From positions 1-64,000 of the forward strand of contig NZ_JACDNQ010000014.1 in assembly GCF_013839515.1 (NCBI RefSeq): a stretch of DNA of 64,000 bases, written 5' to 3'. Positions within the stretch are counted from its first letter, which is position 1. Each line of letters starts with the position of its first letter. This document shows positions 1 to 64,000 of this stretch, one piece after another. This DNA comes from Natronomonas salinimetallica. GTDB lineage: Archaea; Halobacteriota; Halobacteria; Halobacteriales; Haloarculaceae. The notes under the pieces were generated by a model that made no database searches, was not told where the DNA came from, and saw only the letters and a program-made list of their open reading frames with translations. The translations under genes were made by a program, and so were the position numbers.

Positions 1-96
1 CCCCGTTCGGCAGGCGAGAAGTTGCCAGCGGGGACACGGGACTGGCCCGCTGTCCCGCGCTGGAATCCTCGCGCTTCAGCGCGGGGAGGATGTCAA
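1..96 (+). mobile_element. Right end of an IS1341/TnpB-type element (tnpB lies off the left edge)
   Basis: The first 96 bases hold a GC-rich stem-loop (about 70-88, arms CGCGC and GCGCG) followed by GGGGAGGATGTCAA. That is a right-end signature I recognise from haloarchaeal tnpB-only (IS1341-type) elements, where the end also encodes the omega-RNA scaffold. A second inverted pair, CCCCG and CGGGG, lies further upstream. The transposase gene would be to the left on the plus strand, so only the 3' end is visible. Assignment rests on memory of the signature. Confidence 0.55.
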
Positions 97-110
97 CCGC
101 CGGGTGGATT

Positions 111-146
111 GTTTCGTCGCTCCAGCACGTTTCGTCGCTCCAGCAC
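111..146. repeat. Perfect 18-bp tandem duplication
   Basis: GTTTCGTCGCTCCAGCAC occurs twice head to tail, directly after the IS right end and 30 bases before the first gene. No function is apparent. Confidence 0.9.
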
Positions 147-177
147 GTTTTAGGCCGTCGGGGTCGGATCCGTTGAC

Positions 178-1626
178 ATGAATCGGCTGGTGTTGGGTTA
201 CGATGCGGTCGGAACGTCGTTCGTCGAACGGCTGGCCGACCGCTCTGAGTCCCTTGTCGTCCTCGTCGACGACGACGACCGGGCCGAGTCCCTCCGTGAC
301 GGCGGCATCGATGCCCGGCGGGTCGACGTGGGTAACGTCGAGGACATCCGGACCGTCGCGGGCGATATCGACTCGATCATCGTCGCTCCGGACGACCCCG
401 CGGACCTCCGGACGGCGGTCCGGACGGCCCGGTCGGCGTATCCCTCAGCGTTTCTGATGGTCTGTCTCGGCGACCGGGCGACCGGGAGCGATCGAAGCGC
501 CGTCGCCACGGCGGCCGACCGGGTCGTCGACCTACCGGCCGAAGCGAGCCGTGCGTTTCTCGACCGCGCCGGCGAGGCCGGCATCCGGCCCCGAAAACTC
601 CGGGAGGCGCTCGAGCGGATCGACGGCAGACTCGCCATTCTCGCTCACGACAACCCGGATCCGGACGCCATCGCCTCGGCCGTCGGACTCCGGTGTCTGG
701 CATCGGAGTTCGGCATCGACGCCGAGGCGTGTTATTACGGGGACATCAGCCACCAGGAAAACCGTGCGCTCGTCAACCTCTTCGAGTTCGATCTCCGGGA
801 GCTCTCCCCGGAGGCCGACCTCTCCGAGTTCGACGCCTTCGCGCTCGTCGATCACTCCAGGCCGGGTGTCAACGACGGGCTACCCGAGGAGACGCCGATC
901 GATATCGTCATCGACCACCATCCGCCGAGGGAGCCGGTCCACGCGGGCTTCGTCGACCTTCGGAGCAGCGCCGGGGCGACCTGTACGCTCATCGTCGGAT
1001 ATCTCCGGCATTTCGGGATCGACACGAGCAAAGCGCTCGCGAGCGGCCTCCTGTACGGGATTCGGACGGATACCGACAACTTCTGTCGGGGGGTCTCGAT
1101 CGCCGACTTCGAGGCCGCCGCGGAAATAATCGGGTCGGTCGACAGCGACCGGCTCAGACAGGTCGAGTCCCCGAGCATCTCCTCGGACACACTCGAGACG
1201 GTCGGTAACGCGGTCTCGAACCGGACGATACACGAGGACGTCCTCACGACCTGCGTCGGCCCGATTTCGGATCGGGATACGCTCTCGCAGGCCGCCGACC
1301 GGCTGCTCGATATGGAGGGCGTAACGACGACGCTCGTCTTCGGATACACCGATGACACCGTCTTCATCTCCGCGCGGGCCCGCGGCAGCGAGCGCGACCT
1401 GGGCGAGACCCTCCGCGATGCGTTCAACCAGATCGGCGGGGCCGGCGGACACGCCGACATGGCCGGCGCACAGATCCCGGTCGGTATCCTCACCGAGGGG
1501 ACCGACACCGACGACCGGTGTGACGTGATCACGGACGTGATCACCGATCGGTTCTTCGAGGCGCTCGGGATCACGCCCCAGTACGCGCCGTTCATGTACA
1601 CCGACGGCGATGACGGATTCAGCTAA
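178..1626 (+). CDS. TrkA-N domain fused to DHH-family phosphoesterase
   Basis: A 482-residue cytosolic protein. Residues 1-115 look like a short TrkA-N/Rossmann domain (GYDAVGTSFVERL, then VDDDD). Residues 150-470 are a DHH/DHHA1 phosphoesterase: HDNPDPDAIAS at 157-167, VDHS at 224-227, DHHPP at 246-250 and TDTDNF at 297-302 supply the metal-binding acids and histidines. A glycine-rich GGAGGHADMAG near residue 430 is typical of DHHA1. Relatives include NrnA/RecJ-like nucleases and c-di-nucleotide phosphodiesterases; the substrate here is unknown. The combination is a known haloarchaeal architecture. It is followed by a CBS-domain gene on the same strand. Confidence 0.85.
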   Translation: MNRLVLGYDAVGTSFVERLADRSESLVVLVDDDDRAESLRDGGIDARRVDVGNVEDIRTVAGDIDSIIVAPDDPADLRTAVRTARSAYPSAFLMVCLGDRATGSDRSAVATAADRVVDLPAEASRAFLDRAGEAGIRPRKLREALERIDGRLAILAHDNPDPDAIASAVGLRCLASEFGIDAEACYYGDISHQENRALVNLFEFDLRELSPEADLSEFDAFALVDHSRPGVNDGLPEETPIDIVIDHHPPREPVHAGFVDLRSSAGATCTLIVGYLRHFGIDTSKALASGLLYGIRTDTDNFCRGVSIADFEAAAEIIGSVDSDRLRQVESPSISSDTLETVGNAVSNRTIHEDVLTTCVGPISDRDTLSQAADRLLDMEGVTTTLVFGYTDDTVFISARARGSERDLGETLRDAFNQIGGAGGHADMAGAQIPVGILTEGTDTDDRCDVITDVITDRFFEALGITPQYAPFMYTDGDDGFS

Positions 1627-1771
1627 TACTGTCGGCGAGACAAGGGAAGACGTGTCCACGCGACCGCGGTATCCGTCGTGGAACGGCGTCCGACAGTACG
1701 TGCCGGCGGTCGCCCCCTCGAACCGCTATCGAGTGGTGGGCTTTTTGCCGTTCGACGCCGTCATCTCGACA

Positions 1772-2584
1772 ATGGACGATCGTTCAGACGACACGCCCTA
1801 CGACGGCAAACCAAGGGTGAAAGATTACATGACGCGCGACGTGGACACGGTCTCGCCGGACGACTCCGTGGAAGCGGTCGCAGAGCGGATCGCCGTGAGC
1901 CACGACCACAGCGGGTTTCCGGTGTGTGACGGCCGTCAGGTCGAGGGATTTATCAGCGCCCGCGATCTGCTGCTCGCCGACGAGCGCGACCTCATCTTCA
2001 AGGTGATGACCGACGACATCATCGTCGCCCACCCCGAGATGCGGATCACGGACGCCGCACGCGTCATCCTCCGCTCGGGCATCGAGCGGCTTCCCGTGGT
2101 CGACGACGCCGGAAACCTGGTGGGTATCATCTCCAACGCCGACGTCATTCGGTCGCAGATCGAGCGCGCGACCCCCGAAAAGGTCGGAAAGCTCAAACGC
2201 ACCCTCGAAAGCATCCACGGCGCCGAGGCCGGAGAGGAGCGTCGAACGGTCGAGTTGGCCGCGCTGACGCCGACGCAGACGAAGGTATACACCGACGAAC
2301 TGGAGGGCAGACGCTACGAACTCGAAAACGGACTCGCGGAACCGCTCGTCGTCATCGACAACGCGGGGGAACTCCTCCTGGCCGATGGCCATCACCGCGT
2401 CATGGCGGCCGCCCGACTCGGTATCGAGGAGATGGACGCCTACGTCATCACGCTCGACCGGCGGGTCGAGTTGGGGATGGCCGAAACTGCCCGCAAGAGC
2501 GATCTCGAATCAATCGACGATATCGAGGAGGTCGATTACGGACACCACCCGCTCGTCGAGACGACCGAACGGCTCCAAGAGTAG
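1772..2584 (+). CDS. CBS-pair protein with ParB/sulfiredoxin-like domain
   Basis: The 270-residue reading starts at 1772. An upstream in-frame ATG at 1610 would overlap the previous gene, whereas a TATA-like CTTTTTGCC about 27 bases before 1772 fits a leaderless start. Two CBS domains occupy residues 15-68 (VKDYMTRDVDTV) and 76-130 (GIERLPVVDDAGNLVGIIS), which usually bind adenosyl ligands. Residues 155-235 carry a ParB-like fold with DGHHRVMAAARLG at 205-217. The ParB-like domain suggests NTP-dependent or DNA-associated regulation, but no parA neighbour is present, so a partition role is not supported. Confidence 0.85.
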   Translation: MDDRSDDTPYDGKPRVKDYMTRDVDTVSPDDSVEAVAERIAVSHDHSGFPVCDGRQVEGFISARDLLLADERDLIFKVMTDDIIVAHPEMRITDAARVILRSGIERLPVVDDAGNLVGIISNADVIRSQIERATPEKVGKLKRTLESIHGAEAGEERRTVELAALTPTQTKVYTDELEGRRYELENGLAEPLVVIDNAGELLLADGHHRVMAAARLGIEEMDAYVITLDRRVELGMAETARKSDLESIDDIEEVDYGHHPLVETTERLQE

Positions 2585-2627
2585 CCGACGGCCCCGCTTT
2601 CTCGCTGCGGAGATACGACCGGAAACG

Positions 2628-2984
2628 TCAGAACGTGATGATCTCGTAGTCGTCGTCGACGAGCGTACGGATACTGGGGTGGCCGTCGTACTCGTCGAGC
2701 GTGGTGAGCCCCGACTCCGCGACGGCATCCGAAACGCCGAACGCGCCGGAGCAGTAGTCACACACCACGGCATCGTCTCTGACCGCCTGGTACAGCCCGT
2801 GGTAGTCGCTCTCCTCGTCTTCGAGCTCCGGTATCCACTGGGTTCCCGCCCCATCGAAGATCAACGTGAACTCGTCACCGTCGGTTTCGGCGAACTCCTT
2901 TGCCGCCTCGAGCGCGTTCGCCACGCGGCCATAATCGGAATGTGATTCGTTACCGGCAAGAACTACGATTGCTGCCTTTGCCAT
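2628..2984 (-). CDS. DsrE/DsrF-like family protein
   Basis: A 118-residue soluble protein with a DsrE-like alpha/beta fold: an N-terminal strand AAIVVLAG, a central VVCDYCSGAFGVSDAV, and a C-terminal TLVDDDYEIITF. The CDYC cysteines could be the sulfur-relay residues seen in DsrE/TusD relatives. On its strand, a TTTAATAC box about 28 bases before the ATG and a second TTTATAAA box lie in 2992-3019, giving a clear promoter. No partner sulfur genes adjoin it. The nearest sulfur locus in the window is at 36.6 kb. Confidence 0.75.
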   Translation of the reverse strand: MAKAAIVVLAGNESHSDYGRVANALEAAKEFAETDGDEFTLIFDGAGTQWIPELEDEESDYHGLYQAVRDDAVVCDYCSGAFGVSDAVAESGLTTLDEYDGHPSIRTLVDDDYEIITF

Positions 2985-3093
2985 CGTGAACGTTTATAAA
3001 TCGCGTACGTATTAAACGCACCCGCGGACGTGTGTCGACGGCACCGAGCCGACACGGACGAACCCCCGGTATACAAAGCGGTAGCCGGCGGTC

Positions 3094-3357
3094 TCAGGCG
3101 TCGACGTACCGCCGCGAGACGAACACGACCAAAGCCAACAGGACGCCGAGCACGACGCCGACGAGTGTCATTCCGTAGGCGGCGAGGCCGACCGGCGTCG
3201 GTTGGAACGTCACGAGTCCGAGAAACGAGACCGCTTCGAGATCACGGAGCCCGATACTGCCGATGGCAGCGCCCATAAAGCCCGTGACTCCCACGACGAT
3301 CACGTACAGGACGACGATGATGCGCTCGCCGCTGACGCCGGTTTCACCCTCGCTCAC
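3094..3357 (-). CDS. Two-TM membrane protein, DUF7520-like
   Basis: Read from a GTG at 3357, giving 87 residues with two hydrophobic spans (IIVVLYVIVVGVTGFMGA and VGVVLGVLLALVVFVSRRY). The longer reading from 3525 has no membrane character in its extra residues. An AACAAAAGG box lies about 25-30 bases upstream of the GTG. It resembles the small haloarchaeal DUF7520 membrane proteins that sit beside cytochrome oxidase genes. Its function is unknown. Confidence 0.65.
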   Translation of the reverse strand: MSEGETGVSGERIIVVLYVIVVGVTGFMGAAIGSIGLRDLEAVSFLGLVTFQPTPVGLAAYGMTLVGVVLGVLLALVVFVSRRYVDA

Positions 3358-3533
3358 GGGAGCGAATACGGCTACCGTCCGAATGAGCCTTTTGTTTCCG
3401 CGGTAGGGCCGGGCACTCGTGACGGCGATGCTGACGGAGTTCGGCCGGCCGGGAGACGCCACGCGGCCGGGTCCGCGTCGACGCGTGAACGCCACTGTGA
3501 AACGCTTTTGAGACGCCCAGCCCAAACACTGGT

Positions 3534-3647
3534 ATGTCCGAAAAACGCCGCCAGTTCACGGAAAAGGAGTATCTCCTTCTCGTCCTCGTCGCTGTCTCCG
3601 TGCTCATGGCCCTGACGGCGCTCGTGTTGGTCGTCAGCTCTACGTGA
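3534..3647 (+). CDS. 37-residue single-span membrane miniprotein
   Basis: The short frame begins MSEKRRQFTEKEYLLL and continues as one hydrophobic helix to the end (…LVVSST). A CGCTTTTG box lies about 30 bases before the ATG. The charged N-terminus plus single helix is the layout of accessory subunits of respiratory complexes. It is convergent with coxA and divergent from the DUF7520-like gene. It is too short for confident family assignment; coding is inferred from promoter position, acidic codon use and the clean helix. Confidence 0.5.
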   Translation: MSEKRRQFTEKEYLLLVLVAVSVLMALTALVLVVSST

Positions 3648-3708
3648 ACGATCCACGCCTCGTGGTCGAAACGCCAATCGGAAAAAAATAAACCGTTCGG
3701 CCGCGGCG

Positions 3709-5505
3709 TCACTCGTCGCCGAGTGTCTCGCCGCCGTCCGTTGCGACCTCGCCGTCGATTTCTGTCTCGCCGCCGTCCGTCGCCGCGAGCTGTTGTTCGA
3801 ACCACGCGAACTCGCGACCGTGGAGGCCGTACTCCTTGGTGTCCCAGGGATCCGGGTCGGTGACCTCACCGCCTTTCTTCCAGGACCAGACGATGTTGAC
3901 GAGCCAAAGCACCGTTCCGACGGTGATGATGAGCGCACCGACGGTCATCGCCTGATGGAGGAGCGTGATCTCCGCAAGCGGTGCGAGGCTCGGATTGAAT
4001 TCGTAGGTCGCATACCGCCGCGGCATCTCGAAGTAGCCCGCGAGCAACATCGCAAAGAAGGTGATGTTGACGCCGATCATCGAAAGCCAAAAGTGTGCTT
4101 TCGCGAGCGTCCGGTTGTACATCCGGCCGGTGACGATGGGGAACCAGTAGTAGATCGCCCCGAACCCGGCGAAGGCGATCATTCCCATCACGACGTAATG
4201 GAAGTGCCCGACGACGTAGTACGTCTCGTGAAGCAGGTAATTAACCGGAACCGACGCCAAGAAGACGCCGGTGATCCCGCCAAGCACGAAGTTCGAGATG
4301 AACCCGATACAGAACAGCATCGGCGTGGTCAGCCGGACGTTCCCGTTCCACAGCGTCGTGATCCAGTTGAACGTCTTCACCGCCGAAGGGATGGCGATAG
4401 CGAGCGAGGTTGCCATGAACGATGCTCGGATCCGGGGATCGATCCCGCTCCCGAACATGTGGTGTGCCCACACGCCGAACGAGAGCACGCCGATCGCGAG
4501 CGTCGAGTAGACGACGAACTTGAAACCGAAGAGCTTCCGGCCGGCGAACTTCGGTAGGATCCACGAGACCAGCCCCATCATCGGCAACACGAGGATGTAC
4601 ACCTCCGGATGGCCGAAGAACCAAAAGAGGTGTTGCCACAGGATCGGGCCACCACCTTCGACCGCGAAGAAGGTCGTCCCGAAGTTGCGATCCAAGAGCA
4701 ACATGATCAACGCGCTCCCGAGGAGCGGGAACGCAAACAGGATGATCCCCGACTGGGTGAGGATCGTCCAACTGAATATATCGAGATTCGCCCAGGAGAC
4801 GTCGTCGCCCCGCTCGGTGAAGATGGTCGCGATGAAGTTGATCGCCCCCATCGTCGCCGAGACACCCGTCAGATGGAGTCCGAGGAGCATGAGGTCGACG
4901 CCGGGGTTGACCTGCTCGACCGACAGCGGCGTGTACATCGTCCAGGACGTCTCGGCCGGGCCGATAGCGAGATCGAGCGGGATGGTGAAGAACCCGGCCC
5001 AGATGAGAAGTGCGCCCGGCGGCAGAAGCCAAAAGGCGATGGCGTTGATCCGCGGGAAGGCCATGTCGTCCGCGCCGATGAGAAGCGGGACGAAATAGTT
5101 CGCGAAGGCCGCGATGATCGGCGTCCCGAAGAGGAACAACATCGTGATCCCGTGGCTCGTCAAGAGCGCGTTGTACATGTTCGGGCTGATATACGTCGAC
5201 GCCGCGGTGAACAGTTCGATCCGCATGATCAGGACGGCGACGCCACCCCACAGGAACGCGATGACACCGTAGGTCCCATACAGGATCCCGATGTCCTTGT
5301 GATCGACCGTCGTTAACCAACGAACGATGCCAGAGGGTTTGTGCGCGTGTGAGCCGCCGTGTGCGTGTCCGCCGTCGGTCGCGAGCCGTTTGCCGCCGAC
5401 GAACGGGAGCCGTGTACGCCAGTTCTTTACGCTGGCAACGAAGCCGAACGCGAGGACGAAAAGCCCACCCACGAGGGCCGTCAGCGCGAGCTGTTCTGGT
5501 GGCAT
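3709..5505 (-). CDS. coxA: Cytochrome c oxidase subunit I (aa3-type)
   Basis: The catalytic subunit of a heme-copper oxidase, 598 residues. The core begins WLTTVDHKDIG. Ligand motifs are visible: SHGITMLFLFG (low-spin heme His), GHPEVYI (CuB His and the cross-linked Tyr), WAHHMF (CuB His pair) and GHFHYVVMG (heme ligands). GHPEVYI marks the A family. About 65 extra residues precede the core, including one more membrane span (MPPEQLALTALVGGLFVLAFGF). The acidic tail repeats ATDGGET. A TTCTTTAGG box lies about 35 bases upstream of the ATG. The oxidase genes coxC and coxB follow upstream on the same strand, split by insertion elements. Confidence 0.97.
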   Translation of the reverse strand: MPPEQLALTALVGGLFVLAFGFVASVKNWRTRLPFVGGKRLATDGGHAHGGSHAHKPSGIVRWLTTVDHKDIGILYGTYGVIAFLWGGVAVLIMRIELFTAASTYISPNMYNALLTSHGITMLFLFGTPIIAAFANYFVPLLIGADDMAFPRINAIAFWLLPPGALLIWAGFFTIPLDLAIGPAETSWTMYTPLSVEQVNPGVDLMLLGLHLTGVSATMGAINFIATIFTERGDDVSWANLDIFSWTILTQSGIILFAFPLLGSALIMLLLDRNFGTTFFAVEGGGPILWQHLFWFFGHPEVYILVLPMMGLVSWILPKFAGRKLFGFKFVVYSTLAIGVLSFGVWAHHMFGSGIDPRIRASFMATSLAIAIPSAVKTFNWITTLWNGNVRLTTPMLFCIGFISNFVLGGITGVFLASVPVNYLLHETYYVVGHFHYVVMGMIAFAGFGAIYYWFPIVTGRMYNRTLAKAHFWLSMIGVNITFFAMLLAGYFEMPRRYATYEFNPSLAPLAEITLLHQAMTVGALIITVGTVLWLVNIVWSWKKGGEVTDPDPWDTKEYGLHGREFAWFEQQLAATDGGETEIDGEVATDGGETLGDE

Positions 5506-5620
5506 GTGTGTCTACCGAATGTGTGGGCTTACTCCTAAAGAAGGTTTGTGTTATCGGGTGATTTCCGCGGCGGCGGGTCGTATCAAGTGTGTCTTCGATC
5601 GCCTCCGAGGGCCGCTCCGG

Positions 5621-5920
5621 CTACTCGTCGCCCCCCGAGATACCGGCGGCTTCGGCGTCCGCTCGGGAGTATCCCGGAGGGGTCTGTTCGTCGGCCTCGC
5701 TCTCGGCAGCCGAGATCGCTTTGCCGGAGTAGTATGTCAAAATCGCGAGCGCCACGCCGATGAGGGCCATGAGACTCATCTGGACGAGAAAGACCACCGA
5801 ATCGGCGGGAAACGGCGCGACCAGGGCGTATAGCCCGATAAAGAACAAAAGCACCGTGAGCGGGATGACGTTGACCGAGAGGTCCAACAGCGTTTCGCGG
5901 TCGAATGAGCGCTCGTTCAT
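5621..5920 (-). CDS. Small membrane protein, DUF6684-like
   Basis: A 99-residue protein with three hydrophobic stretches after MNERSFDRETLLDLSVNVIP, and a charged C-terminus (ESEADEQTPPGYSRADAEAAG). The N-terminal FDRETLLDL signature matches haloarchaeal DUF6684 proteins, which occur in cytochrome oxidase loci. It lies between coxA and coxC on the same strand, so a role as an accessory or assembly subunit of the oxidase is a reasonable inference. Confidence 0.7.
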   Translation of the reverse strand: MNERSFDRETLLDLSVNVIPLTVLLFFIGLYALVAPFPADSVVFLVQMSLMALIGVALAILTYYSGKAISAAESEADEQTPPGYSRADAEAAGISGGDE

Positions 5921-5978
5921 GCCTGCCGTGTTTGAACGCCCCCAATAAGACGTTATTGGTCGAACGTACGGCCGTGGA

Positions 5979-6377
5979 TCACCGAGTCACCACCCGCGGA
6001 ACGACGATCCCGGATACCGAGACGATACCCCCGGCCGCGGCGATCGTGAGGCCCCGCTGGAGGACGCTGTCGGCGGCGGCCGCAGCACCGACCGACGCCG
6101 AGAAGCCGCCGTCGACACGCAGCGACACGACCAACAGCCCGAGAACGACCAGGGCCGCCCCGAGACTGACGAGCAACCGCCACGGGGAGACGACGTAGCC
6201 CGCCTCGTTGACGATGCCCGAAACGCTGGCGACGAAGAGGACGAGTCCCACGATCGAGGCCGCATAGACGTTGAACAGGATCCCGAGTTCGCTGAGCACC
6301 AAGCCGAGGACGACGACGATCGGCCACGGGCTCGTCTTGTCGTAGCGGTCGTTCGTCCGTTGGGGCTCAGTTCCCAT
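5979..6377 (-). CDS. Four-TM protein of the oxidase locus, DUF7541-like
   Basis: The start at 6377 (MGTEPQRTNDRYDKTSPWP) gives 132 residues. Longer upstream frames overlap coxC and look non-coding. Four hydrophobic segments alternate with short loops (IVVVLGLVLSELGILF, SIVGLVLFVASVSGIV, LLVSLGAALVVLGLLVVSL, GLTIAAAGGIVSVSGIVV). Position directly downstream of coxC and the N-terminal motif resemble the DUF7541 family of cytochrome oxidase-associated membrane proteins. Biochemical function is unknown. Confidence 0.65.
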   Translation of the reverse strand: MGTEPQRTNDRYDKTSPWPIVVVLGLVLSELGILFNVYAASIVGLVLFVASVSGIVNEAGYVVSPWRLLVSLGAALVVLGLLVVSLRVDGGFSASVGAAAAADSVLQRGLTIAAAGGIVSVSGIVVPRVVTR

Positions 6378-6484
6378 ATCCGTACGTCGTGATGACGGGT
6401 AAAAGACGCGTCGGTTGCTCGATGCGTCCGGAGACGCATCGGCCATTCGAGACGAATGCCGGCCGGGAACGCGAGTCGACGGTA

Positions 6485-7351
6485 TCAGACGATCGCGCCG
6501 GCGTACAACACGACGACCAAGAACACCCAGACGACGTCGACGAAGTGCCAATACATCGAGACGGTGCTGATCGAGACGTGCTTCTCGGGCGAGTAGTGGC
6601 CGTACAGCGCCCGGACGAAGACGATCGCGAGCAACACGGCACCCAACGCCACGTGGAGGCCGTGGAGCCCGGTCAGGCCGTAGAAGGCCGTCCCGTACGC
6701 CCCGTCGGTGATTCCGAAGCCGTAGTGGAAAATGAACTCATAGTACTCGTAGACCTGCCCGGCCAAGAAGACGAGTCCGAGCCCGAACGTCGTTCCGAGC
6801 AGTCGGACGAACCGCTTCCGGTCGCCCTTCAACAGCGCGTGGTGGGCATAGTGCATCGTCACCGAACTCGCGATCAAGACCAGCGTGTTCGCGATCACGA
6901 GCGTACTCAGGACCTCCCCCTCCGTGACGATCGCCGGAAGGTTCTCCCACGCGCCGGCGCGGACGAAGAAATAATAAACGAAGCCGCCGCCGAACGTCGC
7001 GACCTCGGTCCCGAGGAACAAAAGCATCGTCAGTTTCAACGGGAAGCCGTAACTGTCGGCCTCTCCCTCCCAGAAATCGACGATGAACGCGTGATACAGC
7101 CAGCCGTACAGTCCCGTGAGGAACGCGACGGTACTCAACACGAAGACCAGGGGGCCGATCATGGGGTTGAGCATCGGTTCCGTCCCACGGCCGAGAATGA
7201 ACAGCGCGGCACCGACGTAGAACCCCCCCCCACCGAGGGCCGCGATGAACGGCCACCACGATGCTTCCCCGAATCCTTTCGGCCAGTCCTCGACGGCCGG
7301 TAGGTGATGGCTGTCGCCGTGACCGTGGCCGTCGTCAGTCTCTACGCTCAT
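6485..7351 (-). CDS. coxC: Cytochrome c oxidase subunit III
   Basis: A 288-residue integral membrane protein of the oxidase. It has a His-rich N-terminus, seven hydrophobic spans, and the subunit III signatures FFVRAGAWENLP, MHYAHHALL and TGLHGLHVALGAVLL near the C-terminus, followed by the terminal VDVVWVFLVVVLY. A GGGTTTTTGTT box at about 7370-7382 is 25 bases before the ATG and indicates its own leaderless promoter. The right end of the outer insertion element stops at 7386, immediately beside this promoter. Confidence 0.95.
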   Translation of the reverse strand: MSVETDDGHGHGDSHHLPAVEDWPKGFGEASWWPFIAALGGGGFYVGAALFILGRGTEPMLNPMIGPLVFVLSTVAFLTGLYGWLYHAFIVDFWEGEADSYGFPLKLTMLLFLGTEVATFGGGFVYYFFVRAGAWENLPAIVTEGEVLSTLVIANTLVLIASSVTMHYAHHALLKGDRKRFVRLLGTTFGLGLVFLAGQVYEYYEFIFHYGFGITDGAYGTAFYGLTGLHGLHVALGAVLLAIVFVRALYGHYSPEKHVSISTVSMYWHFVDVVWVFLVVVLYAGAIV

Positions 7352-7385
7352 ACCCGTTGGTACGGGTGCAGGAACAAAAACCCAC

Positions 7386-7460
7386 GTGAACTACCCCGCC
7401 CTACTCAGCAACGCTTCGCGTTGCTTCCTTGAGGGCGGGGCTTCCTGCTTCCACGACGTT
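7386..7460 (-). ncRNA. Candidate omega-RNA scaffold / right end of outer element
   Basis: On the minus strand the segment folds as CCCCGCCCT…AGGGCGGGG around an inner hairpin GCAACGCGAAGCGTTGC, and ends in GTAGTTCAC. In TnpB systems the RNA spanning the 3' end of tnpB and the right end guides the nuclease, with flanking DNA as the guide. Here the flank is the coxC promoter. Expression is inferred, not shown. Confidence 0.4.
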
Positions 7461-7461
7461 G

Positions 7462-8249
7462 TCAGACGTAGTCTGACAGCCTGTCGAGGTTCCCTCGACA
7501 AACGCGACTTGCATCCACGACGATGGACGATGAATCGCCACCGTCAGTAGACACAGCGGTCGCAGCCTCCACAGGCGTTAACGAATCGCTCTGTGATTCG
7601 TTCGCACACCAGAAATCTTCGATTTCTGGGGACGTTGCTTCGGAGTGAACCACTCCTAGTTTGTCGAGTCCCCTGTTGAGGACATTGAGAGCCGCGTTCC
7701 AATCTCTATCAAGTTCGAACCCACATGTCGGGCACGAATGCTCGCGCACCCACAACGGCTTGCGCGTTTCAACGCCACACGACGCGCATTCCTTGGTCGT
7801 CCCGCGCGGGTCAACCTGCACGACGTGACATCCGTTCTTCTCACCGTGATGTTCAAGAATCGTGATGAAGTCGCGCCAGCCAACCTCGGCCTTGTTCCGC
7901 GCGTTCTCCGAGGATTCGAGCATCCCTTTCACGTTGAGGTTTTCGACGAACACGGCGTCGTACTCCGTGGTGTAGAAGTGCGCGAGTTTGTGCTTGAAGT
8001 CGTGCTTCTTGTTCGACATCTGCGCGTGAACCTTCGCTACACATCGTCGTTGTTTCTCCCAGTTGTTCGACTCATATTCCTTCCGCGAAAGCGAGCGTTG
8101 CTCGCGTTCGAGTCGTTTTCGCTCGTCGGACAAGTCAAGTCTCCCGACAGAACGTCCATCCGAGTCGTGGATGAAGCTGAGGACGCCGAGGTCAAGCCCT
8201 ACTGTATCATCTGGGTCGATGTCTTCGACGGCGGGTTTATCTTCTAACA
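7462..8249 (-). pseudogene. C-terminal half of interrupted TnpB (outer element)
   Basis: The fragment encodes the RuvC-like nuclease half of TnpB: DTVGLDLGVLSF (first Asp), VFVENLNVKGM (Glu), a zinc ribbon CASCG…CPTCG, and DRDWNAALN (last Asp). The N-terminal half is at 10141-10696. Joining base 10141 to base 8249 on the minus strand gives 1344 bases, exactly 448 codons, reading ETETPVLEDKPAVEDIDP across the junction, so the break is purely the inserted element. The catalytic residues are intact, so inactivation is recent. Confidence 0.9.
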
Positions 8250-8408
8250 GGCGCAATACCCCTTCCTCAAGGAGCGAGCGAAGCGAGCGAGTAGGGAGAG
8301 GATACGCGCCGTAAGCTCTGACCGTCATAGGGTGTCGTGCAAAACAGGGTATCCAAACGAAACACTAATGCCATTTGGGTGCGGAGATTGGAGTGTAGAC
8401 AAAGGCCA

Positions 8409-8831
8409 ATGGTGTACGACCTCGACAAAAGTTCCCACTCCGTGTACGCCTTGAACTACCACCTCGTTTTGGTAGTCAAATACAGGAGAGACGTGTTCAC
8501 GGAGGAGATGAAGAACTTCATGCGAGGTGCCGTTGAAGGCTTCACAGAAAACTACGGCGTCGAAATCGAACGCTTCGAAGCCGACGGCGACCACGTACAC
8601 ATTCTGTTCAATGCCAAGCCGAGTACTGACCTAACCAAGTTCATCAACACCCTCAAAGGGAGTACCGCCCGACGGATTCGCAACGAGTACCACGACGAGA
8701 TCACGGACAAACTCTGGGGTGATTCGTTTTGGACAGACTCGTACTGTCTCATCTCCACTGGGCAAGTGTCGCTTGATACGCTCATCGAATATGTCGAGAA
8801 CCAACGCGAGGAACCCCCGGACGACCGATGA
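8409..8831 (+). CDS. tnpA: IS200-type Y1 HUH transposase TnpA
   Basis: A 140-residue single-strand DNA transposase, started at MVYDLDKSSHSVYALNYHL because upstream residues from 8337 lie in the left end and are not conserved in character. The metal-binding HUH motif is HVHILF, and the nucleophile is probably the Tyr of LIEYVENQ near the C-terminus. GDSFWTDSYCLISTGQ is a family signature. It overlaps tnpB by four bases (ATGA), so the two are translationally coupled. It appears full length and active. Confidence 0.93.
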   Translation: MVYDLDKSSHSVYALNYHLVLVVKYRRDVFTEEMKNFMRGAVEGFTENYGVEIERFEADGDHVHILFNAKPSTDLTKFINTLKGSTARRIRNEYHDEITDKLWGDSFWTDSYCLISTGQVSLDTLIEYVENQREEPPDDR

Positions 8832-10135
8832 ACTACAACTACAGGTATCGGCTCTATCCGACCGATGACCAACGGGAGGCGTTAGCGTGGACGCTCGATA
8901 CCTGTAGACAGGTCTACAACCACTTCCTGAACCGGCTCAACGAAGCCGACGACATCCCCTCGGAATACGCCCAAAAGAACACACTCCCCGACCTGAAACG
9001 CGAATGGTCCGACCTGAAGCAGATCCATTCGAAGGTGCTTCAGGTCGTCGTAGAACGGCTCTACAACAACCTTCGCACACTCTCAGGGCAAAAGGAGAAC
9101 GGGTACAACGTCGGTGCGCTTCGTTGGAAGGGCGCGGGATGGTACAAGTCGTTCACCTACAGCCAGAGCGGGTTCACACTCATCGAGACCGACACACGAC
9201 GGGACCGACTTCGACTGAGCAAGATCGGTGAGGTGCCAATCGCGTACCACCGCGAGATTCCCGAGAACGCGACCATCAAGCAGGTCTGCATCAAACGGGA
9301 CTCAACGGGCAACTGGTACGCCACCCTCGGTATCGAAACCGACGAACAGCCGGAGAAACCCGCTCCCGAAACCATCGACCCGAAGGATACGGTTGGCATC
9401 GACGTGGGTATCCTGAAGTACGCTCACGACACCGACGGGACCGCCGTCGAATCGTTGGACCTCTCGGACGAACGTGAGCGCCTACGACGAGAACAGCGGA
9501 CACTCTCGCGCAAGGTGAAGGGGTCGAACAACTACGAGAAGCAACGGACGATCGTCGCCCGGTGTCACGACCGTATCAAGCGAAAGCGCCGCGACTTCCT
9601 CCACAAACTCGGCCGCTACTACGTCGAGACCTACGACGTAGTGGCCGTCGAGGACCTGAATGTTCGCGGCATGATGGAGCAAGACCGAAACAGTCGAAAC
9701 ACAGCACATTCCGCGTGGCGAACCTTCATCGAGATACTGCGATACAAGGCTGAGAGCGCCGGTACGCACCTCGTTGAAGTCAACCCGCGTGGCACTACCA
9801 AGGAGTGTAGCAACTGTGGCGTCGAAACTGACAAGCCCCTGTGGGTGCGCGAGCACTCTTGTCCGTCGTGTGGATACGAGGACGACAGGGACGCCAACGC
9901 CGCGAAGAACATCCTTCAGCGTGCTTTTTCTGAATTAGGCATGGGACAGGCCGAATCCGCGTGGTTCGAGAGACGAAGTCTCTCGTCATCACGAAAATCT
10001 CCGATTTTCGAACGACCCCCGGAGACTGCGACCGCTACGGATACCCGTGTGGTGTCTGCAAGTCGCGTCATCGAACGGGGAAGCCCCGCCCTCAACGAGC
10101 GAGGTCGTCAGACCGAGCGAAGTAGGGCGGGGTAG
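8828..10135 (+). CDS. tnpB: RNA-guided nuclease TnpB, intact
   Basis: A 435-residue TnpB/OrfB. The N-terminal helix-turn-helix-like domain begins NYNYRYRLYPTDDQREAL. The RuvC residues are in DTVGIDVGILKYA, VAVEDLNVRGMM and DDRDANAAKN. A zinc ribbon CSNCG…CPSCG lies before the last acidic residue. The C-terminal ~50 residues (from about FERRSLSSS) are encoded by right-end/omega-RNA DNA and are probably not structural. All catalytic residues are present. It sits within the outer tnpB in opposite orientation. Confidence 0.95.
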   Translation: MNYNYRYRLYPTDDQREALAWTLDTCRQVYNHFLNRLNEADDIPSEYAQKNTLPDLKREWSDLKQIHSKVLQVVVERLYNNLRTLSGQKENGYNVGALRWKGAGWYKSFTYSQSGFTLIETDTRRDRLRLSKIGEVPIAYHREIPENATIKQVCIKRDSTGNWYATLGIETDEQPEKPAPETIDPKDTVGIDVGILKYAHDTDGTAVESLDLSDERERLRREQRTLSRKVKGSNNYEKQRTIVARCHDRIKRKRRDFLHKLGRYYVETYDVVAVEDLNVRGMMEQDRNSRNTAHSAWRTFIEILRYKAESAGTHLVEVNPRGTTKECSNCGVETDKPLWVREHSCPSCGYEDDRDANAAKNILQRAFSELGMGQAESAWFERRSLSSSRKSPIFERPPETATATDTRVVSASRVIERGSPALNERGRQTERSRAG

Positions 10136-10140
10136 TTCAC
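10020..10140 (+). ncRNA. Candidate omega-RNA scaffold / right end of inner element
   Basis: The last 120 bases of the inner element contain AGCCCCGCCCTCA…AGTAGGGCGGGG, a long stem with a variable inner hairpin, then GTAGTTCAC. This matches the structure at the outer element's right end. The predicted guide is the flanking DNA starting CTGGCGTCTCC, which is the outer tnpB itself. Expression is inferred. Confidence 0.4.
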
Positions 10141-10696
10141 CTGGCGTCTCCGTCTCGATGCAGAAGCTGGCGTCCCACGCGCCAGTGGAGTCTTTCTTGA
10201 GTGTGACTTCTTTGATTGACTCATGGTCTGGAAGGTCTCGATGTAAGCGAATCGGGATTTCGCGGGTTTTGCTTTTGAGTTTCTTGAGGATGAGAACGCC
10301 TCGACCGTTCGGGCCACTCTTCTTGTCGAGTTCGAAGCCCGACTGTCGATACGTGAAACTCCTGAAGTCTCGTGGACGCTTCCAGTTCAGCGACCCAACG
10401 TCGTAGCCTTTGGCTTTGAGTTTCCCGAGGTTCTGAATGTTGTCTCGGATGCGCTCGACCGCCTTCTGTAAGACCGTCGAGTAGACCTGTTTGAGGCCGG
10501 GCCACCAGTCTTTGAGCGCAGGGAGCGTGTCTCGAACCATCCAGACGCGCTGGCGAAGCGTACCTGTGTCCTCGGGTATTTGTTCAAATTCGCTGAGCGC
10601 GTGGTTGTATAGCTGTCGCACGGTGTTCCGTTGCCAGTCCATCGCTCCGCGTTGCTCCGTCGTCGGGAACAACCGGAAGCGTGGGCTGTAGTTCAT
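10141..10696 (-). pseudogene. N-terminal half of interrupted TnpB (outer element)
   Basis: Reads MNYSPRFRLFPTTEQRGAMDW… to IETETP, then runs into the inner element's right end. The open frame to 9989 beyond this point is only inner-element DNA read backwards. It covers the N-terminal half upstream of the RuvC Asp. Together with 7462-8249 it makes a 447-residue TnpB, close to the 435 residues of the intact copy. Confidence 0.9.
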
Positions 10697-10854
10697 GCGA
10701 CGTGTCTACTTGTAGGAATTGAAGTATATTAAGCATACTGACCGGCGTGGTTGTGCCTCGTGTGGGCGCTGTATCCCCTCCCTACTTGCTTCCTTCGGTC
10801 GCTCCTTGAGGAAGGGGGCTTAGCGCCCTCTCTTTCACCTAAAGCGCTCGGTCG

Positions 10855-11607
10855 CTACCCGAGTTGCTCGTCGATCCAGGCGTCGTAGTCGTCATCCTCC
10901 ATAATGATGAACTCGCCGTTCATCTGGGAGTGGCCGACACCGCAGTACTCGGTACAGTAGAACTGGTGGCTGCCGGGCTCGTAGGTCTCCGTCTTGACGG
11001 TGTTGTACTCCCCGACGATGGCCGTCTGTTTGATGCCCACGCTCGGGACGTGGAGCATGTGTAACCAATCCGAGGACCGGATGTGGAGATACACCGGTCG
11101 GTCGGTCGGGACCCGTATCTCGTTGAACGTGCTGACGTCGCCGCCGGCGTAACTGGCTCGCCAGCCGTATCGGAAGGCTTCGATCTCGATTTCGACGGCG
11201 TCCTCCTCGTCGGCGTGGGGACCGACCGCCCCTTCGAGGTCCTGTGAGACGGACGGCTCGAGGCGTTCTTCGTCCGCGATCGGATTTCCGATCTCCTCGA
11301 CCGCGAGCACCTGATACGATGCCACGCCGACGAAGAGCAACACGACCGCCGTCGCAATCGTCCACGTGATCTCGAGTCGACGGTTCTCCTCGGTCGGCTT
11401 CGGGTCGTCGTTGTTTCTGAACTTGATGACCGCGTAAATGAGCACCGCCTCAACGATGATGGTGATCGGGATCGCCGCATAGAGCAGCGTCATGTTGAGA
11501 TCGGAGATCAGTTCGTCGCGGAGCGACACCTGTGCGGCGACTGGCTCGACCACAAGCAGCGCGAGAAACCCGACGAGAGCGACCGGTAGTATGCGCGCAA
11601 CTCTCAT
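10855..11607 (-). CDS. coxB: Cytochrome c oxidase subunit II
   Basis: A 250-residue membrane-anchored CuA subunit facing the outside. A signal-like segment (residues 1-26, ending VEPVAAQ) is followed by two membrane helices (about 40-62 and 82-102). CuA ligands are visible: His183 in DWLHML, then the cluster Cys218, Glu220, Cys222, His226 and Met229 in CTEYCGVGHSQM. It accepts electrons from the donor and passes them to subunit I. It is separated from coxC by the outer insertion element, which begins 28 bases past its stop codon. Confidence 0.96.
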   Translation of the reverse strand: MRVARILPVALVGFLALLVVEPVAAQVSLRDELISDLNMTLLYAAIPITIIVEAVLIYAVIKFRNNDDPKPTEENRRLEITWTIATAVVLLFVGVASYQVLAVEEIGNPIADEERLEPSVSQDLEGAVGPHADEEDAVEIEIEAFRYGWRASYAGGDVSTFNEIRVPTDRPVYLHIRSSDWLHMLHVPSVGIKQTAIVGEYNTVKTETYEPGSHQFYCTEYCGVGHSQMNGEFIIMEDDDYDAWIDEQLG

Positions 11608-11706
11608 TGTTCAACGTGTTGGTCTACTCGGTCAAATATGTGCCGACTTCAACTAGTACCACACGAAACGGGGCATCTAAGTGCGTACGCACGAAGAGTG
11701 TCGACA

Positions 11707-13077
11707 ATGCGATCGACAGGGTTCGTATCATTGCTTGGGGTGGCAGTCGTCGGCGTATACGTGCTCGTAATCGTCGGCGCGACGGCCGCGCTCGCCGACG
11801 CCGCGGCTGCCTGTGGGGGATGGCCACTCTGTACCGGGGACCTCACCGATCCCGCCGTGCTCGTCTCGATCTTCCACCGTCTCGTGGCGGCCGCCGTCGG
11901 GCTGCTCTTGGTCGTAACCGCCGCCGTGGGCTGGCGGGACACGACGCGGCGGGTCCGGGCCGCACTCGCCGTCGGCCTGGTGTTGTACCCCCTCCAGGCC
12001 GGGGTCGGAGCCGTCATCGCGAACGGAACGCCGGTGGAGAACCTACACCTATTGACCGCGATGACCATCTTCGGGACCTTAGTGCTCGCGTTGGCGTGGG
12101 AACTGGAGGCGGAGACCGGGACCGACGACGTCCCGGGGACCGTTCCGGAACTGGAACTGGAGCCGGAACCACCGGCGGACGACGGCGTCGAGCCGACACG
12201 CGCGCGCTCCGGGCCCGCTCGACTCAAAGCCACTCTCGGCGCGTACTTCCGACTGATGAAGCCCCGGCTGATGTGGCTTCTCTGTCTCGTTGCCGGGGCC
12301 GGGATGGTGCTCGCCGGGACGCCGGCGGTTCGGACCGTCCTCGCGACGCTCGGCGGCGGCGTCTTGGCTATCGGCGCGTCCGGCACGTTCAATCACGTTC
12401 TCGAACGGGACGTCGACAAGCGGATGAACCGTACGTCCGACCGCCCCGTCGCGACCCACGAAGTCCCGGTCCGGAACGCCTTCGCGTTCGGCGGGCTGTT
12501 GACCGTCGCATCGCTCGGGGCGTTCCTGTCGGTAAACCTGCTCACCGCCGCGCTCGGACTGGCCGCGATCGTCTTCTACAGCGTCGTCTACACCGTCATT
12601 CTGAAGCCGAACACGGTACAGAATACGGTGCTCGGTGGAGCGGCCGGGTCGCTGCCGGCGCTCATCGGCTACGCCGCCGTAACCGGAACGGTCGGCGTCG
12701 GTGGCCTCGCGTTGGCCGGACTCATCTTCCTGTGGACGCCCGCACACTTCTATAACCTCGCGTTGGCCTACCGTGACGACTACGAGCGCGGCGGCTTCCC
12801 GATGATGCCGGTCGTCCGCGGCGAGACCGAGACGCGAAAGCACATCCTCCTGTATCTCGGCGCAACGCTGCTCGGCGCTGGCGGGTTGGCCGCGGTCTCG
12901 GACCTCGGCTGGCTCTACGGCGCGACGACCGTGGCGCTCGGAGCCGTCTTCCTGTGGATGGTCGTTCGGCTTCACTACGAGCGCTCCAACGGAGCCGCGT
13001 TCCGGGCGTTCCACGCCTCGAACGCCTACCTCGGATTGGTGCTCGTCGCGATCGTCGTCGAGGGACTCGTGGTCTGA
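11707..13077 (+). CDS. ctaB: CtaA-like domain fused to heme O synthase (CtaB/CyoE)
   Basis: A 456-residue polytopic protein making the heme of the adjacent oxidase. Residues 1-135 form a four-helix CtaA-like (heme A synthase half) domain with His57 in SIFHRL and His114 in ENLHLL. An acidic Pro-rich linker spans 136-170. Residues 175-456 are a UbiA-type farnesyltransferase with NHVLERDVDKRMNRTSDRP (229-247), the prenyl-diphosphate/Mg site. The start at 11707 is chosen over 11638 because ATCTAAGT lies about 30 bases before it. It is divergent from coxB with about 100 bases between. Confidence 0.9.
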   Translation: MRSTGFVSLLGVAVVGVYVLVIVGATAALADAAAACGGWPLCTGDLTDPAVLVSIFHRLVAAAVGLLLVVTAAVGWRDTTRRVRAALAVGLVLYPLQAGVGAVIANGTPVENLHLLTAMTIFGTLVLALAWELEAETGTDDVPGTVPELELEPEPPADDGVEPTRARSGPARLKATLGAYFRLMKPRLMWLLCLVAGAGMVLAGTPAVRTVLATLGGGVLAIGASGTFNHVLERDVDKRMNRTSDRPVATHEVPVRNAFAFGGLLTVASLGAFLSVNLLTAALGLAAIVFYSVVYTVILKPNTVQNTVLGGAAGSLPALIGYAAVTGTVGVGGLALAGLIFLWTPAHFYNLALAYRDDYERGGFPMMPVVRGETETRKHILLYLGATLLGAGGLAAVSDLGWLYGATTVALGAVFLWMVVRLHYERSNGAAFRAFHASNAYLGLVLVAIVVEGLVV

Positions 13078-13105
13078 CGTCGGCTGGTGTGTCTCGAACC
13101 CCTCC

Positions 13106-13168
13106 TCCGACGGAGCCGTCGTTTCAGTTCTCCGACGGAGCCGTCGTTTCAGTTCTCCGACGGATCCG
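13106..13168. repeat. 25-bp tandem repeat, 2.5 copies
   Basis: Units start TCCGACGGAGCCGTCGTTTC at 13106, 13131 and (partial) 13156, between ctaB and the next gene. Each unit contains the inverted pair GACGG/CCGTC, so the RNA would form repeated hairpins. Confidence 0.9.
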
Positions 13169-13204
13169 TAGTGCTAAGCCGTCGCCGTCCGACGGTTCAC
13201 CGGA

Positions 13205-14398
13205 ATGAAGCCGAACGAGGCGCGCGTTGCCGTCCTCGGCGGGGCCGTGGCGGGACTCGCGGCGGCACACGGACTCGTAGACGCCGAGGGGATAACCGAG
13301 ATCCGCGTGTTCGAGCGACAGGAGTACGACACGAAGCGCGTCGACTGCGGGGAGGCGATCAACGACGCGACGCTCGTCCCGCTGGAAAAGACGGCCGAAA
13401 ACGGGTTCTTGAACGACGTCGAGGGATTTCAACTCCGCGTATACTCGGGCCGTGACCGGGAGTTCGACGACCCTCCCCTGGAGACGTCGGACCTCCGATG
13501 CGATCCGGGATACGTCTGTGATCGCAACACCGTAGAGCGCCAGTGGGCGCGCTCGCTCGCGGAGGACGGCGTGGCTTTCGAGACCGGGCGCTCGGTGTCG
13601 CCCGACGAGTACCGCCGGATCGTCGAGGCGTACGACTACGTCGTCGATGCGACCGGACAGCCGTCTTTGACACACAAGGCTACCGACGCGGTCGACGAGT
13701 ACACGGGCGATATGGTCGCGTTGAACGCCACGGTCGACGGCGAGTTCGGCGAGTACCTCCGGTATCCGCGCATCTTCTTCGAGGGGTACGTCGGCTACTC
13801 GTGGTCGTTCCCGAAATCCGAGCGCACGGCGAACGTCGGGATCGGGTGGGCCGGTGACCGACGGCCGGACGACTACATGAACGCGTTCGAAGCCGCCGCG
13901 AGGCGCAACGGGTTTCCCGTCCCCGATCGGTCCGACGTGAACGTGTATACGATCCCGCGCGGGCCGAGCCTCGATCCCCGACGGACGCATCGCCCCGCAG
14001 ACGGCGTCTTCTTGGTCGGTGACGCGGCCGGGATCGCGAACCGGTACCAGGGCGAGGGCATCTGTCAGGCGATCTGGTCGTCGTATCTCCTCGCCGAATC
14101 GATCGAGGCGGGACGGGTCTCGGAGTACCCCGAGCGGCTCTTCGAGGCGATGAGACCGGAGTACCGACTCGCACACCTGATGCGCGGCGCGTGGGTCGAA
14201 CACGAGGATCCGGAGCTGCTGGCGGCGGTCGCCAAGTCGCTCGAGGGGCTCTCGATCGACGACGTTACCAGACGTCCTCGGCGGGTGTTTCGCCGAATCG
14301 TACGGAACCCGACGGTCGCCGGGCGGCTCGTCGCCGACAGCGGAATGCTACGTCGAATCGTGGACAGCTACACCGACACCTGGGAGTACGCGCGGTAG
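13205..14398 (+). CDS. Geranylgeranyl reductase-family flavoprotein
   Basis: A 397-residue FAD-dependent oxidoreductase. The N-terminal dinucleotide fold is ARVAVLGGAVAGLAAAHGL, with a variant GGAVAG in place of the usual GGGPAG. The central YVVDATGQPS and the FAD-binding VFLVGDAAGIANRYQGEGI (about 275-293) are diagnostic of the geranylgeranyl reductase/PHBH group. Such enzymes reduce isoprenoid chains of archaeal lipids or quinones. Unlike typical GGR, the substrate-side motif PxxYxWxFP appears as GYSWSFPKS. The exact substrate is not predictable. Confidence 0.85.
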   Translation: MKPNEARVAVLGGAVAGLAAAHGLVDAEGITEIRVFERQEYDTKRVDCGEAINDATLVPLEKTAENGFLNDVEGFQLRVYSGRDREFDDPPLETSDLRCDPGYVCDRNTVERQWARSLAEDGVAFETGRSVSPDEYRRIVEAYDYVVDATGQPSLTHKATDAVDEYTGDMVALNATVDGEFGEYLRYPRIFFEGYVGYSWSFPKSERTANVGIGWAGDRRPDDYMNAFEAAARRNGFPVPDRSDVNVYTIPRGPSLDPRRTHRPADGVFLVGDAAGIANRYQGEGICQAIWSSYLLAESIEAGRVSEYPERLFEAMRPEYRLAHLMRGAWVEHEDPELLAAVAKSLEGLSIDDVTRRPRRVFRRIVRNPTVAGRLVADSGMLRRIVDSYTDTWEYAR

Positions 14399-14493
14399 CC
14401 GGCGTTTCGAGGCGGCTCCTTCCGACCGGAGCCGTGTCGCCTGCGGGACTCTCCCCTCTGGCATCTCCCATCCCGAGCGACACTGCGACCGAA

Positions 14494-14505
14494 CGCTTAT
14501 ATTTC
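14494..14505 (+). promoter_or_regulatory. TATA box of the DUF7331-like gene
   Basis: GCTTATATTTCC centred about 25 bases before the ATG at 14524 is a near-ideal haloarchaeal BRE/TATA and implies a leaderless transcript. Confidence 0.7.
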
Positions 14506-14523
14506 CCCGTCGCTTCGGGGCAT

Positions 14524-14712
14524 ATGTCAATGAGTAACGCACCCTCCGATACGGACGAATCGCTCCGCCCATCGACCAAACCACCGGAGACGCCGCTCGA
14601 CTCCGAGCGGTACGCTCACCTCTCGCTCGACAACGGGGAGGTCGTCATCTACGACCGTGAGGATCCGGACATGTGGGTGCAGTCGGACGTCGTCGTCGAA
14701 CTCGGCGCGTAA
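14524..14712 (+). CDS. DUF7331-like small protein
   Basis: A 62-residue acidic protein with a disordered N-terminus and a conserved C-terminal part (YAHLSLDNGEVVIYDREDPD, then MWVQSD). The LDNGEVVIYDRE motif is recognisable from many small haloarchaeal proteins annotated as DUF7331. The start is fixed by the TATA box 25 bases upstream; an alternative ATG lies two codons later. Function unknown. Confidence 0.75.
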   Translation: MSMSNAPSDTDESLRPSTKPPETPLDSERYAHLSLDNGEVVIYDREDPDMWVQSDVVVELGA

Positions 14713-14756
14713 CGCTCCCGGCAGCTTTTTATGTGTCAGTCGTCCTACCCGAGGGT

Positions 14757-14993
14757 ATGAAAGAACTCCTCGCATCGGTCGTCGAACTCCTGGCCTACGC
14801 GGTCGCCGCGACCGGGTTCACGGTCGCCGGTGTCTTCGCCGAGCTGACGAGCGTCGATTACCTCGCGGCCGGCAATCTCAAATTCGCGCTCTGGCTGTCG
14901 GTCATGGGCGCGGTCGCGTTGTACGCTGGAATCGTCGCCCTGGGCGTCGAGGAAGTCATCCCACGCCTCCGCGAGACCGCAGACGGCGCGTGA
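14757..14993 (+). CDS. Two-TM membrane protein of unknown function
   Basis: A 78-residue protein starting MKELLASVVELLAYAVAATG, with two hydrophobic helices (about 8-28 and 44-62) and an acidic tail. An AGCTTTTTATG box 27 bases before the ATG supports the start. It lies 45 bases after the DUF7331-like gene with its own promoter. No family was recognised. Confidence 0.65.
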   Translation: MKELLASVVELLAYAVAATGFTVAGVFAELTSVDYLAAGNLKFALWLSVMGAVALYAGIVALGVEEVIPRLRETADGA

Positions 14994-15152
14994 AATCCCT
15001 CCCCGGTATGAACGCTGGGACCCCCCGCTCGAAACGGACAGAAAAGACCGTACGCCGCTCGGGTACCGCCTTGATCCGCTTTTTGTCGGGTGGTTCGACG
15101 GACGCCAAAACGCATCCAAACGATTTTGCCCGCCGAGAGCGACCGAGTAACA

Positions 15153-16112
15153 ATGGCGACGTGTGACGTCTGCGGCAGAGACGAGAACATGCCGTACAAC
15201 TGCCGGCACTGCGGCGGGACCTACTGCAGTGAGCACAGACTCCCGGAGAACCACGACTGCCCCGGCCTCGAAAACTGGAACGATCCGGACGGCGTCTTCG
15301 ACAGCGGCTTCGACGATTCGGTCGGATCCAGCCCCCGGCGTGGACGGCGCGGTGTGGGGCGTTCGAGCGGCGTTCTCGACCGTTTCGGTATCGATACCGG
15401 ACCGGGCGGGCTGTCGGGATACTTTCGGAACAACCTCTCGTATCTCTTCTTGGCGCTCACCGTCGCCGTCTTCGGCATGCAGTATCTCATCGCACCGCTT
15501 TTCGGCGTCCGACTGCCGCCGGCGGGCGTCAGCCCCGGAACTACGACGTGGGGGCAGATCTTCACGCTCACGACGACTCACCCCGAGTACGTCTGGACGT
15601 GGGTCATCTCGGTGTTTTCACACGGCAGTCCGACACACCTGCTGTTCAACGCGATCGCGCTGTATTTCTTCGGGCCGATCGTCGAGCGGCAGGTAGGTTC
15701 GAAGAAGTTCGCCGCCCTCTTTCTCGTGAGCGGTATCCTCGCCGGGCTCGGGCAGGTCGGCGTCGGCCTCCTAACCGGCGAGGAGGTCGCGGTGTTGGGA
15801 GCCTCCGGCGCGCTGATGGCGATCATGGGCGTGTTGGCGGTCACGTCCCCCGAACTGAAGGTCTTGCTGTTCTTTTTCATCCCGATGTCGATCCGGACGC
15901 TGACCGTACTGTTCGCGGCCTTTTCGATCTTCGCGTTCGTCGCCAACGGCGGGATCCTCGATGGTGTCGCCCACTTCGCACACCTCGTCGGCCTCCTCGT
16001 CGGGCTGTGGTACGGCAACCGGATCAAAGATCGCATCGGCCGCGGGCCGAGACAACTGAACATCGGGCCGGGCGGTCCCGGCGGTCCGGGCGGTCCGGGG
16101 CGGTTCCGGTAG
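15153..16112 (+). CDS. Rhomboid intramembrane protease with N-terminal AN1 zinc finger
   Basis: A 319-residue protein. An AN1-type zinc finger occupies residues 4-36 (Cys4, 7, 17, 20, 25, His28, His34, Cys36). After a disordered linker, six membrane helices follow. HLLFN lies at 162-166, the catalytic Ser218 is in GASGALM, and the catalytic His277 is in HFAHLVG. The tail is GGPGGPGGPGRFR. The start at 15153 follows a CGATTTTGCC box by about 30 bases. The zinc finger may recruit ubiquitin-like (SAMP) or other substrates, which is inference. Endonuclease V begins at the next base after its stop. Confidence 0.93.
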   Translation: MATCDVCGRDENMPYNCRHCGGTYCSEHRLPENHDCPGLENWNDPDGVFDSGFDDSVGSSPRRGRRGVGRSSGVLDRFGIDTGPGGLSGYFRNNLSYLFLALTVAVFGMQYLIAPLFGVRLPPAGVSPGTTTWGQIFTLTTTHPEYVWTWVISVFSHGSPTHLLFNAIALYFFGPIVERQVGSKKFAALFLVSGILAGLGQVGVGLLTGEEVAVLGASGALMAIMGVLAVTSPELKVLLFFFIPMSIRTLTVLFAAFSIFAFVANGGILDGVAHFAHLVGLLVGLWYGNRIKDRIGRGPRQLNIGPGGPGGPGGPGRFR

Positions 16113-16850
16113 ATGGAGGTCGCTGTCGAGCGGTTTCGGCCCGGTCGCCCCGACTCGCACGAGGCGATGGAGGCGCTACAGGCCGAGATCGCGTCGGCGG
16201 CGGTCTTCGAGGACACCGTCGAAGACACTCCCTCCGACGTCCGATCGGGCGAGGCGCTCGTCGCCGGGATCGATCAGGCGTTTCTCGACGACCGGGCGGT
16301 CTCGGCGGTCGTCGTCCTGCGCGGCGGGGAGGTGATCGCCCGCGAAAGCGCCGTCACGCCGCTTTCGATGCCGTACGTACCCGGGCTGCTCGCGTTCCGC
16401 GAGGGCGAACCGATCGTCGCCGCACTCGAGGCGCTCGACGTCGAGCCGGATCTGCTCGTTTTCGACGGGAGCGGCCGGATCCACTACCGTGAGGCGGGGA
16501 TCGCCACCCACGTCGGCGTCTGCTTCGACGTCCCGGCTATCGGTGTCGCAAAGGGCCTCCTCTGTGGCCGCCCTCGGGCCCCGACCGACTCGCTCGAGGC
16601 GGGCGAGTACGTTCCGATCGAGGCCGACGACTCGATGACGGCCCCGGAGGGGACTGTCATCGGGTACGCCTACCAGAGCCGACAGTACCCGGACTCGACG
16701 CGGATCAATCCTCTGTATATTTCACCGGGACACCGGCTCTCGGCCCGGACGGCCCTCGAGTGCGTTATCGCCTGTGGCGGCGAGTACAAACTCCCCCCGC
16801 CGACGCGGCTCGCCGACCGGTACGCCGACGAACTGAAAGCCGACGTTTGA
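16113..16850 (+). CDS. nfi: Endonuclease V
   Basis: A 245-residue deaminated-base repair nuclease that nicks next to inosine. Family residues are present: Asp54 in AGIDQAF, Glu97 in PYVPGLLAFRE, Asp118 in VFDGSGRIHYREAG, and the C-terminal NPLYISPGHRLS. It starts immediately after the rhomboid stop codon, so the pair is co-transcribed; no functional link between them is known to me. Confidence 0.95.
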   Translation: MEVAVERFRPGRPDSHEAMEALQAEIASAAVFEDTVEDTPSDVRSGEALVAGIDQAFLDDRAVSAVVVLRGGEVIARESAVTPLSMPYVPGLLAFREGEPIVAALEALDVEPDLLVFDGSGRIHYREAGIATHVGVCFDVPAIGVAKGLLCGRPRAPTDSLEAGEYVPIEADDSMTAPEGTVIGYAYQSRQYPDSTRINPLYISPGHRLSARTALECVIACGGEYKLPPPTRLADRYADELKADV

Positions 16851-17379
16851 CCCAGCCGCCCCCGTGCGTGGACGCAGCACGGTGTACGACGGCGAAACGG
16901 ACACGCAGATTGGTTTCCTGTGCGGTGTTCGCTCCTGTGCGGTGTTCGCTCCTGTGCGGTGTTCGCTCCCGTGGTCGGCGTCCGAAGCCGTCTCACCCGA
17001 CGTTGGTTCCCGGTGGACCCGGACGGATACTTCGTGCCGCAGGGACGTGTCTTCGTCCCCGAGCTCGGGGCTGGCCTACGTCACATCGGTCGATACTACC
17101 GCGGAGGCTATAGTAGAGATCGGAAGACAATACACACTCGATCGCACTGCCGCCGTGCGATCGCTGTGTACGTAATTGCGATGTTCACTATAGCGCTTTC
17201 GGTCATAGAGCACTCGAGGGACGCTGTGCCTCATCGTTCGATCCGTATCCGAACGCTACGCGAGGAGCAGCCCACACGGTTATCCGTCTCCCTCTCGTAT
17301 GCTAGAGAATGACAACAGTCTCTCAGTGGTGTCCATTACGAACGTATCTAATTACGGCGTCCCCGCAAGGTGAGGGCGC
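16851..17379. other. 529-bp intergenic region without a supportable gene
   Basis: Open frames here lack haloarchaeal codon bias and family features. The segment holds a 17-bp triplicate (16918-16968), an AT-richer stretch at 17100-17220, and an ATCTAATTAC box about 35 bases before the DUF4382 gene. Confidence 0.6.
16918..16968. repeat. 17-bp tandem repeat, three perfect copies
   Basis: CTGTGCGGTGTTCGCTC is repeated three times without mismatch. There are no spacers, so it is not a CRISPR array. Confidence 0.95.
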
Positions 17380-18110
17380 ATGAGACGACGATCCCTGATC
17401 AAGGCCACCGTAGGGCTCGGAACCGTGTTCCTTGCCGGCTGTTCCGACAGCCAAAGCGGTTCCGACGACGGCAGCGTGGCAAGCGGGACGTTCCGGCTGT
17501 TGATTAGCGACCAGCCGGTAGCCATCGAGGACTTCGATTCCCTGGACGTCACCCTCTCGGCGGCTCGTGTCTTTCGGGCCGACGAGGACGAAGAAATCAC
17601 TCCGGGAGTCGCCAACGGCACGGTGAACGAAACTGCCACGCCGCCGTCCGACACCACGACCGGCGACGATACTGACGGTTCCGAGGACGACGGAAGCGGG
17701 GGATTCGTCAAATTCGACCTCGATAGTGTGACCGTTGATCTCACCCAGGTCAAAGGAAACCGTGCCGTTTCGGTGCTCGAAGGCGAACTGGAAGAGGGGC
17801 GGTACTCGGGGATCGAACTCCGAGTCGCCAGCGCTGAAGGGGTCGTCGACGGCGAGGCTGTCGACGTGATGGTGCCAAGTAACCGACTCCGTATCGTCAA
17901 ACCCTTCGAGATCGGAACCGACGAGGAACTGGACTTCGTCTTCGACATTACCGTCATCCGGAAGGGCCCGACAGGGGGCTATAATTTGCTCCCAGTCATC
18001 GGCGAAAGCGGCGTCGCCGGTGAGGACGTCGAGATCGAAGAAGTCGACACCGAGGCCGCCGCAGCGGCGGGGCCAGCAACCGGCACTGACGCGGCGGACG
18101 AAGACGGGGA

Positions 18111-18114
<4 letters not shown>
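17380..18114 (+). CDS. DUF4382-domain lipoprotein
   Basis: A 244-residue exported lipoprotein. The N-terminus MRRRSLIKATVGLGTVFLAGC combines twin arginines with a lipobox (LAGC, Cys21), pointing to Tat export and lipid anchoring. The domain that follows (GTFRLLISDQPVAIEDFDSL, then VTLSAARVF…) matches DUF4382, with the recurring pattern of acidic loop, KFDLDSVTVDLTQVKG and SGIELRVASAEG. Ligand unknown. It overlaps the next gene by four bases (ATGA). Confidence 0.85.
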
Positions 18115-20728
<2,614 letters not shown>

Positions 20729-20738
20729 GACGGCCGGC

Positions 20739-23210
20739 TCATCCCCGTTCGCCCCCGCCCACCCGGTAGATCGTCACCGCACCGTTCTCGAAGGCGACGG
20801 TGATCTCCGGCCGGTCGAACGACCGCAACGCGTCGCCGTAGCGATCGCGCTCGCCGGGGCCGACGTAGACGTACACGACGTCGTATCTCCGCAGGTGTTC
20901 GGCGGCGACCGTCCACTCGTCCGCGTAGATCTCGTCGACGTGGGTGACGCGGCGCTCGTAGGCCTCGGGGCTCCGGTATTCCGCTTGATGATCCCACCCG
21001 ACGACCGTCGGGAGACCGGTGAACGTCGAGGCGGGGCTCGTGAACCGATAGGACGGGCCGGGCGCTTCGACGATGGTCGGCCTCCCCGGACGGTCTCCGA
21101 GCCAGCGGATCGCTGCGGCCTGCTCCGGCCGGGACGTCTCGATCGCCTCGAACCCGTCGAGGGTGGGGTCGTACGTCCCCGCGGCGACCTCGTTAGCGAC
21201 CTCCTGGTTGAACACCATGACCGGGAACACGAGCGTCGATACCAAGAACAGACAGACGAGGGCGACGGCGACCGACGACCGGAGCACGGCGAGTCGATCG
21301 GGTACGGTCGCCGTGTCGGCACCCCCGCCGGGCGTCGAATCGCTCGCCGACTCGACGGCTGCCCGGTAGGCGGCGATGCGGGTTCGCCCGCGCGAGAGGA
21401 CGACCGCGGCGGCGGCACCCGCGCCCGCGGCGGCCAGCGTCCACCCCTGGACGGCGACTTTCAGCGCCGTGTTCCACCGTGGCAGATCGATCTCCGGGAG
21501 CCGAGCGTGTACCACCTCCAACGCGAGGAGCAGTCCGAAGCCGGCGACGAACAACACGACCGCGAAGTCCCCGCCGTCGGTGGGATCGCGTCCGTCCCCG
21601 TGCTCGCCTCGACTCCCACCTCTGTCGCCCCGACTCCCACCCCCGACGCTTCGGCCGGCACACACCAGAAGCCAGCCCACGAGCAACGACGTCGCCATGA
21701 GGGCGAGTACGTCGACGTCGAAACGAACCACCGTAGCCGCCAGGGCCGGCGGGAGACAGAGCCCCGTGGCTGCGAGGAGGCGTCGGTCGAGGCCCTCGAC
21801 TGTGGACCACCCGAGCGTCACTACATAGAGGGCGAACATCGCAAGCAGGCCACCGTACACGACCAAAAACGGTCCGATCGGGCTCCGTGGTGGGAGGAGG
21901 CCGATTCCCTCGTTGGTCGGGACGTGGCCGAAGACGAGAAACGGCGACGCGACGGCGACGCCGATCACGACGACGATGCCCCCCGCTCCCCCGGCGAGCG
22001 CCAGCCGTCGGAGTTCCGATCCGAGGCGCGATACCCGTGACCGATCCCCACCCGACGCCGACGCGCCTTCGAGCATCGTTCCGAAGCGCCCCGGCACCAG
22101 CGTCGCGGGATCCGGATCGGCCGCGCCGACCGCGAGGACCGCGATCCCGCCGGCCGTCGGGAGCGCCCAGGTGTTCATGAAGCCGAAGACGCCCCCGATC
22201 GCGCCGAGTCCACCGAACACTGTGGCAGCACGGCGTCGGCGATCCTCGGCCGGCATCCGGTAGTAGGCGTACGCCACCGCGGCAGCGAACAGCACGTATC
22301 CCGTCGAGAGCGCGTGGCCGTGGAGGTCGGCCTTCACGAAGGAGTACAGCGGGACCTCCTGGATCGTGCCCGGGACCACATAGCGGGTGTCCCACCACGA
22401 CCAGGTTCGGGGGGCCGACAGTTCGGCGACCGCGGCGGCCAGATCGCCCCCGTGGAACCGCCGGGCGACGAACCCGAAGGCCGCACGGGCGACGGGCTCC
22501 GAGATCCCCTCGGGGAGGACAGGCGTCAGGAGACGAACGGGCGTCGTCGTCGCCCCGCCGAGGGCGACGACGAACGCGCCGAGGACGCCACCCAGGCGGT
22601 AAGAATGGCCGCGACGGGCGACGATCGCACCCGAGAGGCCGTAGGCCACCACGACCAATACCCCGTAGAACGCGGCGATTCCGAGGTTGAAACCGTAGCG
22701 CAGCTCCGTCCCCGTCAGCATCGCAAAGCTCGTCACCTGTAGTTGGGTCCCATAATAATACCGCAGCGGCTCGCCGGCGTAGCAAAAATCCAGCGGCGGG
22801 AGGCTCCCGGACCGTTCCAGCGCGTTCACGAGGCCGAAATGGAGGAACTGCTCGCCACCGGCGGGCGTGATTCCGGGCGAGGACGTACGCAACAACACGA
22901 GACACAGAAACCCGAGCGCGAACACGCCGTAGCCCCTCGCGACTGCGTCCCACTCGGGGACGCCGCCGCGGCGGTACGCGATCGACGTGGCGGTGGCCAC
23001 GGTTCCGAGGGCGATCACGACCGTGTGGCGGCCGAACGTGATCTGTCCGAGCCAGAACACGACGATGGCGAAGGGGATCAGTGCCGTCGGGATCGCGAAC
23101 GCGGCACCCTTATATTTTAGTTCCCGGAAGACGACCGCCGCGATCGGAGCCCCCAGCGCGCCGAAACACGCAAACAGCAGGAGGTAGCTAACGACTGGAA
23201 AGTACTCCAC
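20739..23210 (-). CDS. DUF2298 polytopic membrane protein (Chlor_Arch_YYY family)
   Basis: An 823-residue integral membrane protein with 12 or more helices, read from a GTG. Family marks are FCYAGEPLRYYYGTQLQVTS near residue 160 (the YYY motif), SWWDTRYVVPGTIQEVPLYS, and the C-terminal soluble domain with ASTFTGLPTVVGWDHQAEYR and YDVVYVYVGPGERD. The family is thought to include lipid-linked-sugar glycosyltransferase-like enzymes; activity is unproven. Acidic and Ser/Gly-rich loops lie at about 570-590. It is divergent from the cupin gene across a tandem repeat. Confidence 0.88.
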   Translation of the reverse strand: MEYFPVVSYLLLFACFGALGAPIAAVVFRELKYKGAAFAIPTALIPFAIVVFWLGQITFGRHTVVIALGTVATATSIAYRRGGVPEWDAVARGYGVFALGFLCLVLLRTSSPGITPAGGEQFLHFGLVNALERSGSLPPLDFCYAGEPLRYYYGTQLQVTSFAMLTGTELRYGFNLGIAAFYGVLVVVAYGLSGAIVARRGHSYRLGGVLGAFVVALGGATTTPVRLLTPVLPEGISEPVARAAFGFVARRFHGGDLAAAVAELSAPRTWSWWDTRYVVPGTIQEVPLYSFVKADLHGHALSTGYVLFAAAVAYAYYRMPAEDRRRRAATVFGGLGAIGGVFGFMNTWALPTAGGIAVLAVGAADPDPATLVPGRFGTMLEGASASGGDRSRVSRLGSELRRLALAGGAGGIVVVIGVAVASPFLVFGHVPTNEGIGLLPPRSPIGPFLVVYGGLLAMFALYVVTLGWSTVEGLDRRLLAATGLCLPPALAATVVRFDVDVLALMATSLLVGWLLVCAGRSVGGGSRGDRGGSRGEHGDGRDPTDGGDFAVVLFVAGFGLLLALEVVHARLPEIDLPRWNTALKVAVQGWTLAAAGAGAAAAVVLSRGRTRIAAYRAAVESASDSTPGGGADTATVPDRLAVLRSSVAVALVCLFLVSTLVFPVMVFNQEVANEVAAGTYDPTLDGFEAIETSRPEQAAAIRWLGDRPGRPTIVEAPGPSYRFTSPASTFTGLPTVVGWDHQAEYRSPEAYERRVTHVDEIYADEWTVAAEHLRRYDVVYVYVGPGERDRYGDALRSFDRPEITVAFENGAVTIYRVGGGERG

Positions 23211-23262
23211 GCGGGATACTGGTTTTCCGCCCTTTGTAAACGCTTTCGACTCCGGTCGGTTC

Positions 23263-23370
23263 GGTCGGTTCCAGTCGGTCCTGGTCGGTTCCAGTCGGTC
23301 CTGGTCGGTTCGGTCGGTTCCAGTCGGTCCTGGTCGGTTCCAGTCGGTCCTGGTCGGTTCCAGTCGGCCC
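23263..23370. repeat. 20-bp tandem repeat, about five copies, between divergent promoters
   Basis: GGTCGGTTCCAGTCGGTCCT starts at 23263, 23283, 23312, 23332 and 23352, with a 9-base partial unit after the second copy. The array separates the DUF2298 start (23210) from the cupin promoter (about 23388). It shows no spacers and contains no gene. Confidence 0.93.
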
Positions 23371-23421
23371 GGTCGGCGTCCGAGAGAAACGCTTTACCCC
23401 CGTGCGGTCTTCGACGTCCCC

Positions 23422-23925
23422 ATGCACAAGGCCACGATCGACGAGATCGATAGCGAGTCACACCCCGGAGAGATCTACAGCATCCGTCGCCCGGTTTCGG
23501 ACGCGGTGGATGCCGAACACCTCGCGATGAACTACTTCGAACTCGAACCGGGCGAATCCTTCTCCGGGGGACTCCACACCCACCACGATCAGGAAGAGGT
23601 ATTCTATATCCAGTCGGGCGAGGCGACCTTCGACGTGGCCGAGGCCCCGGACAGCGACGCGGCTGATCCCGTCTCCGTCGGCGCGGGCGAGGTGATCCGC
23701 TTCCCGCCGGGGGAGTTCCAGACCGGATACAACGAGGCGGACAACGACGAACGGGTCGTCGCGCTCGCCCTCGGTGCCCCGACGTCGGAACACGACATCG
23801 GCGAGATCGAAGCGGCGATCCCCTGCTCCGAGTGCGGTGAGGAGACCGGACACACGATGACGGAGACCGACGACGGGGACTTCGTGTTCACCTGCCTGGA
23901 GTGTGGAAACGAGCGGAGGCCTTGA
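23422..23925 (+). CDS. Cupin-domain protein with C-terminal zinc ribbon
   Basis: A 167-residue protein. Residues 25-120 are a cupin with the metal motif GGLHTHHDQEEVFYIQSGEA and a second GEVIRFPPGEFQTGYN. Residues 128-165 form a zinc ribbon (CSECG…CLECG). CGCTTTACC about 30 bases before the ATG supports a leaderless start. Such fused cupins are common haloarchaeal proteins of unknown ligand; a sensor or isomerase role is possible. Confidence 0.85.
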   Translation: MHKATIDEIDSESHPGEIYSIRRPVSDAVDAEHLAMNYFELEPGESFSGGLHTHHDQEEVFYIQSGEATFDVAEAPDSDAADPVSVGAGEVIRFPPGEFQTGYNEADNDERVVALALGAPTSEHDIGEIEAAIPCSECGEETGHTMTETDDGDFVFTCLECGNERRP

Positions 23926-23940
23926 CATCCCCCCGTCGGG

Positions 23941-23993
23941 ATATCTTTCTCGGCCGGTAGGGGAAAGATATTTGAGACTCTCTTCGAGAGTCT
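23941..23993 (+). promoter_or_regulatory. Two perfect inverted repeats over the DUF7563 promoter
   Basis: ATATCTTTC (23941-23949) pairs with GAAAGATAT (23963-23971), a 9-bp perfect dyad with a 13-base spacer whose right arm overlaps the TATA box (AAGATATTT). Immediately downstream, AGACTCTC (23975-23982) and GAGAGTCT (23986-23993) form an 8-bp hairpin with a TTC loop, ending six bases before the ATG. They look like an operator and a leader hairpin. Confidence 0.6.
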
Positions 23994-23998
23994 ACGGT

Positions 23999-24157
23999 AT
24001 GCCACATTGTCGTAACTGTGAGGCGTTCGTGACGGACAACTACGTGCGCGTGTTCGCTCCACAGGGGATGTCGACCGTCCGTGTCTGTCCGAACTGCGAG
24101 GACAAACTCCGCGACGGCGCGGAAGTCCGGGAAGCGCGCTCGACCCGACAGAACTGA
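23999..24157 (+). CDS. DUF7563-like zinc-finger protein
   Basis: A 52-residue protein with two CxxC pairs (MPHCRNC and VCPNCEDK) and the conserved block YVRVFAPQG, then a basic/acidic tail. This matches small haloarchaeal zinc-finger proteins labelled DUF7563. The ATG at 23999 follows the TATA box and hairpin by six bases. Function is unknown; nucleic-acid binding is plausible. Confidence 0.8.
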   Translation: MPHCRNCEAFVTDNYVRVFAPQGMSTVRVCPNCEDKLRDGAEVREARSTRQN

Positions 24158-24189
24158 TCCGTCCGGAACGAACCGCCGACGGCCCCCGG

Positions 24190-24456
24190 TTATCCGTCGC
24201 GTTCGGCGGCGAACGAGCGGTCCCCGTCGACGAGATACCGCGATCCTTTTTCGGTGGTCGTATAGATGACCTCCGCAGTCACCGCCTGGACCAGTCCGTG
24301 GTCGATCAGCGTGTCGACCCGCCGTTCGACGTATCGGAGATGCATGCCGAGCCGGGTCGCAACGACCGGCAGATAGTCGGGCGGGTTCTCGTCGAGGTAC
24401 GAGAGAATCCGTTTGTCGGCGGGGTGTGGCGTGGGTGATGAATCTACACTGGACAT
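24190..24456 (-). CDS. Winged-helix DNA-binding protein
   Basis: An 88-residue reading from MSSVDSSPTPHPADKRIL. The wing-helix region includes RILSYLDENPPDYLPVVATR, LGMHLRYVERRVDTLIDHGL and the wing TEKGSRYLVDG, like MarR/PhiH1-repressor-type haloarchaeal regulators. Upstream in-frame ATGs at 24474 and 24531 exist, but GTTATATGG at about 24489-24499 puts the predicted start of transcription near 24467, favouring 24456. It is downstream of, and separate from, the btu genes. Confidence 0.75.
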   Translation of the reverse strand: MSSVDSSPTPHPADKRILSYLDENPPDYLPVVATRLGMHLRYVERRVDTLIDHGLVQAVTAEVIYTTTEKGSRYLVDGDRSFAAERDG

Positions 24457-24552
24457 CGTCGGTGTCTCGTACATAGGTGCGTGGTACCATATAACACTAT
24501 CGCCGATGGGGGATCCGATCGGTCCCGGCATGACGGCACCGCGAGGACACGG

Positions 24553-25731
24553 TTATCGGGCCGTCGGTTCGGCCGGAGCCGACCGCCCGAGAACGTCGAG
24601 CAGTTCGCGTTCGGTGGCGAGCGGACGGCTCGAGTGACCGTCCGGTGCGTCACGGAGGGCGAACGTCCGCTCCGGGACGTCCGCGAGGCGTCTGTTCGGT
24701 GCCCCGAGGGTCCCGGCGACGACGACCGCGTCCGCCCGCCTGACCAGGTCGGCCGCGGCCGCGAACCGGTCGTCGGAGACCGGCTCGAACGGCGGGGCGG
24801 TCACGACCTCCCGTGCGACCGCCTCGGCGGTGACGGCGGCGACGTCCCCCGCGGGAACCACTCCGGCGCTAACGCGGACGCCGAGTTCGGCGAGACGGCC
24901 GATCGTTCGGGCCGCGCCCGTCCCGTGTCCGACGACGTGTACCCGATGCTCGCCGGCGTGCTCGCCCGATAGCGGCGTCACGGAGAGGGATCCGGTCGCC
25001 GGATTCGTTCCCACGGCCGTCCGAACCCCGAAGGCGGACTCGATCCGGTCGGCGGTGAGGACCGCGTCCGGCGGTCCGTCAGCGAGGACCGTTCCCCCAG
25101 ACAGCAACGCGATCCGATCACAAAAGCGTGCGGCGAGATCCAGGTCGTGGATCGCCGCGACGACCGTTTTTCCGGCCGCAACGAGCTCTCTCGCCAACGC
25201 GAGTGTCCGCCGCTGGTGGTTGATGTCGAGACTCGCCGTCGGCTCGTCGAGCAACAGAACGGGCGTCTCCTGTGCGAGCGCACGGGCGAACACGACGCGC
25301 TGTCGTTCTCCCCCGCTCAGTTCAGTGACGGATCGGTCGGCGAACCGGGCGGTATCGGTCCGTTCGAGCGCCGATTCGACGGCGGTTCGATCGGCGTCGT
25401 CGGCCGTCTCGAACCGCGAACGGTGCGGCGTCCGTCCCATCGCGACGAACGCCGAGACGTCGAAATCAAAGACGGCCGCCGTCTCCTGTGGAACGGTCGC
25501 GACCAGTCGTCCGATCTCGCGGGGCGACGCCGACATCACGTGGCGGCCGTCCACGCGGACGGCCCCTGTCGCCGGCGAGACGAGCCCGTTGCAGGTCCGA
25601 AGTAGCGTCGTCTTGCCCGCCCCGTTCGGGCCGACCAACGCGACGAAGGTTCCCTCGGGAATACGCAGGGAGACGTCCTCGAGCACTGACGTGTCGCCCA
25701 GTTCGACGCTGACCGCCTCGAAATCGATCAC
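24553..25731 (-). CDS. btuD: Cobalamin-type ABC importer ATPase, BtuD-like
   Basis: A 392-residue ATP-binding subunit. Walker A is GPNGAGKTT (34-42), the signature [15 protein letters not shown] near 138, and Walker [12 protein letters not shown] near 158. About 130 residues after the ATPase domain (from about 260, [20 protein letters not shown]…) form an extra alpha/beta domain seen in haloarchaeal BtuD-like proteins but not in bacterial ones. It overlaps btuC by four bases. Heme or siderophore import cannot be excluded. Confidence 0.85.
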
Positions 25732-26774
25732 AGCGAGTGCACCTCCCGTTGCCGCAGCAAGTACAAAAAGAATGGCGCACCGAGTGCCGCGGTGACGATA
25801 CCGACGGGCACCTCGGTCGGCCCCGACCGCGCGACCGTGTCGGTCGCGACGAGAAACACCGCCCCAGCCAGGGCGCTCGTCGGCAGCAGGATCCGGTGGT
25901 CCGGACCGACGACGAGCCGCATCATGTGGGGGACGATGAGCCCGACGAACCCGATCACGCCCGCCACCGAGACGGCGGCCGCGGTGACGATACTCGACGT
26001 CGCGAGGAGGATCCGCTTGGTCCGCTCGACGTCGATGCCGAGCGTGTGGGCGTCGTCCTCGCCCAACAATAGTACGTTCAGATCGCGGGCATACGCCAAC
26101 AGAACCACGAACAACGCGAGGACGACCGGCAACGCCACTCGGACCCGACCCCAGGTGCTGTTGTGGAGATGTCCCATCAGCCAGTAGACCGCCGTTTCGA
26201 GGCTGTCGCCGGCGTTCAACAGGAGAAACGAGATCGCCGCCCCGAGAAACGTCTGGAGGGCGACGCCGGCCAGAAGAAGCGTCGCGACGGGGGTCTGGCC
26301 GCCCTCGGTCGCGATGGCGTAGACGGCGAACGCGGCGACGAGCGCGCCGACGAAGGCGAAGGTGGCCCGGCCGAACGGGACGGAGACCGGAAGGACGATG
26401 AACGCCACGGCACCGACGGCGGCCCCCGAGGAGACGCCGATGATCGAGGGGTCAGCCATCGGGTTCCGAAAGAACCCCTGCATGACGGCCCCCGCGAGCG
26501 CCAGCGCGAACCCGACGATCGCGCCTAAAACGATGCGCGGCAGTCGGATCCGGGTGACGATGAGTTCCGTCGTGGTCGCGACGTCGAAGCCGAACGGCCG
26601 GAACCATACGAGCGAGCCAGCCCCGATCGCCGGGACCCGAACCTCGTTCAACAGGACGTACGCTACCTCCAAGGGACCGATAGCCGCGTACCCGAGCGCG
26701 GCGCTGACGACGACGACGGCGAAGAGCAGCCCACAGAGGGCTCCGGACCACGCGACCGTCCGCCGGAGAACCAT
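25728..26774 (-). CDS. btuC: ABC importer permease, BtuC/FecCD-like
   Basis: A 348-residue permease with about ten helices. FecCD-family motifs are [30 protein letters not shown]-type [13 protein letters not shown], and the ATPase-contact loop near [16 protein letters not shown], followed by [16 protein letters not shown]. The start at 26774 ([11 protein letters not shown]) is used because the longer frame runs into the divergent btuF. It is transcribed with btuD from the shared divergent promoter. Confidence 0.9.
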
Positions 26775-26833
26775 GAACGAAACTGCGGTTGCAGTAGTCA
26801 AATACTTATTGTCCTGGTCTCTGGGTTCGGGCA
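26775..26833. promoter_or_regulatory. Shared divergent promoter of btuCD and btuF
   Basis: Only 59 bases separate the two start codons. The AT-rich core CAAATACTTATTG (26804-26816) reads as a TATA-like box on both strands, about 25 bases from btuF and about 30 from btuC. Transcription from the two sides is therefore likely mutually exclusive or co-regulated. No cobalamin riboswitch was recognised. Confidence 0.6.
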
Positions 26834-27922
26834 ATGCGTCATCGACTCTCGGTCCCCCTCCTCGCGGTACTCCTCACGTCCTCCCTCCTCGCCGGCATCC
26901 CGATCGCGACCGCACAGGGAGCCACATCGGCGTGTTCGTTCCCGGTCTCGGAGACGGACGCGACCGGGGCGTCCGTGACAGTCGCGGATCGTCCCGAGCG
27001 GATCGTCGTCCTCCAGCCCAGCGCCGCACAGACCGTCTGGGAACTCGGTGCGGCCGATCGGGTCGTCGGCGCACCCGTCGGCCCCTACACTGACTTTCTC
27101 GAAGAGATCGAGCGCAAGGAGAACGTGTTGAACCTCGACGAGTTCGCCGTCAATCAAGAGGCCGTCGTCCAACTAGACGCCGACATCGTCCTCGCGCCGA
27201 GCATCGTCCCCGAGGAGACCGTTTTGAGCCTCCGGGAGGCCGACCAGACCGTCTTCAAATTCGGGTTCGGCACCTCCCTCGAATCGGTCGCCGACAAAAC
27301 CGAACTGACCGGGAGGCTGATCGGCACCTGCGCGGAGGCCGAGGAAACGAACCGAGCGTACCGGAGCCGAATCGAGTCGGTTCGGAGCGGTACCGACCCG
27401 GACCACACCCCCCGAGCGCTGTACTACACGGACGGCTTCGCCGCCGGATCCGGCACGTTCATCGACGAGATCCTCACCACGGCGGGCGCGGCGAACGTCG
27501 CCGCCGACAACGGTGTCGAGGGATACGGCGAGGTGAACGAGGAGGCGCTCGTCGAATGGAACCCGGAGGTGATCGTGGTCCCCGACGAGCGGGCCGGACT
27601 CCCCGAGACGCCCGCCTTCGAGTCGACGTTCGCCGTCCGAAACGATCAGATCGCCGTCGTCAACGGTAACTACGTCAGCCAGCCCGCGCCGCGGGTCGCA
27701 CTCGCCGTCGAGGACGTCGCCGAGGCGGTCGCCGACGCGGAACGCGAACGTGAGGCGGCCGCTGCCCCCGATGCGGGAGCCGACGGCGACGTCGAAACCG
27801 ACGTCGATGCGGACGAAACGGACGGCTCACCCCCGGAGGCGGCCGATGGCCAGTCAGGGTTCGGTATCGGCATCGCCCTCGTCGCGGTCTTGGCAGGCGT
27901 GTTCTTCGCGCGCCGAAGATAG
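26834..27922 (+). CDS. btuF: Substrate-binding protein BtuF-like, C-terminally anchored
   Basis: A 362-residue exported binding protein. A signal peptide covers residues 1-28 ([12 protein letters not shown]). The periplasmic-binding-type domain (about 40-300) has [20 protein letters not shown] and a C-lobe [13 protein letters not shown]. An acidic Glu/Asp/Ala linker then leads to [23 protein letters not shown], which has the PGF-CTERM layout (motif, helix, Arg cluster) but with SGF in place of PGF. It is divergent from btuCD, so all three parts of the importer are present. Confidence 0.87.
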
Positions 27923-28013
27923 AGCGGCACGGAGGCGTCGGCGACGACCGACGGGGGCCTCCGACCGACCACGGACCGCCCGCTTTTTATTTCGCCAACG
28001 CGCAGGCTCGAAC

Positions 28014-28292
28014 ATGGTCGAAAACGTCATTTGGCCCGCCTACCTCGATTCGGCGCGTTCCCGGAGCGAGGGCCGGCGGGTCGCCGAGGATCTCGCCGTC
28101 CCCGATCCGACCGTCGACGAGATCGCAAGCGCGGTCCAACAGGTCGGCTACGACGCCGTCATCGAACGGGATCGAACGTATCCCCGGGAGTACGAACCGC
28201 GCGGCCGGGTTATCGTCAAGGGGGCGGACGACGCGTCGAAGTCCGATCTACTGGGCGCGGTCGCCGCCTACGTCGCCGCCATCCGCGAATGA
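28014..28292 (+). CDS. srp19: Signal recognition particle subunit SRP19
   Basis: A 92-residue RNA-binding protein of the SRP. It starts [20 protein letters not shown], the hallmark SRP19 N-terminus, with the [20 protein letters not shown] helix and [26 protein letters not shown] about 25 bases upstream of the ATG indicates a leaderless promoter. It overlaps gar1 by ATGA. Confidence 0.95.
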
Positions 28293-28516
28293 AACGCGTC
28301 GGCGAGGTCGTCCGAACCGCCCAGGGGCTTGCGATCCTCCGGTCGCCGGACGACACACATCCCGATGTCGGCACCGCGGTCGTCGACCCGGAACTCGAAA
28401 CCGTCGGTCGGGTCGTCGACGTGTTCGGCCCGGTCGAACGGCCCTACATGGCCGTCTCGCCCACGGAGGGCGTCACGTTGCCGGCGCTTCTCGGCGAGAA
28501 GCTCTACGCCCGATAG
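28289..28516 (+). CDS. gar1: H/ACA ribonucleoprotein protein Gar1/Naf1
   Basis: A 75-residue protein of H/ACA snoRNPs that guide pseudouridylation. The beta-barrel motifs are [36 protein letters not shown] and a short C-terminal strand ending GEKLYAR. The four-base overlap with SRP19 is the usual haloarchaeal srp19-gar1 arrangement. Confidence 0.92.
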
Positions 28517-28536
28517 ATATCCCGTCGGTCCCGTCC

Positions 28537-28627
28537 GGGAACCGCACTACCCAAACGATCGGACGGGAACCGCACTACCCAAACGATCGGACGGGAACCG
28601 CAATACCCAAACGATCGGACGGGAACG
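28537..28627. repeat. 28-bp tandem repeat, 3.3 copies
   Basis: Units starting GGGAACCGCACTACCCAAAC begin at 28537, 28565, 28593 and (partial) 28621, filling the gap between gar1 and the presenilin homologue up to eight bases before its ATG. The third unit has one substitution (CAATACCC). The array has displaced any normal promoter spacing. Confidence 0.95.
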
Positions 28628-28634
28628 GTACGGT

Positions 28635-29684
28635 ATGAAGCGGGCCGCTGTCGCCGTCGTCGCCACGCTCGGGCTCTTCGTGTTCGTCCAACTGGGCGCG
28701 CTCGCGTTGGTCCAGCCGTTCATGGACGCCGGCTACCAGACCGTCGAGGATCCCTCCGACCCGACGAACAGCCTGTTGTATCTCGGTGCCATCCTCGTCG
28801 CCACGGTCGTGATGCTCGCGGCGATGAAATTCGGCGTCGATCGGCTGCTACAGGGGCTCATCGTCTTCGCCGCGGTGTTCCTCTCGTTTTACGTCTTCAC
28901 CGTCGTGATCCCCCCGGTCCTCACCACCGCCGGGGTCAACGTCCTCGCGGTCGGTGCCGCGCTCGTACTCGGGGCCGGGCTGTTGGTGTATCCGGAGTGG
29001 TACGTCATCGACGCCGCCGGGATCGTCATGGGGGCCGGGGCCGCCGGGCTGTTCGGGATCAGTTTCGGCCTCCTGCCGGCGCTCGTCCTGCTCGTCGTGC
29101 TCGCCGTGTACGATGCGATCTCGGTATACGGTACCGAACACATGCTCACGCTCGCCTCGGGCGTGATGGACCTCCGGTTGCCGGTCGTGCTCGTGATCCC
29201 GCTGACGCTGTCGTATTCGTTTCTCGAGGACAGCGGTCCCGAGACGCTCGACGACGGGGAACGCGACGACGATGAGGAACGCGACGACGATGAGGAACGC
29301 GACGACAAGCGCTCGGAGGCCCCCGATGGCTCCGAGCACTCCGACGGCCCGGACGAACCGGGGGACCCCCTCGACCGGGACGCCTTCTTCATCGGCCTGG
29401 GCGACGCCGTCATCCCGACGATCCTCGTCGCCTCCGCCGCGTTCTTCAGGCCGGGTGGAGAACCGCTGTTGGACGTCCCCGGCCTCGCGGTCACCGTCCC
29501 GGCGCTCGGCGCGATGGTCGGAACGCTCGCCGGATTGGTCGTGTTGTTGTGGATGGTGATGAAAGGACGTGCACACGCGGGGTTGCCGCTTCTCAACGGC
29601 GGCGCGATCGCGGGCTATCTCCTCGGGGCGATCCTCGCGGGCGTCGCGATCGTCGAGGCGGTCGGCATCGCGCCGTATTTGTAA
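28635..29684 (+). CDS. Presenilin-family intramembrane aspartyl protease (PSH)
   Basis: A 349-residue, nine-helix protease. The two catalytic aspartates are Asp160 in VYDAISVYGTEHM and Asp257 in IGLGDAVIPT (the GxGD motif). GLPLLNGGAIAGYL supplies the PAL-equivalent. The cytoplasmic loop between them is very acidic and contains an 18-bp duplication (29260-29307, RDDDEE twice). No signal peptide substrate is encoded nearby. The start codon lies eight bases after a tandem repeat. Confidence 0.93.
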   Translation: MKRAAVAVVATLGLFVFVQLGALALVQPFMDAGYQTVEDPSDPTNSLLYLGAILVATVVMLAAMKFGVDRLLQGLIVFAAVFLSFYVFTVVIPPVLTTAGVNVLAVGAALVLGAGLLVYPEWYVIDAAGIVMGAGAAGLFGISFGLLPALVLLVVLAVYDAISVYGTEHMLTLASGVMDLRLPVVLVIPLTLSYSFLEDSGPETLDDGERDDDEERDDDEERDDKRSEAPDGSEHSDGPDEPGDPLDRDAFFIGLGDAVIPTILVASAAFFRPGGEPLLDVPGLAVTVPALGAMVGTLAGLVVLLWMVMKGRAHAGLPLLNGGAIAGYLLGAILAGVAIVEAVGIAPYL

Positions 29685-29799
29685 TCCCGTCCGGCATCAC
29701 GGGACGTACGTCACTCCCCCGTTGCACACGCAGGGTTGTGTAACTGTTACAAAATCCAGTATTTATAAGTAGCTACCAGTAGGAAATAGTAACATCGGA

Positions 29800-30426
29800 A
29801 TGCCACGGTCGTACTCGGTTGGCGAGTTCGCGGATGAACTCGGTGTTCACTCCCAGACTGTGAAACGATGGTGTCGTAACGGCGACCTTGACTACACCCG
29901 AACACCGGGCGGAGAACGACGGATTCCACACCGAGAACTCCGCCGACTTGCAGGCGATACTCGTCCAACAGACCGTGTTGCCCTCTACGGTCGCGTCTCA
30001 AGCCACGGCCAGAAAGACAACGGTGACCTCGACCGGCAACTCGACCGACTCACGGACTACGCTCACGACCACGGTTGGAGCGTCGAAAACACCTACACCG
30101 ACGTTGGCAGTGGCCTCAACGAAGACCGACGCGGCCTCAACTCCCTCCTCGATGACGTGCAAGACGCCGACTACGGCCGGGTTCTCGTCACCTACGAAGA
30201 TAGGCTCACTCGCTTTGGCTTCTCGTATCTTGAACGGTATTTCGACTGCTACGGTATCACCATCACCGTCATCGAAGACGAAACGGACAAATCAGCACAG
30301 GAAGAACTCGTTGACGACCTTATCAAACTCGTTGCCAGCTTCAGTGGCAAACTCTACGGTATGCGCTCCTCGAAAAAACAACAGGTCGTCAACACCGTCG
30401 AATCCGAGGTGAAACCCGATGAGTAA
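29800..30426 (+). CDS. tnpA: IS607-type serine recombinase TnpA
   Basis: A 208-residue site-specific recombinase. Residues 1-55 are a MerR-like helix-turn-helix (YSVGEFADELGVHSQTVKRW). The catalytic domain follows with the Ser nucleophile in ALYGRVSSHGQ, then VTYEDRLTRFGF and a helical C-terminus. A TATTTATAAG box lies about 35 bases upstream. It overlaps tnpB by eight bases. It appears intact. Confidence 0.95.
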   Translation: MPRSYSVGEFADELGVHSQTVKRWCRNGDLDYTRTPGGERRIPHRELRRLAGDTRPTDRVALYGRVSSHGQKDNGDLDRQLDRLTDYAHDHGWSVENTYTDVGSGLNEDRRGLNSLLDDVQDADYGRVLVTYEDRLTRFGFSYLERYFDCYGITITVIEDETDKSAQEELVDDLIKLVASFSGKLYGMRSSKKQQVVNTVESEVKPDE

Positions 30427-32140
30427 CCACCTCTCGCTCCCAATCCGTTTGCCAGACGAGGATGCCGAGCGATTCGAGCGACTGGCAATACTCACTCGTC
30501 GTGTCGCCAATTATGTCCTCAAAAACCACTGGACGCCAGTCCATCTAGACGGCATTGCCGACGCATCGCATCAGGCGTGGAAATACTTCGATGAGCACGA
30601 ACCGTTCGAAGAACTCGACCTGTATCTCCCCTCGCGGTTTCGACGGTGCATCTTGCAGAAAGTCGGTGAAACGCTTCGGAGTCACGCCGACCGCCGAGAC
30701 GCCTTTCAGTCCATCCAGAGCGTGTTGCCCGACCACAAAATCCGACGAATTCACCGCCGACACATCAAAGACCAGCTCTGGGACGACGGCGACTACCTCT
30801 CGTCAGGCTACGTGGACATCCTCATCGACCAACTCAACAGCTACTACGACCGTCACGGCACGTATCCAGACACGTATCTTGAGATGCAGGACTGTCCTGA
30901 GTATGACAGCGGCGTACTCCCGTACTCTGCGGACGACGGCCCGACATCGGGTCAAGCTGTTAAATACCAGTACGACACCGATAGCGAGACGCTGGCCATC
31001 CGACTCAAAACACCGGACACACTATCGCCGGAGACACGAGGTGACTGGTCGTGGACAGAGTACGAACGTGGCGGCTACGAGGCGTTTCATGACCTCCTCG
31101 CTCACGGCGATCTCTCGGCTCCCGAGTTCCAGCCCTCCCGTCGTAAAACCGGTGCCGCCTACTACGAACTCTCCTTCCCCGTCGAAGTCGAACACGCAAA
31201 GACGACTGACAGCACCGACTGCGTGTTGGCGCTCGACGCCGGGATGCGAAAAGACATGACTGCCGTGGTGGTTACTGACGATGGCGAACAGCGGTCTACG
31301 CCACAGTTTATTCAGTTTACTGACCGCAAGAAGATGCGGCGACTCCACCGCGAACGCACCCGACTGAACGACCGACTTGCCGCGTTGCGCCGTGATGGTC
31401 GCTCGCATACTGACGAGTTCGCGCACCTCCACAGCGAATACGAACGGGTAAACGCCAAAATCCAGCACAAGCGCGAACAACTGACACACGACGTAGCAAA
31501 TCAGATTCTTGCAATCGCACTCCTATACGACGTAGACGCCATCGTTCACGAGGATTTGCGCTCGCTCTCACCGCCGCGAGGTGAGTGGGAGTTGTCGTGG
31601 GAGTTGTCGTCATGGGCGCGGCGTGACATCATCGAGAACATCGAATACCGGGCAGAGTGTGCCGGTCTGACTGTTGAACGAGTCTTCCCACAGGGAACGA
31701 GTCGGTCGTGTCCCCGGTGTGGTTCGACCGGCCACACCTGCGAGTCACCCGACCATCACGAGGAACTGTGGTGGGGCGGGCACTTTCGCTGTGACAACGC
31801 CCGGTGTGACTTCGAAGGCGACCGCGACTACATCGGGGCGCTGAACGTGGCTCGCGTGTTCTTCAGTGAGACGGACGAGCTGGACCACGGTTTCACGTCC
31901 TCCTATACGGGGGATTCTGAAATCGTGCTAGCTGGCCGTTCCGCTGGTACGCGGCTCACGTTCGGGTCTGGAATCGTCACCTACGAACCCGATCAGGCAA
32001 CGGCGATCACTGGTGGTGGGTCGGCTGTCATAGCGCCTGCTGTCGCCGTGCCCGAGTCGAATGCGGATAGTAGCGATGGACGTGGCCCGGTCGTCCAACA
32101 GTGTACCCGTTTCTTACGGTGTACTACTGAAAGCTACTGA
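30419..32140 (+). CDS. tnpB: IS607-associated TnpB, long form
   Basis: A 573-residue TnpB, longer than the 435-residue IS605-type protein in this window because of an enlarged N-terminal half. RuvC residues are in VLALDAGMRKDMTAVVV, IVHEDLRSLSP and EGDRDYIGALNVARV. The zinc ribbon is CPRCGSTGH…CDNARCDFEG, with an insertion (SPDHHEELWWGGHF). The C-terminal ~70 residues are low-complexity and may be read from right-end DNA. All acidic residues are present. Confidence 0.92.
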   Translation: MSNHLSLPIRLPDEDAERFERLAILTRRVANYVLKNHWTPVHLDGIADASHQAWKYFDEHEPFEELDLYLPSRFRRCILQKVGETLRSHADRRDAFQSIQSVLPDHKIRRIHRRHIKDQLWDDGDYLSSGYVDILIDQLNSYYDRHGTYPDTYLEMQDCPEYDSGVLPYSADDGPTSGQAVKYQYDTDSETLAIRLKTPDTLSPETRGDWSWTEYERGGYEAFHDLLAHGDLSAPEFQPSRRKTGAAYYELSFPVEVEHAKTTDSTDCVLALDAGMRKDMTAVVVTDDGEQRSTPQFIQFTDRKKMRRLHRERTRLNDRLAALRRDGRSHTDEFAHLHSEYERVNAKIQHKREQLTHDVANQILAIALLYDVDAIVHEDLRSLSPPRGEWELSWELSSWARRDIIENIEYRAECAGLTVERVFPQGTSRSCPRCGSTGHTCESPDHHEELWWGGHFRCDNARCDFEGDRDYIGALNVARVFFSETDELDHGFTSSYTGDSEIVLAGRSAGTRLTFGSGIVTYEPDQATAITGGGSAVIAPAVAVPESNADSSDGRGPVVQQCTRFLRCTTESY

Positions 32141-32152
32141 AAATTGGAACGG

Positions 32153-33151
32153 TCACTCCCCCGTTAGCGCCTCGCTCGCGGGCGCGAACTCGATCGTCTC
32201 GCCGAGCCCCTCCGACTTCGCGCGCCGATAGAGCATCCACGCCGCGGCGACGGTCTCGATCCCGGTCCCGCCGCTGTCGAAGACGGTGACCTCGTCGGCC
32301 GAGGTCCGCCCCCGGCAGTGGCCTCCGACGATCTCGCCGAGTTCGGCGTAGATGTGATCGTCGTCGACGGCCCCGGCCTCGCGGGCCGAGAGGAACGCGC
32401 CGGCGTCCTGGAACGCCCGCTCGCGGAGATCCGGGACGTACGTCGAACGGGCGATCGTTGCGGCGTCGAGCTCCCGTTTGCCGCGGTCGTATTGGCCCAT
32501 CGCGGTGACGTGGACGCCCTCGGCGAGGTCGTCGTTTCGAACCACGGGGTCGGTCGCGGTCGTCGCGGTGATGACGACGTCGGCGTCCTCGACGGCCGAG
32601 GCCGCGCTGTCGACCGCACGCACGTCTGCGGGGAGCCGTTCGTCGAACTCCTCGGCGAAGGCGCGCCTGTGCTCGGCCGTCGGTGAGAATACGCGAACCG
32701 AGTCGAACGCCCGGACCGTCGCCGTCGCCTTGAGTTGCCCCCGGGCCTGTGCGCTCGAGCCGATCACAGCACACGTAGTCGCGTCCTCGCGGGCCAACGC
32801 GTCGACGCCGACCGCCCCCGTCGCGCCAGTCTTGAACGGGTTCATCGACGAGCCGTCCAAGAGCGCGAGCAGTTCGCCGGATTCCGCATCAAAAAGCGGG
32901 AGCGCGAAGTGGGCATCCCGGTCGCCGAAGCCGGCGGCGTAGGTGTATCCGCCCATCGCGCCGACCTCGGGCAGGATCGCGAAGTACCCGGTACACATCC
33001 CCGGCGGCTCCGAGGAGACGAGTTTGGTCCGGGGCTCGGCGCTGCCGTCGTTGCCGTGGCTCTCGTAGCCGGCTCTGACGGCCGAGACGTAGTCGGCGGG
33101 CGTCGCGAGCCCGGCGAGGTCGTCGCTTCGGAGGAACAGGACGTCCGTCAT
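32153..33151 (-). CDS. Ornithine cyclodeaminase/mu-crystallin family protein
   Basis: A 332-residue NAD(P)-dependent enzyme. The substrate region holds EPRTKLVSSEPPG, and LLALLDGSSMNPFKTGATGA is the family block that includes the substrate Lys/Arg. The Rossmann loop is CAVIGSSAQARGQL, a variant of GxGxQA. VFDSGGTGIETVAA lies near the C-terminus. It could be ornithine cyclodeaminase, alanine dehydrogenase or ketimine reductase; the sequence does not decide. Its last codons coincide with the right copy of the 14-bp repeat flanking the IS607 element. Confidence 0.88.
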   Translation of the reverse strand: MTDVLFLRSDDLAGLATPADYVSAVRAGYESHGNDGSAEPRTKLVSSEPPGMCTGYFAILPEVGAMGGYTYAAGFGDRDAHFALPLFDAESGELLALLDGSSMNPFKTGATGAVGVDALAREDATTCAVIGSSAQARGQLKATATVRAFDSVRVFSPTAEHRRAFAEEFDERLPADVRAVDSAASAVEDADVVITATTATDPVVRNDDLAEGVHVTAMGQYDRGKRELDAATIARSTYVPDLRERAFQDAGAFLSAREAGAVDDDHIYAELGEIVGGHCRGRTSADEVTVFDSGGTGIETVAAAWMLYRRAKSEGLGETIEFAPASEALTGE

Positions 33152-33270
33152 ATCCGGCGTTCACCCGCGGAGGGCATAACCGCTGTGGCTCCCGAAACGG
33201 CGTCGCCCCACCGTGCCGCCCGAGACCGAAGCCCGTCCGTTTAACCACCCCCGGCGAGAACCCGAGATCG

Positions 33271-34587
33271 ATGGACGAATCGTCCCGAACGGGCGGCGGA
33301 TCGGACGTCGATTACGCCGGGCGGGCCAGGGAGATACTCGGCTTCTCGCGGTGGTGGCAGATCGCCGCCGCCGCGGGAATGATGGCCGCGGTCAGCCCGT
33401 ATCAGTACGTCTGGTCGTCGATCGAGGGGCCGCTGGCGGAAAGCCTCGATATCGCGTTGCCCGCCCTCGGGGCCGTCTTCTCGTTTTACGTCGTCTTCCA
33501 GTCGCTCTCACAGCTGCCCGCCGGCTGGTGGCGGGACCGCCGCGGCCCCCGCAATCTGACGTATCTCGCGGCCGTCCTCGCCGGCGGCGGCTACGTCGGC
33601 CTCGCGTACGCCGAGAGCGTCTGGCAGCTCTATTTGCTCTACTCGCTCGGGGCGATCGGCGTCGGGATCATCTACACCATCGCCGTCAACACCGCCGTCA
33701 AGTGGTTCCCGGACCGGACGGGACTCACGACGGGTATCGGAACGATGGCGTTCGCGGGCGGCAGCGCACTCCTCGTGCCGTACGTCCGGGCCAACGCCAC
33801 GGTCGCCGGCTACACCGACGTGCTCCGAAACGTCGGAGTGGGCATCCTCGTCGTCCTGCTCGTCGGGGCGGTCCTGTTGCGCGATCCGCCCGAGGACTGG
33901 CTCGATCGCGACGGCGGCGGCGGTGATGACGACGACGGCGGTGGCGGCGGGCTCGCCGCTTCGCTCCGCGGACGGTCCTACACGACCCGTGAGATGCTCT
34001 CGACGTGGCAGTTCTGGCTGCTCTATGCGATGTTCGTCGCGACCGCCGGTGCGGACCTCATCGTCATCGCGAACGTCGTCCGCTTCGCCGAACACCTGGG
34101 GCTCGCCGCGGCCGTCGCGACCGCCGCCGCGACCCTCCTGCCGGTCGCCGCGGGCGTCTCACGGATGATCCTCGGCGAGGTCTCCGATCGCTTCGATCGG
34201 GTGCGCGTGATGGCCGTCTCCTTTGCGCTCGCGGGGCTCTTTCGGTTCGGGCTCGTCGGCGCGGGGACGGCCGACGCTCCGATCGCGTTCGTCGGTGCGG
34301 TACTCGGTGCGATGTTCTTTTCCTCGCCGCTGTACGTCTACTTTCCGGCCGTCGTCGCCGACTACTACGGTGCCGAATACTCCTCGAGCAATTACGCCGT
34401 TATCTATTCTGCGAAGGTCGGCGGCGGCGTCTTCGCCGGAACGGTGGCCGGATTCTTGGTCGCGACGTTCGGCTGGATACCGACGTTCACCCTCGGCGGG
34501 GCGCTCGCGCTCGGGGCCAGTCTCGCCGCGCTCGTTCTCCGGCCACCGTCCGGGGCCGACCTCGACGGCCCGAGTCCGGATCCGTAG
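33271..34587 (+). CDS. MFS transporter, OFA (oxalate/formate antiporter-like) family
   Basis: A 438-residue carrier with 12 predicted helices split by a Gly/Asp-rich loop (about 212-230). MFS motif A appears as GWWRDRRGPRNL after helix 2, and its second-half counterpart as GEVSDRFDRVRVM. VNTAVKWFPDRTGLTTGIGT is typical of OFA carriers. The substrate is probably a small organic anion, but this is inference. It is divergent from the cyclodeaminase-like gene. Confidence 0.85.
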   Translation: MDESSRTGGGSDVDYAGRAREILGFSRWWQIAAAAGMMAAVSPYQYVWSSIEGPLAESLDIALPALGAVFSFYVVFQSLSQLPAGWWRDRRGPRNLTYLAAVLAGGGYVGLAYAESVWQLYLLYSLGAIGVGIIYTIAVNTAVKWFPDRTGLTTGIGTMAFAGGSALLVPYVRANATVAGYTDVLRNVGVGILVVLLVGAVLLRDPPEDWLDRDGGGGDDDDGGGGGLAASLRGRSYTTREMLSTWQFWLLYAMFVATAGADLIVIANVVRFAEHLGLAAAVATAAATLLPVAAGVSRMILGEVSDRFDRVRVMAVSFALAGLFRFGLVGAGTADAPIAFVGAVLGAMFFSSPLYVYFPAVVADYYGAEYSSSNYAVIYSAKVGGGVFAGTVAGFLVATFGWIPTFTLGGALALGASLAALVLRPPSGADLDGPSPDP

Positions 34588-34630
34588 TCGAATCCGCAAG
34601 GATTTGAACCCCCGGCGTCGAACGGCCGGT

Positions 34631-35044
34631 ATGGCAGATAAGTCGTTCCTCGAACAGCGCCTCGACGCGAGCACCTGGCCCATCGCGGTCGGGGACGTCG
34701 CGGTCCTGTTGGCGTTTCTCCTCGCCGGGACGCTCCAGCATTCGACCGTCGATCAACTGTTGGCCGATCCGGGTCTCTATCTCGTCGCGGCCGGGCCGTT
34801 CGTTCTCGGATGGCTCCTGTGTGCGCCCCTCATCGGCGCGTACTCCCCGGGCGGTGGCTCGGCGCCGAACTCCTCGATCCCGCTCGCGATCCGCTCGTGG
34901 ATCCCGGCGGCGATAGTCGGAATGGCGATCCGGGTCGTTGCACTCCGCGGCCGCGGTGCCGAGGCGTCCTTCGCCGCGGTCATGATCGTCGGCGGGGCGG
35001 CGGTCCTGTCGGCCTGGCGGCTCCTCTATTTCAAACTCCGGTAG
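34631..35044 (+). CDS. DUF3054 membrane protein
   Basis: A 137-residue protein with four helices. It begins FLEQRLDASTWPIAVGDVAV, and its central PFVLGWLLCAPLIGAYSPG and terminal SAWRLLYFKL are DUF3054 features. Function unknown. It lies 43 bases after the OFA carrier, so co-transcription is possible. Confidence 0.85.
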   Translation: MADKSFLEQRLDASTWPIAVGDVAVLLAFLLAGTLQHSTVDQLLADPGLYLVAAGPFVLGWLLCAPLIGAYSPGGGSAPNSSIPLAIRSWIPAAIVGMAIRVVALRGRGAEASFAAVMIVGGAAVLSAWRLLYFKLR

Positions 35045-35047
35045 GCG

Positions 35048-35623
35048 TCACGCCCGAGCGTCGGCGGGGGTGTTCACCCCCGCGACCGTCATCTCGAAGC
35101 CGTACTCGATCGGCCTCACGTCGAGACCGACCGCCTCTATTGCCGATTCGAGTTCGGGCGCGGTATAGAAATTCGGATCGAAACCGACGAGCCGTTCGGC
35201 CCGATCGAGCGCCCTCCCGAGTCGCGTCCCGCGGTCGAAGTCGGTCACCACGAGAACGCCGCCGGGGGCGAGGACCCGGGCCATCTCCGAGAGACACCGC
35301 TGCCCTTCGGGGAAGTGATGGAGGGCGTCGACGACGACGACGGCGTCGACCGATCCGTCGGGGTGTGGGAGGTCGGTCGCGCTCGCCCGGACGGCTTCGA
35401 GCCCCCGGCGTCGGGCCCGACGCACCATGCCGCCGGCCGGATCGACGACCGTCGCATCGATCTCGTCGGCGACCCGGCCGGAGCCGCCACCGACCTCGAG
35501 GATCCGGTCGGTCGTCCGTTCGGCCACGGAGAGCCCCTTCCGGAGCGCGACCCCGTCGGTCGGTGGCACGAACAGATCATATAGCGGCGCGAACAGGTCG
35601 AAGGCCCGAACGTCCCAGCGCAT
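35048..35623 (-). CDS. Class I SAM-dependent methyltransferase
   Basis: A 191-residue reading from MRWDVRAFDLFAPLYD. A GTTATGTTCGG box about 25 bases upstream favours this start over MFGVRFAP at 35647. The SAM site is ILEVGGGSGRVADEI (motif I), with VVVVDALHHFPEG and LAPGGVLVVTDFDRG further on, the UbiE/type-11 layout. The substrate is unknown. The frame stays open far upstream only because it is antisense to the acetyltransferase gene. Confidence 0.85.
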   Translation of the reverse strand: MRWDVRAFDLFAPLYDLFVPPTDGVALRKGLSVAERTTDRILEVGGGSGRVADEIDATVVDPAGGMVRRARRRGLEAVRASATDLPHPDGSVDAVVVVDALHHFPEGQRCLSEMARVLAPGGVLVVTDFDRGTRLGRALDRAERLVGFDPNFYTAPELESAIEAVGLDVRPIEYGFEMTVAGVNTPADARA

Positions 35624-35674
35624 GGGTGCGAATCGAACGCCGAACATAACTCCGTTGCCCTCCGAGCCGCCGGC

Positions 35675-36283
35675 ATGGAAGCACGCCTGCTCGGGTGGCC
35701 CGCAGACGGGCCGACGCTCCGGCTCGATCACCGACGGTTCAGCTACGCCGGGAAGTTCGTGATGTCGAACACCGGGAAGGCGGTCCTGTCGGCTCCCGAA
35801 CGGGCCGGATCGGGGAGTGGAGGCGACCGGTCGGGGGACTCCGTGGACGGGGGCGAGTACGACGACGTCCTCGCTGCGGTCGCGTTCAACGGGGACCGAA
35901 CCGAACCGGATACGCTCTGGCTCCGTTATGTCACCGTCCGACGGGATCTGCGTGGAGCGGGACTCGGCCCACGGCTGTGTCGGTTCGTCGCCGGGCGGGC
36001 GACCGAGCGCGGCTACGATCGGCTCCGGATCGCGGTGAACAACCCCTTCGCGTACGAGGCGCTGTATCGGGCCGGCTTCTCCTATACCGGCGAGGAGACG
36101 GGACTCGCCGAACTCGTCTTGGAGCGCCCGGCCGAGAAGCCGGCCGACGGCCGCTCCGAACGAACGTATCAAAACGGGCTCGACGAGTATCGAGACCGGG
36201 ACCTCTCGGCGGCGGAGCGGGCGTTTCTCGAACGGAAAGAGGGGGCCGCTCCGCCACCCACGGGGATGGATGGCCCGATATAA
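35675..36283 (+). CDS. GNAT-family N-acetyltransferase
   Basis: A 202-residue protein. The acetyl-CoA loop is VTVRRDLRGAGLGPRLCRFVA (fitting R/QxxGxG/A), followed by RLRIAVNNPFAYEALYRAGF. An acidic, Gly/Ser-rich insertion lies at about 46-63. Its start is 52 bases from the divergent methyltransferase. Target unknown. Confidence 0.85.
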   Translation: MEARLLGWPADGPTLRLDHRRFSYAGKFVMSNTGKAVLSAPERAGSGSGGDRSGDSVDGGEYDDVLAAVAFNGDRTEPDTLWLRYVTVRRDLRGAGLGPRLCRFVAGRATERGYDRLRIAVNNPFAYEALYRAGFSYTGEETGLAELVLERPAEKPADGRSERTYQNGLDEYRDRDLSAAERAFLERKEGAAPPPTGMDGPI

Positions 36284-36649
36284 CCATCGCCGGCGGCATC
36301 GAGAGACCGTCGCGCACACATATCCCGTGTAGTACCGGAATTTTTCACCGCTATCGGTGTCGAAATTCTCTACCGTCGGGGTCCGGACCACCGATCCGCA
36401 GTCACCCGGTTTCATGCCGTGGGGCGGATAAATACACACGGTACCGTGGTATTTGTCGGGATCCCGACTTGAGTCCCGGATTTGCGGGCATCGCGAAGGG
36501 GCAGAAACGGTTTCCCCAAGGCGAATTGAATTATACGTAGCGAACGTCCGGATCAGTGAGATGATCGACGAGATTCCCCCCAGACGAACGGTTCGCCGGC
36601 CACGAGCATACGGCCGGAACAGACGCGACGTCCCTCCCGGTGATCCGGC
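36284..36649. other. 366-bp intergenic region before the sulfite reductase operon
   Basis: No gene is supportable. It holds the palindrome pair at 36430-36468 and an AT-rich segment (36522-36540). The leader between the predicted start of transcription and the GTG start is long, close to 100 bases. Confidence 0.6.
36430..36468 (+). promoter_or_regulatory. Two adjacent palindromes upstream of the sulfite reductase operon
   Basis: 36430-36454 reads as AAATAC-(A)-CAC-GGTACC-GTG-GTATTT, a dyad that is perfect except for one bulged base. 36455-36468 is the perfect 14-bp palindrome GTCGGGATCCCGAC. They lie about 180 bases before the GTG at 36650. AATTGAATTATACG at about 36522 is a plausible TATA further downstream. 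No other gene reads from this gap, so they are candidate operators for the operon. Confidence 0.55.
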
Positions 36650-39031
36650 GTGACGCTCGATATCTCGATTGCCGATCCGTCGTGGGTCGACGACCGCCGG
36701 GACGGGTTGGCCGTCGTCGACGCTCGCGACCGGCGGGACTACGAAACGCTCGGACACGTCCCGGGGGCGGTGAACGTCCCCTTCGAGTCGATCCGGGACA
36801 GCGGATCCGACGCCGCGGGACATCTGCCCGACCCGGAAGCCGTTCGGGAACTGCTCTCCGCGGCCGGGATCGAGCACGACGACCCCGTCGTCGCCTACGA
36901 CAACCGACGCGGCGTCGAGGCGGCGAGACTCCTCGTGACGATGGCGGTCTACGGCCACGAGGGACCGTTGTACCTACTGGACGGCGATTTCGACGCCTGG
37001 CAACGGGCGTATCGAACCGAACAGTCCGTACCGGATCCGGGGGTCTCCAGGTACGGATCGGTATCGCTCCGTGCGTCGGCGCTCGCCGACCGCGCCGACG
37101 TCGAGGCGGCTATGGGGAACGGGACGACACTCGTTGATACGCGCACCGCGAGCGAGTACGAATCCGCACACGTTCCGGGGGCGGTCCACCTCGGGTGGGA
37201 AGCCTTCGTCGACCCCGAGACCGGACGGCTCAAACCCGAAGCCGAACGGCGGGCGATACTCGAGGACCGAGGGCTCGATCCGGACGATCCGATCGTCCTG
37301 TACTGTAACACCGCCCGACGGCTCAGCCACACCTACGCGGTCCTCTCGGCGCACGGCTACGGCCACGTCCGGTTTCACGAGGGCGATCTCACGGGACTCA
37401 TCCGCGAGCACTCACCAGACTGGGATCCAAAGCAGCTGTACGAGGGCGTCCGGGAGGTCGCCTCCGAGGGCTACGACGCGCTCGCCGAGGAGCTCGGCGA
37501 GGACGTATTCGGGCGGTTGCACCTCATCGGGCTGTATACGGTCCGACAGGACGGGTACTTCATGCTTCGGACGAAGGTCCCCGGCGGGCGACTGACCGCA
37601 GAACAGGCCAAGACCGTCGGACGGATCACGGAGGAGTTCGCGACCGCCCCCGAACGCCACGGCGGCACGGAACAAAACCCCGTCTTCGGCGACGGGTTCC
37701 TCGACGTGACGACGAGACAGGGGATCCAGCTACACTGGATCCGGATCGAGGACATGCCCGAGATCTGGGATCGCTACGAGTCCGTCGGTCTGACGACGAT
37801 CCAGGCGAGCGGGAACACCCTGCGAAACGTCGTTACGTGCCCGACCGCGGGACGTATCGCCGGTGAGACCGACGTCAACGCGATCGCGGAGGAGCTCGCG
37901 GACGCGTTCGAGGGGAGCCGCCGCTACGCCAACCTCCCCCGGAAGTTCAAGATCGGCCTCTCGGGCTGTCAGGAGAACTGCGCGCGCGCCGAACTGCAGG
38001 ATCTCGGCTTCGTTCCGGCGACGAGGGACGGCGAGGAGGGGTTCGCCGTCAAGGTCGGCGGCGGTCTCTCGGACGGGCCGCGAGCCGCGACCGACCTCGG
38101 GATCTTCGTCGCGCCGGACGAGGTCGTCGACCTGTCCTTGGCCGCGGCGGATCTCTTCATCGACCACGGCAGCTATCTCGATACCGCGGTCAACCGCCTG
38201 AAGTACGTCGTCGACGAGTGGGGTACCGAACGGTTCCGCGAGGAGCTACGGAGCTACGCCCCGTTCGAGTTCGAGCCCTACGACCGAACCCCTTCGAGTG
38301 ACTACCGCGGCGATCACGTCGGGATTCACCACGAGACGGGCGATCGATACTACGCCGGCTGTACCCTGCCGACCGGGCGGATCGGCGGCGGCGACCTGAT
38401 CGAGTTCGCCGACCTCGCCGATCGTTACGGTGACGGCGAACTCCGAACGACGGCGAATCAGAACCTCGTCGTCCCGGGTGTCCGTGGCGACACGCTCGAG
38501 TCGTTCCTCGGCGAGTCTGTCTTAGACGAGTATAGCCCCACCCCGGGGCCGTTCTCGCGGGGTATCGTCACCTGCACCGGGCGGGAGTTCTGCAAGTACG
38601 GCGTCGTCGAGACGAAGAGCCGCGGCCACCGGTGGGCCCGCGAACTCGACTCCTGGCTCGAATCGAGCGACGTCCCAGACGCCGCGGTTCCCGACGCGGT
38701 CCGGATCCACATGAGCGGCTGTTCGGCCTCCTGTGCCCAGCCACAGATCGCCGACATCGGGCTTCGAGGGGAGGCATACCGGGACGAAACACGCTCGAGC
38801 CAGGCGGTCGATATCGGTTTGGGCGGCGATCTCGGCCAACCACGGTTCGTCGAGTGGGTCTCCGGACGCGTCCCCGTCGAGGACGTTCCCGACGCGACGA
38901 AGCGGCTGCTCCGTCGGTTCTTCGAGGAGCGACGGGCGGACGAATCCTTCGCCACCTGGACGGATCGGACGGACGCCGATCGACTCGACCGGATCGTCCG
39001 TACCGACCGAGCGGTCGCGGGGGCGGACTGA
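36650..39031 (+). CDS. Tandem rhodanese fused to siroheme sulfite/nitrite reductase
   Basis: A 793-residue fusion read from a GTG. Residues 1-125 and 140-260 are two rhodanese domains. The first lacks the active Cys (VVAYDNRRGVEAAR, Asp84 in its place); the second has Cys219 in IVLYCNTARRLSH. Residues 283-793 are a nitrite/sulfite reductase. Its first half has SGCQENCARAELQDLGF. The second half carries the full siroheme-[4Fe-4S] ligand set: Cys642, Cys648, Cys691 and Cys695 (TCTGREFCKYG, MSGCSASCAQPQ). The rhodaneses suggest a sulfur substrate such as thiosulfate feeding sulfite reduction; nitrite remains possible. It overlaps the next gene by one base. Confidence 0.9.
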   Translation: MTLDISIADPSWVDDRRDGLAVVDARDRRDYETLGHVPGAVNVPFESIRDSGSDAAGHLPDPEAVRELLSAAGIEHDDPVVAYDNRRGVEAARLLVTMAVYGHEGPLYLLDGDFDAWQRAYRTEQSVPDPGVSRYGSVSLRASALADRADVEAAMGNGTTLVDTRTASEYESAHVPGAVHLGWEAFVDPETGRLKPEAERRAILEDRGLDPDDPIVLYCNTARRLSHTYAVLSAHGYGHVRFHEGDLTGLIREHSPDWDPKQLYEGVREVASEGYDALAEELGEDVFGRLHLIGLYTVRQDGYFMLRTKVPGGRLTAEQAKTVGRITEEFATAPERHGGTEQNPVFGDGFLDVTTRQGIQLHWIRIEDMPEIWDRYESVGLTTIQASGNTLRNVVTCPTAGRIAGETDVNAIAEELADAFEGSRRYANLPRKFKIGLSGCQENCARAELQDLGFVPATRDGEEGFAVKVGGGLSDGPRAATDLGIFVAPDEVVDLSLAAADLFIDHGSYLDTAVNRLKYVVDEWGTERFREELRSYAPFEFEPYDRTPSSDYRGDHVGIHHETGDRYYAGCTLPTGRIGGGDLIEFADLADRYGDGELRTTANQNLVVPGVRGDTLESFLGESVLDEYSPTPGPFSRGIVTCTGREFCKYGVVETKSRGHRWARELDSWLESSDVPDAAVPDAVRIHMSGCSASCAQPQIADIGLRGEAYRDETRSSQAVDIGLGGDLGQPRFVEWVSGRVPVEDVPDATKRLLRRFFEERRADESFATWTDRTDADRLDRIVRTDRAVAGAD

Positions 39032-40236
39032 TGTCGATCGAACGCTCCCCCGGCGTGCCGGAGATCGAGACCGATCCGAGAGATCGGATCGCCGAAGCCC
39101 GCGAACCGACCGAAAAGACGTGGTTCCGGAACCTCGACGAGGCCGTCATCGAGGCCGATCGATGTGTCCAGTGTGGCAGTTGTATGGCGGCGTGCCCCTC
39201 GGATTCGATCGGTATCGACGAGGAGACGGGCCGGCCGACGCTCGTCAGGATGTGTACCGGCTGCTCGCGGTGTTGGGACTTCTGTCCCCGAAGCGGCCTG
39301 CGCTATGAGCGGCTAAACGGCCTCGAAGGCTCCGAGGCACGGTCCGCGTACGCGGTGAGCGCGGCCGGCGACCACGAGGGACAAAACGGGGGCGCGGTCA
39401 CGGCGTTGCTCGCCGGGCTACTCGAGGCCGGCGAGATCGACGGCGCGGTCGTCGTCGGCGACGGCGGTGATGCGCTGACCGGCGAGCCGGTCCTCGCGAC
39501 CACGCGGACGGAGCTGCTCGAAAGCGCGGGCAGCAGCTATACCCAGACGATGCAGCTCGGACGGGTCGACGAGCTGATCGCCGACAGCGGCCTCGACGAC
39601 CCGGACATCGCGCTGGTCGGTACCCCGTGTGTCATCCAGGGGGCGGCCGCCCTGGATCGGCTGCAGTACGACGACGAGTTGGCCTCGGTGACGCTTACCA
39701 TCTCGTTGGTCTGTACGCGGAGCTTCGCGTACGAACGGCTCCGTTCGTTGCTCATCGGACGCGGCGTCGAGATCGACTCGATCGATTCGCTCGAGATCGA
39801 CGGCGGCGACCTGATCGCGAGAGACGACGGCGGCGCGCGGCTGCTCACCGAGGACGTCGAGGCGTTCGACGCCGCCGCCCTCCGTGGGTGTGCGGAGTGT
39901 TCGGACGCGGTCGGCGAGGCGGCCGACATCTCGGCCGGAAACGTCGGCAGCCCGGACGGGAAGACGACGCTTCTGGCCCGTACCGAGGCGGGCGAAGCCG
40001 CGATCGATGCGGCCACCGCGGATCTCGACCCCGACGAGCTGGACGAGACCGCGGCGCTCGAGGGATTCGCCGACTGGAACCGCCGGCAGGCCGAGGCATC
40101 GATCCCCCGCGATCTCGACGCCGATGCTCCGCTTTCGATCACCTACACGGAACACCACGACGCCTACGACGGAACCGATCGCGCCCCCGAATCGCTGAAC
40201 CCCGCCCGCGTCCACCAGTACGAGGAGTGGTGTTGA
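39031..40236 (+). CDS. FrhB/FdhB-type F420 oxidoreductase with two [4Fe-4S] clusters
   Basis: A 401-residue protein. The N-terminal ferredoxin domain has CVQCGSCMAACP (Cys45, 48, 51, 55) and CTGCSRCWDFCP (Cys75, 78, 81, 85). The rest is an F420 hydrogenase beta-subunit-like domain: HEGQNGGAVTALLAGLLEAG, GTPCVIQGAAAL, LVCTRSF and CAECSDAVGEAADISAGNVGS. It probably passes electrons from reduced F420, via FAD and the clusters, to the sulfite reductase it overlaps by one base (TGATG). This is analogous in parts to methanogen Fsr, where both lie in one chain. The pairing is inferred. Confidence 0.87.
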   Translation: MSIERSPGVPEIETDPRDRIAEAREPTEKTWFRNLDEAVIEADRCVQCGSCMAACPSDSIGIDEETGRPTLVRMCTGCSRCWDFCPRSGLRYERLNGLEGSEARSAYAVSAAGDHEGQNGGAVTALLAGLLEAGEIDGAVVVGDGGDALTGEPVLATTRTELLESAGSSYTQTMQLGRVDELIADSGLDDPDIALVGTPCVIQGAAALDRLQYDDELASVTLTISLVCTRSFAYERLRSLLIGRGVEIDSIDSLEIDGGDLIARDDGGARLLTEDVEAFDAAALRGCAECSDAVGEAADISAGNVGSPDGKTTLLARTEAGEAAIDAATADLDPDELDETAALEGFADWNRRQAEASIPRDLDADAPLSITYTEHHDAYDGTDRAPESLNPARVHQYEEWC

Positions 40237-40545
40237 CCGGAAGATAGGGCGGGGCGGCTCAGCATCTTTCGAGGTCGATCTCTCGACTGTGCGTACCGGA
40301 GACGTTCGCCGCCTTCGGGTGGCGTCCTGTCTGGAACGTTGCCGAGACCGATCGAAAACGCGCGACCGAATGGGCCGCGCCTGCCCGGTTTCCGTCGCGA
40401 CGACGGGACAGGGATGTGTGCCGTCCGCCGGAAACCGGGTGGAGATGGACGGGTTCTATGTATAATGCTTTGGATCTGTCACGGAACCGCGGGGGACCGC
40501 GGTGGGTTCCGGAACGTTGAGGGTCGGTGCCCCGAACGGTGAGAC
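40237..40545. other. 309-bp intergenic region
   Basis: No gene is supportable. A TCGAGGTCGATCTCTCGA segment near 40270 can fold on itself, and a TATGTATAATGC box near 40458 could be a promoter, 90 bases before the next start. Confidence 0.5.
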
Positions 40546-40854
40546 ATGCTCGACCGCGTTCGATCGATCCTGAGCGATGCCTGGCCGTTCGTCGGCGCGG
40601 CGTATCTGGCGTATCTGGCGCTTCGACCGCCGCCGGTCCGCTACGTCGGCGTCGGCGGATTGATCATCGTGACGCCGCTTTTGTTCGGGTGGACCGTCGG
40701 GCGACTCTTCGGGGTCGGGCCGTGGGCCGACGACGGGGCGACTGAGGACGGGACGGTCGACGATGGAGTGGCTGCCGACGATGGAGTGGCTGCCGACGAG
40801 GCGGTCGACGACGGGGCGGTTGAGGACGGAACGACCGACGAGGAGGTCGGGTGA
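40546..40854 (+). CDS. Small membrane protein with acidic repeat tail
   Basis: A 102-residue protein with two hydrophobic helices in residues 10-60 (PFVGAAYLAYLAL, YVGVGGLIIVTPLLFGWTVG), then an Asp/Glu/Ala tail. The tail includes a perfect 18-bp duplication (40762-40797, encoding DDGVAA twice). No family recognised. Confidence 0.6.
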   Translation: MLDRVRSILSDAWPFVGAAYLAYLALRPPPVRYVGVGGLIIVTPLLFGWTVGRLFGVGPWADDGATEDGTVDDGVAADDGVAADEAVDDGAVEDGTTDEEVG

Positions 40855-40860
40855 TCCGAT

Positions 40861-41091
40861 CTAGGGCTTGTGGGTGAAAATAAACGCCTGGCCGTCCTCG
40901 ACGCCCACACAGAGATCGAGCTGTTTCGAGAGGTTGAGGCTCGTTGGGTTCTGCTTGCAGACGACGAGATCATCGAACGGTTCCTCACACGCGGGACAGG
41001 CGACCGAGACCGTGTTCTGGTAGGTCTTGATCGCCGGGTTCTCCTCACGGGGCGTCAACGACGCCAGCAGTTCGTCCGTATCGATGTCCAT
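40861..41091 (-). CDS. Small CxxC protein, conserved haloarchaeal type
   Basis: A 76-residue protein beginning MDIDTDELLASLTPREENPA. It has CPACEEPFDDLVVC, a likely zinc knuckle, and a C-terminal strand-rich SKQLDLCVGVEDGQAFIFTH. It resembles small proteins labelled DUF7385 in haloarchaea, though that match is from memory. It is convergent with the preceding gene (six bases apart). Confidence 0.6.
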   Translation of the reverse strand: MDIDTDELLASLTPREENPAIKTYQNTVSVACPACEEPFDDLVVCKQNPTSLNLSKQLDLCVGVEDGQAFIFTHKP

Positions 41092-41188
41092 ACATCGTTA
41101 GGCGGGGGCCTCCCCCTTCAATCTCGCGGGCGTATGGACGGCCCCCGACCGTCGTACCCATCAGACGGATCGGTGTCACACATGACCG

Positions 41189-41218
41189 GTGAACGCCGAG
41201 CGAGGTAGGTGGGGTAGT

Positions 41219-41222
<4 letters not shown>
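41189..41222 (+). mobile_element. Remnant right end of an IS605/IS1341-type element
   Basis: GTGAACGCCGAGCGAGGTAG followed by GTGGGGTAGTTCAC closely resembles the intact right ends at 10110-10140 and 7386-7420. There is no transposase gene and no left end nearby, so it is a solo or decayed end. It covers the gyrA stop codon (41219-41221), which reads as the TGA of the inverted GTGAACTAC. Confidence 0.6.
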
Positions 41223-46935
<5,713 letters not shown>

Positions 46936-46941
46936 CTACGT

Positions 46942-47178
46942 ATGACTCCCGAAGAAGTCGAGGCGCGCATCGAGGAGGCGCTCGAGGACTGCGAGGCGAC
47001 CGTCCGAACGGACCGCGGCGATCACGACGAGGATCACCTGCTCGCGACCGTCGTCTCCCCGGCCTTCGACGGCGAATCGCTCGTCGACCAACACCGACTC
47101 GTCTACGACGCCCTCGGCGATGCGATGACGACGGAGATCCACGCCCTGGAGTTGACGACCCAGACGCCCGAGGCGTGA
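46942..47178 (+). CDS. bolA: BolA family protein
   Basis: A 78-residue BolA-like protein: TPEEVEARIEEALEDCEATV at the N-terminus and SPAFDGESLVDQHRLVYDAL with the class signature FxGxSxVxxHRxVY-like spacing, then EIHALELTTQTP. BolA proteins partner monothiol glutaredoxins in Fe-S handling; none is encoded here. CTTTTGGTTC lies about 30 bases upstream of the ATG. Confidence 0.9.
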   Translation: MTPEEVEARIEEALEDCEATVRTDRGDHDEDHLLATVVSPAFDGESLVDQHRLVYDALGDAMTTEIHALELTTQTPEA

Positions 47179-47186
47179 TCGGGACC

Positions 47187-47273
47187 GGCGTCGGGTCGGG
47201 TGACGGATGTCGGCGTCGGGTCGGGTGACGGATGTCGGCGTCGGGTCGGGTGACGGATGTCGGCGTCGGGTCG
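47187..47273. repeat. 25-bp tandem repeat, 3.5 copies
   Basis: Units starting GGCGTCGGGTCGGGTGACGG at 47187, 47212, 47237 and (partial) 47262 are identical. They occupy most of the gap between bolA and the next gene. Confidence 0.95.
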
Positions 47274-47316
47274 CCGGCACATCGGGATTTATCTGGCTGT
47301 CGTACGTCTTACGTGC

Positions 47317-47661
47317 ATGGCAACCTGTAGCACGTGCCGCGATCGGCTGAACGAGGAGTCCCTGCTCGAGGGGAGCAACGTGTACTCCGAGATGGCGGGC
47401 GGCAACAGCCGGGACGACATCCTCTCGGCGTACGACGGCGTGAGATACAGCGACTCGAGCGTCCTGTGTTCGGCGTGTCTGGACACGCCCTCGGAGTGTG
47501 GCAACTGCGATGGTACGGGGGCGGTGACGACGATCGAGGCGGCGGGCGACGGTGACGGCGGAGGCGGTGAGGGCAGCGACGAACCCACACAGGAGTGTTC
47601 CGTCTGTGGCGGGACGGGAACGACGACGCCGAACCTCCGGCGTGACTGCTGTCGGTTTTAA
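47317..47661 (+). CDS. Zinc-ribbon protein with CxxC-Gly-rich motifs
   Basis: A 114-residue protein with MATCSTCRDR at the N-terminus, then LCSACLD, CGNCDGTGAV and CSVCGGTGTT, the last two like DnaJ-type zinc-finger repeats. An acidic Gly/Asp linker separates them, and the C-terminus ends RDCCRF. GGATTTATCTGG about 30 bases before the ATG supports the start. It probably binds two zinc ions. No family assigned. Confidence 0.7.
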   Translation: MATCSTCRDRLNEESLLEGSNVYSEMAGGNSRDDILSAYDGVRYSDSSVLCSACLDTPSECGNCDGTGAVTTIEAAGDGDGGGGEGSDEPTQECSVCGGTGTTTPNLRRDCCRF

Positions 47662-47725
47662 CTAGGGGCGGGTCCGGCGGCGGGCTTTCGATGCTCTTTA
47701 AGGACCCCGGTGAGTGCCCCCGATT

Positions 47726-49141
47726 ATGACGGACGAGGATGACGGATACCGGATCGAACGTGACAGCCTCGGAGAGATGGAAGTCCCGGTGGACGCCTAC
47801 TGGGGTGCCCAGACCCAACGCGCCGTGGAGAACTTCCCGATCTCGGGGATCTCCTTCGGACGCCGGTTCGTGCGGGCGCTCGGGATCGTCAAGAAGGCGG
47901 CCGCCGAGGCGAACCTCGAACTCGGGTTCCTCGAAGCCGAGAAGGCCGACGCGATCGTCGAGGCGGCCGACGAGGTCATCGCGGGCGAGCACGACGATCA
48001 GTTCCCGGTCGACGTCTTCCAGACCGGATCGGGGACCTCCTCGAACATGAACGCCAACGAGGTGATCGCCAACCGAGCGAGCGAAATCTACGGGGCCGAG
48101 GTGGGATCCCGCGAGATCCACCCCAACGACCACGTCAACTACGGCCAGTCGTCGAACGACGTGATCCCGACGGCGATGCACGTCGCGTCGCTCGAGGCCG
48201 TCGAAAAGGACGTGATTCCGGGGCTGGACGTCCTCGCTTCCGAGCTCGCCGACAAGGAGGAGGCCTTCGCCGACGTGGTCAAGACGGGGCGAACCCACCT
48301 CCAGGACGCGACGCCGATCCGTCTCGGCCAGGAGTTCGGCGGCTACCGGACCCAAATCGAGAAGGGGATCGACCGCCTCGAGGCGACCCGCGAACGGCTC
48401 GGCGAACTCGCCTTGGGCGGGACGGCGGTCGGAACGGGGCTCAATACCCACCCCGACTTCCCCGAACTCGCCGCCGAGAACATCGCCGAGGAGACCGGTC
48501 TCGCCTTCCGGGAGGCCGACAACCACTTCGAGGCCCAGGCCGCCCACGACGCGATGAACGAGGCCCACGGTGCCCTCCGGACGGTCGCGGGCTCGATGAA
48601 CAAGATCGCGAACGACCTCCGGCTGCTCGCCTCCGGCCCCCGGAACGGGCTCGGCGAGATCGAACAGCCCGAAAACCAGCCCGGCTCCTCGATCATGCCC
48701 GGCAAAATCAACCCGGTCGTCGCCGAGTCCGTCAACCAGGTCCACAAACAGGTCGTCGGCAACGACGCGGCCGTCTCCGCCGGGGCCGCCCGCGGGGAGA
48801 TCGATCTGAACCTCTACAAGCCGGTACTCGCACACAACTTCCTCGAGAGCGCCGCGCTCATCGCCAACAGCGCGGCGACGTTCGGCGAGCGCTTCGTCGG
48901 TAAACTCGAAGCCAACGCCGATCACTGCAAAAAGCAGGTCGACCAGTCGATGGCGCTGGCGACGGCGCTCAATCCGGCGATCGGCTACGATGCGGCCTCG
49001 AAAGTCGCAAAACAGGCGCTCGCGGACGACAAGACGGTCCGGGAGGTCGCCGTGGAGGAGGGATATCTCACCGAAGCCGAGGCCGACGAGGTGCTTGACC
49101 CCCGCGCGATGACGGAGCGGGTCATCCTCGGCGACGACTGA
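47726..49141 (+). CDS. fumC: Class II fumarate hydratase
   Basis: A 471-residue TCA-cycle enzyme interconverting fumarate and malate. Signatures are TGSGTSSNMNANEV, HPNDHVNYGQSSND, TGRTHLQDATP-type KTGRTHLQDATPI, and the catalytic loop GSSIMPGKINPV. The start at MTDEDDGYR is chosen because GCTCTTTAAGG lies about 28 bases upstream; MPPIMTDE would begin 12 bases earlier. Confidence 0.96.
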   Translation: MTDEDDGYRIERDSLGEMEVPVDAYWGAQTQRAVENFPISGISFGRRFVRALGIVKKAAAEANLELGFLEAEKADAIVEAADEVIAGEHDDQFPVDVFQTGSGTSSNMNANEVIANRASEIYGAEVGSREIHPNDHVNYGQSSNDVIPTAMHVASLEAVEKDVIPGLDVLASELADKEEAFADVVKTGRTHLQDATPIRLGQEFGGYRTQIEKGIDRLEATRERLGELALGGTAVGTGLNTHPDFPELAAENIAEETGLAFREADNHFEAQAAHDAMNEAHGALRTVAGSMNKIANDLRLLASGPRNGLGEIEQPENQPGSSIMPGKINPVVAESVNQVHKQVVGNDAAVSAGAARGEIDLNLYKPVLAHNFLESAALIANSAATFGERFVGKLEANADHCKKQVDQSMALATALNPAIGYDAASKVAKQALADDKTVREVAVEEGYLTEAEADEVLDPRAMTERVILGDD

Positions 49142-49171
49142 CAGCTTCTCGGCCCCACACGCGCCGTTCGA

Positions 49172-49240
49172 ATCGGGGTCCGGAAGGCGCTCGGATCGGG
49201 GTCCGGAAGGCGCTCGGATCGGGGTCCGGAAGGCGCTCGA
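49172..49240. repeat. 23-bp tandem repeat, three copies
   Basis: ATCGGGGTCCGGAAGGCGCT… begins at 49172, 49195 and 49218; only the last base of the final unit differs. It lies just after the fumC stop. Confidence 0.95.
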
Positions 49241-49321
49241 ACGGCCCACCCGCTACGGCGACCACGTCACGACCAGAGCTCCTATAAAAATGTAGTGGCC
49301 GTTCCTCCGTTCTTGAAAACG

Positions 49322-49336
49322 TTAACCTCTGGTTAA
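49322..49336 (+). promoter_or_regulatory. TTAACC-TCT-GGTTAA dyad at the PadR-like gene promoter
   Basis: A perfect 6-bp inverted repeat with a TCT spacer. Its right arm runs into GGTTAATACC, the likely BRE/TATA about 30 bases before the ATG at 49361. The position is that expected for an autoregulatory operator. Confidence 0.55.
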
Positions 49337-49360
49337 TACCCATCTCACGTACGAGAGATT

Positions 49361-49861
49361 ATGGCAGAGATGGAGCCTTCGACCGAACTCGGAGCCGAAG
49401 ACAGCGACCAATCGATAACCGTCTCGCAACTGCGCGCGGAGCTGAACGGAACCGGCCAGAGCAACGAGCCCGGTACGGCTGTCTCCGAGGTCGTCTCCGA
49501 GGTCGAATCCTCGCTTTTCGGCTCCGAGTCGTTCGTGTTCGAGGAGACACACGTCAAATCCTCCCTCGACGAGTTGCTCCTTTCGCTCGTCGCGCTTCGG
49601 ACGGCCGACACCCACGGCAAACAGCTCCTCGACGACCTCGCACAGGAGTTCGATACGATCCTCAGCCCCGGGACGGTCTATCCACGGCTTCACGACCTCT
49701 GTGACGAGGCCGTTCTCGAACAGCGCGAACTCGTCAAGACAAAGGAGTACACCCTCGACGACGCCGACGTGGCCCGCTCGAACGTCGCGGCGGCGGCCCG
49801 ACAACACCTCGCGCTCGGGATGGTACTCAGGGCGGCCCTCGAACGCGGCGACTTCGAGTGA
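49361..49861 (+). CDS. PadR-like winged-helix transcriptional regulator
   Basis: A 166-residue protein with a disordered acidic N-terminus (1-60). The winged-helix domain is LDELLLSLVALRTADTHGKQ, LSPGTVYPRLHDLCDEAV and LVKTKEYTLDD; the SPGTVYPRLHxL helix is typical of PadR. The C-terminal helix VAAAARQHLALGMVLRAAL may dimerise. A dyad overlaps its promoter. The effector is unknown. The sequence that follows it (49862-49946) is a dispersed repeat. Confidence 0.78.
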   Translation: MAEMEPSTELGAEDSDQSITVSQLRAELNGTGQSNEPGTAVSEVVSEVESSLFGSESFVFEETHVKSSLDELLLSLVALRTADTHGKQLLDDLAQEFDTILSPGTVYPRLHDLCDEAVLEQRELVKTKEYTLDDADVARSNVAAAARQHLALGMVLRAALERGDFE

Positions 49862-49946
49862 TGCTGCTTGCTGTCCCCGGGGCACGCGAGTTGCGACTCC
49901 GGGTGGCGAACCGCGTTTGCGACGGGCAGCCGGCAGTATGAACACG
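49862..49946. repeat. Dispersed ~85-bp structured repeat, copy 1
   Basis: By-eye alignment with 59006-59092 shows long shared blocks, including GCTGTCCCC, ACGCGAGT, GCGACGG and GAACACG in the same order with near-identical spacing. The ends are inverted (TGCTG…CAGTA, diverged), so RNA or DNA could fold back. It follows the PadR-like gene and precedes gatE. Confidence 0.65.
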
Positions 49947-50016
49947 TCGGGAGCCGGTGGGGTTCGTAACTGTTGGATGGTGTCTTTTTTGAGTGTTCGT
50001 ACCCCACCCTCGGGTA

Positions 50017-51870
50017 ATGACGCACGATTACGAGGCCCTGGGACTCGTCGCCGGGCTGGAGATCCACCAACAGCTCGACACGGCGAGCAAACTCTTCTGT
50101 AACTGCCCGACGGAGCGGCGCGATCCCGAGGAGTCGGTCCGCTCGTTCTCCCGGTATCTCCACCCGACGAAGTCCGAACTCGGCGAGCTCGACGAGGCAG
50201 CCCTCGAGGAGTCCCGCGTCGACCGGGAGTTCGAGTACCTCGCCTTCGACACCACGTGTCTCGTCGAGGAGGACGACGAGCCGCCGGGACGGCTCGACGG
50301 GGAGGCGCTGAACACGGCCCTGGAGATCGCGACGCTTCTGGACTGTGTCGTCGTCGACCGGGCCCACGTGATGCGTAAGATCGTCGTCGACGGCTCCAAC
50401 ACGTCGGGCTTTCAGCGCTCGACGCTCGTCGCCACCGACGGCGAGATCGAAACCGACGACGGCCCGGTCCGGATCGCCGACATGCTGCTCGAAGAGGAGT
50501 CCGCAGCCCGAATCGAAGAGCGCGATGGCGGCGTCACCTACGCGCTGGATCGCCTCGGGATCCCCCTCGTCGAGATCGGGACGAAACCGGACATCCGGTC
50601 GCCCGAACAGGCCCGTGAGGCCGCAGAGCGGATCGGAATGTTGCTCCGTTCGACCGGAAAAGTAAAACGGGGGCTGGGAACCATCCGCCAGGACGTCAAC
50701 GTCTCCATCGCCGAGGGCGCGCGCGTCGAAATGAAGGGCGTCCAGAGCCTCGACGACGTCGACGACCTCGTCGCGGGCGAGGTCGGCAGGCAGGTCGAAC
50801 TCCTCGAGATCGCCGACACGCTGCGAACGCGGGGGGCGGAGGTCGCGGAGCCGACCGACGTGACGGACGTGTTCGCCGATACCGACAGCGGTGTCATCGC
50901 CGGGGCAGAGGCCGTCTTCGCGGTCAGACTCGTCGGATTCGACGGGGTCGTCGGCCACGAGATCCAGCCCGACCGCCGTCTCGGGACGGAGCTTTCGGAT
51001 CACGCCAAACGCCAGGGCGCGGGCGGGATCTTCCATACCGACGAACTGCCGGCCTACGGCGTCACCGAGCGCGAGGTCGATGCGCTCCGTGACGCCGTCG
51101 GGGCGGACGCGGCGGACGCGGTCGCACTCGTCGCCACCGATGCCGATGTCGCCGAGCGGGCGATCGAGGCCGTCGCCGACCGCGCCGCGACCGCGATCGA
51201 GGGCGTCCCCGAGGAGACCCGCGGTGCGAACGACGACGGCACCTCGCGGTATCTCCGGCCCCTGCCGGGCGCGGCACGGATGTACCCCGAGACCGACGTG
51301 CCGCCGGTCGCCCCCGATCCCTCCGAGGTCGAGCCGCCGGAGTTGCTCACGGAACGGGTCGAGCGCTACCGGACGGACCTCGGTCTCGGCTCGGGACTCG
51401 CCGAACAGGTCGCCTACGGCCGCCACATGCCGACGTTCGAGGCCGCCGTCGAGCGCGGTGTCGACCCGACGACCGCGGCGAGCACACTCGAATCGACGCT
51501 GACCGAACTGCGCCGCGACGGCGTCCCGGTGGACGCGTTGACCGACGAGGACCTCCTCGATGTGCTCGAACTCGTCGAGGACGGCGAGTTGGCCAACGAG
51601 GGGATCGATCCCGTCCTGAGCGAACTCGCCGGGGACCCGACGCTGTCTGCCGAGGAGGCGATCGAGGCCGCGGGACTGTCCGGCGTCGACCGCGAGGCGG
51701 TTCGTGACACCGTCGTCGAGGTGATCGAGCGCAACGAGGCCCAGGTCGAATCCGAGGGAATGGCCGCCTTCTCCGGGCTCATGGGCGAGTGTATGGGCGC
51801 ACTCCGTGGGAAGGCTGACGGCGAGGTCGTCTCCGAGTTGCTTCGCGAGGAGATCAGCCGGCGGACGTGA
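50017..51870 (+). CDS. gatE: Glu-tRNA(Gln) amidotransferase subunit E
   Basis: A 617-residue subunit of the archaeal GatDE enzyme that converts Glu-tRNA(Gln) to Gln-tRNA(Gln). The GatB/E core shows GLVAGLEIHQQLDTASKLFC, RKIVVDGSNTSGFQRSTLVA and GLGTIRQDVNVSIAEGARVE. An AspRS-like insertion (about 280-400) and a YqeY-like C-terminal domain (EAQVESEGMAAFSGLMGECM) complete the GatE layout. Its partner gatD is not in the window. TGTCTTTTTTGAG about 33 bases upstream is the likely promoter. Confidence 0.96.
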   Translation: MTHDYEALGLVAGLEIHQQLDTASKLFCNCPTERRDPEESVRSFSRYLHPTKSELGELDEAALEESRVDREFEYLAFDTTCLVEEDDEPPGRLDGEALNTALEIATLLDCVVVDRAHVMRKIVVDGSNTSGFQRSTLVATDGEIETDDGPVRIADMLLEEESAARIEERDGGVTYALDRLGIPLVEIGTKPDIRSPEQAREAAERIGMLLRSTGKVKRGLGTIRQDVNVSIAEGARVEMKGVQSLDDVDDLVAGEVGRQVELLEIADTLRTRGAEVAEPTDVTDVFADTDSGVIAGAEAVFAVRLVGFDGVVGHEIQPDRRLGTELSDHAKRQGAGGIFHTDELPAYGVTEREVDALRDAVGADAADAVALVATDADVAERAIEAVADRAATAIEGVPEETRGANDDGTSRYLRPLPGAARMYPETDVPPVAPDPSEVEPPELLTERVERYRTDLGLGSGLAEQVAYGRHMPTFEAAVERGVDPTTAASTLESTLTELRRDGVPVDALTDEDLLDVLELVEDGELANEGIDPVLSELAGDPTLSAEEAIEAAGLSGVDREAVRDTVVEVIERNEAQVESEGMAAFSGLMGECMGALRGKADGEVVSELLREEISRRT

Positions 51871-51998
51871 ACCGCCTCGGAGGACCCGCCTCATAAACTC
51901 GCGGGGAGTATCGGACCTTCGGCGACCCCTCGGAGCGAACACGCCGACCGAAACCGGGTAAGCGTATATATGTGCGACTCGCGAACGACCGAATCGAG

Positions 51999-52604
51999 AT
52001 GGCGTCCGAACGGCTCTCGGATCCCGGCGTCGTCGATCGGATCGATGTGCGACCGTCCGATCCCGACCCGTCGGACCGTCTATTGGCGGGCGAAACCCCG
52101 GTCGAGACGGTCGCGCTCTCACCGGGATGGATCGTCGTCACCGACCGGGCCGTGCTCAGTTATCATCCCGACAGGGACCTCGCCGTCCGCAGAACGCCGC
52201 GATCGAACGTCACATCCATCACCGTCCGCCGGACGGGTGGACGGGCGTTTCTCGGTTACGTCCCCGGTGCGATACTGTATACCCTCGCCGCCCTGGCGGG
52301 TGGCGTACTCCTGTTGGCGGTCTCGCCGACGAGCCTCCTCGTCGTTCCCGACGCCCCGGGCGCGGGCGGGATCGAGACGATCCTCAAAACGCTCGAGTGG
52401 GCGAGCCGACTGCTCGGTACCGTCCTCGTGTTCAGCGGCATTCTGATCGGACTGGCCGCCGTCGTCGTCGTCGGGTACTGGCTGTCCTCCCGGGAGGTCG
52501 CGCTCGTCCTCGAACGCGGAGCCGCCGACCCGATCGAGTGTCCCACCGACCGACACACCGGCCAGCGGGCGCTGCGGGCGCTGCGGGATGCCTTTCCCGA
52601 CTAG
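51999..52604 (+). CDS. Two-TM membrane protein with PH-like N-terminal domain
   Basis: A 201-residue protein. The start at 51999 is set by a strong GCGTATATATG box 28-35 bases upstream. Residues 35-80 (ETPVETVALSPGWIVVTDRA…) resemble a bacterial PH-like strand pattern. Two long helices follow (LAALAGGVLLLAV and VLVFSGILIGLAAVVVVGYW). No known family was assigned. Confidence 0.7.
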   Translation: MASERLSDPGVVDRIDVRPSDPDPSDRLLAGETPVETVALSPGWIVVTDRAVLSYHPDRDLAVRRTPRSNVTSITVRRTGGRAFLGYVPGAILYTLAALAGGVLLLAVSPTSLLVVPDAPGAGGIETILKTLEWASRLLGTVLVFSGILIGLAAVVVVGYWLSSREVALVLERGAADPIECPTDRHTGQRALRALRDAFPD

Positions 52605-52740
52605 GGGATCCGCCTATCGTCACGGTGTTCGGGAGGATGGGTTCGGTACGTATCGCGTCCTCGGAGAGACGAGACGTGCCGTCCGACCGGCCGAAACAAC
52701 CACGAGCGTAATACGTCACCCCGTTCACGGTGAGGTATCG

Positions 52741-52890
52741 ATGTCGTTCGTACCCATCCCGGACCTCGGAGCCGAACGGTTCCGTGCGGCAGACCGCGCG
52801 ATGAGCCAATCGGCAGTGCTCGGAATCCTGTTGGGAGTCGCGTTCGTCCTCGCGGGCGTCCTGGCCGTGCTCATGTTGTTCGGCGGGTGA
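52741..52890 (+). CDS. 49-residue single-span membrane protein
   Basis: The frame reads MSFVPIPDLGAERFRAADRA, then one helix (SAVLGILLGVAFVLAGVLAV) and a short tail. GCGTAATACG about 30 bases upstream and GAGGT just before the ATG both support translation. No family recognised; the coding call is moderate. Confidence 0.5.
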   Translation: MSFVPIPDLGAERFRAADRAMSQSAVLGILLGVAFVLAGVLAVLMLFGG

Positions 52891-52955
52891 CGGAAACGGG
52901 TACCGGACGTTGATACTGACGGACAAAAGAATGTGTACACGACGCACGAGGATCA

Positions 52956-52979
52956 CGCCGTTCGACGGAGCGAACGGCG
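52956..52979. other. 9-bp perfect hairpin in an intergenic region
   Basis: CGCCGTTCG (52956-52964) pairs with CGAACGGCG (52971-52979) across a six-base loop. It lies in the 258-base gap between two plus-strand genes and could be a terminator or processing signal. Confidence 0.5.
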
Positions 52980-53148
52980 GATCACTCGTGAGTCGGTTTC
53001 ATTTGATTTCGTCCACCAGTATGAACACGAGCGGCATCCCGTATTGTGCCATGACATCACAACACGTCGGACGGGGCCGCCACGCCGAGCGCCGAGACCC
53101 CTCCCGTTCGACGCTGGATTTTTGTGTCCCCGGCGCAGATGGTTGTGT

Positions 53149-53595
53149 ATGTATAACGAAATACTAGTCCCGACGGACGGCGGCGAAGCGTCCGACATCG
53201 CTGTCGACCACGCCGTGTATCTCGCCGACCGGTGTGGCGGTCGGGTGCACGGACTGTTCGTCGTGGACAGCGGCCCCCTAGAGAGTATCGGCGGCGGGTA
53301 TCCCGAAGCCGTCACGGAGATCGAGCGCCTCGGCGAGGAGGCGGTCGGGCGGGTCGAATCGGTCGGCGACGAGCGGGGCGTCGAGACGACGACGTCGGTC
53401 GTCCGCGGGACGGTCCATCGGACGATCGCGGAGTACATAGAGGAGAACGACATCGACACCGTGGTGATGGGAACCCACGGCCGGCAAGGAGTCGGCCGGC
53501 ACCTGCTCGGATCGGTCACCGAGCGGATCATCCGAATGGTCGACGTCCCCGTGGTGGCGGTCACGGCATCGGAAGACGGGGAGGAGTCGTCGTAA
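53149..53595 (+). CDS. Universal stress protein (UspA family)
   Basis: A 148-residue UspA-fold protein: YNEILVPTDGGEASDIAVDH at the N-terminus, DTVVMGTHGRQGVGRHLLGS with the ATP-binding G-x2-G-x9-G-S/T pattern, and VPVVAVTA at the end. It is expected to be a dimeric nucleotide-binding stress protein. A GGATTTTTGTG box lies about 30 bases upstream. Confidence 0.93.
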   Translation: MYNEILVPTDGGEASDIAVDHAVYLADRCGGRVHGLFVVDSGPLESIGGGYPEAVTEIERLGEEAVGRVESVGDERGVETTTSVVRGTVHRTIAEYIEENDIDTVVMGTHGRQGVGRHLLGSVTERIIRMVDVPVVAVTASEDGEESS

Positions 53596-53749
53596 GTTCC
53601 CGACGAACCGGGTGGTATAAGTAACTGTATTCCATAGTATTGTGTAGATTACGAATGATTGATCGACAGGCCGAACGGCAAACCGAGGCGACACCGCGAG
53701 CACGTAGGATCGGACGGAGCGAACGTATCCGAACGGCGGGGCGGAATCG

Positions 53750-55402
53750 ATGAGTCGGGACGCGGACGGCCGGGGAACGGGGGCGTTCGGCCGGCGGGTG
53801 CTCACGGCCGCGCTCGGCCTCGCCGTCGTCACCGCGCTTCTCGTCTCCGGGATCACCGGAAGCGTCGGCGCACAGGCGGCCGGCGGCGATCCGGAACTCG
53901 AAGTGTTCGTGCCCGATCCCACGTTGACGCCGGGAACGAGTGCCCAACTCGAACTGCAGGTCGCGAACGACGCCGAGGCGGACTTCGGCACTATGGAGAG
54001 CCGCAACCGGGTGACCGCTGCCCGGAACGTCCGGATCGAGGTCGACGCCGACGACGCGCCGATCGACGTCGAATCCGGCCGCTACTCGATCGGTAGCGTC
54101 TACGAATCACAGCCGGGAACCGCTCCGATCGACGTCGACGTCCCGGAGGACGCCGAACCGGGCGAGTACGAGATCGACGTCGAACTGGAGTACTCCTACA
54201 CCTCGGGGTACTTCCCCCGCGGTGAGGTCGAGTACGATCGCACGCGGACGGTCACCCGAACCGTCGAGATCGAGATCGACGACGACCCGCGCTTCGAGTT
54301 GAGCGGCGTCGAGAACACCACGGTACAGATCGGCGAAACCGGGACGATCGACGTCGACGTCGAGAACGTCGGCGCCAAACCGGCCCGTGACGTCGCGGTC
54401 GCGCTCGAATCACGGAGCCCGATGTTGGGCTTCGGTGGGGGCGAGCTCGACACCGCCCGGATCGACGGCCTCGATGCCGGCGAGACGAAGACCGTCACCT
54501 ACGAGGTCAGCGTCGCGCCCGACGCGCCCGACCGGGAGTACGAACTCGACGGCACTGTCCAGTACACCGACCCGGACGGGATCCGGGGTCACGACGACAG
54601 CCTCTCGGTCGGCGTCCGAACGGTCTCCGAGCAGGCGTTCTCGATGACGGCCGAAGGGACGGCGCTGCACGCTGACGAGGAGGGAGACGTCGCGGTGACG
54701 GTCACCAACGAGGGACCGGTGACCGCCCACGACGTCTCGGTCAACCTCGCCGGTGAGTACCCGAACGTTCGACTGCTCGAGGGGTCCGTCTCGGCCGGGA
54801 CGCTCGACTCCGGCGAGTCGGCGACCGTCGACGTCCCCTTCGATCTGGGACGCGAGGCCGATCCCGTCTCGAAGACGCTCGATATGAACCTCGGCTACCG
54901 GACCGCCGACGGCGAACACCGCGTCGACCCCGACCACTCGCTCGTCATCGACATCCAGGAGCGCCGCGACGACTTCTTGCTCACGTTCTCGAACGCCACC
55001 ATCACCGCGGACTCCTCTCAGCTCGTCGAGGTCGAGGTGACGAACAACCGCGATCAGCGACTCACCGACGTCGAGGCAAAACTCGGGACCAGCGACCCCC
55101 TCGATAGCGCCGACGACGAGGGCTACGTCGCCGCGCTCGATCCGGGGGAAACGACGACGATGACGTTCGAACTGTCGGCGACAAGCGACGCGAACCCCAA
55201 GACCTACTCGGTCGCGATGGACTTCAGATACGACGACGAGAAAGGTAACACGAAGATGTCGAACGTCTATCGGCTCCCGGTCGACGTCGAGGAGAACGGC
55301 GGCACGCCCCTGTGGCTCGTGGGTGGGGGCCTGCTCGTCCTCGTCGTCATCGGAGGTATCGCATACTACCGGAGGCGTCAGGGGGCCTCCCCCGGACAGT
55401 AA
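53750..55402 (+). CDS. Exported COG1361/CARDB-like surface protein with C-terminal anchor
   Basis: A 550-residue protein. A signal sequence (residues about 15-43, ending VGAQAAG) precedes several beta-sandwich repeats of the CARDB/NEW3 kind. Their hallmarks recur (ETGTIDVDVENVGAKPARDV, EEGDVAVTVTNEGPVTAHDV, SSQLVEVEVTNNRDQRLTDV). A C-terminal helix (LWLVGGGLLVLVVIGGIAYY) and RRRQ tail anchor it in the membrane. It lies 72 bases before an RND transporter, a common haloarchaeal pairing that suggests an outer-face partner of that exporter. Confidence 0.88.
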   Translation: MSRDADGRGTGAFGRRVLTAALGLAVVTALLVSGITGSVGAQAAGGDPELEVFVPDPTLTPGTSAQLELQVANDAEADFGTMESRNRVTAARNVRIEVDADDAPIDVESGRYSIGSVYESQPGTAPIDVDVPEDAEPGEYEIDVELEYSYTSGYFPRGEVEYDRTRTVTRTVEIEIDDDPRFELSGVENTTVQIGETGTIDVDVENVGAKPARDVAVALESRSPMLGFGGGELDTARIDGLDAGETKTVTYEVSVAPDAPDREYELDGTVQYTDPDGIRGHDDSLSVGVRTVSEQAFSMTAEGTALHADEEGDVAVTVTNEGPVTAHDVSVNLAGEYPNVRLLEGSVSAGTLDSGESATVDVPFDLGREADPVSKTLDMNLGYRTADGEHRVDPDHSLVIDIQERRDDFLLTFSNATITADSSQLVEVEVTNNRDQRLTDVEAKLGTSDPLDSADDEGYVAALDPGETTTMTFELSATSDANPKTYSVAMDFRYDDEKGNTKMSNVYRLPVDVEENGGTPLWLVGGGLLVLVVIGGIAYYRRRQGASPGQ

Positions 55403-55474
55403 CGTGTTCGTGTACCGCTTCCCGGCCACGGCAACGGCCGGCCGAGCCCACTGCCGCAGGACCGATAGGCCACG

Positions 55475-57826
55475 ATGAGCGACGAGAGCACACCGCTTCG
55501 CGACCAACTGGAGCGAGTCGGGCGGTTCTCCGCGGAGAACCGCCGTACGATCTTCGCCGTCGTGGCCGTCCTGCTCGTCGCTTCGATGGGCATCGCGGCC
55601 ACCTCCGTGTACATGAGCCTGGGGATGGAGCTGTACATCGACGACGACTCCCAGGTCAACCAAGACTGGCAAGAGGTCAAAGCCGACGACGAGTTCGACG
55701 TCGGTAACGCGGTGTACGTCTCCATCGAGACCGATCAACTCTACGACCCCGAGACGATCCGCGCCATCGATCGCCTCGATAGGCGATACACCTCGGCCGA
55801 GGAGTTTACCTCGGTGACGAGCCTCGCGGACGTCGTCCGGGCCGGCAACGGCGGCGAGATACCGGAGACTGAACGCGGCGTCCGGGCGGCGATCGACCGA
55901 ACCGCGGCGATGGATCCGAGCGCCGAACGGCTCGTCACGAACCTGAATCCGGACCCACAGACGGCGTTCGTCATCGCCACCTACGGGGAGGTCGACGTCC
56001 CGCCCGCCGAGGACCAGTACTTCGGGTTCCTTCCCGGCACCGAGGGCGGCGTGGTCTCCGAGACCGTCGTCGACGAGACCGACGCCACGTGGCTTCCGCC
56101 CCACGTCGACGTCACGATCACCGGCACCCCCGTGTTCGAGACCGCCGCGTTCGGGCTCATGCTCCCCGAGATGGTTCAGCTGTTCGCGATCGCCTTCGCG
56201 ATCATCTTCACGATCGTGTTCTTCGTCATGCGCGGACGCGTCGAACGGACCTGGGAGGTCGCGCTCCCCCTCTCGGCGGCGATGGTCGCGCTCATCTACA
56301 TGCTCGGGATGATGGGAATCGTCGGCTTCCAGTTCAACGCGATCATGCTCGGGGTGTTGCCCATCGCGCTCGGGCTGGGGATCGACTTCAGCCTCCAACT
56401 CCACACGCGGTACATCGAAGAACGGGAGAACGGCCGCGAGCCGGTCGACGCCGCCGGGGCCGCGGCCCGGACGACCGGCAACACGCTGTTGTTGGCCATG
56501 GCGACGACCTCGATCGGCCTCGGGGCGCTCTTGGTGTCGGCAGTGCCCCCGACCAGACAGCTCGGCGCGACGGCGGCCTTCGGCGTCGTCGCTGCGACCA
56601 TACTCTCGCTTACGTACCTCGTCGCGCTGTTGGTCCACTTCGACGACGGCTCCTACGGGGGCGAGCCGACCGACGACTCCAGCGAAGGGGCCGAGACGGC
56701 CGAGGGGCCTACGGACGGTCGGCTGGAACAGGCCGTCGACAGCGGGTCGACGGTCATCGCCGCGTCACCCCTGTTGGTATTGCTCGTTATGTTCGCCGCC
56801 ATCGGCGGCGGGGCGGCGGTCTATCACGACGTGCCGACGACCCAGGAGATGCTCGATTACTGGCCGGACATCGAGGAACGCGAGGACCTCGAGGACCTCC
56901 AGGACACCGCCGAGAGCCCGAACGTGATGTACGTCACCGTCGAGGGACAGGACACCTACTCGCCGGCGACGTTCCGGCGGGCCTCGGCGTTCGAGACCGC
57001 GATCGAAGAACACGACGACGTCAACGCCGCGATGAGCCCCGTGAGTGCGACCGAGATGGCCGTCGGGGACATTCCCGAAAGCCGGGCGCGGCTGATCGAG
57101 ACCGTCGACCGACAGGCCGAAAACGAGCTCCTGCCGATCGGATCGCGCTCGCAGACGCCGAACAAGATCCTCATCCAGCTGTTCGTCGCCGACGTCGAAG
57201 GCGAGGAGGTCAGACACCTCACCGACGATATCGAGGCCGAGGCGGAGTGGCACTTCGGAACCGAGCGGGCCGCAGTCACCGGAAAGCCGGTCGTCAATCG
57301 AAACGTCATCGAAAACGTCACCTCGGGGCGGGATCCGATGACGATCCTGAGCTTCGGGATGGCGTTTCTGTTCTTGACGGCCGCGCTCAGATCCGCCCGG
57401 GAGTCGGCGCTTTTGATCGTCAGCGTCGCCGTCAGCGCCGTGATGCTCATCTCGATGATGATGTATCTCTTCGAGATCCCGTGGAACCCCCTGACCGTCG
57501 CGACCGGATCGATCGCTTTGGGGGCCGGGATCACGTACGGGATACACGTCCACGAGCGGTTCAAAGAGGAGATGTTCGCCCGCGGGGCGACCCCCGAGGC
57601 GGCGATGCGGGAGGCGATGGTCAAGAAATCCCGCCCGGTCATCGGCTCGGGGACGACGACGCTGTTCGGCTTCGGGGTGCTCGGCATCTCCGAGTTCCCC
57701 GTCCTCGCGAACTTCGGGATCGCGGTCGCGCTCGCGATGACGTTCGCGCTCGTGACCTCGTTCTTGTTCCTCCCGGCCGCCGCCCTGACACTCGCGCGCT
57801 GGACGGACACCTACGAACGGGCGTGA
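55475..57826 (+). CDS. RND superfamily (MMPL/HAE3-like) exporter
   Basis: A 783-residue transporter with two repeats. Each has an external domain followed by a helix cluster: helices near 20-45 and 230-400, then 425-450 and 620-780. The RND motif GIDFSLQLHTRY (after helix 4) and its second-half match GAGITYGIHVHERFK contain the usual acidic/histidine positions. MMPL/HAE3 relatives export lipids or hydrophobic compounds. The paired COG1361 protein upstream is likely its partner. Confidence 0.9.
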   Translation: MSDESTPLRDQLERVGRFSAENRRTIFAVVAVLLVASMGIAATSVYMSLGMELYIDDDSQVNQDWQEVKADDEFDVGNAVYVSIETDQLYDPETIRAIDRLDRRYTSAEEFTSVTSLADVVRAGNGGEIPETERGVRAAIDRTAAMDPSAERLVTNLNPDPQTAFVIATYGEVDVPPAEDQYFGFLPGTEGGVVSETVVDETDATWLPPHVDVTITGTPVFETAAFGLMLPEMVQLFAIAFAIIFTIVFFVMRGRVERTWEVALPLSAAMVALIYMLGMMGIVGFQFNAIMLGVLPIALGLGIDFSLQLHTRYIEERENGREPVDAAGAAARTTGNTLLLAMATTSIGLGALLVSAVPPTRQLGATAAFGVVAATILSLTYLVALLVHFDDGSYGGEPTDDSSEGAETAEGPTDGRLEQAVDSGSTVIAASPLLVLLVMFAAIGGGAAVYHDVPTTQEMLDYWPDIEEREDLEDLQDTAESPNVMYVTVEGQDTYSPATFRRASAFETAIEEHDDVNAAMSPVSATEMAVGDIPESRARLIETVDRQAENELLPIGSRSQTPNKILIQLFVADVEGEEVRHLTDDIEAEAEWHFGTERAAVTGKPVVNRNVIENVTSGRDPMTILSFGMAFLFLTAALRSARESALLIVSVAVSAVMLISMMMYLFEIPWNPLTVATGSIALGAGITYGIHVHERFKEEMFARGATPEAAMREAMVKKSRPVIGSGTTTLFGFGVLGISEFPVLANFGIAVALAMTFALVTSFLFLPAAALTLARWTDTYERA

Positions 57827-57920
57827 TCGACCCACGGCAGGGGGATCGTCGCCCCCCGTATTCGGCCCGATCGAGGGAACCAGCACAAGGTACATACCCG
57901 ATGGCCGGGTATGTCCGTGT

Positions 57921-58961
57921 ATGAGTGACGACGCCGAACACCGACGACTCGTCATCGCCGGCTCCGGAATCGCGGGGCTGTCGGCGGCGATCTACGCCGC
58001 GCGCTCGAACAACGATCCGCTGGTGCTCGAAGGCCCCGAGCCCGGCGGCCAGCTCACGCTGACGACCGACGTCGCGAACTACCCGGGCTTTCCCGAGGGG
58101 ATCGGCGGCCCGGAGCTGATACAGGACATGAAAGCCCAGGCGGAGCAGTTCGGCACCGAGATCGACACCGGCGTCATCGTCGACGTCGACCCGGGGACAC
58201 CCCACCGGATCGAACTCCGGGACGGCACCGTCTACACCGCGGACGCGCTCATCGCGGCCTCGGGGGCCTCCGCCCGAACGCTCGGGGTGCCCGGCGAGGA
58301 CGAACTCATGGGCTACGGCGTCTCGACGTGTGCGACCTGCGATGGGGCGTTCTTCCGGGACGAGGACATGATCGTGGTCGGCGGCGGCGACGCGGCCTGC
58401 GAGGAAGCGGCGTTCCTCACGAAGTTCGCCGACACCGTCTCCATCGTCCACCGACGCGAGGAGTTCCGCGCGGAGGACTACTGGGTCGACCGGGTCCGGG
58501 AACTGGAGTCCGAGGGCGACGTCGAGGTGTTGACCAACACCGAACTGCTCGAGATCGACGGCTCCCCGGAGGAGGGCGTCGAGTCGGTGACGCTCGCACG
58601 GAACCCCGAGGGCCACCCCACGGAGAAACTCGACGACTCCGACACCGAGCGCTTCGAGATGGACGTCGGCGCGGTGTTCATGGCGATCGGACACACCCCG
58701 AACACTGACTATCTACAGGACACCGGCGTCGAGTTGGACGACGCCGGCTACCTCGAGACCGTCGGCGGATCGGGTGGCGGCCAAACGCGGACGGGCGTCG
58801 AGGGGATCTTCGGTGCCGGCGACGTGGTCGACTTCCACTACCAGCAGGCGATCACGGCCGGCGGAATGGGATCGAAGGCCGCCATCGACGCCGACGCCTA
58901 CCTCGAGGACCTCGAACGGGAGGCCGAGGGGACGGCCGACCCCGCCGCTGCGGACGACTGA
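57921..58961 (+). CDS. trxB: Thioredoxin-disulfide reductase
   Basis: A 346-residue flavoenzyme. The FAD site is VIAGSGIAGLSAAIYAARSN, the redox-active disulfide is Cys137-Cys140 in STCATCDGAFF, the pyridine-nucleotide site is IVVGGGDAACEEAAFL, and the closing FAD motif is GIFGAGDVVD. HRREEFRA includes the basic residues usually linked to NADPH preference, but haloarchaeal members vary. It converges with the nickel transporter gene. Confidence 0.94.
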   Translation: MSDDAEHRRLVIAGSGIAGLSAAIYAARSNNDPLVLEGPEPGGQLTLTTDVANYPGFPEGIGGPELIQDMKAQAEQFGTEIDTGVIVDVDPGTPHRIELRDGTVYTADALIAASGASARTLGVPGEDELMGYGVSTCATCDGAFFRDEDMIVVGGGDAACEEAAFLTKFADTVSIVHRREEFRAEDYWVDRVRELESEGDVEVLTNTELLEIDGSPEEGVESVTLARNPEGHPTEKLDDSDTERFEMDVGAVFMAIGHTPNTDYLQDTGVELDDAGYLETVGGSGGGQTRTGVEGIFGAGDVVDFHYQQAITAGGMGSKAAIDADAYLEDLEREAEGTADPAAADD

Positions 58962-59005
58962 TACGGATCGGCGTACCGGATCCCCGAAAATACGAGGCGA
59001 TACTC

Positions 59006-59092
59006 ATGCCGCCGGCTGTCCCCAGTGTACGCGAGTCGTGACCCTGGGTGCGACATTCGCTCGCGACGGACGGCCGGCGGTATCAGAACACG
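59006..59092. repeat. Dispersed ~85-bp structured repeat, copy 2
   Basis: This copy has clear terminal inverted repeats: CCGCCGGCTGTCC near 59009 against the reverse complement of GGACGGCCGGCGG near 59068-59080 (one mismatch). An inner pair CCCAG/CTGGG also folds. It aligns with 49862-49946. It sits in the convergent gap after trxB and reaches into the last codons of the transporter gene. Confidence 0.65.
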
Positions 59093-59928
59093 CCGGCGAT
59101 GAATCCAACGCCCATGATGATGAGGACGGCAGCGGAGAAGGCCGGCAAATACGGCGTGTACTGTTTGACCGTCTCCTCGTGGTGTTGATAGCCCGCGATC
59201 AACAGCATCGTCAGCCCGACGATAGCAAACACAACGGTGAGAGCGTATGCACTCATCAGTTCGAGACAGTAGTTCGACCCGGCACAGAGGGCGATAATCT
59301 CGAACTCCTCCTCGTGGGCGAACCCGAGCAGAAAGGCGAACCAGGCGATTCCGAACAATCCCCTCTCGGCGACAGCATCGGAACGCTCGTCTGTATGCGC
59401 GTGCCCACCGAAGAACGGAAGGGTGCGCTTCAGGCGCGAGACGGATCCCTCGCCGCCCTGTGAACCCGGATGGGCGTGGGTCTCTCCGTGGCTGTGGTCG
59501 TGTGAGGCGTGGTCTGTCGACTCGTGGTCGGGACTCCCGTGTGAGCGGGCGTGGCCGCCACCGGGACTGTCACGCGAGTGGTCGTGGCGGTACTCTCGGA
59601 TCCCCAGACCGATCAGTAATACGCCCGCAACTAGACTGACCGGACCACCGATCCGGATGCCGCTGAAGACCGTGAGTGGCTCGTTGATTTGGGTGAGGCT
59701 GAAATAGGATTTCGCATAAAAGAACACGCCAACCATCGCGATACTACTGACGAGGTGTCCGACACCGATGATGAAACTCGCCGCGAAGCCGTAGAGCCAC
59801 TTGTTCGTCTGATCCAACGCATACGAGGCGGCGACGGGCCACCCATGACCAGGTTCGATCCCGTGGATAGCCCCAAGTGCGACCGAACCGAGCAGCAAGC
59901 CGACAGCGTCTCCTGGTATCATCGTCAT
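59083..59928 (-). CDS. NicO/RcnA-like nickel-cobalt transporter
   Basis: A 281-residue membrane protein with six or seven helices. The metal motif is AIHGIEPGHGWPVAASYAL in helix 1. A long loop (about 110-175) holds many histidines (HDHS, HSHGETHAH and others), like RcnA, and GFAHEEEFEIIALCAG lies in the second half. The start is MTMIPGDAV at 59928. It could import or export nickel. It is divergent from NikR, and its TATA box (CCGTTATTCGG, 59951-59961) adjoins a candidate operator. Confidence 0.82.
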   Translation of the reverse strand: MTMIPGDAVGLLLGSVALGAIHGIEPGHGWPVAASYALDQTNKWLYGFAASFIIGVGHLVSSIAMVGVFFYAKSYFSLTQINEPLTVFSGIRIGGPVSLVAGVLLIGLGIREYRHDHSRDSPGGGHARSHGSPDHESTDHASHDHSHGETHAHPGSQGGEGSVSRLKRTLPFFGGHAHTDERSDAVAERGLFGIAWFAFLLGFAHEEEFEIIALCAGSNYCLELMSAYALTVVFAIVGLTMLLIAGYQHHEETVKQYTPYLPAFSAAVLIIMGVGFIAGVF

Positions 59929-59950
59929 ACGCCGAACTCGGTACGAGCGC

Positions 59951-59992
59951 CGAATAACGGTTGTTACTACCCGATCGGGGGAATCGTCATAC
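59951..59992. promoter_or_regulatory. Candidate NikR operator/promoter element, copy A
   Basis: From 59951 the segment reads as a TATA box for the transporter (minus strand), followed by TTGTTACTACCC, ten or so bases, then TCGTCATAC. It aligns without gaps with copy B at 60847-60888: 20 of 32 bases agree over the element after the TATA box, and ATAA of the TATA box also aligns. The halves TACTAC and GTCATA are 15 bases apart in imperfect dyad. A second ATCGTCATAC overlaps the transporter start (59921-59930). Confidence 0.55.
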
Positions 59993-60028
59993 TCGGGACT
60001 CTTGTGTCCGGGCACCGAACACGGCCGT

Positions 60029-60418
60029 GTGCGAACGAGCTTCAATATCCCCGATACGGTGGTCGACGAGTTCGATCAGGTCTGGCAGGACGAGGGACTC
60101 GACAACCGATCCCGGGCCGTCCGTGAAGCGATGCAGGAGTACATCGAATCGCATTCCCGACTCGAAGACCTCTGCGAGGACGTCATCGCACTCGTCGCCT
60201 TCGACTACCGCCACCACGAAGTGATCGGAGAACTTCACGCCGTCCAACACGAGTACCAGGACGTGATCCTCAACACGAGTCACACGCACCAGGGAGAATG
60301 GTGTCTCGAGTCCCTGTTCTGCCAGGGAACAGGCGAACGGGTCCGGGAACTGACCTACCGACTTCGCGACTTCGACGGGGTAAACCGAGTGAAGATCATG
60401 GTGATTCGAGACGACTGA
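60029..60418 (+). CDS. nikR: Nickel-responsive regulator NikR
   Basis: A 129-residue ribbon-helix-helix repressor with an ACT-like nickel domain, read from the GTG at 60029 (MRTSFNIPDTVVDEF), the usual NikR N-terminus; a TTG at 60002 would add nine atypical residues. Likely nickel ligands are His74 (AVQHEYQ), His85, His87 and Cys92 (SHTHQGEWCLE). The spacing between His87 and Cys92 is one residue shorter than in E. coli NikR as I recall it. It is divergent from the transporter and presumably controls it. Confidence 0.92.
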   Translation: MRTSFNIPDTVVDEFDQVWQDEGLDNRSRAVREAMQEYIESHSRLEDLCEDVIALVAFDYRHHEVIGELHAVQHEYQDVILNTSHTHQGEWCLESLFCQGTGERVRELTYRLRDFDGVNRVKIMVIRDD

Positions 60419-60437
60419 GCGCAGTGAACTCGCCCGC

Positions 60438-60821
60438 TCAGTCCGCTGTCGTCACCGTGTTCTTGGTCGGCTCGGACCGCGTGTCCACGTAGAGGTACAC
60501 CAACGTGAGGATCAAGACGACCTGGACCGCCTTGTCGACGTAGTCGACCATCCCGTACTCCGATTTGGCCACGATCCAGAGGGGGAACTGCACGGCCGTA
60601 TACGGAATCCCGAGCAGGTAGAGCAGCCGCCGCCGATAGTCGAGGAAAAACAGCACAAGCGCACCGGCGTATCCAACGCCTGCCAGCGCGACGGGAATCC
60701 GTCCCTCGATGACACCAGCATACACGTGCAAGACGCCGGTGATGACGATTAGTGCAACCGCCAGCCACTGAAGCTGGGTGAGTGATCCGATCCGGCTCGC
60801 CGGACTGTTTTGTGCAGTCAT
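60438..60821 (-). CDS. Four-TM membrane protein, DUF7475-like
   Basis: A 127-residue protein from MTAQNSPASRIGSLTQLQWL. Four helices are separated by short loops; GYAGALVLFFLDYRRRLLYL and LGIPYTAVQFPLWIVAKSE are the recognisable family segments. CCTTATAGTCC (about 60846-60856) sets this start rather than the ATG at 60839. Its promoter carries the same element as the nickel transporter promoter, and it is convergent with nikR, so it is a candidate member of the nickel regulon. No molecular function is known. Confidence 0.75.
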   Translation of the reverse strand: MTAQNSPASRIGSLTQLQWLAVALIVITGVLHVYAGVIEGRIPVALAGVGYAGALVLFFLDYRRRLLYLLGIPYTAVQFPLWIVAKSEYGMVDYVDKAVQVVLILTLVYLYVDTRSEPTKNTVTTAD

Positions 60822-60846
60822 CACAATACTACCTTCCATCGGATGG

Positions 60847-60888
60847 ACTATAAGGACTGTTATTATCCAACTCGGAGTGTCATCATAC
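60847..60888. promoter_or_regulatory. Candidate NikR operator/promoter element, copy B
   Basis: The segment has ATAAGG (TATA box of the DUF7475-like gene, minus strand), then CTGTTATTATCC, a short spacer and TCATCATAC. TATTAT and ATCATA form a 5-of-6 dyad 15 bases apart. TCATAC recalls the right half of the E. coli NikR site. The element lies immediately upstream of the TATA box, exactly as copy A does for the transporter. Confidence 0.55.
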
Positions 60889-60971
60889 GGTGCCCAACGA
60901 GTAGTCGTTCGTTTGAGCCGTGGACACACGACACCGGAAGTGCCTTGAGTCGCCGTCCGAAACCAGGGGGT

Positions 60972-61256
60972 ATGGCAGACGATACAGTCACGCTGCGTAT
61001 CGAGGGCGACGAGGAGGCCGACGAGGTAACGCTTCCGAGCGAGATGCTCGATCTCATGCGGGAGGACGGGGAGTCCGACCCCGAGATCGTCGGCGACCTC
61101 GCGCTCTTTTCGTGCGCCCAGCGCATCCACGCGACGGTCCATCACGCCCAGGGCGGCGACACCGGACGCTACGAGGCCATCGAGGCGCAGACCATGGATC
61201 TCTTCGAGGACCGCTTCGGCGCGACCTACGGCGAGTTGACCGGCCACGATCACTGA
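60972..61256 (+). CDS. DUF7545-like small acidic protein
   Basis: A 94-residue soluble protein: VTLRIEGDEEADEVTLPSEM, LDLMREDGESDPEIVGDLAL, FSCAQRIHATVHHAQGG and a C-terminal FEDRFGATYGELTGHDH. The N-terminus and helical middle match haloarchaeal DUF7545 as I remember it. No transcription link to the nickel genes is evident, although it is divergent from the DUF7475-like gene across copy B of the element. Confidence 0.7.
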   Translation: MADDTVTLRIEGDEEADEVTLPSEMLDLMREDGESDPEIVGDLALFSCAQRIHATVHHAQGGDTGRYEAIEAQTMDLFEDRFGATYGELTGHDH

Positions 61257-61329
61257 ACCGACTCGTCGTATCGGAGCGCTCAGGCCGTGAGTTGCCCCGC
61301 TGCGTTGTGAATACCGCCCGTCGGTCTTT

Positions 61330-61989
61330 TCATAAAACGTCCCACTCGAGGACGACGCCGGAGTCGAGACGCTCGACGCCCCCGAGCGCCAACTCCGGGA
61401 ACTCCGAGACGAACCCCTCGCCGTCGGCGAGCGTCGGCGCGTCCCGGCCGCCGACGACGGTGTTGGCTATATAAACGGTCAGCTCGTCGACGAGCCCTGC
61501 CTCGAACAGCGAGAAGATCAACTCGCCGCCCCCCTCGACGAGCAGGCGCTCGACCCCCACGGACTCTAAGGCGTCGAACGCCCCGACGAGGTCGACCCGT
61601 TCTTCGCCGGCGACCACGACGGTCGCGCCGGCGTCTCCCAGCGCTGCCCGCCGGGGGTCGGGAGCCGACTTGCTCGTGAGCACGTACGTCTCGGGTTCGC
61701 CCGCCAGTATCGCGGCGTCCGTAGGCGTCCGACACGTCGAGTCGACGACGACCCGGGTCGGCGGCGACGCGTCCGGTCCGCGGACCGACGTGCGGTGGGC
61801 TTCGTCGTGGCGGACGAGCGACGGGTCGTCCGCCAGCGCCGTGCCGACGCCGACGACGATGCCGTCGGCCGCCGCACGGAGCCGATCGACGCGGGCGAAG
61901 TCGTCGTCACCGCTTATTTCGAGCTGTTCGCGCCGCCGCGAGGAGAGTTTGCCGTCGGCGCTCGTGGCGGCGTTGACCGAGACGTGCAT
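61330..61989 (-). CDS. 2,5-diamino-6-ribosylamino-pyrimidinone 5'-phosphate reductase (RibD-C/RIB7-like)
   Basis: A 219-residue NADPH-dependent reductase of archaeal riboflavin (and F420) precursor synthesis. It starts MHVSVNAATSADGKLSSRRR, the family N-terminus, with ISGDDDFARVDRLRAAADGI, VGVGTALADDPSLVR, and GVERLLVEGGGELIFSLFEA near residue 150. The DHFR-like fold and lack of a deaminase domain fit the archaeal RIB7-type enzyme. The start at 61989 removes 114 low-complexity upstream residues. Confidence 0.9.
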   Translation of the reverse strand: MHVSVNAATSADGKLSSRRREQLEISGDDDFARVDRLRAAADGIVVGVGTALADDPSLVRHDEAHRTSVRGPDASPPTRVVVDSTCRTPTDAAILAGEPETYVLTSKSAPDPRRAALGDAGATVVVAGEERVDLVGAFDALESVGVERLLVEGGGELIFSLFEAGLVDELTVYIANTVVGGRDAPTLADGEGFVSEFPELALGGVERLDSGVVLEWDVL

Positions 61990-62140
61990 ACCGTCTTTGG
62001 GGGAGCCGGCGACAAAACGGTTGCCGGTCGCCGGGGCGGTTCGTATACCACCGGGCGGAACGGCGACTACGCCCGGCGACGGGCCGTTCCAGGCCGACAG
62101 CCCCGACGCCCCCGTCGGACGGTACAACCGGCGTCGGCAT

Positions 62141-62974
62141 TCAGCGGGCGTCGATGCCGTCGCTTTCGGCCCCGTCGCTTTCGGCCCCGTCGCTTTCGGC
62201 CCCGTCGCTTTCGGCCCCGTCGCTTTCGGCCCCGTCGTCGCCGCCGCGCGGGAGCGCGCCGTTGGCGTGCATCGCCCCGCGGCGGAGGACACCCCGTATC
62301 GTCCGCGCTTCCCGACCGGTCGGGTGTGCACGCGAGAGCAGCCGGCGAAACAGCCGTTCCGTCTTCGGGATCTTCTCCTTCGGATGGCCGACGTCGTGGA
62401 GGTACTCGGAGAACGTTGTATAGGCCCCCTCGATCTCGTGTTCGGCGGCGCGCTCGTGTGGCTCCGCCGGATGTTGGGTCTCCTCGACGGTCAGCTCGCG
62501 GAGTTCATAGAGGACGATCGTCGCCGCCTGCGCGAGGTTCAACACGGGGTACGCCTCGCTCGCGGCGATCGAACAGATCCGGTCCAGGTCGGCGAGTTCG
62601 TCGTTCGTCAGCCCGACGCGCTCACGGCCGAAGACGATACACACGTCCGCGTCGAGGCCCCCGAGTTCCTCGGGAAGCTCAGCCGGACGCATAAACGGAT
62701 ACCGGACGTGGTTTCTCGCGTCCTGGTTCGTCGTCGCGGTACAGGCGACCGTGTAGAAGTGGTCTCTGAGGTACTCGAACTCGACGGTCGTAGCGTTCGG
62801 GAGGACGTCCTCGCGGGCGTGGCCGGCGAACCCGTAGGCTTCCCCGTCGGGGTCGAGTTCGGGCGGGTCGACGAGATACAGCTCCGAGAGCCCGAAATTC
62901 TTCATCGAGCGTGCGATGGTGCCGACGTTGCCGGGGGTCTCGGCCCCGACGACGGCGACGGAGATATCGACCAT
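62141..62974 (-). CDS. trmJ: tRNA 2'-O-methyltransferase TrmJ-like (SPOUT)
   Basis: A 277-residue SPOUT-class methyltransferase. The N-terminal motif is VVGAETPGNVGTIARSMKNF, and the knot motifs are IVFGRERVGLTNDEL and CSIAASEAYPVLNLAQAATI. These define the TrmJ/LasT group that modifies tRNA position 32. After the helical C-terminal part the chain ends in five GAESD repeats encoded by a perfect 15-bp tandem array (62157-62231). The true core is thus about 245 residues. Confidence 0.92.
   Translation of the reverse strand: MVDISVAVVGAETPGNVGTIARSMKNFGLSELYLVDPPELDPDGEAYGFAGHAREDVLPNATTVEFEYLRDHFYTVACTATTNQDARNHVRYPFMRPAELPEELGGLDADVCIVFGRERVGLTNDELADLDRICSIAASEAYPVLNLAQAATIVLYELRELTVEETQHPAEPHERAAEHEIEGAYTTFSEYLHDVGHPKEKIPKTERLFRRLLSRAHPTGREARTIRGVLRRGAMHANGALPRGGDDGAESDGAESDGAESDGAESDGAESDGIDAR
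62157..62231. repeat. 15-bp in-frame tandem repeat in the trmJ tail, five copies
   Basis: CCGTCGCTTTCGGCC is repeated five times without change and encodes the acidic GAESD repeats at the protein's C-terminus. Confidence 0.97.
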
Positions 62975-63059
62975 TGCCGAAGGGTTCGGTTCGGCGTCGG
63001 ATAAGCGCGTTCGTCGGGCGGGGTCGCCGAATACACCGTCGGCCGGCCGACGAAGCGTC

Positions 63060-63485
63060 CTATCCGAGCGTGGCGATTCGGACTCGGTGGCTCCCGCCCG
63101 GTACGGAAACGACGGCCTCCCCGGAAACCGCCTCACCGACGCGTTCTCGCCACCCCTCGACTGCGGCCTCGTGGGTGATCCGGTGACGTTCGGGCGAGTA
63201 CGACGTTCCCGGATCGGACCGGAGCTCGTCTTCGGTGTCGTCGGGGGACGGAAACGCCGGGACCGATTCGACGAGCCGCTCCGGCGGGACGTGAAGCGGG
63301 GACGGGTCGCCGTATTCGCTTTCGGTCCCGTCGAGGTGCAGACGCGCCCGCATCCGGCCGCTGAACGGCGGCGTCACTCGGAGGACAGCCCCGGCCTCGC
63401 GCCGTTCGTTGGCCTCGATCGCGGTCACGACGTCGTCGGTCGTCACCGCGAGTACGCGGATGTCGCTCGGATCGTCGGACTCCAC
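63060..63485 (-). CDS. Conserved haloarchaeal protein, DUF8009-like
   Basis: A 141-residue protein read from a GTG at 63485 (VESDDPSDIRVLAVTTDDVV). Conserved-looking blocks are AGAVLRVTPPFSGRMRARLH, PLHVPPERLVESVPAFPSPD and DDTEDELRSDPGTSYSPERH. No ATG is available in frame near this point. It resembles proteins labelled DUF8009 that occur next to MTH865 genes, as here. Function unknown. Confidence 0.7.
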   Translation of the reverse strand: MESDDPSDIRVLAVTTDDVVTAIEANERREAGAVLRVTPPFSGRMRARLHLDGTESEYGDPSPLHVPPERLVESVPAFPSPDDTEDELRSDPGTSYSPERHRITHEAAVEGWRERVGEAVSGEAVVSVPGGSHRVRIATLG

Positions 63486-63624
63486 ACCGAGACACCGTCC
63501 GCCGTCGCAATGAGCGTGTCGACACCGGCCGATGGGGCCGGGGTGAGTCCCCCCATCCCTCCCCGGCGTGGCGACCGGCCGGAGCAAAATACTCAACTGA
63601 CTGTACCCTGTATCGGCTCTCACG

Positions 63625-63879
63625 ATGGTAGATAAATCCGAGCTCCGACGGCAGTTTATCGAGGCGTTCGAGGGTGCCGACTTTCCGGTTACCAGTCCGA
63701 TGGACCTCGTTCCCGCCCTGCCGGAAGGCCCGGCCACGAAGTTCGAATCGGGCGAGTTCTCGATGACCGCGATCGAACTCAACGCGAAGGCGGGCGACGA
63801 CCGTGATTTCCCCTACGACTCCGTCGACAGCCTCGTCGACGACCTCATGGACGGCCTCGAATCCGAAGACGTGATCTGA
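63625..63879 (+). CDS. MTH865-family protein
   Basis: An 84-residue helical protein: VDKSELRRQFIEAFEGADFP, PMDLVPALPEGPATKFESGE and FSMTAIELNAKAGDDRDFPY match the MTH865 (EF-hand-like) family. CAAAATACTCAAC about 35 bases upstream is a plausible promoter. It is divergent from the DUF8009-like gene. Confidence 0.88.
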   Translation: MVDKSELRRQFIEAFEGADFPVTSPMDLVPALPEGPATKFESGEFSMTAIELNAKAGDDRDFPYDSVDSLVDDLMDGLESEDVI

Positions 63880-64000
63880 TCCCCCCCGTCGCTCGCTCGG
63901 CAGCTTCGAGGCGGCACCTCCGGCCGCACGTCGTGGGGGACCGACGGTCACGCCGACCGTCCGAACGGGCCTGCGGCCCGTGTGGGGCGAGCGGGGCGGT

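Follow-up and report, generated by a model that had tools for sequence, protein, structure and literature searches.

Fsr group I of the Methanococcales (PDB 7NP8, 7NPA; PMC10229431) is among the closest described systems to the gene pair reported here, holding the same pair of activities, F420H2 oxidation and sulfite reduction, which in our case are predicted from genes. In Fsr, a single chain contains a short Dsr-like sulfite reductase (SiR) domain with an inserted ferredoxin, and in the solved enzyme one [4Fe-4S] cluster lies in the F420H2-oxidase domain (PMC10229431). Ferredoxin-type NirA/SirA enzymes (M. tuberculosis NirA, 1ZJ8; plant NiR, 3B0G and 2AKJ) have the double-repeat fold and the siroheme/[4Fe-4S] ligands in common with our reductase, which differs from them by a constant FrhB gene partner and a rhodanese fusion. 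The FrhB subunits of the ethanotroph F420-reducing CODH and formylmethanofuran dehydrogenase (8RIU, 8RJA) are free-standing chains adding F420 to another enzyme, although that enzyme is not the one found here. In a 2021 review, methanogens, ANME and Archaeoglobales are the only groups given for the F420-coupling family (PMC8498797).

For sequenced haloarchaea, the sulfate route was reported absent and thiosulfate sulfurtransferase plus sulfite reductase was proposed instead (PMC3402447). As Natrinema J7-2 grows with sulfate as sole sulfur source (PMC3402447), another route exists. In a survey of archaeal fusions, a rhodanese domain was joined to 19 of the 529 NirA proteins of halobacteria (cluster 195.2), perhaps with a role in sulfur metabolism (PMC11237513, 2024). 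This cluster very likely represents our fused proteins; the portion of the survey consulted uses the name NirA and does not mention an FrhB partner, a sulfite signature, bacterial relatives in cys clusters or a tail Cys. No description of the SiR-FrhB pair was found in the open-access literature searched.

Results

The window, a stretch of 64,000 nucleotides of Natronomonas salinimetallica, carries on its + strand two genes that are read in different frames and overlap by one base (TGATG, with base 39031 common to both). Gene 1 (36650..39031) encodes, by ORF, translation and Pfam, a 793-aa fusion of a tandem rhodanese with a siroheme/[4Fe-4S] sulfite reductase, while gene 2 (39031..40236) encodes a 401-aa FrhB-type F420H2 oxidoreductase subunit (Pfam, PDB, Foldseek). 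The preliminary description of this DNA was exact on coordinates, frames and overlap, and Asp84, Cys219, Cys642, Cys648, Cys691 and Cys695 were found where it had placed them. Domain searches recovered Rhodanese, NIR_SIR and NIR_SIR_ferr in gene 1; for gene 2 they gave FrhB_FdhB_N, FrhB_FdhB_C and Fer4 dicluster models. The AlphaFold model of gene 1 (mean pLDDT 84) gave Foldseek matches to NirA/NiR/SiR and to thiosulfate sulfurtransferases. Database annotations of these reductases read 'ferredoxin--nitrite reductase' or 'rhodanese-like protein'.

The reductase part (residues 266-759; 37445..38926, +) is of the double-repeat NirA/SiR type according to PRK09566, Pfam (NIR_SIR in 2 stretches, 2e-49; NIR_SIR_ferr, 6.5e-34) and PDB matches, the NCBIfam PRK09566 match falling under the equivalog cut-off. 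NirA/NiR models and structures match it end to end and the Fsr match is weak (1.3e-8); Pfam found no inserted ferredoxin of the Fsr type in it. Since this half belongs with the double-repeat NirA/ferredoxin-SiR enzymes and is not Dsr-like, the pair is not simply a split Fsr. The idea that Fsr's two activities are here divided holds for the two chains and the homologous FrhB half, and fails for the Dsr-like half. The likeness to Fsr group I covers the ferredoxin dicluster, third cluster and FAD fold of the FrhB half, together with the Arg/Arg/Lys/Lys anion site and the CX5C...CX3C ligands; the tandem rhodanese and the WC tail set our pair apart. The SiR and FrhB genes are also separate in relatives, unlike the single-chain arrangement.

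A 116-protein alignment, which included E. coli CysI (RRKK) and the NasA-linked NirA (RRKN), located the anion-binding set at Arg356, Arg392, Lys432 and Lys434 (37715..37951, +). Results showed that the RRKK site is common to every paired-type reductase compared (28 fused, 84 non-fused) and to E. coli CysI, our control. Together with the siroheme-[4Fe-4S] ligands Cys642, Cys648, Cys691 and Cys695 (CX5C...CX3C; 38573..38734, +), invariant in fused relatives, it marks an assimilatory-type siroheme sulfite reductase. Nitrite reductases have Asn in place of Lys434 (N226 in tobacco; structure 3VLX shows the mutant N226K), so that gene 1 does not match the NirA/NasD nitrite reductases. The NasA/NarK-linked NirA of the same genome, a separate gene, has Asn at this second lysine position, and NasA was not found beside the window's pair. 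A reading as nitrite reductase is weakened by Lys434, by this separate NirA and by the bacterial cys context described below. We also considered that the first half of SiR might hold an additional cluster (conserved Cys397/440/444); the reading was dropped because no fourth ligand was identified and a RRKN nitrite-type protein carries the same triad.

Gene 2 has an N-terminal ferredoxin dicluster (Cys45/48/51/55 and Cys75/78/81/85; 39142..39291, +; Fer4, invariant in 62 relatives), followed by FrhB N- and C-domains of the FAD/F420 oxidoreductase type (PF04422, PF04432; 39367..40020, +). The latter contain a predicted third cluster, Cys200/228/287/290, aligned with Cys in Fsr and invariant in 62 relatives; of the two clusters proposed earlier both ferredoxin clusters stand, and the total has to be raised. 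The assignment of gene 2 to the F420-oxidoreductase FrhB group was borne out by Pfam and by its closeness to F420 enzymes in both sequence (best PDB match Fsr 7np8, 4e-42) and fold (best Foldseek match F420-CODH 8riu_B, 8.7e-27; Fsr, 5.5e-23; HCAR, 8.8e-15). F420 ligase is found in all bacterial (29/29) and all fused-pair (25/25) genomes, and in 3/14 controls, all archaea. Gene 2 thus joins FrhB_FdhB N/C domains, a four-Cys cluster and proximity to F420 enzymes, and its organism makes F420, as expected of the F420-coupling family.

Alternatively, the pair could be an ordinary ferredoxin-dependent siroheme reductase whose FrhB is an HCAR-like flavin/Fe-S relay from ferredoxin, with F420 uninvolved. 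The SiR half indeed has its nearest matches in plant ferredoxin NiR and M. tuberculosis NirA, and HCAR, of FrhB fold, is among the structural matches; HCAR is to our knowledge no F420 enzyme, which makes ferredoxin a possible donor. We consider this explanation improbable, considering that the FrhB partner is nearer to F420 enzymes than to HCAR in the Foldseek values above and that every carrier genome tested has F420 ligase. F420H2 is, on these sequence comparisons, a highly likely electron donor.

We then surveyed gene neighbourhoods. Among 293 Halobacteriales genomes, 25 fused genes were found, and in 25/25 cases the window-type FrhB lies directly downstream on the same strand, confirming that the pair is kept together. 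The fused reductases form one clade. Their architecture far exceeds what chance would give, being carried by 25 haloarchaeal genomes with SiR parts about 50-75% identical. One relative lacks the reductase gene and has a broken FrhB. The surroundings of the 25 fused pairs vary and some pairs are plasmid-borne; in haloarchaea, no operon partner beyond the pair is conserved, neighbours differing from lineage to lineage. With gene 1 as query, SiR-FrhB pairs were found in 77/79 loci of haloarchaea, Actinomycetota and Chloroflexota, the 2 exceptions being near contig ends. Rhodanese-free pairs occur in many members of these groups, among them Haloferax mediterranei (E6P09_RS15580/15575), and many fused genomes hold a non-fused pair as well. 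One Chloroflexota locus lines up SiR, FrhB, a small ORF and a tandem rhodanese that is a gene of its own. The earlier proposal of a sulfurtransferase within the system is correct for the fusion, but as the pair is widespread without any rhodanese, the rhodanese is, from these comparisons, a haloarchaeal add-on of single origin and not a core part.

The rhodanese part (Pfam Rhodanese in 2 stretches, 9e-33; PDB tandem sulfurtransferases aligned to residues 17-248) has the organisation of a tandem rhodanese, with an inactive first domain (Asp84 replacing the expected Cys; Pfam, 36662..37015, +, boundaries approximate) and an active-type second domain (residues 149-249, PF00581; 37094..37396, +). 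Catalytic Cys219 (37304..37306, +) opens the loop CNTARRLS, whose residues 219-226 are invariant in 23 fused relatives. Haloarchaeal stand-alone tandem-domain thiosulfate sulfurtransferases are about 50% identical to this rhodanese pair and have nearly the same loop (CNTARRIS/L, the near-identical form being CNTARRIS); on the contrary, in gene 1 the pair is joined in frame to sulfite reductase. The loop resembles known sulfurtransferases, and the tandem rhodanese may be a thiosulfate sulfurtransferase, with mercaptopyruvate as the alternative substrate. Purifying selection (dN/dS 0.11-0.33 for rhodanese, 0.07-0.22 for SiR) and the invariant active loop rule out a decayed passenger.

Rhodaneses have many roles in sulfur trafficking. 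The fused one could load proteins or thiols with sulfane sulfur destined for Fe-S, tRNA or cofactor thiolation, or guard against persulfides, beside an F420H2-dependent sulfite reductase whose siroheme it does not feed with sulfite. The pair being complete without rhodanese in many haloarchaea and bacteria speaks for this, as does a rhodanese dN/dS somewhat above that of SiR. We nevertheless regard it as unlikely, since the active loop, nearly identical to that of stand-alone tandem sulfurtransferases, is invariant across the fused clade, the fold matches are thiosulfate sulfurtransferases, and direct coupling is favoured by the joining of rhodanese to SiR together with the FrhB tail that co-occurs with it.

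This tail, NPARVHQYEEWC, ends in Cys401 (40198..40233, +) and is present only in partners of rhodanese-fused reductases. Its pattern NPARxxQYExWC with terminal Cys occurs in 29/29 fused-clade loci and 0/91 other loci, a correlation that comes from one clade with a single evolutionary origin. Its mean conservation is 97%, versus 62-66% in residues 331-375 of FrhB. The tail may serve the rhodanese by accepting sulfur or by docking, a role of its Cys as acceptor being tentative.

In the bacterial loci, CysH, CysD, CysN, precorrin-2 dehydrogenase or uroporphyrinogen methylase stands beside the pair in 39 of 43 cases (CysH in 33); no cys genes adjoin the haloarchaeal pairs. ATP sulfurylase is absent in 25/25 fused genomes, in which CysN gave no match over the cut-off and CysH-like matches, found in 2/25, also stayed under it. 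Sulfate activation gave no contrast between fused and non-fused genomes: its lack does not single out the former, as non-fused haloarchaea are without it too. Elsewhere in the genome lies a PAPS-reductase-family homologue (322 aa), weakly CysD-like and left out of the sulfate-activation count.

Discussion

The domains, cluster ligands, sulfite-type anion site, gene pair, single-origin fusion and tail-fusion association are read from the sequence. The proposed reading in terms of sulfite and assimilation agrees with both the RRKK signature and the bacterial gene context, and sulfite is likely the physiological substrate. Its identity is not settled by residues and homology, as an ANME relative of Fsr uses F420H2 to reduce nitrite and leaves sulfite unreduced (PMC9295563). 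Detoxification of sulfite, thiosulfate or nitrite stress, with no sulfur supply for growth, deserves attention in this respect: Fsr group I (sulfite) and ANME FsrII (nitrite as its only substrate with F420H2) are thought to detoxify, Fsr acts on both sulfite and nitrite (PMC10229431), and haloarchaeal loci have no cys genes and are in some fused cases on plasmids. This role appears quite unlikely, however, given bacterial homologues in sulfate-assimilation and siroheme clusters, the RRKK site and a separate NasA-linked NirA in the same genome.

We therefore favour, with moderate confidence, an F420H2-dependent assimilatory sulfite reductase that would itself generate the sulfite, out of thiosulfate. 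Cys219 of the second rhodanese domain would take over the sulfane sulfur of thiosulfate, freeing sulfite next to the siroheme domain; thiosulfate is only slightly favoured as the source. FrhB would oxidise F420H2 on a flavin, and its [4Fe-4S] clusters would conduct the electrons to the siroheme-[4Fe-4S] centre, where sulfite would be reduced to sulfide for cysteine synthesis. The Cys219 persulfide would be handed to an acceptor, the best candidate being terminal Cys401 of FrhB. An F420H2-powered thiosulfate reductase complex capturing both sulfur atoms, with sulfite going to siroheme and sulfane sulfur to a mobile Cys401 for reduction or delivery, is a rather doubtful extension. FrhB would then be electron feeder and sulfur carrier at once, and we know of no F420 enzyme with such an arrangement. 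Compared with the preliminary description, pair conservation, the FrhB group, the sulfite and assimilation signals and the invariant rhodanese loop remain, and a plain split Fsr with two clusters does not.

The thiosulfate route to haloarchaeal sulfide for cysteine had earlier been no more than proposed, and with the two enzymes separate (PMC3402447). The fusion joins the two proposed enzymes and points to a likely electron donor; with FrhB, it offers a testable answer to how haloarchaea without the usual sulfate pathway supply sulfide. Moreover, the occurrence of SiR-FrhB among the sulfate-assimilation genes of bacteria suggests that F420-dependent assimilatory sulfite reductase may be widespread in Actinomycetota, Chloroflexota and haloarchaea.

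A conserved reductase-FrhB gene pair

The preliminary description had reported a tandem rhodanese fused to a siroheme/[4Fe-4S] reductase (SiR) and followed by an FrhB-type F420H2 oxidoreductase subunit, and this gene pair is real and conserved. As it had claimed, gene 1 (36650..39031, + strand, GTG start, 793 aa) and gene 2 (39031..40236, + strand, ATG start, 401 aa) overlap by one base (39031, in TGATG), and translation placed every residue that it named. Pfam searches revealed 2 rhodanese stretches, 2 NIR_SIR stretches and NIR_SIR_ferr in gene 1, and a ferredoxin dicluster with FrhB N and C domains in gene 2. The dicluster was correctly predicted, but not a total of two [4Fe-4S] clusters, as a third Cys set (200/228/287/290) is present, aligned with the single-chain F420-dependent sulfite reductase Fsr and invariant in 62 relatives. 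We also observed Cys397, Cys440 and Cys444 (37838-37981) in the pseudo-symmetric first reductase half, near-invariant among FrhB-paired reductases; this triad is found neither in the genome's NasA-linked nitrite reductase NirA nor in its unpaired SiR, and occurs in one nitrite-type protein from a relative. The window also carries an IS607-like element (29800-32140), with a serine resolvase with MerR-type HTH and then an overlapping TnpB/Cas12f-like gene.

We searched 293 Halobacteriales genomes with the rhodanese part and looked for FrhB in the same sample. The fused gene was found in 25 genomes, with the window-type FrhB directly downstream in 25/25. In a relative (G249), the fused SiR gene is missing and all that is left is a broken FrhB that has an internal stop and lacks some parts (L169:9418-10265), a natural example of joint decay. 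A second FrhB clade, 43-48% identical, is present in many more genomes and adjoins a non-fused SiR of ~560-640 aa at every fetched locus with intact genes. The FrhB proteins of haloarchaeal pairs without the fusion (L182:8767-10347, L170:8815-10683, L051) are extended at the N terminus, and the extension has a CGCGxxCGC motif that is missing from the window FrhB. With gene 1 as query against genome contigs, FrhB was downstream in 77/79 loci, the other two both lying close to contig ends, in a set skewed to close relatives because the patterns were built on the window protein and the list was limited to the best 80; these loci included Actinomycetota (mainly Acidimicrobiales), one Rubrobacter and Chloroflexota. 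A quick maximum-likelihood tree built on the SiR domain placed all 28 fused rows in one group (SH-aLRT 99), the fusion state changing once vs 25 times in shuffles.

Sulfite as the probable substrate

We asked whether the pair acts on sulfite or nitrite, a choice that homology does not decide, as the case of ANME FsrII shows (PMC9295563). Among 43 bacterial loci, tblastn found CysH in 33, CysD in 15, CysN in 14, precorrin-2 dehydrogenase in 29 and uroporphyrinogen methylase in 5, at least one of them in 39/43, with identities confirmed via Pfam and NCBIfam; the same searches found none of the five in haloarchaeal pair loci. The setting of the bacterial pair is therefore sulfate assimilation. 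Moreover, the anion-binding residues of gene 1 (Arg356, Arg392, Lys432, Lys434) align as RRKK in paired reductases and E. coli CysI, and the same four residues are seen in Fsr structures and conserved over sulfite reductases (PMC10229431). The site reads RRKN in the same genome's NirA, which, with NarK, adjoins two tandem NasA nitrate reductase genes, each over the haloarchaeal NasA cut-off (L173:10991-15304). In the genetically tractable Haloferax mediterranei, a 'ferredoxin--nitrite reductase' gene on pHME505 overlaps an FrhB gene (L196:3771-7191) and has the sulfite-type PRKFK motif; its name is probably wrong.

Many bacterial loci (L050:8315-8635, L015, L036 and others) also encode a conserved protein of ~110 aa (WLW...RRELWLWL.GDR.W...GL.GR..RR) that has no Pfam match. 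Its gene is close to or directly 3' of FrhB in 33/43 bacterial loci and in zero haloarchaeal ones, and it is a candidate third component.

F420H2 as the probable electron donor

By sequence, gene 2 is nearest to Fsr (4e-42). Its structural model (pLDDT 81) matched most closely the FrhB of F420-reducing CODH (8.7e-27), then Fsr (5.5e-23), and clearly more weakly the FrhB-fold chlorophyll reductase HCAR (8.8e-15). F420 ligase was found in 29/29 pair-carrying bacterial genomes and 25/25 fused genomes vs 3/14 controls, all three archaea. This co-occurrence supports the F420 link without proving it, because haloarchaea and many Actinomycetota make F420 in any case.

Rhodanese and the FrhB tail

The CNTARRLS loop with Cys219 does not vary across 23 fused relatives and is almost the same as the CNTARRIS of stand-alone haloarchaeal tandem rhodaneses, and the fold matches thiosulfate sulfurtransferases. 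The rhodanese part had a dN/dS of 0.11-0.33, SiR one of 0.07-0.22 and FrhB one of 0.11-0.12. In the 25 fused genomes, ATP sulfurylase was not found and no CysN exceeded the cut-off, while two had CysH-like matches, all under cut-off; as sulfate activation is also missing in non-fused haloarchaea, this represents consistency and not a test. The window's genome encodes a 322-aa CysD-like protein (L187:1363-2331), with no CysN over cut-off and no ATP sulfurylase found there. The Natrinema J7-2 genome paper describes sequenced haloarchaea as lacking the sulfate route and restates the proposal that sulfide comes from a thiosulfate sulfurtransferase and a sulfite reductase (PMC3402447); both enzyme types are united in the fusion.

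Where the reductase is fused, the C terminus of its FrhB partner is NPARxxQYExWC, with Cys as the last residue, in 29/29 loci; 0/91 other loci show such an ending. Mean FrhB conservation is 97% in the final 12 residues vs 62-66% in residues 331-375, and such invariance across partners ~50-60% identical shows that the tail is under constraint. The model gives it a terminal helix at low confidence. We propose that the tail would dock on the rhodanese or take over its sulfur. Fusion and tail both arose in a single clade, and their association therefore counts as one event.

Public annotations name the parts 'rhodanese-like domain-containing protein', 'ferredoxin--nitrite reductase' and 'Coenzyme F420 hydrogenase/dehydrogenase'. 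A single sentence of a 2024 survey mentions a rhodanese fusion in 19/529 halobacterial NirA proteins (PMC11237513), and a 2021 F420 review lists no members of the FrhB coupling family outside methanogens, ANME and Archaeoglobales (PMC8498797). Targeted searches of the open-licence literature turned up no publication that deals with SiR and FrhB as a pair, whether in haloarchaea or in bacteria. Of the new points, the strongest are the widespread SiR-FrhB pair within bacterial cys clusters and the terminal Cys specific to the fusion. In conclusion, the gene pair probably encodes an assimilatory sulfite reductase that depends on F420H2 and carries its own thiosulfate sulfurtransferase.
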